A DNA stretch of 42,061 nt, from positions 1 through 42,061 of the forward strand of contig JAKSCU010000296.1 of the NCBI GenBank assembly GCA_022360435.1, read 5' to 3'. This document shows positions 1-42,061 of this stretch, one piece after another (the stretch's first letter is position 1; every line of letters starts with the position of its first letter). Source of the stretch: Bacillota bacterium. GTDB taxonomy: Bacteria; Bacillota; Desulfotomaculia; Desulfotomaculales; Desulfallaceae. Below the pieces are notes generated by a model. That model saw only the letters and a program-made list of their open reading frames with translations. It was not told the origin of the DNA and searched no databases. The position numbers and the translations under genes were made by a program.

Positions 1-247
1 GCCCCCCGGGGTCGCTGACGGTGGTCACGTAGCCGGCGGGTTTATAAAGCAAAATGTAAATTTTGCGCTGGGGCTTTGCCAACATCTGTCCTTTTACTTC
101 CACCCGGTCCCGGGCCGGATCAATTTTCAAGCCCGGCGTGGTGACGGTTTTTCCGTTCACTTTAACCAGGCCCCGGAAGATCAGATCCTCGCTATGCCGG
201 CGCGAGGCCACCCCCGCCCGGGCCATAAATTTGTGCAAACGTTCCAT
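1..247 (-). CDS. rluB: RluB-type 23S rRNA pseudouridine synthase, N-terminal part (cut by window edge)
   Basis: The visible 82 residues begin MERLHKFMARAGVASRRHSE, the classic N-terminal S4 RNA-binding domain of the RsuA/RluB/RluE pseudouridine synthases. The segment YKPAGYVTT that opens the catalytic domain follows just before the edge. The catalytic Asp lies outside the window. The family isomerises specific uridines in rRNA (RluB: U2605 of 23S). The ATG at 245-247 follows an AGGTGA ribosome-binding site (255-260). The gene lies downstream of spmA-spmB on the same strand, as in many Firmicutes (spmA-spmB-rluB). RluB rather than RsuA or RluF is inferred from that context and cannot be settled from this fragment. 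Confidence 0.85.
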   Translation of the reverse strand, partial: MERLHKFMARAGVASRRHSEDLIFRGLVKVNGKTVTTPGLKIDPARDRVEVKGQMLAKPQRKIYILLYKPAGYVTTVSDPGG

Positions 248-289
248 TATGCAATCACCTGCATAGATTTTACCATTGAAACAGAAAAA

Positions 290-423
290 AGTAAAAAAAA
301 TCGCACTCATTTGGTTCCCTCTGTGTGCGATTTTTAATACTTTTACCCTTGATTCCGGCCATAAATATGGCCGGGGTATACTTTCCCCAAAATATAAAAA
401 AAGCGGCCCGTTATTGGCGGGCC
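290..423 (+). repeat. Palindromic intergenic repeat, copy A
   Basis: Copy A has an A-run, a hairpin (TCGCAC 301-306 pairing with GTGCGA 325-330, loop containing GTTCCCTCTG) and a T-run. A spacer leads to the perfect palindrome CCGGCCAT-AAAT-ATGGCCGG (355-374), then GGTATACTTTCC, another A-run and a second GC-rich hairpin (405-423). Copies B and C have the same order of parts on the same strand. Copies D and E are partial and inverted. Confidence 0.8.
393..423 (-). terminator. Rho-independent terminator after spmB
   Basis: On the minus strand GGCCCG pairs with CGGGCC (405-410 and 418-423) across a 7-nt loop. A GC and a run of seven T follow. It lies 17 nt past the spmB stop and coincides with the second hairpin of repeat copy A. 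Confidence 0.75.
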
Positions 424-439
424 AACCCGGCGGGGCCGG

Positions 440-976
440 TTAACTGCTAAAAACCATGTGGCATATGTAAATGGAAGCTATCAAAGTGGTAAAATCAGCG
501 GAGAGACCGGAAAAAATTGAATAACGGTAGCGGCTTATTCCCACCGAGCCAAAATAAAGAGTTAATACATAAAAGGTTGTGTCGGAACTGCCCTGCATGG
601 TGGAGACCAACCGGCCGATGAAGCTGTCGGGGCCGTTTGCATTAATGACGTCGGTGGCTATGCCCAATGCCGCGCCTCCCGAAAGCGGCCGCATGATGGC
701 GTGGGGCAGCACCTCTGCGGGCATGCCCACAATGCTGAGCAGCGGAGTAAAAAGATACACCATGTAGTCCAATGCTCCGGAAGCCCGGAACACACTGACC
801 GCTACCAGCATGGCCACCAGATAGGGTATGGTTTTAATGGCCGTCGCAAAGCCCGCTTCAGCGCCCTCAACAAATGTCTCGAATATATTTACTTTCCTGA
901 TTATGGCTATCAAGGGCACCAGCAGTAAAACAATGGGAATTGCCCACCGTGATAAATCAGATACCACTCCAAACAT
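440..976 (-). CDS. spmB: Spore maturation protein B (SpmB)
   Basis: At 178 residues this matches the length of B. subtilis SpmB. It is a polytopic membrane protein of the nucleoside-recognition (Gate) domain family, with hydrophobic segments near residues 10-26, 48-65, 75-90 and at the C-terminus. The motif RPLSGGAALG and the segment MQGSSDTTFYVL are typical of SpmB. With SpmA it is needed for dehydration of the spore core in B. subtilis; the transported substrate is not known. It lies 3 nt downstream of spmA, so the two are translated from one mRNA. A hairpin terminator follows. Confidence 0.95.
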   Translation of the reverse strand: MFGVVSDLSRWAIPIVLLLVPLIAIIRKVNIFETFVEGAEAGFATAIKTIPYLVAMLVAVSVFRASGALDYMVYLFTPLLSIVGMPAEVLPHAIMRPLSGGAALGIATDVINANGPDSFIGRLVSTMQGSSDTTFYVLTLYFGSVGISRYRYSIFSGLSADFTTLIASIYICHMVFSS

Positions 977-979
977 GGC

Positions 980-1570
980 TTACCTCCCCCGGCTATACAG
1001 ATAACGCAACAGCCTGTCCATGCAAATGGCCACCGTCATCCCCAACGCCGTGGCAAAAACAGTAGTGCCCACGATTTCGGTGGGATCGGCTGATCCGTAG
1101 ATAAGCCTGATTCCGATAATGGTGGTGGGGATCAGGGTGATGCACGATGTGTTCAGGGCCAGGAAGGTGCACATGGCATCCGATGCCGATTTGGGATCAC
1201 CCCGGTTGAGTTTTTTCAATTCTTGCATAGCTATAAGCCCCATGGGAGTCGCCGCGTTTCCAAGGCCCAGGATGTTGGCGCTGAGATTCATAACGATGGC
1301 GCCCATGGCCGGGTGCTCCCTGGGCACGCTGGGGAACAGGAAAGCGGTAATGGGTTGAACCATGCGGGCCAACGCACGGACCAGGCCGGCGGCTTCGGCC
1401 AATTTCATAATGCCCAGCCAGAAGGTGATAATGGCAATCAGGTCCATTGCAGTTTGAACGCCAATCTGGGCGCCTTTCAAAGCGGCCTCGGTTACCACTT
1501 CGATACGGCCGTTCCAGCCCGCCACCAAAATGCCGATAACCATCATACCCAGCCAGATTATGTTGACCAT
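980..1570 (-). CDS. spmA: Spore maturation protein A (SpmA)
   Basis: This membrane protein carries the Gate domain motif GLGNAATPMGLIAM and the segment LNTSCITLIPTTIIGIR, both characteristic of SpmA. The ATG at 1570 is chosen over an in-frame GTG five codons upstream because a GGAGGG site (1578-1583) lies 7 nt before it, and because the family starts MVNIIW. That gives 196 residues, the same as the B. subtilis protein. SpmA and SpmB act together in spore core dehydration. The gene starts a two-gene unit with spmB, separated from ytfJ by a terminator. Confidence 0.95.
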   Translation of the reverse strand: MVNIIWLGMMVIGILVAGWNGRIEVVTEAALKGAQIGVQTAMDLIAIITFWLGIMKLAEAAGLVRALARMVQPITAFLFPSVPREHPAMGAIVMNLSANILGLGNAATPMGLIAMQELKKLNRGDPKSASDAMCTFLALNTSCITLIPTTIIGIRLIYGSADPTEIVGTTVFATALGMTVAICMDRLLRYLYSRGR

Positions 1571-1628
1571 ACCATTACCCTCCACGACAGTGCTAATAAA
1601 ATGGTATGATCAACCAGTTATTAATATG

Positions 1629-1660
1629 AAAAAAATCCCTTTTTTAAAAAAAGGGATTAT
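1629..1660 (-). terminator. Terminator after ytfJ
   Basis: AATCCCTTTTTT pairs with AAAAAAGGGATT around a minimal loop, and the minus strand continues with a T-run. It starts about 22 nt beyond the ytfJ stop codon and separates ytfI-ytfJ from spmA-spmB. Confidence 0.75.
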
Positions 1661-1681
1661 AAAGACAGGGGATTTCGTTGT

Positions 1682-2137
1682 CTACCTAAAATCACTCCGG
1701 TGCTGATGTTCCATATTTGGACTTTTTTTGCTTGATTTGTCGAACATGCTTTGAATCTGGTTTAACAATTGCGGGGTCATATCAATCACGCGGTCCAACA
1801 GGGCGTTGCCGTCTACCGGCAGCATGCGCACCTGGCCGTTGCCGGCCACCAGGAAACCCACCGGCTTCACAGACATGCCGGCCCCGCTGCCGCCGCCAAA
1901 AGCAGGCGTTGGTTCTTCGTTTTGCCGGCCGCTTCCCCCGTCTCCCACCTTATTGCTCAATTCAAAGGCGCTTCCGCCGGCCCCAAAACCGCAAGACACC
2001 CTGGACACGGGTATGATTACACTCCCGTCCGGGGATTCCACCGGCTCCCCGACTACTGTATTGACGTCCACCATTTCCTTGATACTTTCCATGGCTGTTT
2101 TCATCAGGCTGTCGATGGGATGTTGCTCCACGCCCAT
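1682..2137 (-). CDS. ytfJ: GerW family sporulation protein YtfJ
   Basis: The 151-residue protein begins with a helix (HPIDSLMKTAMESIKEMVDVNTVVG) and carries GSVIIPVSRVSCGFGAGGS, the family signature. A Gly-rich loop (FGGGSGAGMSVKPVGFLV) and a C-terminal MLPVDG strand follow. This is the GerW/YtfJ family. GerW was linked to germination in Bacillus cereus/megaterium, and YtfJ is a forespore-expressed protein in B. subtilis; its biochemical role is unknown. Its start directly abuts the stop of the upstream DUF2953 gene, the same ytfI-ytfJ pair found in Bacillus. No signal peptide or membrane segment is seen. Confidence 0.92.
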   Translation of the reverse strand: MGVEQHPIDSLMKTAMESIKEMVDVNTVVGEPVESPDGSVIIPVSRVSCGFGAGGSAFELSNKVGDGGSGRQNEEPTPAFGGGSGAGMSVKPVGFLVAGNGQVRMLPVDGNALLDRVIDMTPQLLNQIQSMFDKSSKKSPNMEHQHRSDFR

Positions 2138-2800
2138 TTACCCCCAAACTTGTCGCCGATTTTTCAGGAAGTGCCAACCAGCCAGCAATCCCGTGTAAAT
2201 AATATGGCCCATCTTCAGGCTAAATATGCAGTCGAACCTGACTCGTGCCAGCATCTGGTCAAAAACCGGCAAAATTTCCAGTTCCGGTCCGGGCGCCGCA
2301 CATTTCAGGCTGCGGTACAAGTAAGATGTGGCGTTGCCTTTAACGGCCCATAAAAAACCCACCGCCATTCCGGTTTGCCCGGCTTCCGGCAAACCCAGGG
2401 CTGTGCGCCAACTGAAACGGTGTAAATTAATTTTGGACAGCAGGTAGCGGTTTGCCGGTGCGGCAACACGGTAGATTGTCAGCGTTTTTCGGTACAATCC
2501 CACGGCGCGTCGGGGTGAAAGGCCGGTTTTTTCCCCGGCCGTTGTTGCGTCCCGTTTCCCGAACAATTTGGCTTTCAGCTTTAACGCCGGGGTAAAGGTC
2601 CGACGGTTCAATCGTCCCGAAGACAATTGCAGACGCAGATTTATAAGGCCCCACAGCAAAGATACGCGAATCCCCCTGCCGGGTTCGCGCTCCCGTGGGG
2701 GTTTTTCACCATAGCTGTAATTATATTTGATCTCCATGGTTACGGGTGACACAATAAGTATTACCGTTATTAAGAGAAGAGCTGTCAAGGCAATCCACAT
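2138..2800 (-). CDS. ytfI: DUF2953 family protein (YtfI-like)
   Basis: The protein has 220 residues: one N-terminal membrane segment (about residues 3-20), a basic stretch, and the domain containing RVSLLWGLINLRLQL and WRTALGLPEAGQTGMAVGFLWAVKG, typical of DUF2953. No enzyme motif is visible and the function is unknown. The association with ytfJ is conserved in spore formers and points to a sporulation role (inference). The ATG at 2800 follows a strong GGGGAGGGG site. Translation of ytfJ begins immediately at its stop codon, suggesting coupling. Confidence 0.85.
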   Translation of the reverse strand: MWIALTALLLITVILIVSPVTMEIKYNYSYGEKPPREREPGRGIRVSLLWGLINLRLQLSSGRLNRRTFTPALKLKAKLFGKRDATTAGEKTGLSPRRAVGLYRKTLTIYRVAAPANRYLLSKINLHRFSWRTALGLPEAGQTGMAVGFLWAVKGNATSYLYRSLKCAAPGPELEILPVFDQMLARVRFDCIFSLKMGHIIYTGLLAGWHFLKNRRQVWG

Positions 2801-2956
2801 GCTGCACCCCTCCCCTTATCTTGCCGGAAAACGCAACAAAATATTATGTCCGCCGCGCTTCGTGGACGCCCGAACATCTTTCATGGCTGTTCCTTGGCAT
2901 CCTTGCGATAACGGCAAACACCTTTGGCAAGTTTGTTTGGGGGCGGGCCGGTATGG

Positions 2957-3946
2957 TTATCCCTTGAATACTTTGGGCCACACTCGTTCCATGGTCAGGC
3001 GCGCTTCCTCGGCGGCCCTGCGTGTTCCCTCGGCCAGCACATCGTCAATATAACTCTTGTCGCTGATGATGGACTCCCTTCTTGCCCTGATGGGGGCCAA
3101 CAACTCTTCCAGGGTTCCGCCCAGCGTCTTTTTGCAAGCCACGCAGCCGATTTGCCCGGCCCGGCATTCTTCCTCCAGGCCGGACAGCTTGTCCGCCCGG
3201 TAAATGCCGTGGTATTTGTGCACCGTGCAAACCTCGGGATGACCGGGGTCGGTTTTGCGTATCCTGGCCGGGTCGGTGATCATGGAATTAACCGCGCCTT
3301 GCAGTTCTTTTTGCGTGGCGGCCAGCTCAATAACATTGGCGTAACTCTTGCTCATTTTTCTGCCGTCCATCCCCGGCAGCATGGGTACCCGGGAAAGCAG
3401 CGCCCGGGGCTCGGGGAAAACGGTTCCGTACAAGTGGTTGAAGCGACGGGCCACTTCCCGGCACAATTCCAGGTGGGGCAACTGGTCCTCCCCCACCGGC
3501 ACGGCGTCGGCCCGGTAGGCAAGAATATCCGCGGCCTGCAGCAGCGGGTAGCCCAGAAAACCGTAAGTGGTTATGTCCCTGCCCCTTTCCCTGTGCTGCA
3601 GCACGGTGTCTTTGTACGTGGGAACCCTCTCCAGCCAGCCGAGGGGAGTAATCATGGAGAACAGCAAGTGCAGTTCGGCATGGTGTGGGATTTTGGACTG
3701 GAGAAATATCACGCTCTTTTCCGGGTCTATGCCCACCGCCAACCAATCGGCCAGCATTTGCCGGATGCTCTCGCGAATGTTGCCGGTTTGATCAAATGCG
3801 GTGGTCAACGCGTGCAGGTCGGCCACAAAAAAGAAACAGCGATAGGAATCCTGCAGACCGACCCAGTTTTCCAGGACGCTGAGATGGCCTATGTGCAAAC
3901 GTCCGGTGGGCCGCATCCCGCTTAGTATGCGTCCTTTTTTACTCAT
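2957..3946 (-). CDS. trpS: Tryptophanyl-tRNA synthetase with apparent 4Fe-4S motif
   Basis: This class I aminoacyl-tRNA synthetase charges tRNA-Trp. The signature HIGH is at residues 18-21 and KMSKS at 197-201; the 329-residue length is normal. Four cysteines (about 240, 261, 268 and 271) form C-x20-C-x6-C-x2-C. That closely resembles the [4Fe-4S] anticodon-side motif of the Thermotoga maritima enzyme (C-x22-C-x6-C-x2-C), so this is probably an iron-sulfur TrpRS. The ATG at 3946 follows an AAGGAG site. No T-box leader fits in the 73-nt gap to the upstream protease gene, so the gene is probably read with that gene or from the AT-rich gap. Confidence 0.96.
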   Translation of the reverse strand: MSKKGRILSGMRPTGRLHIGHLSVLENWVGLQDSYRCFFFVADLHALTTAFDQTGNIRESIRQMLADWLAVGIDPEKSVIFLQSKIPHHAELHLLFSMITPLGWLERVPTYKDTVLQHRERGRDITTYGFLGYPLLQAADILAYRADAVPVGEDQLPHLELCREVARRFNHLYGTVFPEPRALLSRVPMLPGMDGRKMSKSYANVIELAATQKELQGAVNSMITDPARIRKTDPGHPEVCTVHKYHGIYRADKLSGLEEECRAGQIGCVACKKTLGGTLEELLAPIRARRESIISDKSYIDDVLAEGTRRAAEEARLTMERVWPKVFKG

Positions 3947-4019
3947 TTCAAGCGGCTCCTTCCCCTTCGATAATAATCAATATAAGCTTAAAGCCTTTAT
4001 TCAATAATAAAATATAAAA

Positions 4020-4646
4020 TCAAGAAGATATCCCGGCCATTAGATAGAAAATGCCTGAAACAGAATTGACCGCCGGCCACAAAACTTTGCCCAGCACACC
4101 GGTGAACAACAGCAGCAGCAATATCACCATGCCGTATGTTTCCATGCCGTGAATAAAGCCGGTCTGCCGGGGAAAAAGGCCGGCCAGTATTTTGGAGCCG
4201 TCCAGGGGCGGTATCGGGAGAAGGTTGAAAATGGCCAGCACTACGTTGATTTTAATGGTTAAATACAGCAGTATCTCAACGTATGGAAATGGAATCAAGT
4301 TGTGCACTCCCAGCCGCAACAGCATGGCCGTTACGAATGCCACCACCAGATTGGCCGCGGGACCGGCCAGTGCTACCAACAGCATTCCCCGGGCCCGGTC
4401 GCCCCGGAAATAAAAAGGGTTTACCGGTACGGGCTTGGCCCAACCGAACCGGAACAGCAAAAGCATCAGGAATCCCACCGGATCGATGTGGGGCAGCGGG
4501 TTCAAGGTCAACCGCCCCTCATTTTTAGCCGTCGGGGCCCCCAAATAGTTGGCCACCCAGCCATGGGCGAATTCGTGAAAAGTCAGACGGATTATAATGG
4601 CCGGCAGCAACAAAAGCAACTCGGTTATGGAAGGTAAACTAAACAT
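4020..4646 (-). CDS. Site-2 protease family (M50) intramembrane metalloprotease
   Basis: The 208-residue multipass membrane protein carries the zinc-binding HEFAH (residues 24-28) inside its first membrane segment. LAGPAAN is near 93-99, and the second metal motif NLLPIPPLDG at 141-150 supplies the third ligand Asp. The short form without a PDZ domain matches the YwhC-like group rather than RseP. These proteases cut membrane segments of their substrates, which are unknown here. The start overlaps the end of the upstream nucleotidyltransferase fusion gene by 8 nt, so the two are co-translated; this pairing recurs in related Firmicutes (from memory). A GGAG site precedes the ATG. Confidence 0.93.
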   Translation of the reverse strand: MFSLPSITELLLLLPAIIIRLTFHEFAHGWVANYLGAPTAKNEGRLTLNPLPHIDPVGFLMLLLFRFGWAKPVPVNPFYFRGDRARGMLLVALAGPAANLVVAFVTAMLLRLGVHNLIPFPYVEILLYLTIKINVVLAIFNLLPIPPLDGSKILAGLFPRQTGFIHGMETYGMVILLLLLFTGVLGKVLWPAVNSVSGIFYLMAGISS

Positions 4647-7281
4647 CGAACTCTCCTTTTGGCGACCGGGCCAAGTAATTCCGGATAAAGCCCCTTTCTT
4701 CCTCCCGGGTGGTTACATTGCCGTCCAGACGCTCGCGCCACAGGGCTTCCAGGGCTTCCCGGTAAACGGGTCCGGGGCGGTAGCCCAGTTCCTTGATATA
4801 TTTTCCGTTAATTCTTGGTTTGCTATCCTTAATGGTCACTAAAAGCTGCCTAAAGCGGACTTTTATCCAGTCTTCTTCCAGAATGGCCATCAACATGGGA
4901 TACGATTCCCGGGGCATTTTCAGCAGCACTTTGGCCAGCTGGCTGGTCTTGATGTCCTGAGGGGCCTTCCATATCAGCGATACCGCTTCCCGCCATCCTT
5001 CCAGCGCGGCCAGCACTTTTTCGGTTTGTCTTTTACTCAAGTTGTAGCGCTCGCATATTTTTACGGCCGACCCGGCATCCGACCAGTGCAGTATGGCGAT
5101 GATGTAAGGAAGCCATTTTTCGGTGGGTTCCATCAGGCTCCATTCGTTGATGATTTCCATGGCGGCATGCAGATCTCTGAGCACCGGGTCGATTTCCCAG
5201 TAGTTGATGCCCGGGAAAACAATGGCCCACATCTGCAGTTTTTCCAGGCGCAACAGCATCTTGGCCGCTTCCCTTTCCACCAGTATATGTTTTAATTCCT
5301 CCCAGATCCGTTCGGGGGTGACCTTGGTCAAAAAGCCCTGGCGCACCGTTTCATTAATGTGTTTTAACGTCTGGGGCTCAATGCTGAATCCATAGCGCTG
5401 TTCAAAGCGCACGGCCCTCATTATCCTAGTGGGGTCCTCGACAAAACTCAGGTTGTGCAATATCCTGATTTGCCCCTGGTTCAGGTCGTCCCGGCCGCCG
5501 AAGAAATCCACCAGTTCGCCAAAGCTGCCGATGTTCAGCGAGACGGCCATGGCGTTGATGGTAAAGTCGCGCCGGTAAAGGTCCTGGTGGAGAGAGGAGC
5601 TTTCCACCTGGGGCAGGGCGGCGGGGTAAGCGTAAAATTCGACCCTGGCGGTGGCCACATCCACCTTGAACTCTTCCGAGTATATCACTTCCGCGGTGCC
5701 GAATTTCCAATGCGGCCTGACCTTGGCCCGGTGGTTTTGGGCCAGTTCCTCGGCCAGCAAAATGCCGTCGCCTTCCACCACCAGGTCTATGTCCAGGCTC
5801 TCAACACCCATCAGGGCGTCCCTAATCAGGCCGCCGGCCGCATAGACCCGGTAACCCATCTCGTCGGCGATCATGCCGGCCTCTTCCAGTATATCCAGCG
5901 CCGCCGGCGGCAAATTTTGCTGCATAATTTTTTTTATGTTACGTTGCTGTCCAAACTGGGATACGTTATTATAAGTTATCCTGTGCCTGGTCTGCACTTC
6001 ACCGTGCAGAGTGCGCAGGACGTCGGTGCGGGAAACTATGCCCATCAGCCTGTCGTCTTCAATTACCGGCACGCGGCCGATATCGTTGCTGATCATCAAC
6101 TCCTGCACTTCGGAAACAGGCATGTCGCTGGGCACCGACACCACCCGCACCGTCATAAAACCTTTCACCGGGGCGTGTCCCAGGCCGTGGTGCAGCGCCT
6201 TTTCCACGTCGCGGCGGGATATGACGCCCATCATTTTTTCGCCCTTGACCACCGGCAAACCCGAATGACCATAACGAAGCATAATTTGACCGGCTTCATC
6301 AATGTTCATTTCCGGCGCCACCGATTTGACCGGGGCCGACATGATGTCGGCGGCGCAGAGGGGCGGCCTGATTTCCTTGTAGATTACGTCCAGCAGTTCC
6401 CATATTACATCCTCCAGGCCGTTCTTTTTCACCGTGGCCGAAGCCGCCGAGGCGTGACCTCCGCCGCCGAAATGGCTGAGAATCTGTCCCACGTTGGCCT
6501 GGGGGATACTGCTGCGGCTTACTATATGCACGCGATCTTCCATTTCAGCCACCACAAATACCACGTCCAACTTTTCAATTTCCGAAATGGTATGGGCGAT
6601 GGTGGACAGGCCCACCACGAATTCTTCGGTCCTGGCCCTGGCAATCAGCACTTTGGCCCCGTTAATCTGGTGCCTGTCGGCGTTTACCAGCAACTCTTTA
6701 AGCAGAGATTTTTGCTCGTTGGTCATGGGACGGCCCAGGAAATCGGCCACCACCGCCAGGTTGGCGCCCTTGCGCAAAAGGTAACAAACCGCATCCACGT
6801 CCCTGGGGGTGGTGCTGGTAAAAACAAGGGAACCGGTGTCGCCGTATATGCCCAGGCAAAGTATGGACGATTCCAGGGTGTTGAGTTCAATACCCGTTTC
6901 TTTAATTTTTTCCACCAACAGTGTGGTGGTTGCTCCCACCATTTCAACAATTTCCAGAGAACCCCTGATGTCGCCCCCGGCCCAGGGGTGGTGATCGTAT
7001 ATATGGATATCCAACCCGTCGTTATTCAAGACATCTGCAATTTTACCCAGTCGGCGGGGATTTTTGGTATCCACGACAATAATCCTTGTGACCCGCTCCA
7101 GGTTTATTTGCTTGATGCTATAAAGGCTCAAAGCGTCCTTGTGCAGGGAAACGAATTCCTCCACGTTCCTGGACAGCTTGGCGGGCAGAACCGCCCTGGC
7201 TTCCGGGTACAGTTTTTGCGCGGCTACCATGGAAGCCAGCCCGTCCATGTCCATGTTATGATGGGTGGTAATTATATCCAC
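4639..7281 (-). CDS. DHH phosphoesterase - CBS pair - tRNA nucleotidyltransferase/poly(A) polymerase fusion
   Basis: This 880-residue protein has three modules. The N-terminal DHH/DHHA1 phosphoesterase has HHNMDMDGLAS, IYDHHPW (about 94-100) and GGGGHASAA (about 272-280). Two CBS domains follow (about 310-368 and 374-430). The C-terminal class II nucleotidyltransferase has GGLIRDALMG (from 483), the metal-binding DID near 497-499, RRDFTINAMA and EDPTRIMRAVRFE. Aquifex-type A-adding enzymes share this long architecture, so it may add the terminal A (or CCA) to tRNA while the DHH part degrades short RNA. That assignment is inference. GTG 7281 is chosen because GGAGG (7291-7295) is 9 nt away; an in-frame TTG is only 3 nt from it. 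Confidence 0.93.
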   Translation of the reverse strand: MDIITTHHNMDMDGLASMVAAQKLYPEARAVLPAKLSRNVEEFVSLHKDALSLYSIKQINLERVTRIIVVDTKNPRRLGKIADVLNNDGLDIHIYDHHPWAGGDIRGSLEIVEMVGATTTLLVEKIKETGIELNTLESSILCLGIYGDTGSLVFTSTTPRDVDAVCYLLRKGANLAVVADFLGRPMTNEQKSLLKELLVNADRHQINGAKVLIARARTEEFVVGLSTIAHTISEIEKLDVVFVVAEMEDRVHIVSRSSIPQANVGQILSHFGGGGHASAASATVKKNGLEDVIWELLDVIYKEIRPPLCAADIMSAPVKSVAPEMNIDEAGQIMLRYGHSGLPVVKGEKMMGVISRRDVEKALHHGLGHAPVKGFMTVRVVSVPSDMPVSEVQELMISNDIGRVPVIEDDRLMGIVSRTDVLRTLHGEVQTRHRITYNNVSQFGQQRNIKKIMQQNLPPAALDILEEAGMIADEMGYRVYAAGGLIRDALMGVESLDIDLVVEGDGILLAEELAQNHRAKVRPHWKFGTAEVIYSEEFKVDVATARVEFYAYPAALPQVESSSLHQDLYRRDFTINAMAVSLNIGSFGELVDFFGGRDDLNQGQIRILHNLSFVEDPTRIMRAVRFEQRYGFSIEPQTLKHINETVRQGFLTKVTPERIWEELKHILVEREAAKMLLRLEKLQMWAIVFPGINYWEIDPVLRDLHAAMEIINEWSLMEPTEKWLPYIIAILHWSDAGSAVKICERYNLSKRQTEKVLAALEGWREAVSLIWKAPQDIKTSQLAKVLLKMPRESYPMLMAILEEDWIKVRFRQLLVTIKDSKPRINGKYIKELGYRPGPVYREALEALWRERLDGNVTTREEERGFIRNYLARSPKGEFDV

Positions 7282-7287
7282 TTGCAA

Positions 7288-7598
7288 TTACCTCCACTGA
7301 TAAATTAATTATACCGTCGCCATAGCGTAACTGAAAGGTTGGCGGAACTACGGGGACGTTTGAAGGGTTTGTGAAGCCCCCTTTGTATTGCCGCACTAAT
7401 TTCATATTATACCATACCGCGCCTAAATTTGGCGTAAAAAAACCGGCGCCTGTTTCTCGAACCGGGGCTTTAATTTACTTATTTTATTGCCCGGCAGAAG
7501 AATCGAACCTAAAAAAGCGGGACCGAGGTTAACTTGCCGAGCTTGTTTCCATTTATAATCGCGCCCGTCGGGGCATGGGGGTTTGAGAAAATATACCC
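7288..7598. other. Intergenic region between lysA terminator and the fusion gene
   Basis: No gene is seen. It holds a minus-strand TATAAT (7406-7411), a possible -10 for the downstream fusion gene, but with no good -35. A small inverted repeat CGCC-TAAATTT-GGCG lies just upstream of it. Two GGTTCGA-like strings occur but do not fold as tRNA. Confidence 0.4.
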
Positions 7599-7636
7599 GA
7601 AAGGGGACACGCCTCCTTGGAGGAATGTCCCCTTTC
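7599..7636 (-). terminator. Strong hairpin after lysA
   Basis: GAAAGGGGACA (7599-7609) pairs perfectly with TGTCCCCTTTC (7626-7636). The loop contains a second short stem, CCTCC-TT-GGAGG. Only a modest T-rich stretch follows on the minus strand, so it is a probable but not textbook terminator. Confidence 0.55.
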
Positions 7637-7698
7637 CGCTATGACCGGTATCAATTAACAATAAAGGTTTTGCGCAATTCGCACCGCAATCTCCTCGT

Positions 7699-9051
7699 CT
7701 AACCGGTGGAGCCGGCGCTGACCAGTTTGACGACTTTATTGTTTAACAGGTGTTCAGGCACCATGTCGTTTCGGATTAAGTCTTCGTAAGACTCCCTGGC
7801 CACGATAATGTCGGCTCTGCCGTCGCCGGCCAGCACCATGGCGGGCCGGGGCAGGCGGTTGTAATTCATGGACATGGAGTAATTGTAAGCGCCGGTGGCT
7901 GAAATCGCCAGGATATCGCCCGGGTGCGGCGCGGGCAGTTTGATGTCCCATATCAGCATGTCGCCCGACTCACAGCATTTGCCGGCTATGGACACTATTT
8001 CCTGGGGTTCCTCCGACGCCCGGTTGGCTAAAAGGGCTTCATAGCGGGACTGGTACATGGCCGGCCTGGGATTGTCTACCATACCGCCGTCCACCGCCAC
8101 ATATTTGCGAACGCCGGGGATTTCCTTGACCGCCCCCACGGCATAAAGAGTGGTTCCAGCGGGGCCGCTTATGGAACGGCCCGGCTCCACCAGCACCTTA
8201 GGCAGCGGCAACCCCCCGTCCCGGGCCAAGTCGCGCACAACCTGCACGGCGGCATCAGCGTAGTGCTCCACCGGTTTTGGTTCGTCACCCTCGGCGTAAT
8301 AAATCCCCAAACCGCCGCCCAGGTTGATTTCTTCCGGTGACCAACCCGTCTCGCGATGCGTTGCGACGGCGAATTCCATCATCACCTCGGCGGCGTGACT
8401 GTAAGACTCGAGTTCAAATATCTGGGAGCCGATGTGACAGTGCAGGCCCCGCAGACGCACATTTTGCATGGCCAGGGCGCGCTTGATTATTGCCAAAGCC
8501 TGACCGTTTTCTATAACCACGCCGAACTTGCTGTCCACCTGGCCGGTTTTAATATACGCATGGGTATGGGCTTCCACCCCCGGGGTCAGGCGCAGAATAA
8601 TGTCGGCCACAGTGCCGGCGCGGCCGGCCAAATCGTTTAGGGTTTCCAATTCGTAGTTATTATCAACCATAATCCGGCCTACTTTGTAATCAAGAGCCAT
8701 TTTTAATTCATTTTCCGATTTGTTATTGCCGTGGAAAAAAATCCTGTCCATAGGAAAACGGGCTTGCTTGGCGGTATAAAGCTCTCCCCCCGAAGCCACA
8801 TCAAGCCCCAACCCCTCCTGGTCCACAATATGGCATACCGCCAGAGTAAGCAGTGTTTTGCCGGCGTAAATAACCATTCCTTCGTATTTTTCGGTAAAAG
8901 CACGGTAGTAGCTGCGGCAGTTTTGCCGGAAATGGGTTTCATCCAAAACATAAAGCGGCGTGCCGAATTGCCGGGCCAGCTCAACTGTGTCGCAGCCGCC
9001 TATTTCCAGGTGGCCTTGGCGGTTAATCTCCATGGTGCCTTGCAATTTCAT
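7699..9051 (-). CDS. lysA: Diaminopimelate decarboxylase
   Basis: This fold-type III PLP enzyme converts meso-diaminopimelate to L-lysine, the last step of lysine synthesis. The PLP lysine is in YAGKTLL (K65). LRGLHCHIGSQI, the glycine-rich INLGGGLGI, EPGRSISGPAGT, the catalytic GKCCESGD and GAYNYSMSMNYN are all present. At 450 residues it is slightly longer than usual. The ATG at 9051 follows GAGGAGG; MEINRQG six codons later is a possible alternative. The gene stands alone, with its own promoter and a lysine riboswitch leader, so it should be shut off when lysine is plentiful. Confidence 0.97.
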   Translation of the reverse strand: MKLQGTMEINRQGHLEIGGCDTVELARQFGTPLYVLDETHFRQNCRSYYRAFTEKYEGMVIYAGKTLLTLAVCHIVDQEGLGLDVASGGELYTAKQARFPMDRIFFHGNNKSENELKMALDYKVGRIMVDNNYELETLNDLAGRAGTVADIILRLTPGVEAHTHAYIKTGQVDSKFGVVIENGQALAIIKRALAMQNVRLRGLHCHIGSQIFELESYSHAAEVMMEFAVATHRETGWSPEEINLGGGLGIYYAEGDEPKPVEHYADAAVQVVRDLARDGGLPLPKVLVEPGRSISGPAGTTLYAVGAVKEIPGVRKYVAVDGGMVDNPRPAMYQSRYEALLANRASEEPQEIVSIAGKCCESGDMLIWDIKLPAPHPGDILAISATGAYNYSMSMNYNRLPRPAMVLAGDGRADIIVARESYEDLIRNDMVPEHLLNNKVVKLVSAGSTG

Positions 9052-9158
9052 GAAAATTACTTCCTCCTCAATCTAATTTTTATAAGTAAATCCAAATAGC
9101 ATAAACAAATCTAAACTTTGCAAAAAATCAAACATGGGAAGCAGGTCCCGACATTGCA

Positions 9159-9420
9159 ACAAAAAGCCGTCTTTCAGCGGAGTGAAAGGCGGCCGTAAGA
9201 CTCGATAACCCTTCGTCTCCCGGCAGATAGCACATCACCCGGCAGTTTTGGCGCTTGGCCGGGTGACAGTGCGGCATCTCTTTAATGCCGCACCAGCCCG
9301 GCCAAGCGGGTTGCTTGAACCGGACTTCGGCGGTTTGTCCTTTCGCCGCGGTTCAAAGGCAACCCGTACCTCCCCGCGGTTATTGATACAACCCGCACCT
9401 CTACCCACCTCCTCGCGGAG
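9159..9420 (-). promoter_or_regulatory. Lysine riboswitch (L box) with terminator, upstream of lysA
   Basis: Read on the minus strand, the leader contains the conserved L-box elements in order: TAGAGGTGCG (9394-9403), GCCGAAG (9325-9331), then GGCTGG followed by a hairpin and CTGTCA (9264-9269). These are the core of the lysine aptamer. The aptamer is followed by a GCCGCCTTTCA/TGAAAGACGGC stem and TTTTTGTT (9159-9193), an intrinsic terminator expression platform. About 110 nt then lead to the lysA start. Lysine binding would favour the terminator, as known for this class. The full fold was not computed. Confidence 0.92.
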
Positions 9421-9442
9421 ATGAGGTTATACAGTTTCGCAT

Positions 9443-9472
9443 ATTTTAACATGTTTTATCCAGTTAAGTCAA
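9443..9472 (-). promoter_or_regulatory. Sigma-A promoter for lysA
   Basis: On the minus strand there is TTGACT (9467-9472), an 18-nt spacer and TAAAAT (9443-9448), each 5 of 6 to consensus. Transcription would start near 9436, just ahead of the lysine aptamer. Confidence 0.7.
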
Positions 9473-9535
9473 TTTAACAGAACAAATAGGACCGGGCGAC
9501 TTACTCCTTTTAAGAAGTTGCCTGCTTCTATTGGC

Positions 9536-10894
9536 TCAACCGACCTGCGGCAGGCTTTGCAGCGACTTGGCCAATATATCTTCAGGCAGCGGGTAATCCT
9601 CCAGCCTGCCGGTCAAATAAGCCTCGTAAGAAGGCATGTCCAGCAGGCCGTGGCCGCTGAGGTTGACCAAAATAGTGCGTGACTCGCCGGCCTCCTTGGC
9701 GGCCAGAGCTTCGTTGATGGCGCACTGGATGGCGTGGGAAGATTCCGGAGCCGGCACAATGCCCTCGCTGCGGGCAAAAAGCTTGGCGCCTTCAAACACC
9801 GAGGTCTGGTCCAGGGCCACAGCCTCGATAAAACCGTCGTGCACCAGCTGGCTAAGCAGCGGCGAGTCACCGTGGTAACGAAGCCCGCCGGAATGGATAC
9901 CCGGCGGCATGAATCCCGCGCCCAAAGTGTACATGTTGACCAGCGGGGTCAGCCCGGCGGTATCGCCAAAATCGTAGGCGAACTTACCGCGGGTCAGGGT
10001 GGGGCAGGCCGAAGGTTCCACACCCACCAGCCGCACCTTGGCTCCGTCTGTTTGCTTGTCGTAGAAAAACGGGAAAGCGATGCCGCTGAAATTGCTGCCG
10101 CCGCCGCAGCAGCCGATGACCACGTCGGGGTAGTCCCCGGCCTTGGCCATTTGCTCCCTGGCTTCCAAACCGATGACGGTCTGGTGCAGCACCACGTGAT
10201 TCAGCACGCTGCCCAGGGCATAGTTGGTGTCGTCGCGCTGGGCGGCAATTTCCACCGCTTCGCTGATGGCGATACCCAGACTGCCCGGGGTGTCCGGGTC
10301 GTCGGCCAGCGCCTGGCGACCGAACTTTGTTTCAGTGCTGGGGCTGGGCAACACACTGGAGCCGAAAATTTCCATCATGGTGCGGCGGTAAGGTTTTTGG
10401 TTGTAACTGACTTTAACCATGAAAACCCGGCACTCCATGCCAAAAAAGTTGCAGGCCTGGCTGAGGGCGATGCCCCACTGGCCGGCGCCGGTTTCGGTGC
10501 TCAGGCGCATGATGCCTTGTTGCTTGTTATAGTAGGCTTGGGCCACGGCGGTGTTGAGCTTGTGGCTGCCCGCCGGGCTAACGCCTTCATTTTTGTAGTA
10601 AATCTTGGCCGGTGTGTCCAGGGCCTTTTCCAGGCGGCGGGCCCTGTACAAGGGTGAGGGACGCCAGAGCCGGTAGATATCTTGCACTTCATCGGGAATC
10701 TCAATCCACCGCTCCCGGGTTACTTCCTGCTTGATCAGTTCCATGGGGAAAATGGCCGACAGGTCCTCGGGACCGATAGGCTGCCCGGTGCCCGGATGAA
10801 GCGGCGGCTTGGGCGGGTTGGGCATGTCCGCCATGACGTTGTACCACTTTTCCGGCATTTCATTTTCCGTGAGCAAAATTTTAACTTCACTCAT
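9536..10894 (-). CDS. trpB: TrpB-like pyridoxal-phosphate enzyme (tryptophan synthase beta 2 type)
   Basis: The protein is about 452 residues, longer than classical TrpB (about 400), and matches the TrpB2 subfamily. The PLP lysine is in [10 protein letters not shown] (K112). The phosphate-binding loop is GCCGGGSNF, and the N-terminus has the TrpB2-specific [10 protein letters not shown] and [13 protein letters not shown]. It can make tryptophan from indole and serine. Because no trpA or other trp gene is nearby, indole salvage rather than full biosynthesis is the likely role (inference). ATG 10894 is preferred to an upstream TTG because AGAGGAG precedes it. An inverted repeat (10921-10955) lies in its leader. 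Confidence 0.93.
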
Positions 10895-10920
10895 CTCTTC
10901 TCGTACTCCTCTCTGCAATA

Positions 10921-10955
10921 GGGTTTATGGCTACTCCAATAAAAATCATAAACCC
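10921..10955. repeat. 9-bp inverted repeat in the trpB2 leader
   Basis: GGGTTTATG (10921-10929) and CATAAACCC (10947-10955) pair across 17 nt. The repeat sits between the end of the activase gene and the trpB2 ribosome-binding site. There is no clean T-tract, so it could be a weak terminator or a leader control element. Confidence 0.4.
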
Positions 10956-10991
10956 ATTTTAGACCAAGAGTTTTTTTTACGCAAGGGCCTG

Positions 10992-11966
10992 TCAGCTAAT
11001 TTTTTGCTCCCGGTCCGGGGCAATGTTCCACCGCCCGCAGCGGTCTCCCCAGCGGGCGATAACCTTCCCGTTTTCCTGGATTTCCACCACTTCGCAAACA
11101 TTGGGGCAGCCGTCGCAAGCAAAACCGCCGCTGTGGAAGTCCCTTTCAGTGACACAGAAACCCCTGAAGCCTGTTTTCTTGCGGTTTGTGCTTTCCCGGG
11201 CCAGCATGGCCGCCCCCAGGGCGCCCATGACGTTATAATAAGGGGGAACGGTCACTTCCACACCCAAGGCCTTTTCAAAAGCCCACTTCATCCCGGCATT
11301 GGCGGCGACGCCACCCTGGAAAACCACCGGCCCAAGTATTTCTTTGCCCTTGCCCACATTGTTCAGGTAATTGCGCACCAAGGCCTCGCAAAGCCCGGCC
11401 AGTATATCCGATACATTATAACCCATCTGCTGTTTGTGAATCATGTCGCTTTCCGCGAAAACCGCGCACCGGCCGGCGATTTGCACCGGCACTCCGGACT
11501 TGAGGGCCTGGGGTCCGAACTCCTCAATATCGATATTCAGGCGGGAGGCCTGCTGGTCCAGGAATGATCCGGTTCCCGCGGCGCACACCGTGTTCATGGC
11601 AAAATCAACCACCACGCCGTTGCGCAGTATAATAATTTTGGAGTCCTGGCCGCCTATTTCCAGGATGGTTTGCACCCCGGGCACCACGTTGGACGCGGCA
11701 ATGGCGTGGGTGGTAATTTCGTTTTTTACCACGTCGGCGCCGGTGATCACGCCGGCCAGGTGCCTGCCGCTGCCGGTGGTTCCCACGCCTGCTATTACGG
11801 CTCCGGCCGGCAGCGCTTTTTGCATCAGTTTCAACCCCTGCCGCGCCGCTTCAATGGGCCTGCCCCGGGTACGCATGTAAATGCTGTGTTTTACCGTACC
11901 GTCCTCACCGGTGGCCACCAGGTTGGTGCTTACCGAACCTACGTCTATCCCAAGGTATATGTACAT
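10992..11966 (-). CDS. Acyl-CoA dehydratase activase (BadF/BadG/BcrA/BcrD ATPase, HgdC-like)
   Basis: This ASKHA-fold ATPase contains GIDVGSVSTNLV, GVGTTGSGRHLAG, ILEIGGQDSKIII and FQGGVAANAGM. C128 (in VCAAGTG) and C167 (in GRCAVF) match the two cysteines that bridge a [4Fe-4S] cluster between HgdC monomers. HgdC-type proteins use ATP to push a low-potential electron into a partner enzyme. At 324 residues it is longer than HgdC (about 260). The extra tail holds C271, C284, C287, C291 and C310 and may bind another cluster (inference). It abuts the upstream partner gene and forms a three-gene unit with it. The target enzyme is unknown. Confidence 0.9.
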   Translation of the reverse strand: MYIYLGIDVGSVSTNLVATGEDGTVKHSIYMRTRGRPIEAARQGLKLMQKALPAGAVIAGVGTTGSGRHLAGVITGADVVKNEITTHAIAASNVVPGVQTILEIGGQDSKIIILRNGVVVDFAMNTVCAAGTGSFLDQQASRLNIDIEEFGPQALKSGVPVQIAGRCAVFAESDMIHKQQMGYNVSDILAGLCEALVRNYLNNVGKGKEILGPVVFQGGVAANAGMKWAFEKALGVEVTVPPYYNVMGALGAAMLARESTNRKKTGFRGFCVTERDFHSGGFACDGCPNVCEVVEIQENGKVIARWGDRCGRWNIAPDREQKIS

Positions 11967-13064
11967 TTAGGCTGTAACCTCCCCGACATCTCTTTTTCGG
12001 GCCAACAGGTCGACAAAAGCTTCAAGTCTGGTGACCATGCCGGCCTCGCCCGACATCTCGTCCACAATTAAAGTCATTACCGGAATATTATGGTCGGCGC
12101 TGACCCGGGGCAGTATGCTCTGGGCCACGATCTCCGGCATGCAGGTGAAAGGCAGCAATTGAATTACGCCGTCGTAATCCTGCTTGGCGTAAATCATGGT
12201 GCTTCCCACTGTTTCCAGCCCGTGGCCGCCCACCATGTGGCCCAGGTAGGCCAATCCTCTTTCTTTGGCGAGTTTGCTACTGTGTTCGTTTTTGGCCAGA
12301 CCCAGGAAAAGATGATCGTTTACCCACTGGCTGAGATGAATGGAGCGGTCGACCTCAACCCCCAGAGCGCCCAGTTTGCGCTCAATTTCCATGTTGGCAA
12401 AGGGTTCCAGCAGGGTGAAAATTTCTCCCACCAGTCCCACCCGCGCCACCGGCTCGTGTGAACCCACTTGCACACCGCGCATTATTTCCATTGCTTTCTC
12501 CCTGGCGGCAGGCATTTCTTCGGGGGTTTCGGCGGCGATAACCTCGGCCAGCGCCTTTCTCAGGAGCCGGTCGGTTTCACCCGCCACCAGTTCCCGGGGA
12601 CGGCAGTAAAAGGCTTTTTTCTCCATTTCATCCACCGCGCTGGCCTTTAAATAACCCAGACGGATACCCTTTATTACCTTATACAAGGAACGGTTGTTGG
12701 TAATGTGTCTAATCTTGCCGATTAATTCACCAATATGTTTTTGCGGCGGTTCCAGAACAACCAGCCGGTATTGATAACCCAGGTCCCGCAGGATGGCATG
12801 TTCCACCTGGGCATAATAACCGAACCGGCAGGGACCGCACCCGCCGGCCATCACCACGGTATCCGCGCCCATTTCCGCCGCTTCCATCAAGTTGCCCAAG
12901 TTAAGCTTTAACGGCATGCAGGCGAACTCGGGGCCATGCTTCATACCAAGCTGCAATGTTTTTTTACTGGAAGGCGGCGGAATGACCACATCCATATCCA
13001 GGTATTCAAGCATGGCTTTGATGCAAATCCACATGTGGCCCATGTGAGGGTAAGTAACTTTCAA
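11967..13064 (-). CDS. Acyl-CoA dehydratase activase-related protein (COG3581-like)
   Basis: The 365-residue soluble protein has conserved Cys motifs FACMPLK (C49), GGCGPCRFGYY (C76, C79), FYCRPREL (C154) and FTCMPE (C308). Its C-terminal block is DEMSGEAGMVTRLEAFVD. It belongs to the 2-hydroxyacyl-CoA-dehydratase-like/activase-associated group, often found fused to HgdC-like ATPases in one giant protein. TTG 13064 is taken as the start: a GGGAGTG site lies 8 nt away and the preceding gene ends 22 nt upstream, whereas a longer reading would overlap it. It probably binds an Fe-S cluster and receives electrons from the activase. The reaction is unknown. Confidence 0.82.
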   Translation of the reverse strand: MKVTYPHMGHMWICIKAMLEYLDMDVVIPPPSSKKTLQLGMKHGPEFACMPLKLNLGNLMEAAEMGADTVVMAGGCGPCRFGYYAQVEHAILRDLGYQYRLVVLEPPQKHIGELIGKIRHITNNRSLYKVIKGIRLGYLKASAVDEMEKKAFYCRPRELVAGETDRLLRKALAEVIAAETPEEMPAAREKAMEIMRGVQVGSHEPVARVGLVGEIFTLLEPFANMEIERKLGALGVEVDRSIHLSQWVNDHLFLGLAKNEHSSKLAKERGLAYLGHMVGGHGLETVGSTMIYAKQDYDGVIQLLPFTCMPEIVAQSILPRVSADHNIPVMTLIVDEMSGEAGMVTRLEAFVDLLARKRDVGEVTA

Positions 13065-13086
13065 AGCTGTATCACTCCCATCGGGT

Positions 13087-14067
13087 TCAGAGTGTTGCCG
13101 CCACGTCGGCCAGATTTCTCCGCCAGCGCACCATGTCCAGGAAGGCTTCCAGACGGGTGACCAGGCCGGCCTCACCGGTATGTTCATCCAAGGTGAGGTT
13201 GAGCAGAGGTTTACGGGAGCCGTTGCGGGCGTGCCTTTCGATCAACTCGCCGGTAAAAGAATCCGGCCCGCAACCGAAGGAAGCCACATGGATCAGACCG
13301 TGTATCTCATCCCGGCCAAAGAAATGATAAGCCGCGCCAATCATGCGCTGGTTGACGGTCCAAAAAAGCTTTTTGGGTAGTTTTTGCGCTTCCGCGCGGA
13401 TGACCGAATCCGTTAACTGGTCCGCTGTCAACACCCTGGCGCCACTTTTATTGAGTTTGTCAATCATGTTCATACTGATATAACGATCGTAAATATTGTA
13501 AGGGTGACCGATTACAGCGACGCTTACACCGCCCGGCACATCTTCCGGACCGGAAATGGGTTCGCCGCCGGGCTGTATGACACCGGCCAGCAGATGTCTG
13601 AAATGCTGTTTCAACGCGGCCCGGGAAGCGTTATAGGCCATCCATATCCGGGCCGGGTTGCGGGTGAAAAGCCTGCCGACCCGGTAATAGAAATCCGAGG
13701 GATTGCTGCCTTTGTTATACAAATTGAAGTTGTAATCGATCAAAGGAGGCAGGTCCTCGACGGTATGCCGCACCATGTCCGGGAAACCGAGAAATTTGGG
13801 GCAAATATATTCCCGCCTGGCGGTGCTGACAATACGCGGCACAAAAATATAATCCGCGCGGCGGCGCAGGTCCATTACGTGCCCCACCGCCAGTTTAACG
13901 GGCAGGCAGGCTTCGTCCACCGAGGATTTAAGACCGTTTTCAAGTAAGCCGCGGGTGGTTTCCCGGGATACGACGGTTTCAACTCCCAGGTGGCGGAAAA
14001 ACGTTTCCCACTGGGGATAATAGTAGTAATACAGCAGGGCTCTGGGAATACCCACTTTTACCGGCAT
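13087..14067 (-). CDS. DUF2229 activase-related protein (COG3580-like)
   Basis: The 326-residue protein opens with VGIPRALLYYYYYPQW, the DUF2229 signature. It has cysteines C54 (EACLPVK), C89 (YICPKF) and C266 (SFGCGPDSF), and ends with DEHTGEAGLVTRLEAFLD. The first and last motifs parallel those of the downstream protein, so the two look like distant paralogues that may form a heterodimer sharing Fe-S ligands (inference). The gene is first of the three-gene unit. GGAGGA lies 10 nt before the ATG. A small palindrome, CATAC-TTTT-GTATG (14109-14122), lies upstream and could be an operator. Confidence 0.82.
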   Translation of the reverse strand: MPVKVGIPRALLYYYYYPQWETFFRHLGVETVVSRETTRGLLENGLKSSVDEACLPVKLAVGHVMDLRRRADYIFVPRIVSTARREYICPKFLGFPDMVRHTVEDLPPLIDYNFNLYNKGSNPSDFYYRVGRLFTRNPARIWMAYNASRAALKQHFRHLLAGVIQPGGEPISGPEDVPGGVSVAVIGHPYNIYDRYISMNMIDKLNKSGARVLTADQLTDSVIRAEAQKLPKKLFWTVNQRMIGAAYHFFGRDEIHGLIHVASFGCGPDSFTGELIERHARNGSRKPLLNLTLDEHTGEAGLVTRLEAFLDMVRWRRNLADVAATL

Positions 14068-14273
14068 GTTGATTTAGTCCTCCATCTTTTGCATGCGTAT
14101 TGAGTATCATACTTTTGTATGGCTGCACTAACTTAGTATGACCAAAAAAAGATTGGTTATACTGTGTCAGGCACTCTAAAATGCCACAAGTTTACAAACC
14201 CGGCAAACCGGAAACCGCCCGCAAGCAAAAGGGCGCGTTAATTTAAGTTAACATAACCAAAATAAATAGGATC

Positions 14274-14306
14274 GGGGCGCCAAATCAGTTTACAATCCGG
14301 CGCCCC
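14274..14306 (-). terminator. Hairpin after spoVAF
   Basis: GGGGCGCC (14274-14281) pairs with GGCGCCCC (14299-14306) across 17 nt. It lies 40 nt past the spoVAF stop. The minus-strand T content after the stem is modest. Confidence 0.55.
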
Positions 14307-14345
14307 TTTGCTTCAACCAATCAAGGGTTTTTATGCAATTCTTTA

Positions 14346-15883
14346 TTATTTCTTCTTTTCTATCGTTTTGCTCCCGCCTTTGCCCGCTTTGCGGGCCGGT
14401 TGCGGCATTCCCTGGCGGCTGGAGTCCCGGGGCTTTAATATGCTTGGCCTGATGTTGGTGGTGGGCACCGGGCGCCTGACCAAAATGCCGGCCAGGGCCT
14501 TGGCGTTGAACGGGATTAACGGCCACAGGTACGGTACGCCGAAGGAACGGGTAAAGATTAACAGCGCCAGCGATAGCACCAGCCCGATAATGAACCCCGG
14601 CAGGGCGAACAAGCCCACCATCACAATTAAGAATAGTCGGATCAACCGGTTGGCCAGGCCCAGTTCGTAGCTGGGGGTCAGGAAGGTGCCCACCACGGCG
14701 GCAGCGGTGTACATCACCACTTCGGCGTTAAACAAGCCGACGGTCACCGCTATATCACCGATTAAAAGAGCGGCGATCAATCCCAGGGCGGTGGCCAGGG
14801 CGGTGGGGGTGTGGATGGTGGCCATGCGCACCATGTCCACAGCCAACTCGGCGATAAGAAACTGCAAAAAATTGGTATGGCCCCTATTTTATCAGGACCG
14901 ATAAATTTCAAAGCAGGCGGCAGGAGCTGTGGCTGCAGCACCGCCAAAAGCCATAGGGGCATCAAAAAGAGGGATATCCCGACGCCCAGAAACCTGACCC
15001 AGCTCAAGTAAACGCCCGGGGCGGGGCTTTGCCTGTATTCCTCGGCGTGCTGCAGGTGGTGGAAGTACGTAGCCGGCGTAATCATAACGCTGGGCGAAGT
15101 ATCCACCATTACCAGCACGTGCCCTTCCAGCAGGTGAATGGCGGCCACGTCGGGTCGTTCGGTATAGCGTACGCGCGGCAGCGGGTTCCAATAGCTGCCT
15201 GGTGTAATCAGCTCCTCTACGGCCTTTTCAGCCATAGGCAGACCGTCCAGGTTAATGCTGGAAATTTTTTCGCGAATACTGTCCACCAAATCTTCATTGG
15301 CAATATCTGCAACATAGGAGATAACAATATCGGTCTTGGAGCGATTGCCGGCCTGGACATATTCCATACGCAAGCGTGGGTCGCGGATCCGTCTTCTGAC
15401 CAGGGCGGTGTTGAATACCAGCGTTTCTGTAAAACCATCCCGGGAACCGCGCACCACCTTTTCCAGGTCGGGTTCGGCGGGGCTGCGCACCGGGTAGGTC
15501 CGCACATCCAGCAGGATGGCTTTTGCCGAGCCGTCGACAAACAGAGCCAGCGGCCCGGACAACATTTTTTCCACCACATCTTCCAGATAATCGCTTTGGG
15601 CAACTTCAACGTAATTGATGTGCCGGTTAAAAAGTTTCTGGAAAGCGTCCACGCACAAATCTTTGCGTTCCAAAGTGGTGAGGTTGCGCAATATCTCGGT
15701 CATCAGCTCGGCGTTGGCGAAGGCGTCCACGAATAGCATCAGTGTCTTTATGCCGCCGATTGTCATTTCCCGCCGGACAATATCAAAATTTTTATCAAAG
15801 GCCAGTTTTTCGTCCAGCAGGTCTTTATTGGATTCCAGGTCCTTGCTCAACCTGGTCTTATGTTCAATGGCCGCGGGTCCCAT
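14346..15883 (-). pseudogene. spoVAF: SpoVAF / GerA-type spore germination protein, interrupted by a one-base frameshift
   Basis: The first part (15883 to about 14867) has the GerA N-domain, with LFVDG, PFVDTSPSV-like MVDTSPSVMITP and membrane segments. The frame then breaks after KIGAIPIF. The remainder continues in another frame (14346-14867) as LQFLIAELAVDMVRMATIHTP and SYELGLANRLIRLFL, exactly the next expected SpoVAF segment. Adding one T to the six-T run (plus-strand A-run 14866-14871) restores a product of about 512 residues, close to the B. subtilis protein (about 490). SpoVAF is a membrane germination protein. ATG 15883 follows AAGGAG; it overlaps the end of spoVAEA. Real mutation and sequencing error cannot be told apart here. 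Confidence 0.88.
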
Positions 15884-16457
15884 TACCGTATTCACTCCTT
15901 GTTATTATTTCGCGCAGGGCCTTGGTGGTCAGGGGCGCCCCGATGGCGTAATCGTCGGCGCCATCCATCTTGCCTACGTCGCCGATGCCGACGACAACCG
16001 GGAGTTTTAGCTTGTCAAGCAGTTCGACTGTGTCGCCGCTTAAAGTTCCGCCGCTGTCCCGACTGGTCTGTCCGAATTTATCGACGGGAGCGTCAACTAG
16101 GTTTCCCCGGCAGTCGACGGATAAGTGAACATGGGTGCCGCTATTGGAACCGCTGTTGGAGGCCACCGCCAAAACTCCGAGAATGTTAATGTCCTTATGA
16201 CCGGCCAGGAGGGCCAGCGCCGATTCGCCCCGTCCCTGACCCTCGTATCCCCGGTCGTCCAGCATTACCACCACGGGTTCGTGGGCCGCTTGTTTGATGA
16301 GCTCCACCAATTTTTCCCCGGATATGGCCGTGGGATTTCCGCCCGAGGCTGAGATACACCGGGCTCCCACATTTCGCGCCGCGACTTCCACCGCCCTCTG
16401 GGCCGCCCGGTCACCGTCGGTAACTGCTATCACATTTACGGGCTTTTTCAGGGGCAT
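15864..16457 (-). CDS. spoVAEA: Stage V sporulation protein AE, soluble form (SpoVAEA)
   Basis: The 197-residue cytosolic protein has NVIAVTDGDRAAQRAVEVAA, GARCISASGGNPT, VVMLDDRG.EGQG and GDTVELLDKL.VPVVVGIGDVGKM-like blocks, all matching SpoVAEA of B. subtilis. In Bacillus it belongs to the forespore spoVA operon for dipicolinate uptake; the individual role of EA is unclear. ATG 16457 is chosen because GGAGGG lies 8 nt upstream; an in-frame ATG eight codons earlier has no site. spoVAF overlaps its 3' end. The usual spoVAA, AB, AC, AD and AEB neighbours are absent. Confidence 0.92.
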   Translation of the reverse strand: MPLKKPVNVIAVTDGDRAAQRAVEVAARNVGARCISASGGNPTAISGEKLVELIKQAAHEPVVVMLDDRGYEGQGRGESALALLAGHKDINILGVLAVASNSGSNSGTHVHLSVDCRGNLVDAPVDKFGQTSRDSGGTLSGDTVELLDKLKLPVVVGIGDVGKMDGADDYAIGAPLTTKALREIITRSEYGNGTRGH

Positions 16458-16520
16458 ATTTGACACCCTCCGTATGAACATATATAAAGTAAGGACACCT
16501 TTCCGGTGCCCTTGCCCATG

Positions 16521-16715
16521 TTAACTTTTGTGAGCTATTTTAACGTTGGCCTTGTAATCGACAACTTTGCCGTTTTCCACGTTGGCGGTAAAGTTCACCA
16601 CTTCCACGCCGACGATTTTATCAGTTGATTTGGCGGCTGCGTCTACCGCGGATTGCACGGCGCTGCGCCAGCCTTCGTTGGACTCTCCCACCATTTCCAA
16701 AACCTTGACGTGCAA
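16521..16715 (-). CDS. Dodecin (flavin-binding storage protein)
   Basis: At 64 residues this matches the dodecin family. HVKVLEMVGES, GWRSAVQSAVDAA (with the flavin-stacking Trp), VVNFTANVENGKVVDYKANVKIA and the basic tail are all present. Dodecins assemble as dodecamers and bind riboflavin, FMN or CoA. TTG 16715 is the start: AGGAGG (16725-16730) lies 9 nt upstream and the family begins right at HVKV. It sits between sigF and spoVAEA, in the place where other spoVA genes lie in Bacillus, which hints at expression in the forespore (inference). Confidence 0.93.
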   Translation of the reverse strand: MHVKVLEMVGESNEGWRSAVQSAVDAAAKSTDKIVGVEVVNFTANVENGKVVDYKANVKIAHKS

Positions 16716-16784
16716 AATTAGCGACCTCCTTTGCTGGATATCTTGTGGCAATTGTATTATTTGTAATGTACTGATTTTTATACT

Positions 16785-17564
16785 TTAATATGCATTTTCC
16801 ATCATCAGGTCCCTTATTTTTTTTAAAGCCTGGCGTTCCAGGCGAGAAACTTGTACCTGGGAGAGACCCAATTTAACGGCAATTTCTCCCTGGGTTTTGT
16901 CGGCGAAAAAACGCCATAAAAGGATCAAACGGTCCCGGTCGGGGAGATGTTTAAGCACTTCCTTAACCGCAATATTGTCTAGGCGCGGCAGCATGGAACT
17001 GCTGTCCTCGCTAAGCTGGTCCAGCAAATAGATGGGGTCTCCGTCTTCCTGGTGTAATGTCTCGTAAATTGAGGAAGGAGGCTGAACAGCTTCCATGGCT
17101 GTCACCACTTCCTCCCGGGTCAGGCCTATTTCCGAGGCGATTTCGTTAACGGTGGGCTCCCGACCGATTTTGGCCATCAGAGCTTCTCTGCCTTGCTGCA
17201 CCCTGTATGCCGTTTCTTTGATCGAACGACTAATTTTGATGGGATTGTCGTCTCTTAAAAAACGCCTGATTTCTCCGACGATCATTGGGACGGCATAGGT
17301 GGAAAAGCGAACATTAAAGCTGAGATCAAACTTGTCTATGGCTTTCATCAGACCGATGCACCCGATCTGAAAAAGGTCTTCCAATTCATATCCGCGATTA
17401 TGGAAGCGCTTGACCAGATTAAATACCAGCTTCAGGTTGCAGTTAATCAACCGTTCCCTTGACTGGGCGTCCCCTTTTTGCGCCCGGGCCAGCAGTTCCT
17501 TCATTTCTTCATCTGAAAGCAGGGGGAACCGTGGCAGGTTCATTTCATTTAATTTGCCGCTCAT
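16785..17564 (-). CDS. sigF: RNA polymerase sigma factor SigF (forespore-specific)
   Basis: The 259-residue sigma-70 family protein has all regions: region 2 (YELEDLFQIGCIGLMKAIDKFD, FSTYAVPMIVGEIRRFLRDD), region 3 (EPTVNEIASEIGLTREEV) and region 4 (DKTQGEIAVKLGLSQVQVSRLERQ). SigF is the first compartment-specific sigma factor of sporulation and is held inactive by SpoIIAB. It is the third gene of spoIIAA-spoIIAB-sigF. GAGGGGG precedes the ATG, and the gap to spoIIAB is 15 nt. The operon placement rules out SigG. Confidence 0.96.
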   Translation of the reverse strand: MSGKLNEMNLPRFPLLSDEEMKELLARAQKGDAQSRERLINCNLKLVFNLVKRFHNRGYELEDLFQIGCIGLMKAIDKFDLSFNVRFSTYAVPMIVGEIRRFLRDDNPIKISRSIKETAYRVQQGREALMAKIGREPTVNEIASEIGLTREEVVTAMEAVQPPSSIYETLHQEDGDPIYLLDQLSEDSSSMLPRLDNIAVKEVLKHLPDRDRLILLWRFFADKTQGEIAVKLGLSQVQVSRLERQALKKIRDLMMENAY

Positions 17565-17579
17565 TCCAAAACGCCCCCT

Positions 17580-18020
17580 CTATTGCTCTTGCGCCGCGGC
17601 GCGACGCGGCGCGCCGGCCCGCCTGCTCATTTTAACCCTGGCACCCTGACCTGGAGCGGATTGTACGGCAAGTTTATCCATGAACGACCGCATAAAAGAG
17701 AAACCAAGCCCCATCCTTTCCGGGTGGGTTGAAAAAGCCGGTTCCATAGCCTTTTCAATATCTTCAATGCCTTTTCCATAGTCAACTACTTCCATCTCCA
17801 TGTATTCTCCGGCAATGTTGATTTCCAGCCGGACCAACTGTTCCGGGTCGTTTTCATAAGCGTGGATAATAGCGTTGGACACCGCTTCGGATACGGCTAC
17901 CTTGATCTCCTCAAGGTCCGATATAGTAAAATCAAGCTGGGAAACAAAAGCGGCTGCCGCCACTCTGGCAAAGGCCACATTTTCCACCCGGCTGGAAAAT
18001 TCAAGCACCACATTGTTCAT
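17580..18020 (-). CDS. spoIIAB: Anti-sigma F factor / serine kinase SpoIIAB
   Basis: The 146-residue GHKL-ATPase-type kinase has the N-box EAVSNAIIHAYEND, the G1 motif VVDYGKGIEDIE and the G2 loop GLGFSFMRSFMD. It binds and inhibits SigF and phosphorylates SpoIIAA. The C-terminus is unusually Arg/Ala-rich (RRAGAPRRAAAQEQ) and looks unconserved. GGGGAGG lies 9 nt before the ATG. It is the second gene of the SpoIIA module. Confidence 0.96.
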   Translation of the reverse strand: MNNVVLEFSSRVENVAFARVAAAAFVSQLDFTISDLEEIKVAVSEAVSNAIIHAYENDPEQLVRLEINIAGEYMEMEVVDYGKGIEDIEKAMEPAFSTHPERMGLGFSFMRSFMDKLAVQSAPGQGARVKMSRRAGAPRRAAAQEQ

Positions 18021-18099
18021 TTTTAAAAGCCTCCCCTTAATATGAATACCGGTTCTCTATTTTATTTGGTTTCCCCTGATAAACAAGCGCCTTACCTTT

Positions 18100-18453
18100 T
18101 TAAAGGGAACTATTTAACTGATTTTGTTCCAGGACCGCGTCGACGGACGGATAATTCTCCATGAGCGTTAACAGTCCGGACAACTCCAGCACCTTACCGA
18201 CTTGCAATCCGGCGCCGGCCAGGTAAACACTGCCGCCGGCCGCGGAAAGTCTTTTATAGCGGCCCAGGACAACCCCGAGCCCGGCACTGTCAATAAAACT
18301 CACCCCTGAAAAATCGAACACCAGATTTAAAAGGTCGCTTTCCCTTAAAGCCTTTTCCACATTGTCCCGCAGGGAATCAGTCACGCTGATGTCTATTTCA
18401 CCGGACATGGAAACCACCAGATAATTGTTTTCTTTTTTAATTGTATAGTTCAA
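18100..18453 (-). CDS. spoIIAA: Anti-sigma F factor antagonist SpoIIAA
   Basis: The 117-residue STAS-domain protein has GEIDISVTDSLR and FSGVSFIDSAGLGVVLGRYK, with the phosphorylatable Ser near residue 56 in the DSAGLG loop. Unphosphorylated SpoIIAA displaces SigF from SpoIIAB. The start is TTG 18453 after GGGGTGA. The 79-nt gap to spoIIAB is longer than in Bacillus. The operon is expected to be driven by sigma-H and Spo0A; only a possible promoter is seen upstream. Confidence 0.96.
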   Translation of the reverse strand: MNYTIKKENNYLVVSMSGEIDISVTDSLRDNVEKALRESDLLNLVFDFSGVSFIDSAGLGVVLGRYKRLSAAGGSVYLAGAGLQVGKVLELSGLLTLMENYPSVDAVLEQNQLNSSL

Positions 18454-18522
18454 TGCTTGTCACCCCGGTTTGTTCAAAAATTTGGCCGGCGCCAACCATG
18501 CTGCCGGCCTGCCATTTGTTAG

Positions 18523-18552
18523 ATTCTACCATATGATTGCTGTTTTATGCAA
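18523..18552 (-). promoter_or_regulatory. Possible promoter of the spoIIA operon
   Basis: The minus strand has TTGCAT (18547-18552), an 18-nt spacer and TAGAAT (18523-18528). The TAGAAT end also contains the GAAT of a sigma-H -10, but no clear RNAGGAWWW -35 was found at the right distance. Tentative. Confidence 0.3.
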
Positions 18553-18591
18553 ACTATGGGTGGTTTTTTCAATCGGTTCCTGGAGTTTATT

Positions 18592-18735
18592 AAAAAAGGC
18601 GCACTCGTTAAGTTCCCGCTGCGTGCGCTTTTTAATACTCTTATCCTTGAATCCGGCCATAAATATGGCCGGTATACTTATCTAAGAGTATAAAAAAGGC
18701 GCACTCATCCATTTCCCTCTGGGTGCGCCCTATAT
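18592..18735 (+). repeat. Palindromic intergenic repeat, copy B
   Basis: Same layout as copy A: hairpin GCGCAC/GTGCGC (18600-18628) with GTTCCC in the loop, T-run, palindrome CCGGCCAT-AAAT-ATGGCCGG (18653-18672), TATACTT...AGTATA, A-run, second hairpin GGCGCAC/GTGCGCC (18698-18729). Both hairpins share loop sequence, so they look like duplicated units. Confidence 0.85.
18691..18729 (-). terminator. Terminator after dacF
   Basis: The minus strand gives GGCGCAC-loop-GTGCGCC followed by TTTTTTA, starting 12 nt beyond the dacF stop. It is the second hairpin of repeat copy B and separates dacF from spoIIA. Confidence 0.75.
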
Positions 18736-18740
18736 TTACC

Positions 18741-19910
18741 TTACTTGGTTAACGCATGGTTCAGGACTTTGTACATTTGCTGGACAATGGACGCCCTGGG
18801 GACATCGCTTTGTGCCACAAGCGGAATTTTTGTTGTCTCCCGGCTATCTCTCAGGACAATAAAGTAGCCAATTTTTTGCCCTTTCTTCACCGGCGCTCCG
18901 ACGTTCTCCGGCAGGTCGGCCTGGCCGTTGTAATGCTGTTTTTCTCCCTTGGGAACGGCCAGGGCAATGTCGGACGTCGGGACAACGCCAACCCGGTCCC
19001 GGATTCCTTTGCTCACTTGCACAGTGGCCAACTTATCTCCCTTTTGGGCGAAGCTCACAACTTCGTAACGGGCAAAACCGTAATTAAGGACTCTGATCGT
19101 TTCCCGGAAGTGGCTCCTGGGTTCCGGTGTGCCCAGAACTACGGAAATCAGCCGCAACCCGTCCCGTTCGGCGGTGGCTGCCAGGCAGTACTTGGCTTCA
19201 TCGGTCCAGCCGGTCTTACCGGCATCTACGCCCCGGTACCACTTGAGCAACTTGTTTCTATTCCAGAGGACGAAATCGCCCCCCCTCAGGTCATATCTAT
19301 AAATGGAGGAGTATTCCCTGAAAACAGGATGCTTTAGCGCTTCGCGAAAAATAACGGCCATATCGTACGCCGAAGTGTAATGATTATCCGCCGGTAACCC
19401 GGTGCAATTGGCGAATTTGGTATGATTCAGGCCCATCTCTTTAACGCGTTCATTCATTAGCGCCACAAAAGCTTCTTCAGAGCCGGCAATATGCTCGGCC
19501 ACCGCCACGCTGGCGTCGTTGGCGGAACCAACCGCCACGGCGATTAACATTTCTTTCATACTCATTTCTTCACCGGGTTCCAGGTAGATTTGCGAGCCGC
19601 CCATTTTCCAGGCGTTTTCGGTGACGGTGACCCGCTCATCCAGCTTAATTTTACCCCGTTCCAACGCTTCGTTGGCCAACAGCGAGGTCATTATCTTGGT
19701 CACGCTGGCCATGGGCAGTTCCTTATCCGGTTCTTTGGACCATAAAATATTGCCGGTGGCATTGTCCATCAACACCCCCGATTCGGCGGTGGTTTCCAGG
19801 CCTGAGCCCGATGACTCATTTGCGCTTTCTTCCGCCGCCGGCGCAAGTCCCGCCGGGAAGAACAGCAACGTCAATGCAAAAAGAGCCGCAATCAGGTATT
19901 TTATTCTCAT
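18741..19910 (-). CDS. dacF: D-alanyl-D-alanine carboxypeptidase DacF
   Basis: This penicillin-binding protein of the S11 family trims peptidoglycan stem peptides. It has a signal peptide (residues 1 to about 25, ending APAA), SVTK at 69-72 (catalytic Ser), SAN at 129-131, KTG at 232-234, and the C-terminal PBP5-like domain. In Bacillus, DacF is made in the forespore and adjusts cortex cross-linking. Its position just upstream of spoIIAA on the same strand is the conserved dacF-spoIIA arrangement. ATG 19910 is chosen for its GGGGGAGG site and because it directly precedes the signal peptide. Confidence 0.95.
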   Translation of the reverse strand: MRIKYLIAALFALTLLFFPAGLAPAAEESANESSGSGLETTAESGVLMDNATGNILWSKEPDKELPMASVTKIMTSLLANEALERGKIKLDERVTVTENAWKMGGSQIYLEPGEEMSMKEMLIAVAVGSANDASVAVAEHIAGSEEAFVALMNERVKEMGLNHTKFANCTGLPADNHYTSAYDMAVIFREALKHPVFREYSSIYRYDLRGGDFVLWNRNKLLKWYRGVDAGKTGWTDEAKYCLAATAERDGLRLISVVLGTPEPRSHFRETIRVLNYGFARYEVVSFAQKGDKLATVQVSKGIRDRVGVVPTSDIALAVPKGEKQHYNGQADLPENVGAPVKKGQKIGYFIVLRDSRETTKIPLVAQSDVPRASIVQQMYKVLNHALTK

Positions 19911-20100
19911 TTTTTTCCTCCCCCGAAAATTCTGGCTCAAGATATTATGTGAAACTGAATAAAAGTTATACCGTCGGAAGTGTATAGTAATGTGTACATG
20001 TTATAAACAACTGCAACAAAAGATTGGGCTTAATCAGGCAGCAAGCCGCTGTGTCAAACCTTCGGCCCGGATTTGGGAAATGACCGCTGGCCGGGAAAAT

Positions 20101-20116
20101 TGGCATGCAGTTTGCA
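20101..20116 (+). promoter_or_regulatory. Sigma-54-type (-24/-12) promoter of abfD
   Basis: TGGCATGCAGTTTGCA fits the sigma-54 consensus TGGCAC-N5-TTGCW with one mismatch and the exact GG-to-GC spacing. It lies 40 nt before the abfD ATG, giving a short leader with a GGGAGGT site (20143-20149). An enhancer-binding activator would be needed; none is encoded in the window. Confidence 0.75.
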
Positions 20117-20155
20117 TGAATTATTGGAAAAAAGGTCTGGCCGGGAGGTAATAAC

Positions 20156-21595
20156 ATGTTGATGAGCGGCGCGCAGTATATGGAGAGTATGAAAAAATAT
20201 AACCCGCGTATTTTCCTGGGCGGCAAACAAGTCAAGCTGCTGGAAAACCCGACAACCTTAACGGTTGTAAGGTCCAATGCCGCTGTTTATGACCTGGGCG
20301 CCAAACCCGAGCACACAGAAGTAATGAACGCGTCATCGGAGTATACCGGGGGGACGGTCAGCCGCAACCTGCACATTGCCCGCAGCGCCGCCGACCTAGA
20401 AAAAAGGGCCGAAATGGCCCTGCTTACCAGCCAGGTGCTGGGTACCTGCAATTACCGCTGTGTGGGATCGGACATATTGAACGCCTTGGCCGGCATCACC
20501 TGGGAAATGGACCGGGAACTGGGCGCCGATTACCACCAGCGGTTTACCAGGCACCTTAAATACCTGCAGGAAAACGATCTGGCCTGCAGCGGCGCCGTAA
20601 CCGACCCCAAGGGGGATCGCGGCAAGCGGCCGGGGCAACAGGAAGATCCCGACGTTTACGTGCATGTGAAGGAAAAGAAAAAGGACGGCATTGTGGTGCG
20701 GGGGGCCAAGGTATCACAGAGCGGAGCCATCGGGGCCCATGAAACCTTGGTTATTCCCACCATGGGTATGAAGCCCGGCGAGGAGGATTTTGCCGTGGCC
20801 TTTGCGGTACCCAACGGCGCCCCCGGAATTACTTATATATGCCAGTACACGCCATTTACTGCCGAGCGTGAACTGAATGATTCCAGGTACCTGGGCAACC
20901 CGCAATACGGCCAGCGGGAAACATGCATCATGGTGTTTGACGATGTGTTTGTACCCTGGGAAAATGTTTTTCTGTGCGGTGAAACCAAGTATTGCGGCAA
21001 ATTGATTGCCCGTTTCGCCAAAACACACCGTATGAACTGCGGCGGCGCCTGCAAGGTGGGGTTTGCCGACATCATTATCGGCGCCACCCAGTTAATGGCC
21101 GAATATTCCGGGGTGCACAAGGCACCGCACATAGTGGATAAAATTACCGACATGGTGCGCATCTGCGAGACGGCACGCGCCTGTAGTGTGGCCGCGGCTC
21201 TGAAAGGGCGGGAAGAGCCAGTTGGCTCAGGTTTTTACCAACCCGACGATGTTTTCGGCAACGCCGCCAAACTGACCGTGGCCGAAGGTTTTTGGGATCT
21301 GATGAAATGGGCCGGGGATATTGGCGGCGGTATGGCGGTTACCATGCCTTCGGAGAAGGAATTGGAAAATCCGGCCACCGGTGATTACGTGCGCAAGTTT
21401 ATGCAGGCCACGGCCCCGGCAGAAGTGAGGTTGCGTATAGGCAAAGTGATCCAAAATTGGTGCGCCGGCTTGCACGGCGCGGGAACATGGCATGGGGCGG
21501 GTTCGCCCATGGCCCAAAAAATGGCCATGTATCATCTGGCCAACCTGGATGAAAAGAAAGCCCTGGCCAAAAAGATAGCCGGGCTTGAAGAATAG
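20156..21595 (+). CDS. abfD: 4-hydroxybutyryl-CoA dehydratase / vinylacetyl-CoA delta-isomerase family protein
   Basis: The 479-residue enzyme of the HpaB/AbfD acyl-CoA dehydrogenase-like fold dehydrates 4-hydroxybutyryl-CoA to crotonyl-CoA using FAD and a [4Fe-4S] cluster. C98 and C102 (GTCNYRC) align with cluster ligands C99/C103 of the Clostridium aminobutyricum enzyme. The other two ligands fall in HRMNCGGACKVG (H291, C299, with an extra C295). That His-to-Cys spacing appears one residue longer than in the classical protein, so a related acyl-CoA substrate is possible. It is the only large plus-strand gene here, has a sigma-54-type promoter, and converges on pdp with a 3-nt gap. Confidence 0.88.
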   Translation: MLMSGAQYMESMKKYNPRIFLGGKQVKLLENPTTLTVVRSNAAVYDLGAKPEHTEVMNASSEYTGGTVSRNLHIARSAADLEKRAEMALLTSQVLGTCNYRCVGSDILNALAGITWEMDRELGADYHQRFTRHLKYLQENDLACSGAVTDPKGDRGKRPGQQEDPDVYVHVKEKKKDGIVVRGAKVSQSGAIGAHETLVIPTMGMKPGEEDFAVAFAVPNGAPGITYICQYTPFTAERELNDSRYLGNPQYGQRETCIMVFDDVFVPWENVFLCGETKYCGKLIARFAKTHRMNCGGACKVGFADIIIGATQLMAEYSGVHKAPHIVDKITDMVRICETARACSVAAALKGREEPVGSGFYQPDDVFGNAAKLTVAEGFWDLMKWAGDIGGGMAVTMPSEKELENPATGDYVRKFMQATAPAEVRLRIGKVIQNWCAGLHGAGTWHGAGSPMAQKMAMYHLANLDEKKALAKKIAGLEE

Positions 21596-21598
21596 CAG

Positions 21599-22903
21599 TC
21601 AAGAGATGGTATCCAGGATCAGCGGCCGGTCGTCCGGGGGCTGTCGGCCGATAACGAAAGCGCCCTCGGCCACTGCCGCCGCCTCGTCCGGCGATTTCTG
21701 CCGGTTGGTGTGCAATACGGCCAGGGGTTCCCCTTTGCTGACGGGCTCCCCCGGCTTTTTTTGCAGTTCGATCCCAGCGGCGTAATCAATTTTATCGTCC
21801 TTGGTCATCCGCCCGGCCCCCAGGAGCATGGCGGAACGGCCCACCCGCATGGGGTCGACGGAAAGCACAAAACCGCTATCCGGCGCTAGAAGCGTGTGTT
21901 TAACGGCGGCCGCCGGCAACAGGTCGGGGTTGTCCACCACGGCGGCATCCCCCCCCTGGGCCTCCACCAGCGCCCTGAATTTGCGCAGCGCCTCACCGCC
22001 GGATAAAATTTTCTCCAGCCGGCGGCGGGCGCCGGCTGTGCTTTGTTCCAACCGGCCCAGCACCAACATGTGCGCCCCCAGGGTCAAGCATAACTCTCTC
22101 AAGTCGTCGGGTCCGCCGCCCCGCAGTGTGTCCAGCGCTTCGCGCACCTCCAGGGCGTTGCCCACCATACGGCCCAGAGGGCGACCCATATCGGTCACCA
22201 CCGCCGTCATGCGGCGGTCCACCAGCTTGCCTATATCCACCATGGCCGCAGCCAACTGCCCGGCCTCGGCCACAGTTTTCATAAAGGCTCCGCTGCCGCA
22301 TTTTACGTCAAGCAATACTGCGTCGGCGCCGGAGGCGATCTTTTTGGACGTTACGCTGGAAGCTATGAGCGGTATGCTGTCCACCGTGGCCGTAACGTCC
22401 CGTAACGCGTAGAGTTTTTTGTCGGCGGGCGCCAGTTTGCCGGTCTGGGCCATGAGCGCGATGCCGGTCGCCTTTACCTGTTTGATAAAAGCATCGGGCT
22501 CCAGGTTGGTGTTGAAACCGGGTATGGACTCCAGCTTGTCGATGGTGCCCCCGGTGTGTCCCAAGCCCCGCCCGCTCATTTTGGCCACCGGCGCCCCTGC
22601 GGCGGCCACCAGGGGGGCCAGTACCAGCGTGGTTTTGTCCCCCACACCGCCGGTGCTGTGCTTGTCCACCTTGGTTCCCGTTATGCTCTCCAGGTTTATC
22701 TTATCTCCCGAGTTGACAATGGCCATGGTCAATGCGGCTGTTTCCCGGCTGCTCATGCCCCGGAAAAAAACAGCCATTAAAAGCGCCGCCGCCTGATAGT
22801 CGGGAATACGCTCCCTGGTGTAACCCGAGACAAAATAATCAATTTCAGCCCGGGTTAGTTCACCGCCGTCTCTTTTTTTCAGGATTAGGTCGTACATGCG
22901 CAT
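21599..22903 (-). CDS. pdp: Pyrimidine-nucleoside phosphorylase
   Basis: This 434-residue enzyme splits thymidine, uridine and deoxyuridine with phosphate. KVDKHSTGGVGDKTTL is the family signature. MSGRGLGHTGGTIDKLE, the phosphate loop and the C-terminal domain (AGIELQKKPGEPVSKGEPL) are intact. It follows deoB by 3 nt, so deoxyribose-1-phosphate can be passed straight to phosphopentomutase. Two close ATGs (22903 and two codons on) are possible; GGGGATGGG precedes them. No cytidine deaminase or deoC lies in the window. Confidence 0.95.
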   Translation of the reverse strand: MRMYDLILKKRDGGELTRAEIDYFVSGYTRERIPDYQAAALLMAVFFRGMSSRETAALTMAIVNSGDKINLESITGTKVDKHSTGGVGDKTTLVLAPLVAAAGAPVAKMSGRGLGHTGGTIDKLESIPGFNTNLEPDAFIKQVKATGIALMAQTGKLAPADKKLYALRDVTATVDSIPLIASSVTSKKIASGADAVLLDVKCGSGAFMKTVAEAGQLAAAMVDIGKLVDRRMTAVVTDMGRPLGRMVGNALEVREALDTLRGGGPDDLRELCLTLGAHMLVLGRLEQSTAGARRRLEKILSGGEALRKFRALVEAQGGDAAVVDNPDLLPAAAVKHTLLAPDSGFVLSVDPMRVGRSAMLLGAGRMTKDDKIDYAAGIELQKKPGEPVSKGEPLAVLHTNRQKSPDEAAAVAEGAFVIGRQPPDDRPLILDTIS

Positions 22904-22906
22904 GGG

Positions 22907-24094
22907 TTACCCATCCCCCGCAATGATTTGATGCGCGAAACTGGCGCCGGTGCCGAACTCCAGGCCGAACAGCCGGGCCACCGTGGCGGCCACGTCGCTG
23001 AAGCTGGAACGCACTCCCAGAACCACCCCCTGCTTGAGGCCCGGACCGTAAACCAAAAGCGGGACGTATTCCCTGGTGTGGTCGGTGCCGGGGGTGGTGG
23101 GGTCGGTGCCGTGGTCGGCGGTGATGAAAAGCACGTCACCCGGGCGCAGGGCATCCATTATTTCCGGCAGACGCCGGTCAAACTCCTCCAACGCGCCGGC
23201 ATACCCGTGCGGATCGTTGCGGTGCCCGTATAACTGATCAAAATCCACCAAGTTGGTAAAAATAAGACCGGCGAAATCTTCCCGCATGGCGGCCAGGGTT
23301 TTGTCAACCCCGTCCATGTTGCCGGCGGTGCTTATTGACCTGGTTATACCGTGGCCGGCGAATATGTCCTTGACTTTGCCCACGCCCACCACCTGCAAAC
23401 CATTGTCGAGCAGCAGGTCCAAAACGGTGGGCGCCGGTGGTTTGACGGAAAAATCGTGCCGGTTGGCGGTGCGCGTGAATGAGCCGGGTTTTCCAATAAA
23501 AGGCCGGGCGATCACCCTGCCCACCTCATGTTCGCCGGTCAGTAGTTCCCTGGCGATGCGGCACATACGGTACAGTTCCTCCAGCGGGATAACTTCCTCG
23601 TGGGCGGCAATTTGGAAAACACTGTCAGCGGAAGTGTAGACTATGGGGTAACCGGTTTGCATGTGCAACTCGCCCAGTTCGTCGACGACACCCGTCCCCG
23701 AGGCGGCTTTGTTGCCCAGAACACCTCTGCCGGTGCGCCGGGCGAACTGTTCCATGATTTCCGGCGGAAAGCCCTCCGGGTAAACCGGAAAAGGGCGGTC
23801 CAGGATAATACCGGCCAGTTCCCAGTGCCCGGTGGTGGTGTCCTTGCCGGGCGAACGTTCCATCATTTTTCCGTAACAAGCCAGGGGCTTGTCCACGGGT
23901 GGAACGCCGGAAATATCCGTGAGCAGGCCCAGCCCCAGGCGTCCAAGGTGTGGAAGGTTCAAGCCATCCACCGCAAAAGAGCAGTTGCCCAGGGTGTTGC
24001 ATTCCAGATCGCCGTAGAGCGCGGCGTCGGGCAGGGCGCCTATTCCCACGCTGTCCAAGATGATTATAACGACTTTTTGGGTTGTCACGGTCAA
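22907..24094 (-). CDS. deoB: Phosphopentomutase
   Basis: This 395-residue alkaline-phosphatase-superfamily enzyme interconverts (deoxy)ribose 1- and 5-phosphates using two Mn ions. The metal-binding [14 protein letters not shown], the catalytic-Thr loop [27 protein letters not shown] and [20 protein letters not shown] are all present. The length is normal. TTG 24094 is the likely start: GGGGAGG (24101-24107) lies 6 nt upstream; GTG two codons on is an alternative. It is in the conserved xerD-deoB-pdp order, though repeat copy D and a terminator separate it from xerD. Confidence 0.96.
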
Positions 24095-24139
24095 TTACAG
24101 CCTCCCCGGAGAAATGAAGTTAATTATTTTTGCGTTTTT

Positions 24140-24228
24140 GGGAAAGTATGCCTTGCCATATGTATGGCAAGGATAAAAGTATTAAAAGCACGCGCAGAGT
24201 GAATCGAATGGGGCGCGCTTTTTTTTAT
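24140..24228 (-). repeat. Palindromic intergenic repeat, copy D (inverted, one hairpin only)
   Basis: On the minus strand the order is: A-run, hairpin AAGCGCGC/GCGCGTGCTT with CACTCTG before the 3' arm, TTTTAATACTTTTATCC, palindrome CCTTGCCATA-CA-TATGGCAAGG (24151-24172), CATACTTTCC. This matches copies A-C but carries compensating changes in both palindrome arms (GGCC to TTGC / GCAA), which keeps base pairing. Confidence 0.8.
24175..24224 (-). terminator. Terminator after xerD
   Basis: The hairpin of repeat copy D, AAGCGCGC pairing with GCGCGTGCTT and followed by TTTTAATACTTTT on the minus strand, lies just beyond the xerD stop. Confidence 0.65.
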
Positions 24229-24229
24229 T

Positions 24230-25117
24230 TTAAGCCCTGGGATGAAATTTTTTAAATTCCTCCCTTAACCTGGTTCCGGTCAGATGGGTGTATATTTGCG
24301 TGGTGGATATATCGGCATGGCCAAGCATTTCCTGAACCGAGCGCAAATCGGCCCCGTTTTCCAGCAGGTGCGTGGCAAAAGAATGCCGCAGGGTGTGAGG
24401 CGTGATTTCCTTGGTGATGCCGGCTTGGCGGGCGTATTTTTTGAGTATTTTCCAAAAACCCTGCCTGGTCAACCGCTTACCGCGCATATTCAGAAATAGA
24501 GCTTTGTCCGCCCGGCTGTTTTTTATTTTTGCCCTGCCCCGCTGCAGGTATTCCCCAGTGTATCTGACTGCCACAGCGCCTATGGGCACGATCCGTTCCC
24601 TGGCGCCTTTGCCCATGCAGCGCACGTAGCCGTGGGCGCAATCAACGTGGCCTATATCCAGCGACAAAAGCTCGGATACACGCATGCCGGTGGCATACAT
24701 CAGTTCCAGCATGGCCTTGTCCCGCAGGCCGGGAGTGTTTCCGGTACGGGGCTGCTCCAATAATCCGACTATCTCGTCCTGATCCAAAACGGCGGGCAGT
24801 TTCTTTTTCACCCCCGGTGATTCCATATTTTCGGTGGGTTCTTTAGCCAGCAGGCCTTCGTCCGTCAGGAAGCGGAAAAACATCTTGAGAGCCGCCATTT
24901 GCCTGGAAAGCGTGGCCGGGGAGCGCCCTATTTTCTGCAAATGCGCAATATAGTTCATAATTACCGTCCGGTCAACTGTTTTAATATCGCTAACCCGGCG
25001 ATTGGCGCAAAAATTTTTAAATTGTTTCAGGTCCAGGGCGTAAGAGATTACCGTGTTCCGGGCCAGGCTTCTTTCCACCGCCAAGTAGTTGACAAACTCC
25101 ATGATATGTTTATCCAT
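24230..25117 (-). CDS. xerD: Site-specific tyrosine recombinase XerD
   Basis: The 295-residue tyrosine recombinase resolves chromosome dimers at dif together with a partner. The SAM-like N-domain is at about 1-90, and the catalytic set is R146, K170, H241, R244, H267 and Y276 (TPHTLRHSFATHLLENGAD, LGHADISTTQIYTHL). The location between spoIIM and deoB is the XerD position in Firmicutes and argues against a phage integrase; no att site or mobile genes are nearby. The ATG follows GGGGG. Confidence 0.95.
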   Translation of the reverse strand: MDKHIMEFVNYLAVERSLARNTVISYALDLKQFKNFCANRRVSDIKTVDRTVIMNYIAHLQKIGRSPATLSRQMAALKMFFRFLTDEGLLAKEPTENMESPGVKKKLPAVLDQDEIVGLLEQPRTGNTPGLRDKAMLELMYATGMRVSELLSLDIGHVDCAHGYVRCMGKGARERIVPIGAVAVRYTGEYLQRGRAKIKNSRADKALFLNMRGKRLTRQGFWKILKKYARQAGITKEITPHTLRHSFATHLLENGADLRSVQEMLGHADISTTQIYTHLTGTRLREEFKKFHPRA

Positions 25118-25200
25118 TTTTTACTACCCCCACAGATAATGTTTTTCCACAGCGGAAAAGCTTTTTCCTGCCTGGGAATGGATTGAAGAATTCGGGCCGG

Positions 25201-25833
25201 TCACCAGCCGGCCAAAAAAGACGCGGAAAAACGGATCAGCTCGGGTGTTATGTATGCTTCCACCAGGGCGGCTATTAATAAAAGGAACGTAACAAAGGCC
25301 ATGATCATGGTATAGCCGACAAATCCCGGCCATACCCTGACCCTGGAGTTATAAAACCTTTTTAGCATCAGTATGGAGAAAGACATGGAAGCTGTTCCAC
25401 CGATTATTAAGGCCGGAATGTAAATAGCATTATGGGGCAACAGAGACAATAAAATGACAAACCAGCCCTGCAGTTCCCGCTCCGCGGCCAAAAAACCCAT
25501 GGTGAAGCCCAGTACAGAACCCCTGATAAAAATAAAAGCCAACACCAAAGGGAGGCAGATTATGGTCATACCCAGAATATAAATGATTAATCCCGCCAGC
25601 AGGTTGTCATTAAGCGCCTGCCTGGCCAACATCACCTGGTCCACTTCCATTTCAGCGGCTCGGGAAAGAAAAGACTGCATATACCGGTGTAATTCGTGAA
25701 CTTGGTCGGCCGGCAGGGAGTTGACTCCCACCGAGCCCAACAGTATGCCCAGGCCAAATACACCCGTTACCACCAGGTAAACCGGCCAGTCCTGCCGGAG
25801 GGAAGCGGAACACAACCGGCGCAAGTTCTCCAT
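25201..25833 (-). CDS. spoIIM: Stage II sporulation protein M
   Basis: The 210-residue protein has five or so membrane segments (about 18-36, 78-104, 115-140, 165-190 and the C-terminus). It contains LLSLLPHNAIYIPALIIGG, the core of the SpoIIM/DUF95 family. In Bacillus, SpoIIM forms the DMP complex with SpoIID and SpoIIP that remodels peptidoglycan during engulfment. AAGGGAG lies before the ATG. A 146-bp inverted-repeat element occupies its upstream region. Confidence 0.94.
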   Translation of the reverse strand: MENLRRLCSASLRQDWPVYLVVTGVFGLGILLGSVGVNSLPADQVHELHRYMQSFLSRAAEMEVDQVMLARQALNDNLLAGLIIYILGMTIICLPLVLAFIFIRGSVLGFTMGFLAAERELQGWFVILLSLLPHNAIYIPALIIGGTASMSFSILMLKRFYNSRVRVWPGFVGYTMIMAFVTFLLLIAALVEAYITPELIRFSASFLAGW

Positions 25834-25858
25834 GATACCGCTCCCTTAATTAGTCTCC

Positions 25859-26004
25859 CCTGAAAAATTCTTGGCGAAGGACTTGGTGTCGGCAACAGGT
25901 TACTACTTGCTCCGGCATCGCTCTCAAAAAATCGCAGTTCTTTGAAAAGCTCCTGCGCGACCCTCCGATTACACCAGACTCCTTTGGCAAGATTATTTTT
26001 CAGG
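25859..26004. repeat. 146-bp inverted-repeat element before spoIIM
   Basis: The left arm (25859-25892) and right arm (25965-26004) are imperfect inverted repeats over about 35 nt. Both read CCTGAAAAAT at their outer ends, then share TCTTG, AAGGA and GGTGT with two small gaps. The roughly 70-nt interior contains further short stems (CGCAG/CTGCG on the minus strand). It could be a non-autonomous mobile element or a structured RNA in the spoIIM leader. No target duplication was seen. The remainder of the 233-nt gap shows nothing recognisable. Confidence 0.65.
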
Positions 26005-26066
26005 AAACACTGGTTAACATATCCATGACTAATTATATGAGTGGTATCAAACCGGTTATAACCTTT

Positions 26067-26735
26067 TTATGTTAATGTTTCTATTATTAACCTGGTTATG
26101 TATTCAGCAGCCAGTATGTCCTCCAAAGAATTGCCGCTGGCTGCCACAACAGTTATACAAGCGCCGGTTTTTTCGGCTTTTTCAATGGCGCGGGCGGCGG
26201 CGGCCCGGGCCGGCGCCGGGCCTTTTTTGCGCATGGTTCTGGCCACCGTTCCGGTCAGCACCGCCGGCGCCCCGGCTTTAACAGCGGCGTCGAAAGCGAC
26301 ACCGCCGGTACTGGTGACCGCAATTACAACGCTGTCCCGCAGATCGCCGAGCTTGGGTGTTTCGGCGCCTATGTTGGGCAGTACCGCGTTAATGCCGGCA
26401 CCCGCTTTGCGCAGGCCGGAAACGGTTAGGGACATATTTTGCAGCCTTTCATCGTCCGAGCCCACCCTGGGTTCACCCACCAGTACCACACCCACTCCCT
26501 TTTCAACAGCCAGCCCGCCGGCCATACGCCCAACGACGAACGGGTCAACCGCCACCGGCGGCGTTGCTCTGTCCGGCGCGGACCCGTAAACCGCCAGGGC
26601 GCCGGCGTCCAGGGCGGCCTCCAGCGTAGTGGACATATCAATTACGTCCACCACCACTATTATATCGCCTTGGGCGGCGGCCCGGGCGGCGCCGCTGGCG
26701 TTTACCGTCAGTCTCACTGTGGGCGTTTTTTTCAA
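26067..26735 (-). CDS. ComB-like (2-phosphosulfolactate phosphatase-like) protein
   Basis: The protein is about 222 residues. GDIIVVVDVIDMSTTLEAAL resembles the N-terminal VVVIDVLRASTT motif of the ComB phosphatase family. The later ASGNSLEDILAAEYI resembles the ComB segment with LED and an Ala-rich turn. The similarity is recognisable but distant, and there are no coenzyme M genes nearby, so the true substrate is unknown. TTG 26735 is preferred (GGAGG 7 nt upstream); GTG 26738 is only 4 nt from that site. The sequence is very rich in Ala, Gly and Val. Confidence 0.6.
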   Translation of the reverse strand: MKKTPTVRLTVNASGAARAAAQGDIIVVVDVIDMSTTLEAALDAGALAVYGSAPDRATPPVAVDPFVVGRMAGGLAVEKGVGVVLVGEPRVGSDDERLQNMSLTVSGLRKAGAGINAVLPNIGAETPKLGDLRDSVVIAVTSTGGVAFDAAVKAGAPAVLTGTVARTMRKKGPAPARAAAARAIEKAEKTGACITVVAASGNSLEDILAAEYITRLIIETLT

Positions 26736-26820
26736 CACGTTACCTCCGCTCGGTAATAAACAGTTTAAATGAAACATATTATTTGTTGCGCGGTAAAAAT
26801 AATTAAAAGGTGTGAGTTAT

Positions 26821-26949
26821 ATGGTTGTTCATATTTCAAAAATCGCTTTTTGCTGCTCCGGTAAAATCAATGAAGTGTTGATGACGTTGAAGCACTTTTC
26901 CCGAACCAACAAAACGGTGCGGGATTTAATCAATAGCAGGCTGCATTAG
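26821..26949 (+). CDS. Small ORF, 42 residues, unknown
   Basis: The ORF runs ATG to TAG on the plus strand, with an AAGGTG site 8 nt upstream. The product starts MVVHISKIAFCCSGKINEVL and ends TVRDLINSRLH. It has an adjacent Cys pair and amphipathic, basic character and no membrane segment. It is divergent from the ComB-like gene, and its last 24 nt overlap the 3' end of the DUF3866 gene in antisense. No family is recognised. The good ribosome-binding site is the main support. Confidence 0.4.
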   Translation: MVVHISKIAFCCSGKINEVLMTLKHFSRTNKTVRDLINSRLH

Positions 26950-28020
26950 CTTGGCCGCGTGTATTCCGGCGGCGCCTGCGGCCAGAAAAAAAGCGGGGTC
27001 TTGTTCCGGTGTGCGCCCCATGGATGTTATCCGAATGCCGCGGCGCTCTAATTCATCCAGCGCCGGTTGACCGTTTTCAGTAACCACGGCGTGCTTTTCC
27101 GCCGGCCAGGCTCCGGCTATTTGTTCTCTGAGCAGTGCGGTCCATGTGGGATTCGCCAGTTCGGGGAACGTCACCGCGCAGGAAGTGAGACAAATCTTAC
27201 CCAGGGCGGTGGCGGTATGGTGGCTCAGGCCGTGATGTCTCTCCCGTCGGTCGGCGAAACTGAGCCGCGGGATGGCAACCGGCCTGCCCTCCAGGATGTT
27301 GACGGCATTAATAATCTCCCCCTGTTCGACTCCGGTGAAGCCGAACCGGGAGCCGGTGCCCACAATACCCGGACCCATGGCTACAATGATTATGTCGGCT
27401 CGGGCGGCTATCAGGGCCGTAAGCAAACCGGTGTATATATTCACCGCCTCCCAATCTCCGCCGAAGGCGTGCCCGCAGGTTATGGTCGCATCAACCAGGC
27501 CGCACTTTTTGAGGTTGTGGGCCAGGTCGCTCAATGCCAGGGGTAGGGCGGCGCCGTCGGTCATCATGTAAACCACCCGGGCTTTGCCGGCAGACCCGGC
27601 TTTGGCGCCGGCCGCCGCCGGCGCCAGCATGCTGTGCAGTTCGCCTATGATCACGGGTGTGCCGCCCAACGAATTTTGGCCGTTGATTTGTTCGGACCAG
27701 GGACTGGCGGGTTCCTCGGCCGCCAGCACTTTTACCTGCGCCGGGCTGTACCTCATTTTCATTATGTGACCGGCTTCTGCCGCGTCGCGGTTGGGCCGGG
27801 AAATGTTGGCCATCACAAAATGCGCTCCCCCGGTGCCAAGTTTTCCGGCCACGGCGGTGGTGTTCAAAACCACGCTGTCCCCGGGATTTGCCGGCCCGGT
27901 CAACAAGTCATAGTTATACGCCTTGTTATCGTCCTCACCGGCAATGGCCACCTCAATGACGGTTAAATTGTCCCTGCCGCTTAATATTTTGGTTACTACG
28001 CCCTGCCTGGATCTGATCAA
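26926..28020 (-). CDS. DUF3866 family protein
   Basis: The protein is 364 residues. The N-terminus is beta-rich (VTKILSGRDNLTVIEVAI, ANPGDSVVLNTTAVAGKLGTGGAHFVMAN). Rossmann-like blocks follow (VVYMMTDGAALPLALSDL, ADIIIVAMGPGIVGTGSRFGFTGVEQGE), then SFADRRERHHGLSHHTATAL. These are characteristic of DUF3866, a family of unknown function common in spore-forming Firmicutes and Actinobacteria. TTG 28020 is the start because AAGGTGGG lies 7 nt upstream; a longer reading begins inside repeat copy E. The TATAAT at 28057-28062 may be its -10. Confidence 0.85.
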   Translation of the reverse strand: MIRSRQGVVTKILSGRDNLTVIEVAIAGEDDNKAYNYDLLTGPANPGDSVVLNTTAVAGKLGTGGAHFVMANISRPNRDAAEAGHIMKMRYSPAQVKVLAAEEPASPWSEQINGQNSLGGTPVIIGELHSMLAPAAAGAKAGSAGKARVVYMMTDGAALPLALSDLAHNLKKCGLVDATITCGHAFGGDWEAVNIYTGLLTALIAARADIIIVAMGPGIVGTGSRFGFTGVEQGEIINAVNILEGRPVAIPRLSFADRRERHHGLSHHTATALGKICLTSCAVTFPELANPTWTALLREQIAGAWPAEKHAVVTENGQPALDELERRGIRITSMGRTPEQDPAFFLAAGAAGIHAAKLMQPAID

Positions 28021-28056
28021 GCCATTACCCACCTTGTATTCTTGTACTTTTATTAA

Positions 28057-28084
28057 ATTATACCCCGGCCATATCAATGGCCGG
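28057..28084 (-). repeat. Palindromic repeat, copy E (core only, inverted)
   Basis: On the minus strand the core is CCGGCCAT-TGAT-ATGGCCGG (28065-28084) followed by GGTATAAT. This matches the centre of copy A, CCGGCCAT-AAAT-ATGGCCGG then GGTATACT. No flanking GC-rich hairpins are present. It lies between the M20 peptidase stop and the DUF3866 start. Confidence 0.65.
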
Positions 28085-28107
28085 CTTTTATTTTCGTATT
28101 TAAATTT

Positions 28108-29226
28108 TTAACCCGACGCCGCCTCTTGAATAATGGCCAGCACATAGGATGCCGCCGTTGCCAGGTCTTCCACCCGAATGAACTCTTCGGTGGTGTGCAC
28201 CTTTTGCATGGCTATGCCCAAATTCAAGGAAGGTATGCCGCCGTGGTTAAAAATATGAGTGTCGCTGCCTCCTCCGGTGCTGCGGATTACCGGGGAAAGG
28301 CCTATTTTTCGGGCCGCCCTTACGGCAAGCTCCACTACGGCGGAGTTTTCCGGCACGTGCATGGAAGGGTAAATAGTTTCCACATCCAGTTTCAATCCGG
28401 CGCCGCTTTCCCGGGCCGCTCTTTCCAGCGCCTCGCGCATGGATTGGGTTTGCCTGACCCGCTTTTCTTCCCGCAAGCTTCTGGTTTCGCCCTGCAGGGC
28501 TACCCTGTCCGGCACCACGTTAATGGCCACACCGCCGGAAATAAGGCCGATGTTGGCGGTTGTCTCCCCGTCAATACGGCCCAACCGCATGGCGGCTATG
28601 GCCCGGGACGCCACCTGGATGGCGTTGATGCCGGTTTCCGGGTTCATGCCGGCATGGGCGGCCCGGCCCTGGACTTCAGCCTTAACCCTGTCCTGGGACG
28701 GTCCCTGATTGATGATGGTGCCGGGCGGACCGTCGCAGTCCAGTATAAACCCCATGTCGGCCGCCAAAAGGGAGAAATCCAGGTTTTTGGCCCCGGATAG
28801 CCCGGTTTCTTCACATATTGTAAATACCAATTCCAAGTCACCGTGGGAAATATTATGCTCCCCGATTATTGCCGCCGCCTCGATAATGGCGGCTATCCCG
28901 GCCTTGTCGTCAGCTCCCAGCACGGTATCACCGGCGGAACGGATGACGCCGTTTTCCAGGACCGGGTTTATGCCCCGCCCCGGGGACATTGTGTCCATGT
29001 GGGCGCAGAACATAAGGGTTGGCGCCTTCTTATTTCCCGGCATTTTGGCAATTAAGTTGCCGGTTTCGGTGCCGGTTTTTTGCGCCGCCCCGTCAATGAA
29101 TACCTCCATTCCCATTTCAGTTAATGTTTGCTTTAATGTTGCGGCCATGCGGCCTTCGTAGCCACTTTCGCTGTCCACCCGGACAATTTCCATAAAACTC
29201 GACACCAGCCGCTTCCGGTTAACCAT
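28108..29226 (-). CDS. M20 family metallopeptidase (PepT-like tripeptidase)
   Basis: The 372-residue di-zinc peptidase has MFCAHMDTMSPG (first metal motif), TVLGADDKAGIAAI, FTICEETGLSGAKNLD (catalytic Glu and metal ligand), the dimerisation domain (GRAAHAGMNPETGINAI) and the final metal His in GGGSDTHIFN. It fits the PepT/M20B-like group that removes N-terminal residues from small peptides. ATG 29226 is chosen because AGGTGGGG lies just before it; an in-frame ATG 18 codons upstream has no site. It follows the envelope cluster but its link to it is unknown. Confidence 0.9.
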   Translation of the reverse strand: MVNRKRLVSSFMEIVRVDSESGYEGRMAATLKQTLTEMGMEVFIDGAAQKTGTETGNLIAKMPGNKKAPTLMFCAHMDTMSPGRGINPVLENGVIRSAGDTVLGADDKAGIAAIIEAAAIIGEHNISHGDLELVFTICEETGLSGAKNLDFSLLAADMGFILDCDGPPGTIINQGPSQDRVKAEVQGRAAHAGMNPETGINAIQVASRAIAAMRLGRIDGETTANIGLISGGVAINVVPDRVALQGETRSLREEKRVRQTQSMREALERAARESGAGLKLDVETIYPSMHVPENSAVVELAVRAARKIGLSPVIRSTGGGSDTHIFNHGGIPSLNLGIAMQKVHTTEEFIRVEDLATAASYVLAIIQEAASG

Positions 29227-29284
29227 GGAACCCCACCTTCTGGTATAATTCAATGCCGCATCGCAATTAAATAATAACACAAAA

Positions 29285-30139
29285 TCATCTGCCCGGCCCT
29301 TTTTCCCGGCCCAACATATCTAAAAAGTGGAGAACTTTATTTGCCGCGATGATACGGGTCAGTGAATACTTTTCGGTGATCACATGTATTAAAATAAGCA
29401 TGGTCATAAAACCCACCCTGTAGTAACCATCCAGGCTGGCGGCGGCGGTAACGCCGATGACGACGCCCAGGGTATTCGACCCGGCGTCACCCATCATGGC
29501 TCGGGCTTTGATATCCGCCGGCAAAAAAGCCAGCAGTGAGCCAAAGATTATGCTGGCGGGTACGGCCGGAACAGTTCCGGCGAAAAATGGAACCAGAGCC
29601 AGATAGAGCAGGATGAACATTTTGCCCGCCCGCCCGGGCCGTAAGTCGAAAAGGTTCAGCATGTTGGTGGACAGCGCTATAATCAGCGCGCTGTCCAAAA
29701 TCCTCCATGGCTGGCCGGGAAACAAAAACGCGCCGACAGCCAGGGCCAGGAGCCCGCCGCCCAACGCTTTGACGGCACCGGTGGTCAATTTGCCGCCGGC
29801 CAGGGCTTTAAAATGGCCCAGCAATCCGGATATATCCCTGGCTCCCCAGAAATCGTCCATTATACCCAGAAGGGATGCTCCCGCCGCGGCAAAAAGGTAC
29901 AACAAAATGGCGCCGCGGATGTCGTTGTCCCCTAATAAGATAAAGGGTATGGAAGCCGGCGCCAAAACGATAAAAAAAATAACCCCTGCCGACAGCGGTA
30001 TGGCACAGCCTTTGAAGTTGGGACGGGTAAAACCGCTGTTCACAATCATTTGCAGCATTTTTTCCCTGATGGACAGAGTAAGGACAAAACCAAGCAAAAA
30101 AGCGATTAAGGCCCCAATAGTTTCCATTTGCCAGTGCAA
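29285..30139 (-). CDS. MraY/WecA-like phospho-glycosyltransferase (GT4 superfamily)
   Basis: The 284-residue polytopic protein (about nine hydrophobic segments) has the family Asp pair GIMDDFWGARDISG and FLPADIKARAMMGDAGSNTLG. The usual NxxNFxDGxDGLA loop is replaced by NMLNLFDLRPGRAGK, marking a divergent subgroup. Relatives transfer a sugar 1-phosphate from a UDP-sugar to a polyprenyl phosphate. With the neighbouring GT2 it probably builds a lipid-linked envelope sugar (inference). TTG 30139 follows GGGGTGA; an ATG four codons on is an alternative. Confidence 0.85.
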   Translation of the reverse strand: MHWQMETIGALIAFLLGFVLTLSIREKMLQMIVNSGFTRPNFKGCAIPLSAGVIFFIVLAPASIPFILLGDNDIRGAILLYLFAAAGASLLGIMDDFWGARDISGLLGHFKALAGGKLTTGAVKALGGGLLALAVGAFLFPGQPWRILDSALIIALSTNMLNLFDLRPGRAGKMFILLYLALVPFFAGTVPAVPASIIFGSLLAFLPADIKARAMMGDAGSNTLGVVIGVTAAASLDGYYRVGFMTMLILIHVITEKYSLTRIIAANKVLHFLDMLGREKGPGR

Positions 30140-30221
30140 AAAGGTTCACCCCAGGCATTCCATAGTATACTGCGTAGTATGCATTCATACTGCCGGGTGG
30201 TTCGGCGCAAAGCCGCAGGCT

Positions 30222-30899
30222 CTATTTCAAAACCGCCACCCGAAGCAGTGTCCTGGTAATATGCCAGAATTGTTTGCCCCGGTGCTGGAAGCCCTTCAAG
30301 TCCCGGCCGGTTTCGGCATGTGTCATGGCAACCGGCACTTCCAGCACCCTGAAACCGGCGCGGATGGCCTTGATGGTCATGCCCACTTCCACGCCGTATC
30401 CGGAAGCGAAGGGAAAAACAGCCGCCAAAACATTACTGGTCAAGGCTCTCTGCCCGGACAACGGTGATTTCATCACCTGGCCGGTGTAAAACTTGATACC
30501 CCGGCGGGCCAGTCCCTTCACCATGCCAAAACCGCCTTTGCGGCGGGAGGGCGGAAACTGGGCCACGGTCATATCGGCCCGTCCGTCCAGCAGCGGATCC
30601 AGTAAATATTCGGCGTCGGACGCCGAATCGCCAAGGTCGCCGTCCAACAAAAGATAAATATCCGCGGAGGTGCCCTTTACCCCTGTATTCAAAGCGGCTC
30701 CCTTGCCGGAGTTGCGTGCCAGGGCAATTACCCCGGCCCCGGCCTGCGCGGCCAGTCGGGGGGTTTCATCCGTGGAAGCGTCGTCCACCACAATTATTTC
30801 GGTTAACGTGTCAATTTTCTTTAAAGCCGCCACGGTTTCATAGATAAACTCTGCTTCGTTATGGGCCGGTACTACGGCAACAACCCTTGGAACACTCAT
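30222..30899 (-). CDS. GT2 family glycosyltransferase
   Basis: The 225-residue GT-A enzyme has VAVVPAHNEAEFI, EIIVVDDASTDETP, ARNSGKGAALNTG and the metal-binding LLLDGDLGD. SPLSGQRALTSNVL follows, like dolichyl-phosphate-sugar synthases and GpgS-like enzymes. There is no C-terminal membrane segment, so it is probably cytosolic or peripheral. The sugar and acceptor are unknown. Its ATG overlaps the SteB-like stop by one base, and AGGTGA precedes it. It is part of the steA-steB-GT2-GT4 run. Confidence 0.92.
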   Translation of the reverse strand: MSVPRVVAVVPAHNEAEFIYETVAALKKIDTLTEIIVVDDASTDETPRLAAQAGAGVIALARNSGKGAALNTGVKGTSADIYLLLDGDLGDSASDAEYLLDPLLDGRADMTVAQFPPSRRKGGFGMVKGLARRGIKFYTGQVMKSPLSGQRALTSNVLAAVFPFASGYGVEVGMTIKAIRAGFRVLEVPVAMTHAETGRDLKGFQHRGKQFWHITRTLLRVAVLK

Positions 30900-31780
30900 T
30901 ATTGATCACCTGCCATGTGAATTTCGGGCATCAGACTCTGGGCTGTGGATTTGACGCCATAATTGCCCGGCTGCCCGCTCAGTGCCAGCACCATGGCCAG
31001 TTGGCCCGAGGCCGTATCGATATTGTCAACGGTACTGATATGTTTGCGCTGGTAATCCTTAATAGAGGAATAGTTGGCTTCGGTCTCCTCGACGCCCAAT
31101 ACCGGTATGTTCAACTCCTCGAAATAATCGATTACGTGCAGGTCGAACTGAACGTTTCTTTTGTTTTCCCCGTAACCGCCTCCGGCAATAATCAACCCGT
31201 CTACGGGCATGCCGTATGCGCCGGATGTTTCAATGACGTCTTTTTCTTTTAAAAGCTCCATGGACGCGACATTTTCAGCTGTAACTATGCCGGTTGAAAG
31301 CTCAACGGCCATCCGGCGCAAGTTTTGTTCGGCGTCGGATTCCTGCCAGCCCAACGCCGTCGCCAATTCGGTAATTGTTGCCGGGTTGTCGTATATACTG
31401 TTTATGGAAGTCACAGATACCACTTCTCCGCCCGCATCATTGATAATCCCGCTGATTTCCGGCGGGGATCCATAGCCGTTTAATTCCAGCAGGGCGAATT
31501 TTTTATCGGCCAGACGGGCGTGCACCAGGGCCGGAAGGACTTCTTTTTCAAACTGCTGATGTCTACTTGTATCTATTTCCAGATCACTGGCCTTGGCCTC
31601 AATGGTGTCGTTGGTTTCACGCAGGGATTGCAGTTGGTTTTCCAGCCTGTCGGTCACCTGCTTCTGGTATTCGATTAGAGCGTCGTTTCCCAGCATGGTG
31701 CTGCCGATTAATATACCGATGCCCAAAGCAAGAAAAACAGCCACCAGAGACGCTATGTGGTATTTGTAATCTATAATCAT
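30899..31780 (-). CDS. steB: SteB/MctB-like membrane-anchored protein (DUF3186, 'copper transporter' family)
   Basis: The 293-residue protein has one N-terminal membrane anchor (HIASLVAVFLALGIGILIGS, residues 8-27). A coiled coil follows (about 35-75, EYQKQVTDRLENQLQSLRETND), then an external alpha/beta domain. The opening matches the MctB/CopB family, named for a mycobacterial copper protein. In Corynebacterium the homologue SteB partners SteA in cell separation. It lies directly after the SteA gene (8 nt), as in Actinobacteria, which supports the SteB reading over copper transport. Confidence 0.87.
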   Translation of the reverse strand: MIIDYKYHIASLVAVFLALGIGILIGSTMLGNDALIEYQKQVTDRLENQLQSLRETNDTIEAKASDLEIDTSRHQQFEKEVLPALVHARLADKKFALLELNGYGSPPEISGIINDAGGEVVSVTSINSIYDNPATITELATALGWQESDAEQNLRRMAVELSTGIVTAENVASMELLKEKDVIETSGAYGMPVDGLIIAGGGYGENKRNVQFDLHVIDYFEELNIPVLGVEETEANYSSIKDYQRKHISTVDNIDTASGQLAMVLALSGQPGNYGVKSTAQSLMPEIHMAGDQ

Positions 31781-31788
31781 TTTTTCAC

Positions 31789-32919
31789 CTAAATCCCGGT
31801 TAATATCTTGAATTGAATGATCAGCAGGCGCAGCAATTCGCGCGTGGATGGAGATATTATCATAACAGCGGCCACGGGCAGCAGGGCGGCGATAAATATT
31901 GGCGCCAGATCTTTAAACCGGGGCTTGCTTCGGTAAAGTTTACTGACACCCTTGGCGTCCACCATGATGGAACCGACTTTGGCCCGGACTAGAAAAGTGC
32001 TGGCCATTCCTTTTCTGCCCTTTTCCAAAAAATCGATCATATTTGAATGAGTGCCCACCGCCACGATTAGCTCAGCGCCCATTTCGTATGCCATCAGCAT
32101 GGCGATGTCCTCGCTGGTGCCCGGGGCGGCGTATACCGCGGCTTTTAAGCCCAGCCTCTCCAGCCTGATCATGCCGGGTGCTTCACCATCCGGGTAAGCA
32201 TGTACCACCAGTTCGGAATCGCCCAGCAACGTCGGATCACTGACACTGTCCATGTCGCCAACGATAACGTCGGGCTGCAGACCGAATTCTGCCAGCGCGT
32301 CGGCCCCGCCGTCGACACCAACGATGATCGGATTAATCTCGTCAATATATGACTTGATGGCTTTTAAATCTTCCTTGTAGTTCTTGCCCCGAACAACAAT
32401 CAAGGCGTGCTTGCCGTTAAAATCGGTCTTTAAAGCCGGTATGGCAAACTGATTGCATATCAGTCCGATTTCCGACTTGGCGTATTCCATGGTATTTTGG
32501 ACAAAGCTGGATAGTTCCTGCTCCAGGTTGGCCTTTGCCTCCAGCATCTTAACTTTTATAAACCCGGGGGTAAGTTCCATGCCGGCGGCCACTTCTCTCC
32601 CCTGCACCGTTAAAATGCCGTTGCGCATTTCCATTTCCCGCCCCTCCACCAGTTGGGCGAACAGGTCGCTTCCCGGGCAATCCACCAGCCTGATTCCCGA
32701 TTCGACCAGACGCAGCGGTCCCTCGTTGGGGTATGAATCACTCATGGACGTGGACACGTTTACCACCGCTTTAACTTTTGCTTCCACCAGCGAATTGGCG
32801 GCGACCTCGTCCAGGTTGGCGTGATCAATCACGGCGATATCTCCGGACTGGATTCTTTTAACCAAGTTTTTTGTTTTTTTATCCAGCCGGACCGGCCCGC
32901 GGATTACCGAGTTTTTCAT
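31789..32919 (-). CDS. steA: SteA-like protein with thiamine-pyrophosphokinase-type domain
   Basis: The protein is 376 residues. The N-terminal part contains AVIDHANLDEVAANSLVEAKVKAVVN. A TPK-like catalytic fold follows: VGVDGGADALAEFGLQPDVIVGDMDSVSD (about 197-225) and EDIAMLMAYEMGAELIVAVGTHSNMIDFLEKGRKGMAS. A C-terminal membrane helix (about 343-362) ends it. This is the SteA family ('putative cytokinetic ring protein'). Whether it keeps nucleotide or thiamine chemistry is unknown. It sits beside spo0A and before the SteB-like gene, and GGCGGTGG precedes the ATG. Confidence 0.87.
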   Translation of the reverse strand: MKNSVIRGPVRLDKKTKNLVKRIQSGDIAVIDHANLDEVAANSLVEAKVKAVVNVSTSMSDSYPNEGPLRLVESGIRLVDCPGSDLFAQLVEGREMEMRNGILTVQGREVAAGMELTPGFIKVKMLEAKANLEQELSSFVQNTMEYAKSEIGLICNQFAIPALKTDFNGKHALIVVRGKNYKEDLKAIKSYIDEINPIIVGVDGGADALAEFGLQPDVIVGDMDSVSDPTLLGDSELVVHAYPDGEAPGMIRLERLGLKAAVYAAPGTSEDIAMLMAYEMGAELIVAVGTHSNMIDFLEKGRKGMASTFLVRAKVGSIMVDAKGVSKLYRSKPRFKDLAPIFIAALLPVAAVMIISPSTRELLRLLIIQFKILTGI

Positions 32920-33017
32920 CTAATTCCACCGCCTTAACCTAACTTTAACATTTTACAATTTTTGTTTAAAAACGTCAAGAACAATGCTGGGAAGCAAAGA
33001 GACGGTTTTTTCTCCTT

Positions 33018-33072
33018 ATAAACAAAAAGAAGCAAGGAAGCAAAAGAACCGTCCCCTTGCTTCCTTGCTTCT
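33018..33072 (-). terminator. Terminator after spo0A
   Basis: AGAAGCAAGGAAGCAA (33028-33043) pairs perfectly over 16 bp with TTGCTTCCTTGCTTCT (33057-33072). The minus strand continues TTTTTGTTTAT. The loop carries GGGGACGGTTCTT, and a near-copy, GAGACGGTTTTT, lies outside at 32999-33010. Confidence 0.85.
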
Positions 33073-33084
33073 CTCCCTTGTTCT

Positions 33085-33858
33085 TTAACTCACTTTGGAT
33101 TCGATTCTCAGTTTATCCGCCACCATGGCTATAAATTCGGAATTGGTAGGTTTTCCCCGCTCCAGGTTGATGGTATACCCGAAAAATTTGGTCATCATCT
33201 CTATGTTGCCGCGGTCCCAGGCAAGCTCAATAGCGTGCCTGATGGCTCTTTCCACCCGGCTGGGAGTGGTTTGGTATTTGTGAGCAATAGCAGGATATAA
33301 TTCCTTGGTTACCGCACCCAGCAAGTTGACATCCTCAATAACTTCCAAAATAGCGTCTCTCAGGTAATGGTAGCCCTTGATATGGGCGGGCACGCCCATT
33401 TCGTGAATAATATTGGTCACGGATACATCCAGGCTTTTGGGTTTGGATATTGATATATACTGGGATGGCTTCATGCCGCCGGTAAGCTGTTTAATCCTGG
33501 TGGTCAGCACGGCAAAATCAAAAGGTTTCAAAATGTAATAATCCGCGCCCAATTCAACAGCTCTTTGGGTGACGCTCTCCTGACCGAATGCCGTTAATAT
33601 GATTATCTTGGGCTTATAGCTGGAAAAATTCTCGTTTAACTTTTCCAGCACACCAATACCGTCCAGGTGGGGCATAATAACATCAAGCACAACAACGTCC
33701 GGGTTCTGCTCATTTATTAAACCCAAGGCGTCCATTCCATTGTGCGCCACACCAATTATCTTCAAGTCATCCTGCTGCTGCAAAAAATCCTTCAGTAAGT
33801 CACAAAATTCCCTGTTATCATCTGCGATAACTATCTTGGTATCCGTTTTCATTACCAT
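33085..33858 (-). CDS. spo0A: Sporulation master regulator Spo0A
   Basis: The 257-residue response regulator's receiver domain has the acidic pair IADDN, phosphorylated Asp near residue 59 ([13 protein letters not shown]) and the switch Lys in ILKPFDF. The C-terminal domain has [34 protein letters not shown], the Spo0A DNA-binding helix set, and [14 protein letters not shown]. Phosphorylated Spo0A triggers sporulation genes. It lies downstream of spoIVB as usual. AGGAGG precedes the ATG, and a second ATG two codons on is possible. A sigma-H promoter and 0A-box-like sites lie upstream. Confidence 0.98.
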
Positions 33859-33886
33859 TCCCGCCTCCTAAAATAAACGTATATTA

Positions 33887-33931
33887 TTTGTCTATAACTT
33901 TGACATTCGACGGAGTCGGGAGTATCCCTTT
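33887..33931 (-). promoter_or_regulatory. Sigma-H promoter and 0A-box-like sites of spo0A
   Basis: The minus strand reads AAAGGGATA (33923-33931), 11 nt, GTCGAAT (33905-33911). This matches the sigma-H consensus RNAGGAWWW-N11-12-RNNGAAT with one mismatch. TCCGTCGAA (33906-33914, minus) overlaps the -10, and TTTGTCTAT (33887-33895, plus) lies downstream. Each is 7 of 9 to the Spo0A box TTTGTCGAA, suggesting autoregulation. Confidence 0.7.
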
Positions 33932-33987
33932 AAATTTTTTTAGCAAAATTGTTAAATTATTACTTTTAAAGATGAATTTAAATAAAA

Positions 33988-35364
33988 CTAACTGGCTAAT
34001 CTTTCTTTTTTCTTAACATTCATTAAATTTACTTCTATAAACATATTTTCAGCGGCGACTCCGTATCCCCGGGCGGGGTCGTTTATAAAAACGTGGGTAA
34101 CGGCCCCGGCCAGTTTACCGTCCTGCACAACGGGACTGCCGCTCATGCCTTGTATAATGCCCCCGGCGCGTTCAAGCAACTTGGGATCGGTAACATTAAT
34201 AATCATGTCTTTGCCGTACTCCTCACCCGGTAAAACCCGTTCAATATTAATACTAAATCTTTCCGTTTTACTACCGTTCAACACCGTAAAAATTTCCGCC
34301 GGACCCTCTTTAATTTGATTTTTCATCAAGACCGGCACCGGTTGGCTGAAAAATGGATTGTTAATGCCTTTCTCCAGTTTGCCGAATATGCCGTGCGCGG
34401 TGTTTTTCTCAATGTTCCCCAAAATATCAACAGTGCCCTTGAAGACACCCATTTTTTCTCCGGGCTGGCCCTTTCTTCCCGGGTTCAGATTCTTTATTTC
34501 GGCGTCCACAATTCTGCCGTTATCCAGATTGATGGTTTGGCCGCTGTTGATATCGGCAATTATGTGGCCTAGGGCGCCGTAAGTTTGACTGGCAGGTTCA
34601 TAAAAAGTAAGCGTACCCACCCCGGCTGCAGTCCCTTTTACAAACAAACCCACCCGGAATCGGCCGGTTTTGTCACATTGCATGGGTTTTACTTTATACT
34701 GCCGGGTTTTCCCTCCATGTTTGACTAGTAGCAAAACGTGCTTTCCACTGTCGCCGCAGTTGTCAATTACGTCCTGTAACTGGCTTTCACCGCTGATTTT
34801 TATTCCGTTTGCCCGGAGGATCAGGTCGCCCACCTGTATGCCGGCCTCTCTGGCGGGGTAGTGCTTTTTCCCGTCTTTGGCCACCGGCGCTTCCCCGACC
34901 ACCATAATTCCTTCGGGATGCATCAAAATGCCGATTGATTGGCCGCCGGGGATTACCCGGGGCGCGGTAACCACGTTCAAAGTCATCTGATGCAAAGGAA
35001 TGAAGCCAAACAGTCTCATCTGCATTTTCAGTTGACCGGGTTCCGACGCCACGGGTTTTATTTCCCCGGGAGAGAAAGTCAGTTCTTTGTAATCAACGCC
35101 GTCAACTGAAAAAAGCTTGCCTGCGGAGTGCAGGTGTAGTTTTACATTGTTGCCAATCGCGGGAGGAAGGGCGCTTCCGGCGGTAATCTCTTCTCCCACC
35201 CCAATCATTTGTTGGTTGGGCAGAACTTTTTGCCAAATTGAATACAGGGACATGAAACATACCGATATTGCCAATACTATTACAAAAACTACACCGAAAC
35301 GACTGGTTATGTTGCTGCGATTCAGTATACACACCTCCCCGGTTGTATCTGCCTGTTGCTGCAT
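33988..35364 (-). CDS. spoIVB: SpoIVB peptidase (sigma-K checkpoint protease)
   Basis: This S55-family serine protease has an N-terminal membrane anchor (FGVVFVIVLAISVCFMSLYSIW), RVIPGGQSIGILM, a PDZ domain (REAGIQVGDLILRANGIKI) and the peptidase domain (LTFYEPASQTYGALGHIIAD with the catalytic His). GGIIQGMSGSPVVQDGKLAGAVTHVFINDP carries the catalytic Ser. SpoIVB is secreted from the forespore and starts pro-sigma-K processing. The start is uncertain. The only strong site, GGGGAGG (35334-35340), points to CTG 35325 and overlaps a GTG (35334), while ATG 35364 has no site. The given coordinates are the longest reading. Confidence 0.95.
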   Translation of the reverse strand: MQQQADTTGEVCILNRSNITSRFGVVFVIVLAISVCFMSLYSIWQKVLPNQQMIGVGEEITAGSALPPAIGNNVKLHLHSAGKLFSVDGVDYKELTFSPGEIKPVASEPGQLKMQMRLFGFIPLHQMTLNVVTAPRVIPGGQSIGILMHPEGIMVVGEAPVAKDGKKHYPAREAGIQVGDLILRANGIKISGESQLQDVIDNCGDSGKHVLLLVKHGGKTRQYKVKPMQCDKTGRFRVGLFVKGTAAGVGTLTFYEPASQTYGALGHIIADINSGQTINLDNGRIVDAEIKNLNPGRKGQPGEKMGVFKGTVDILGNIEKNTAHGIFGKLEKGINNPFFSQPVPVLMKNQIKEGPAEIFTVLNGSKTERFSINIERVLPGEEYGKDMIINVTDPKLLERAGGIIQGMSGSPVVQDGKLAGAVTHVFINDPARGYGVAAENMFIEVNLMNVKKKERLAS

Positions 35365-35607
35365 ATATAGAGGATACAGGTATGGCGATTATTGCTTTAA
35401 AGGGCTGCTTTCAGTGCACAGGGAGCGCCCCATATTCTATTGAAAAATTGTTGCGGAAAAGATTTTGAAGTTGTTTTATACCCGCGGGTTATTATTAATC
35501 TGCCTCCGGTAGTCGGATTTATTCCGCCCTTATGTGCCGTACATTGGCATAACCGCGGCGAGTAACGGTTCCGGGCGCGCTGTAACATATTGATAGTATG
35601 GAAAAGT
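35365..35607. other. Spacer upstream of spoIVB
   Basis: No gene, RNA or convincing sigma-F or sigma-G promoter was recognised between the spoIVB start and repeat copy C. Confidence 0.4.
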
Positions 35608-35757
35608 ATAAAAAAAGCGCGCTTTATTCAGTTCCCTCTGCGCGCGCTTTTTAATACGTTACTCCTTGATTCCGGCCATAGATATGGCCGGGCATACTTT
35701 CCTTAAAGTGTAAAAAAGCACGCTCCTTCGTTCCCTGGAGCGCGCTTTTTTTATATT
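35608..35757 (+). repeat. Palindromic intergenic repeat, copy C
   Basis: The full layout is present: A-run, hairpin GCGCGC/GCGCGC (35617-35647) with GTTCCCTCTG in the loop, TTTTTAATAC, palindrome CCGGCCAT-AGAT-ATGGCCGG (35672-35691), GCATACTTTCC...AAAGTGTA, A-run, second hairpin GCACGCTCC/GGAGCGCGC (35718-35745), T-run. The second hairpin followed by TTTTTT on the minus strand could end transcripts entering from recN; on the plus strand it also resembles a terminator. Confidence 0.85.
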
Positions 35758-35802
35758 TTTGGCTTTGGTATTAAAGTATTAGGACAAAAATGCAAAAAAT
35801 AT

Positions 35803-35865
35803 TTGACAAAATCCATAAGATAATATACCCTCAAAAATGTCAAATGTTTTTTACATTTTTGAGGG
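35803..35865 (+). promoter_or_regulatory. Promoter and 13-bp inverted repeat of the AT-rich gene pair
   Basis: TTGACA (35803-35808), 16 nt and TATACC (35825-35830) form a likely promoter. CCCTCAAAAATGT (35828-35840) and ACATTTTTGAGGG (35853-35865) are a perfect 13-bp inverted repeat. Its left arm touches the -10 and its right arm contains the GAGGG ribosome-binding site of the first gene. It may be the operator for the encoded XRE protein, an mRNA hairpin hiding the ribosome-binding site, or both. Confidence 0.65.
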
Positions 35866-35874
35866 GGAAAGAGT

Positions 35875-36177
35875 GTGGCACAAGCAAATTGGTTACTTTT
35901 TGCATTTTCTATTGGTATATTTATAATTATGTTCATATCGATAAGCTATATGTTTTATTCTCTTACTAAACAGGGAGATGAAAGAAAAACTCTAATTAAA
36001 ACCAAAGCAATGTCCGGTACTTTAGTTGCGATAATTGCGATATTAATAATCCAAATCGTAGTTTCAATTATTACTAATCATCAACTTGAAGGACTTAATC
36101 CGCTAATTTTCTTAACTATCATATCAGTTGTATTCTTTTTTCTACTAATCTTTAATAAAAAAAAATATGGTGGTTAA
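35875..36177 (+). CDS. Small three-helix membrane protein, family not identified
   Basis: The 100-residue product has hydrophobic segments at about 6-28, 46-67 and 74-94, with a charged loop KQGDERKTLIKTKA after the first and a basic NKKKYGG tail. GTG 35875 is the start, with GAGGGGG 7 nt upstream. The build resembles small membrane proteins encoded next to XRE regulators in Firmicutes (DUF2178-like), but I cannot place it firmly. It is markedly AT-rich compared with neighbours and on the opposite strand, suggesting horizontal acquisition. It ends one base before the XRE gene start. Confidence 0.8.
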   Translation: MAQANWLLFAFSIGIFIIMFISISYMFYSLTKQGDERKTLIKTKAMSGTLVAIIAILIIQIVVSIITNHQLEGLNPLIFLTIISVVFFFLLIFNKKKYGG

Positions 36178-36178
36178 A

Positions 36179-36400
36179 GTGGAAAACAAAGTTAAAGAAC
36201 TTCGGAAAGCAAAAAAGTTATCCCAAGATGAAGTTGCTAAATTTTGTAATGTTTCCAGGCAAACTATAAATGCGATCGAAAACAATAAATACGATCCATC
36301 GTTATATCTCGCATTTTCGCTGGCAAAATATTTAGATGTTCCTATTGACGAATTATTTAAGTTTGATATTGAGAAAAAAAATAAACCCAAGACTTTTTAA
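36179..36400 (+). CDS. XRE-family helix-turn-helix transcriptional regulator
   Basis: The 73-residue protein is a single Cro/C1-type HTH domain: KVKELRKAKKLSQDEVAKFCNVSRQTINAIENNKYDPSLYLAFSLAKYL, then DVPIDELFKFD. This compact form is common in Firmicutes beside small membrane protein genes. GTG 36179 is preferred because GGTGG lies 5 nt upstream; ATG 36167 would overlap the preceding gene and lacks a site. It probably represses its own two-gene unit through the inverted repeat at 35828-35865 (inference). It converges with recN, with 4 nt between stops. Confidence 0.88.
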   Translation: MENKVKELRKAKKLSQDEVAKFCNVSRQTINAIENNKYDPSLYLAFSLAKYLDVPIDELFKFDIEKKNKPKTF

Positions 36401-36404
36401 ATAT

Positions 36405-38081
36405 TTATTTCAACATTTTGCGCACATAGCCGGTCAGCAGTTTCGAGTCTTCAATGCCTCCCACCATGCGGCTCAGTTCCCGGACCCGCTCTTCCCCGCC
36501 GAGGTGTTTTAAGGTGGTAACGGTTCTTTGGCCGTCGGTTGACTTGGCGACTAAATAATGATTAGAAGCGCAAGCGGCCACCGCGGCGGCGTGTGTAATG
36601 CAAATAACCTGCCTTTGCCGTCCCAATTCTTCCAACCTTTCGGCAATGGCATGAATGGTGCGCCCGCCAATGCCAACGTCTATTTCGTCGAAAACCAGGG
36701 TCTGGGTCTCGTCCGCAACCGCCAGTACCGACCGCAGGGCCAGCATAACCCTGGACAATTCCCCGCCCGAGGCGATTTTGGCCAGTGGTTTTAATGGTTC
36801 GCCGGGATTGGGTGAAAAAAGGAACTGGAGAGAATCAGTACCTGCCGGCGTCGGTTCGCCCGTGGTTAACTCCACGGCGAAATCAACTTGCAGCATTTCC
36901 ATTTCCCTAAGCTCATTTTGCACCGCTTTTTCGAGTTTTGCCGCGGTTTCCAGCCTGAGCCGGCTTGTCTTGCCGGCTGATTTCAAGTATTTTTCCTCAT
37001 TATCCAGCACCTGTTGTTCTACATCAACGCTCTGGTTTTCCAGTGTTTGCAGTTTTTCCAATTCAAAAGAAATTTGTTCACAGTACTCAAGCACCCCGGT
37101 CAGGGTAGCGGCGTATTTTCTTTTCAGCTTCTCTATAAGGGCCAGCCTTTCCTCAACCCGGCCCAGTTCTTCGGGATCAATCTCCACGCTTTCACGACAA
37201 GCCGCCAAGTCCCGGGCCGCGTCTTCCACCAGGCACAATGCCGAATGGATGTTCTCCAGGCAGTTTTGGCTGTCCGGCAGGTAGCGGCATAATTCCTCCA
37301 GCTCGTTTTTTGACCGTCCCAACAGATCGATGGCCGCCGGGCAATGGTCGGGCCCGTGAAAAATCTTTTGCAGCACGCTGGCGGCCAGTTGACCAATCCT
37401 CTCGGCGTTGGCCAGTTTGTTCCGCTTTTGGTACAATTCAGTCTCGTCTTCCCCGGCCAGGCCGGCGGCGTTTATTTCTTTAATTTGGTATTCCAGCATG
37501 TCAATGCGCTGCTGTCTTTCCCTGCTTCCGGATATTATCTCCTCTTGCCGGCGAATGGCGGCTTGCCAATTCCGGTAAGCTGTTTCGGTTTCCACAACCA
37601 GGGCGGCCAAATCCGGACCGCCGTACCTGTCCAGCAGCCCGAGCTGTTTTTCCGTTGACAACAGTGCCTGTTGGTCGTGCTGCCCGTGCATCTCCACCAG
37701 CAGGGCGGATACTTCCCGGAAAGCCGACAGATTCACCACCCGCCCGTTAATGCGGCAGGTATTGCGTCCCTGACGGTTTAATTCCCTGCTCATAATCAGC
37801 AGATCTCCCTCCTGTTCACCGGGCTCAAGTCCGTTTGCGGTCAATTTATAAAAAACCGCGGTGGATTTGCCCACTTCAAAAACAGACTGGACCAACGCCC
37901 GTTCCCGGCCGGTCCTGATCATATCGGCCTGGCACTTGCCTCCCAGTGAAACTTTAAGGGCTTCCACAATAATTGATTTACCCGCGCCGGTTTCACCGGT
38001 CAGCACATTCAACCCCGAAACCATTTCCACTTCCAGGGTATCAATCAGCCCAAAATTTTGTATGTAAAGTGAAACCAGCAT
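36405..38081 (-). CDS. recN: DNA repair protein RecN
   Basis: The 558-residue SMC-like ATPase has Walker A GETGAGKS at residues 29-36, long coiled-coil arms through the middle, the ABC signature IASGGELSRVML and Walker B TLVFDEIDVGIGG. RecN gathers DNA ends in double-strand break repair. GGAGG precedes the ATG. It follows argR by 8 nt in the conserved argR-recN pair. Its usual downstream neighbour spoIVB is displaced by the AT-rich island and repeat copy C. Confidence 0.97.
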   Translation of the reverse strand: MLVSLYIQNFGLIDTLEVEMVSGLNVLTGETGAGKSIIVEALKVSLGGKCQADMIRTGRERALVQSVFEVGKSTAVFYKLTANGLEPGEQEGDLLIMSRELNRQGRNTCRINGRVVNLSAFREVSALLVEMHGQHDQQALLSTEKQLGLLDRYGGPDLAALVVETETAYRNWQAAIRRQEEIISGSRERQQRIDMLEYQIKEINAAGLAGEDETELYQKRNKLANAERIGQLAASVLQKIFHGPDHCPAAIDLLGRSKNELEELCRYLPDSQNCLENIHSALCLVEDAARDLAACRESVEIDPEELGRVEERLALIEKLKRKYAATLTGVLEYCEQISFELEKLQTLENQSVDVEQQVLDNEEKYLKSAGKTSRLRLETAAKLEKAVQNELREMEMLQVDFAVELTTGEPTPAGTDSLQFLFSPNPGEPLKPLAKIASGGELSRVMLALRSVLAVADETQTLVFDEIDVGIGGRTIHAIAERLEELGRQRQVICITHAAAVAACASNHYLVAKSTDGQRTVTTLKHLGGEERVRELSRMVGGIEDSKLLTGYVRKMLK

Positions 38082-38089
38082 CGGCCAAA

Positions 38090-38545
38090 TTACCTCCCGG
38101 TTAAAGAAGTAAACTCTTTCATCACCGCGTGGACTATTTTTTTAGGCTTGGTGACCACCAGTATGGTATCGTCACCGGCCACGGTGCCAATAATTTCGGG
38201 CCACTCCAATTTATCGACGGCTGACGCCACACCCTGGGCTTCACCCGGCAAGGTTTTGATGATAATCAGATTTTCGCTGTTCTCCAGTGAGATCACCGAA
38301 TCTTTGAACAGCCTTTTGATCCGGTCGTCGTTTTTGGGGCTGAAAGTCTCCCCGGGCAGGGCGTACCTGGATATGCCCGAGCCGCCGGGAACTTTGATCA
38401 AACCCAGATCCTTTATGTCCCTGGATACCGTGGCCTGGGTCACTGAAAAACCGGCCTTGCGCAATTCCAGAACCATTTCTTCCTGGGTGCCGATTTCTTT
38501 TTCTTTAATAATTTCAAGAATTTTCATATTGCGCCGGGTTTTCAT
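38090..38545 (-). CDS. argR: Arginine repressor ArgR/AhrC
   Basis: The protein is 151 residues. The winged-helix N-domain has MKTRRNMKILEIIKEKEIGT and FSVTQATVSRDIKDLGLIKVP; the C-terminal arginine-binding and oligomerisation domain has GTVAGDDTILVV. It senses arginine and controls arginine metabolism genes. ATG 38545 matches the family start (MKT.R). It overlaps the methyltransferase gene by 32 nt, and an in-frame ATG upstream adds seven unconserved residues. No ARG box was identified in the window. Confidence 0.95.
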   Translation of the reverse strand: MKTRRNMKILEIIKEKEIGTQEEMVLELRKAGFSVTQATVSRDIKDLGLIKVPGGSGISRYALPGETFSPKNDDRIKRLFKDSVISLENSENLIIIKTLPGEAQGVASAVDKLEWPEIIGTVAGDDTILVVTKPKKIVHAVMKEFTSLTGR

Positions 38546-39143
38546 TGTCCGGAACCGCCTTCTCAATTAATATCAAAAAAGGTGCCCAGTGGGGCCGGTT
38601 GGCAAACATGACCTGTAAAACGCCGTACACCCGGGGATCCAGCCGGCGCACAGTTTCTTCCACCGCGCTGCTTTCCTCTTCCGCCCCCGGGTGGCCGGTG
38701 TAAACCACCATGCTAATCCTGCCCCCCGGCTTTAACAGATCAAGGGCGGTATTTAATGCAGCCAGCGTGGTATCGGCTTGGGTGATAATACCGTGGTTCC
38801 CCCCAGGTAAATAACCCAGATTAAAAATAAAACAATCTGCCGGTCCTTTCAGGTAATTGCGCATTGATGCATGGCTTTCCAAAAAAAGCGCCGCCCTTTT
38901 CGCCAGCCCGGATTGTTTCAGCTTGCGAGCGGTTGCGTCCAGTGCGGCCTGTTGAATATCGAAAGCGTAAACTTTGCCTGCCGGCCCCACTTTTTGAGCC
39001 ATAAAAACGGTGTCATGACCGTTGCCCATGGTGGCGTCAACCGCCACGCAGCCGTCATGCAAAATTTCGCCGACAAATTTTTGCGCCAGTAAAACAGCAT
39101 TTCCTTTAACCCCGGAAAAACGGAACGGGGGGCAATCAGCCAT
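38514..39143 (-). CDS. mnmM: tRNA methyltransferase MnmM (YtqB-like class I SAM methyltransferase)
   Basis: The 209-residue Rossmann-fold methyltransferase has SAM motif VDATMGNGHDTVFMAQKVG, then VYAFDIQQAALDAT and the family signature FNLGYLPGGNHGIIT. VVYTGHPGAEEE follows near the end. YtqB/MnmM methylates the wobble-uridine modification (nm5s2U to mnm5s2U) in some tRNAs. ATG 39143 is chosen because GAGGGTGA precedes it; it overlaps the nadK 3' end by 8 nt, showing tight coupling. Older annotation calls this family 'rRNA methylase'. Confidence 0.88.
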   Translation of the reverse strand: MADCPPFRFSGVKGNAVLLAQKFVGEILHDGCVAVDATMGNGHDTVFMAQKVGPAGKVYAFDIQQAALDATARKLKQSGLAKRAALFLESHASMRNYLKGPADCFIFNLGYLPGGNHGIITQADTTLAALNTALDLLKPGGRISMVVYTGHPGAEEESSAVEETVRRLDPRVYGVLQVMFANRPHWAPFLILIEKAVPDNENPAQYENS

Positions 39144-40002
39144 TAAACCCGTCACCCTCTTTAAACTTTTCCCTGAGAATATCAAAAAATGTTTGATTGT
39201 TCAATTTAATAAATTTTGCCGTGTAGGAGGATTTTTTCACCCGGACCGTGTCACCGTACTGCAAATGCATACCCAATTGGCCGTCCACTGTCAACATTAC
39301 CTCGCCCTGCTTGGAACGAAGAGTTACCAGCACCTCGCTGTCGGGCGAGATGACCAGCGGCCTGGCCCACAAGGCGTGGGGGCAGATGGGCGTAAAAAGC
39401 AGCAAATCCAAGTCGGGCACCACCAGCGGCCCGCCGGCGGAAAGGGAATAGGCTGTTGACCCGGTGGGTGTGGCAATAATGACTCCGTCGGCATGGTAGG
39501 TATTAAAAAGCCGGCCATCAACCACTGTGTCCAGGATGATTAACCGGGCAAATGCTCCCTTGGTGATGACGGCGTCGTTAAGGCCGGTGATGGGCGGCGA
39601 TGCTTCCCCGTTTCTGATCACGCAGGCTTCCAGCATCATTCGCTCTTCAATGGAGTATTTACCTGCCAGTAATAACTCCAGGGCGTTAAAAAAATGCGGG
39701 ACGTCAACCTCGGTCAAAAAACCGAGCCTTCCCATGTTAACACCGAATACCGGCACTCCGCGCGGCGCAGCCAATCGCGCGCTGTTAAGCAGGGTGCCGT
39801 CCCCGCCCAGCACCATCAGACAGTCTACCCGGTCAACCAGTTCTTGGCGGGAACAAATGTTGCGGCGCATATCGATCCGGCTTGCGCACTCCTCGTCCAC
39901 AAGTAGGGTTACGTTATGGCTGTTCAGCCAGTTACTTACTTCCGTCACCAGTTTTGCTATTTTATCGCCTTCCAGGTTTGATAAGAGGCCGACAGTTTTC
40001 AA
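39136..40002 (-). CDS. nadK: NAD kinase
   Basis: The 288-residue enzyme phosphorylates NAD to NADP. It has VLGGDGTLLNSAR (GGDGT at 66-70), GVNMGRLGFLTE, GLNDAVITKG (where NE is more usual), and HADGVIIATPTGSTAYSLSAGGPLVVP, the NAD-binding signature. TTG 40002 is the start, 7 nt after GGGAGG. It lies between tlyA and mnmM in the conserved tlyA-nadK-argR-recN order. Confidence 0.97.
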   Translation of the reverse strand: MKTVGLLSNLEGDKIAKLVTEVSNWLNSHNVTLLVDEECASRIDMRRNICSRQELVDRVDCLMVLGGDGTLLNSARLAAPRGVPVFGVNMGRLGFLTEVDVPHFFNALELLLAGKYSIEERMMLEACVIRNGEASPPITGLNDAVITKGAFARLIILDTVVDGRLFNTYHADGVIIATPTGSTAYSLSAGGPLVVPDLDLLLFTPICPHALWARPLVISPDSEVLVTLRSKQGEVMLTVDGQLGMHLQYGDTVRVKKSSYTAKFIKLNNQTFFDILREKFKEGDGFNG

Positions 40003-40030
40003 AATTACGCCTCCCGGGTATAAAACGCTT

Positions 40031-40912
40031 TTATGATACTGGTTTTGTTTTTGACAACTCGCCTTCTATTGCATTTTCCCACCGCCCGGCGCCGGTGGTT
40101 TGCGGCCATTCCTTGATACGGTGAGCTTTTTCCACCACCATGTCAATGGTTGTCGCGTCTATTGGGCCATTACCGCCAGGTTTGCGAAAATGCATCAAAT
40201 ATTCTATGTTCCCCCGGGGTCCCTTGATTGGTGAGTGGTCGAGACCAAGGACCTCCGCGCCGCAATCCAGCACCGCCCCGGTTGATTTAAGCAGTGCCTG
40301 CCTGTGCGCGGCCGCATCCCTGACCACCCCTTTTTTGCCGACCAATTCGCGGCCGGCTTCAAATTGTGGCTTTACCAGGGCCACGCCTTCGTAATCATCA
40401 AACAGTTCATTCACTTTGGGCAAAACCAAAGCCAGGGAAATAAAAGATACGTCAATGGCAACGAAATCCGGCATACCGGCGGTAAAAACACTGGGCTCCA
40501 TATGGCGGATGTTGGTGCGTTCAATTACAATCACCCGAGGGTCGTTGCGCAACAGCCAGGCTATCTGCCCGTAGCCGACATCGACCGCGTATACTTTGGC
40601 TGCGCCGTGCTGCAGCGCGCAGTCGGTAAAACCGCCGGTTGAAGCGCCAACGTCCAGCATTGTCCTATTTTTCAGGCAAATATTGAACGCATGCAGGGCC
40701 CGGGCCAGCTTAAAGCCGCCCCGGCTGACATATGGCATTTTTTGTTTTATTTCTATCACCGGGTCGGCTTCTTCAATCAGTTGCCCCGGTTTTGTTGCGA
40801 CGCTGCCGTTAACCTTGACCTCTCTCGCCATAACGGCAGCCCGGGCCTTCTCTCTGCTGGCATAGTATCCGTTATCCGCCAGCAGCAGGTCGAGCCTCTT
40901 TTTGGCGGTCAA
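40031..40912 (-). CDS. tlyA: TlyA family rRNA 2'-O-methyltransferase
   Basis: The 293-residue protein has an N-terminal S4 RNA-binding domain (RLDLLLADNGYYASREKARAAVMAREVKVNG), a linker and an FtsJ-like methyltransferase domain. That domain contains LDVGASTGGFTDCALQ, VYAVDVGYGQIAW, FVAIDVSFISL and LVKPQFE. In mycobacteria TlyA makes 2'-O-methylcytidines in 16S and 23S rRNA (C1409/C1920). Here the target is presumably one of these. TTG 40912 overlaps the dxs stop by 4 nt, preceded by GGTGGG. Confidence 0.95.
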   Translation of the reverse strand: MTAKKRLDLLLADNGYYASREKARAAVMAREVKVNGSVATKPGQLIEEADPVIEIKQKMPYVSRGGFKLARALHAFNICLKNRTMLDVGASTGGFTDCALQHGAAKVYAVDVGYGQIAWLLRNDPRVIVIERTNIRHMEPSVFTAGMPDFVAIDVSFISLALVLPKVNELFDDYEGVALVKPQFEAGRELVGKKGVVRDAAAHRQALLKSTGAVLDCGAEVLGLDHSPIKGPRGNIEYLMHFRKPGGNGPIDATTIDMVVEKAHRIKEWPQTTGAGRWENAIEGELSKTKPVS

Positions 40913-42061
40913 ATTTGGTTCCCACCCATTTTAATCAATCTAACGCTTCTTTTTTTATGCGGCTTAACCATTTCCAGGGCCGAGTCGGTTATGGACTGCG
41001 ATGACAGGCCGTACTTTTCCCGTAGCAGGGGTTGACTGCCGTGCTCCAAAAATAGATCGGGAATGCCAAGGCAGCGAACCTGCACATCATTTAACCCGGT
41101 GGATTGCAACAATTCAAGCACCGCCGAGCCAAAACCGCCGTTGAGGACATTTTCCTCTATGGTTATTACCCGTCCGGTACGACCGGTGTGGCGGGTAATA
41201 CATTCAGCGTCCAACGGCTTGATATAACGGGCGTTGATTACGGTGGCAGAAACATCGAAATCTTCCAGATTTTCAGCCGCCATTATTGCCAGCGGCACCA
41301 TGTTGCCGGCGGCAATAATGGTTATATCCCGGCCGTCTCTGATAACTTCAGCCTTGCCAAAGGGGACCGGACAACATTCTTTGCCCAGGTCAACGCCCAG
41401 TCCGACTCCCCGCGGGTAGCGCAAAGCACAGGGACCGTCCAGTTGCAGCGCGGCGAATAGCATGTCCTGTACGTCTTTTTCGCTGGTGGGCGCCATCAGG
41501 GTGATGTTGGGTACGGCACGCAGGAATGAATAATCAAACAGTCCGTGGTGCGTGGGACCGTCATCCCCGACGATACCGGCCCGGTCGACGGCAAATACCA
41601 CCGGCAGATTTTGCAGGCACACATCGTGTATAATTTGATCGTAAGATCGCTGTAAAAAAGAAGAATATATCGCCACTACGGGCTTCATGCCGGACTTGGC
41701 CAGCCCGGCCGCCAGCGTTACGGCGTGTTGCTCCGCTATGCCGACATCGAAAAAGCGGTCCGGAAACTTGGCGGCAAAATCGCTCAGGCCGGTGCCGCCG
41801 CACATGGCTGCGGTAATAGCCACGATACGTTGATCATCGGCGGCCAGTCGGACCAGTGTGTTGCCGAAAACCTCGGTATACGTGCTGATATCGCTGCTCT
41901 TGACACAAGTGCCGGATACTATGTCAAAGGGTCCGATACCGTGAAATTTGTCCGCCTTTTCTGCCGCCGGCGCGTAACCCTTGCCCTTTTCGGTAATTAC
42001 ATGCACCAGTACCGGTCCGCCCAGGGATTTGGCCTGCTCCAGTATATTAATCAAAGAGGAA
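40909..42061 (-). CDS. dxs: 1-deoxy-D-xylulose-5-phosphate synthase, C-terminal part (cut by window edge)
   Basis: About 383 C-terminal residues are visible, and the frame stays open to the edge. The thiamine-diphosphate binding N-domain is outside. Present are VHVITEKGKGYAPAE-like, the catalytic-Glu segment FDVGIAEQHAVTLAAGLA, DRAGIVGDDGPTHHGLFDYSFLR and the transketolase C-domain (GGFGSAVLELL). DXS joins pyruvate and glyceraldehyde 3-phosphate at the start of the MEP isoprenoid pathway. Its stop overlaps the tlyA start. The real start lies roughly 250 codons beyond the window. Confidence 0.96.
   Translation of the reverse strand, partial: SSLINILEQAKSLGGPVLVHVITEKGKGYAPAAEKADKFHGIGPFDIVSGTCVKSSDISTYTEVFGNTLVRLAADDQRIVAITAAMCGGTGLSDFAAKFPDRFFDVGIAEQHAVTLAAGLAKSGMKPVVAIYSSFLQRSYDQIIHDVCLQNLPVVFAVDRAGIVGDDGPTHHGLFDYSFLRAVPNITLMAPTSEKDVQDMLFAALQLDGPCALRYPRGVGLGVDLGKECCPVPFGKAEVIRDGRDITIIAAGNMVPLAIMAAENLEDFDVSATVINARYIKPLDAECITRHTGRTGRVITIEENVLNGGFGSAVLELLQSTGLNDVQVRCLGIPDLFLEHGSQPLLREKYGLSSQSITDSALEMVKPHKKRSVRLIKMGGNQI

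Follow-up and report, generated by a model that had tools for sequence, protein, structure and literature searches.

What does an ATP-driven activase act on when no client enzyme is encoded beside it? Three minus-strand genes in the 42,061-nt stretch of Bacillota DNA analysed here (the window) raise this question: a DUF2229 subunit gene (13087–14067; 326 aa), a COG3581-like subunit gene (11967–13064; 365 aa, with a TTG start at 13064) and a gene for an HgdC/BadF-type ATPase, or archerase (10992–11966; 324 aa). A preliminary description had taken them for a tight unit of split modules with no known client adjacent, and the open reading frames bear this out, with gaps of 22 nt between the DUF2229 and COG3581-like genes and 0 nt between the COG3581-like and ATPase genes; domain profiles of the window's gene neighbourhood placed no dehydratase, CoA transferase or CoA ligase next to the trio.

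A split trio and its candidate client

The further statement that such modules are often fused also held, as we found natural DUF2229-COG3581 fusions of about 720 aa, giant proteins of about 1440 aa with the module order HgdC-HgdC-DUF2229-COG3581, and, at about 1000 aa, proteins ordered HgdC-HgdC-DUF2229. The DUF2229-COG3581 gene order was kept in 79 of 80 named loci, with HgdC next in most, and the arrangement is therefore far beyond chance. Ten DUF2229-COG3581 pairs had no neighbouring ATPase gene, and the lone ATPases of the same genomes belong to second trios, whose ATPase these ten pairs must share.

Most likely, the DUF2229-COG3581 pair is itself the missing client. PF09989 covers the whole DUF2229 protein (E 1.6e-52) and part of the COG3581-like one (40.7 bits, cut-off 29.4), and the two are paralogous (hhalign 99.9%, E 1e-34). 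Both fell outside Pfam HGD-D when searched against that family, DUF2229 giving no match and the C end of the COG3581-like protein scoring 20.7 bits against a cut-off of 28.4, while comparison of profiles with HGD-D gave E 1.2e-9 for DUF2229 and 4.5e-10 for COG3581. A structure model of the window's DUF2229 protein (pLDDT 92.3, pTM 0.89) matched DCCP (Z 16.5) and HadC (15.9) best, over about 270 residues, with BzdN also among the best; the first match outside the BCR/HAD/DCCP family had Z 10.2, and unrelated folds lay at about 10. The top 18 Foldseek matches to this model were all DCCP, HAD or BCR subunits. For COG3581 the fold was taken from its half of a natural fused homologue (model pTM 0.83), which superposed on HadC with Z 16.7 over 306 residues. 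In the predicted models, both proteins thus fold like subunits of 2-hydroxyacyl-CoA dehydratases, benzoyl-CoA reductases and double-cubane proteins.

Each protein family has exactly three invariant cysteines. In DUF2229 these are Cys54 (13908–13906), Cys89 (13803–13801) and Cys266 (13272–13270), present in 45/45 aligned rows, with the next best cysteine column at 15/45; in the COG3581-like protein they are Cys49 (12920–12918), Cys79 (12830–12828) and Cys308 (12143–12141), present in 36/36 rows (next best column, 13/36). Elsewhere in the work on COG3581, 5 identical sequences, rows under 300 residues and rows with stops were left out. Both sets, C54/C89/C266 and C49/C79/C308, align with the three invariant HGD-D cysteines C39/C69/C300. 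In BzdO, according to PMC11971306, a [4Fe-4S] cluster is held by three cysteines. Both members of the pair have a predicted cluster site, and fold, cysteines and paralogy together back the earlier suggestion that the low-potential electron may serve the two DUF2229-type proteins themselves. The pair appears to be a dehydratase/reductase-type heterodimer, as predicted from these models, instead of accessory modules, its interface being judged solely by the pTM of a fused homologue. The preliminary description was partly borne out, in the tight split activase trio, the lack of an adjacent known client and the suggestion that the pair may itself receive the electron; it did not foresee the heterodimer, the four-cysteine motif of the ATPase or the tie to sporulation described below.

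It is very improbable that the pair is a NifEN-like cluster scaffold or maturase and no catalyst. The fused model did return a NifEN match, but of low quality (E 8e-6, TM 0.17, rmsd 17.7); the superposition is poor, the HAD, BCR and DCCP matches are far better, and turnover enzymes typically have an archerase-type ATPase of their own. A double-cubane enzyme is ruled out by the three invariant cysteines per protein, as against six for an [8Fe-9S] cluster. Coming back to the dehydratase/reductase-type pair, the subunit models begin at HadC residue 27–28 and have no N-terminal segment; in BzdNO that segment helps to build the CoA channel, and its absence from the DUF2229 and COG3581 models bears, suggestively only, on whether the substrate is a CoA ester.

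The ATPase and related enzyme systems

The ATPase scored well above the cut-offs of PF01869 (E 3e-46, 158.5 bits; cut-off 31.5) and NCBIfam TIGR00241 (180.3 bits; cut-off 125.4), and its relatives are 1hux, 4eht, 9gai and 7yyl. Its cluster cysteines, Cys128 and Cys167, sit at the same positions as in 1hux and were each found in 119 of 120 homologues, counted among matches of at least 40% identity. The protein also has a C-terminal four-cysteine motif (Cys284, 287, 291 and 310; 11037–11117, minus strand), kept in 117/120 trio-type ATPases, the other three being gapped there, and in 10/10 further ATPase copies, while the two giants that we read carry it as a variant. This motif is a putative extra Fe-S or zinc site. 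An activase of the MCR-activation type was rejected, with a methanogenesis marker 15 score of 117.5 bits against the NCBIfam cut-off of 455.75. NfnA/NfnB-like genes come after the trio in the four loci from Actinomycetota, a link to ferredoxin.

Enzymes of the BCR/HAD/DCCP fold carry out some of biology's hardest reductions, and the trio resembles each of their known systems in part. Like HadBC and HgdAB with their activases HadI and HgdC, it combines two paralogous three-cysteine subunits (fold Z of about 16) with an ASKHA-type activase; unlike these 2-hydroxyacyl-CoA dehydratases, it has the four-cysteine extension on its activase, no CoA-ester pathway genes nearby, and a forespore-type promoter. 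With DCCP/DCCP-R (6eno, 7yyl) it shares an ATPase partner and the closest fold to DUF2229, DCCP being also the sole solved family match by profile (E 3e-5), but DCCP is a homodimer with six cluster cysteines per subunit, whereas the trio has two different subunits with three invariant cysteines each. Class I benzoyl-CoA reductases (BzdNOPQ, MbdONPQ) likewise pair a heterodimer of paralogous subunits with ATPases, and the giants of about 1440 aa, with two ATPase modules and two subunits, resemble a one-chain benzoyl-CoA reductase; in contrast to these reductases, the trio has shorter subunits, no double-cubane cysteine set, and one ATPase gene rather than two.

Distribution and the sporulation locus

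In a sample of 299 genomes of the phylum, 273 had DUF2229, and 122 of those 273 had no HGD-D at E<=1e-15 (HGD-D or SpoIVA was set against DUF2229 or COG3581 in four two-way counts, all tallied by hand). Constant company of the trio with a known 2-hydroxyacyl-CoA dehydratase, which would have spoken against the preliminary description, is thus not seen, and dependence on such an enzyme is ruled out. These counts also weigh against a reading in which DUF2229 and COG3581 are adaptors or reactivation chaperones and the ATPase serves a distant client, be it HGD-D encoded on other contigs or a different Fe-S or corrinoid enzyme. The host genome does have six full HGD-D proteins on other contigs, one of its paralogous trios (C160) lies near what appear from their sequences to be genes for a cobalamin adenosyltransferase and for MeaB-like and methylmalonyl-CoA mutase-like proteins, and a reactivase packed into the forespore for oxygen-damaged enzymes at germination would fit this reading. 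On the other hand, besides the 122 genomes without HGD-D, the host HGD-D proteins have short activases of their own (on C519, C79 and C345) and both pair members have a full catalytic-type cysteine triad, so that we regard a distant client as distinctly unlikely.

The trio of the window lies between spoIIA/sigF/spoVA genes and lysA, a placement on which the preliminary description did not remark. Upstream on the same minus strand are spoVAF (GerA family; 14346–15895), the genes spoVAEA, sigF, spoIIAB and spoIIAA (15864–18453; PF14097, TIGR02885, HATPase_c_2 and STAS) and a dacF-type carboxypeptidase (18741–19971; Peptidase_S11 plus PBP5_C); downstream, also on the minus strand, profile matches identify a TrpB-like enzyme and lysA (7699–10918). 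In the window spoVAF is split into two overlapping frames (15895–14777, with PF03323, and 14867–14346), whereas its relatives have one ORF of 502–523 aa. A terminator-like hairpin of 14 pairs lies in the gap between spoVAF and the trio (14274–14306, minus strand), but it is a weak candidate, as terminator-like sites in the hairpin region numbered 7 against a shuffle expectation of 6.1, which is not above chance.

The trio or the pair sits behind spoVA in spore-formers of several families. Among 100 loci, spoIIA/sigF/spoVA genes were on the same strand in 67 and spoVAF was upstream in 48, within 30 nt in 14 of these, which are likely operonic. The literature that we searched contained no mention of the trio family as a spore gene. 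COG3581 of the window's type occurred in 197/248 SpoIVA-positive and 11/51 SpoIVA-negative genomes (Fisher p 5e-15, not corrected for phylogeny), leaving as counter-cases 51 SpoIVA-positive genomes without it and the 11 SpoIVA-negative ones with it. Group B, group C98 and the fused forms were not spore-linked, and the DUF2229/COG3581 family therefore has other roles as well.

A forespore-type promoter and a proposed role

Directly before the trio we found a sigma-G/sigma-F-type promoter sequence (14134–14162, minus strand; GTATA, 17 nt, CATACTA), 67 nt ahead of the DUF2229 start codon. The consensus was fixed beforehand and afterwards compared with the C. difficile literature. It matched twice in the 42-kb window against 0.01 expected, and the second match, before dacF (19971–19943), serves as an internal positive control. 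Across the window's orthologue group, a matrix derived from other forespore genes detected the promoter in 17 of 23 loci (0.23 expected) and a strict pattern in 14 of 23, the remaining 6 loci having none above the matrix threshold, while the same matrix found it before 0/23 paralogues and 1/15 fused forms; these scans covered upstream stretches of at least 120 nt. The motif was present in 25 of 304 gene upstreams, namely 13 of 41 of the DUF2229/COG3581 cluster, 10 of 14 of dacF and 2 of spoVA. In the broader set of named loci, where L119 and L067 are one genome and related rows are not independent, 11/74 had a promoter above threshold and 63/74 had none, and no forespore-type promoter lay directly upstream of the lone ATPases (0/10) in the genomes of the ten ATPase-less pairs. 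The promoter was retained at -52 to -59 in a clade whose trio lies outside the spoVA locus (L145, L166, L171, L179, L188 and L194).

Could the trio be a vegetative housekeeping reductase or dehydratase, its position next to spoVA being an old accident of gene order? DUF2229 is near universal in the phylum, the family is also found in non-spore-forming controls (Thermotoga, Thermus, Deinobacterium, Lactococcus), and the host has two further trios, both away from spore genes. Nevertheless, the promoter is conserved before the orthologues, missing before the paralogues and kept away from spoVA; the gap 14068–14345 contained no sigma-70-type site; and this COG3581 type is strongly associated with SpoIVA. 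With these observations, a housekeeping role seems unlikely. From the upstream sequences we infer that the window's trio is expressed in the forespore, and in position and promoter type it resembles members of the forespore sigma-G/F regulon with spoVA.

Altogether, the trio is probably a forespore-expressed, complete ATP-driven low-potential Fe-S reductase or dehydratase, with clusters, electron flow, complex and expression all deduced from sequence and models. The HgdC-type ATPase would form a dimer in which Cys128 and Cys167 of each subunit bind a [4Fe-4S] cluster, the C-terminal motif perhaps providing a second site, and would take an electron from reduced ferredoxin. ATP would then drive the electron at low potential into the DUF2229-COG3581 heterodimer, where each BCR/HAD-fold subunit would hold one cubane-type cluster on its three cysteines, and an open iron site on that cluster may allow a substrate, not assumed to be a CoA ester, to be reduced or dehydrated. 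In spore-formers the forespore would make the window's version, using either the sigma-G/F-type promoter of the trio or transcription of the spoVA operon with the trio as its last part, and the enzyme would act inside the developing spore or be packed into it for germination.

For a branch of these enzymes that most genomes of a large phylum carry and to which no function has been assigned, the analysis thus predicts both an architecture (a trio with its own client, three-cysteine sites and the four-cysteine motif of the ATPase) and a place and time of action, the forespore. The position beside spore genes and the spore-compartment type of promoter in many anaerobic spore-formers suggest an overlooked step in spore making or revival. 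It is about an even chance that anaerobic spore-formers have here a dedicated enzyme of the forespore, lacking in Bacillus subtilis, whose ATP-powered electron chemistry at low potential reduces a spore-core metabolite or recharges oxygen-damaged low-potential enzymes at germination after exposure to air; if true, this would be an oxygen-sensitive metabolic part of the anaerobes' spore programme beyond the reach of the B. subtilis model. A role in dipicolinate chemistry is only a thought, and substitution for DPA synthase is ruled out by DpaA-type matches (TIGR02853, E<=1e-30, most of them under the curated cut-off) in the host genome and in 9/9 genomes of the same order within the phylum sample.

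Predicted fold and cluster sites of the DUF2229/COG3581 pair

The trio lies where the preliminary description had placed it, as three minus-strand genes: a DUF2229 protein of 326 aa (14067-13087), a COG3581-like protein of 365 aa with a TTG start at 13064 (13064-11967), and an HgdC/BadF-type ATPase of 324 aa (11966-10992). The first and last have high Pfam/NCBIfam scores, and the COG3581-like protein gives a partial DUF2229 match plus a below-cut-off match to HGD-D, the Pfam family of classical 2-hydroxyacyl-CoA dehydratases. Two more trios occur in the genome itself (G000, 626 contigs), on contigs C98 and C160, as do six full HGD-D proteins, all outside the window; the genome's third, divergent trio (L016:7468-10501) lies behind a TetR-type regulator.

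DUF2229 and COG3581 (the pair) are paralogues (hhalign 99.9%, E 1e-34), both distantly related to HGD-D (E 1.2e-9 and 4.5e-10, respectively). All good structural matches of our high-confidence model of the window's DUF2229 protein (pLDDT 92.3, pTM 0.89) are subunits of double-cubane cluster protein (DCCP), 2-hydroxyisocaproyl-CoA dehydratase or class I benzoyl-CoA reductase, and the modelled COG3581 half of a natural fusion matches the same families; for the 715-residue fusion, a pTM of 0.83 suggests some confidence in the relative placement of the two halves.

Exactly three cysteines are invariant in DUF2229 (C54, C89 and C266; 45/45 rows) and in COG3581 (C49, C79 and C308; 36/36 rows), aligning with the three invariant HGD-D cysteines. 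The excerpted text of PMC11971306 describes an open [4Fe-4S] cluster held by three cysteines in BzdO, and a double cubane needing six in BzdN and DCCP. Because each protein has three such cysteines, as BzdO does, and not six, the predicted sites make the pair resemble a dehydratase-type heterodimer with single clusters, unlike a double-cubane protein. The pair is very probably an Fe-S enzyme of the benzoyl-CoA reductase/2-hydroxyacyl-CoA dehydratase fold, served by its own ATPase. A substrate of the CoA-ester type cannot be presumed, since the pair models start only at HadC residue 27-28 and DCCP residue about 61-67, and thus lack the N-terminal part whose helix contributes to the CoA channel (PMC11971306, same excerpt).

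The ATPase keeps both HgdC cluster cysteines in 119/120 homologues. Its C-terminal extension, which falls outside the part aligned with solved activases (243-276 aa), carries a CxxCx3Cx18C motif in 117 of the 120; this motif may bind either zinc or an additional cluster through which electrons enter. At the four Actinomycetota loci (L165, L177, L183, L193), genes resembling NfnA and NfnB (enzyme names that we assume from their domains) come after the trio, which fits ferredoxin as the trio's electron source.

Family forms and known dehydratases

COG3581, matched in 59 of 60 relatives, falls into three groups: window orthologues (A), paralogues of 43-49% identity (B), and proteins fused to DUF2229 in a single ORF of ~720 aa (F). 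Named genomes contributed 80 loci, with DUF2229 ahead of COG3581 in 79 and the ATPase usually next. There are also giants of ~1440 aa, ordered HgdC-HgdC-DUF2229-COG3581, which look like one-chain counterparts of four-subunit benzoyl-CoA reductase; L197-L210 comprise these and ~1000-aa HgdC-HgdC-DUF2229 proteins with a separate COG3581-like ORF. All ten genomes whose pair has no adjoining ATPase encode an ATPase of the four-cysteine type in a second trio; the pair is therefore the core unit, and one ATPase can serve more than one pair. In the second trios at L243 and L244, the ATPase gene sits between DUF2229 and COG3581.

The trio has no known client enzyme. DUF2229 in any form occurs in 273/299 genomes of the phylum and HGD-D (E<=1e-15) in 153 of the same 299; by hand count, 151 have both, 24 neither, and just two (84% and 78% complete) HGD-D without DUF2229, while 122 have DUF2229 without HGD-D, so there is no constant dehydratase partner.

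Linkage to spore genes

The window's order (dacF-type gene, spoIIAA, spoIIAB, sigF, spoVAEA, spoVAF, trio, TrpB-like gene, lysA) recurs in group A loci, and in Thermincola, Desulfosporosinus, Orenia, Natroniella, Halonatronum, Fervidicola and many MAGs. At least one spore-cluster gene lies on the same strand in 67 of 100 loci examined; spoVAF is upstream in 48, with a gap of -10 to 27 nt in 14 of these. A tree built from 136 COG3581 proteins places group B inside a clade of 28 rows, none of them spore-linked (SH-aLRT 99), and the fused forms in one clade (SH-aLRT 100), with spore-linked rows scattered across the other deep branches of Bacillota; support is weak at many of the deep forks. Group B trios (L017, L079-L098) have conserved neighbours of their own (MinC, NUDIX, DUF3786), often together with adenosyltransferase, MeaB-like and mutase-like genes, which points to a role other than in spores.

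Forespore-type promoter and co-occurrence with SpoIVA

A forespore-type promoter, GTATA-N17-CATACTA, lies upstream of DUF2229 at 14162-14134. The window contains two matches to the pattern GTATAN17-18CATAMTA (0.01 expected), the second of which (19943-19971) precedes the dacF-type carboxypeptidase gene. A wider pattern was found upstream of DUF2229 in 14/23 group A loci (0.12 expected), 0/23 group B and 0/15 fused forms. A matrix whose training set was limited to 23 dacF, ytfJ and spoVA sites (we take dacF and ytfJ to be forespore genes) detected promoters there in 17/23, 0/23 and 1/15, respectively, and in 11/74 named loci, related genomes being non-independent in these counts. The motif occurs in 25 of 304 upstream stretches of clustered genes from group A loci: 13/41 for the DUF2229/COG3581 cluster, 10/14 for dacF and two for spoVA, with no other gene cluster represented. 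Where one clade has moved the trio away from spoVA, 6/12 members retain the promoter (-52 to -59). For C. difficile, spoVA genes are reported as members of the sigma-G regulon, with sigma-F and sigma-G consensus elements similar to those of B. subtilis (excerpt of PMC3789822). Expression of the window's trio in the forespore is likely, and we lean towards a forespore trio that reduces or dehydrates a small molecule rather than one that reactivates another enzyme.

Freely available full-text literature on DUF2229, COG3580 and COG3581 yielded only unrelated work, papers joining activase/dehydratase names with sporulation included none that presents this family as spore-related, and 'activase' was absent from the term-searched main text of sporulation surveys. 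A control search found no DUF2229 in B. subtilis. Trio-type COG3581 (E<=1e-30) occurs in 208/299 genomes and SpoIVA in 248; by hand count, COG3581 is present in 197/248 SpoIVA-positive versus 11/51 SpoIVA-negative genomes (Fisher p 5e-15, uncorrected for phylogeny). The link is much weaker for DUF2229 in any form (231/248 versus 42/51, p 0.02); the giants are thus not spore-specific.

Two further features flank the window's trio. SpoVAF (14346-15895) is split into two overlapping frames by a frameshift or sequencing error, its relatives being single ORFs of 502-523 aa. The TrpB-like enzyme between the trio and lysA (9536-10918) is found in Desulfotomaculia-type loci (14 named) and is absent from most others.
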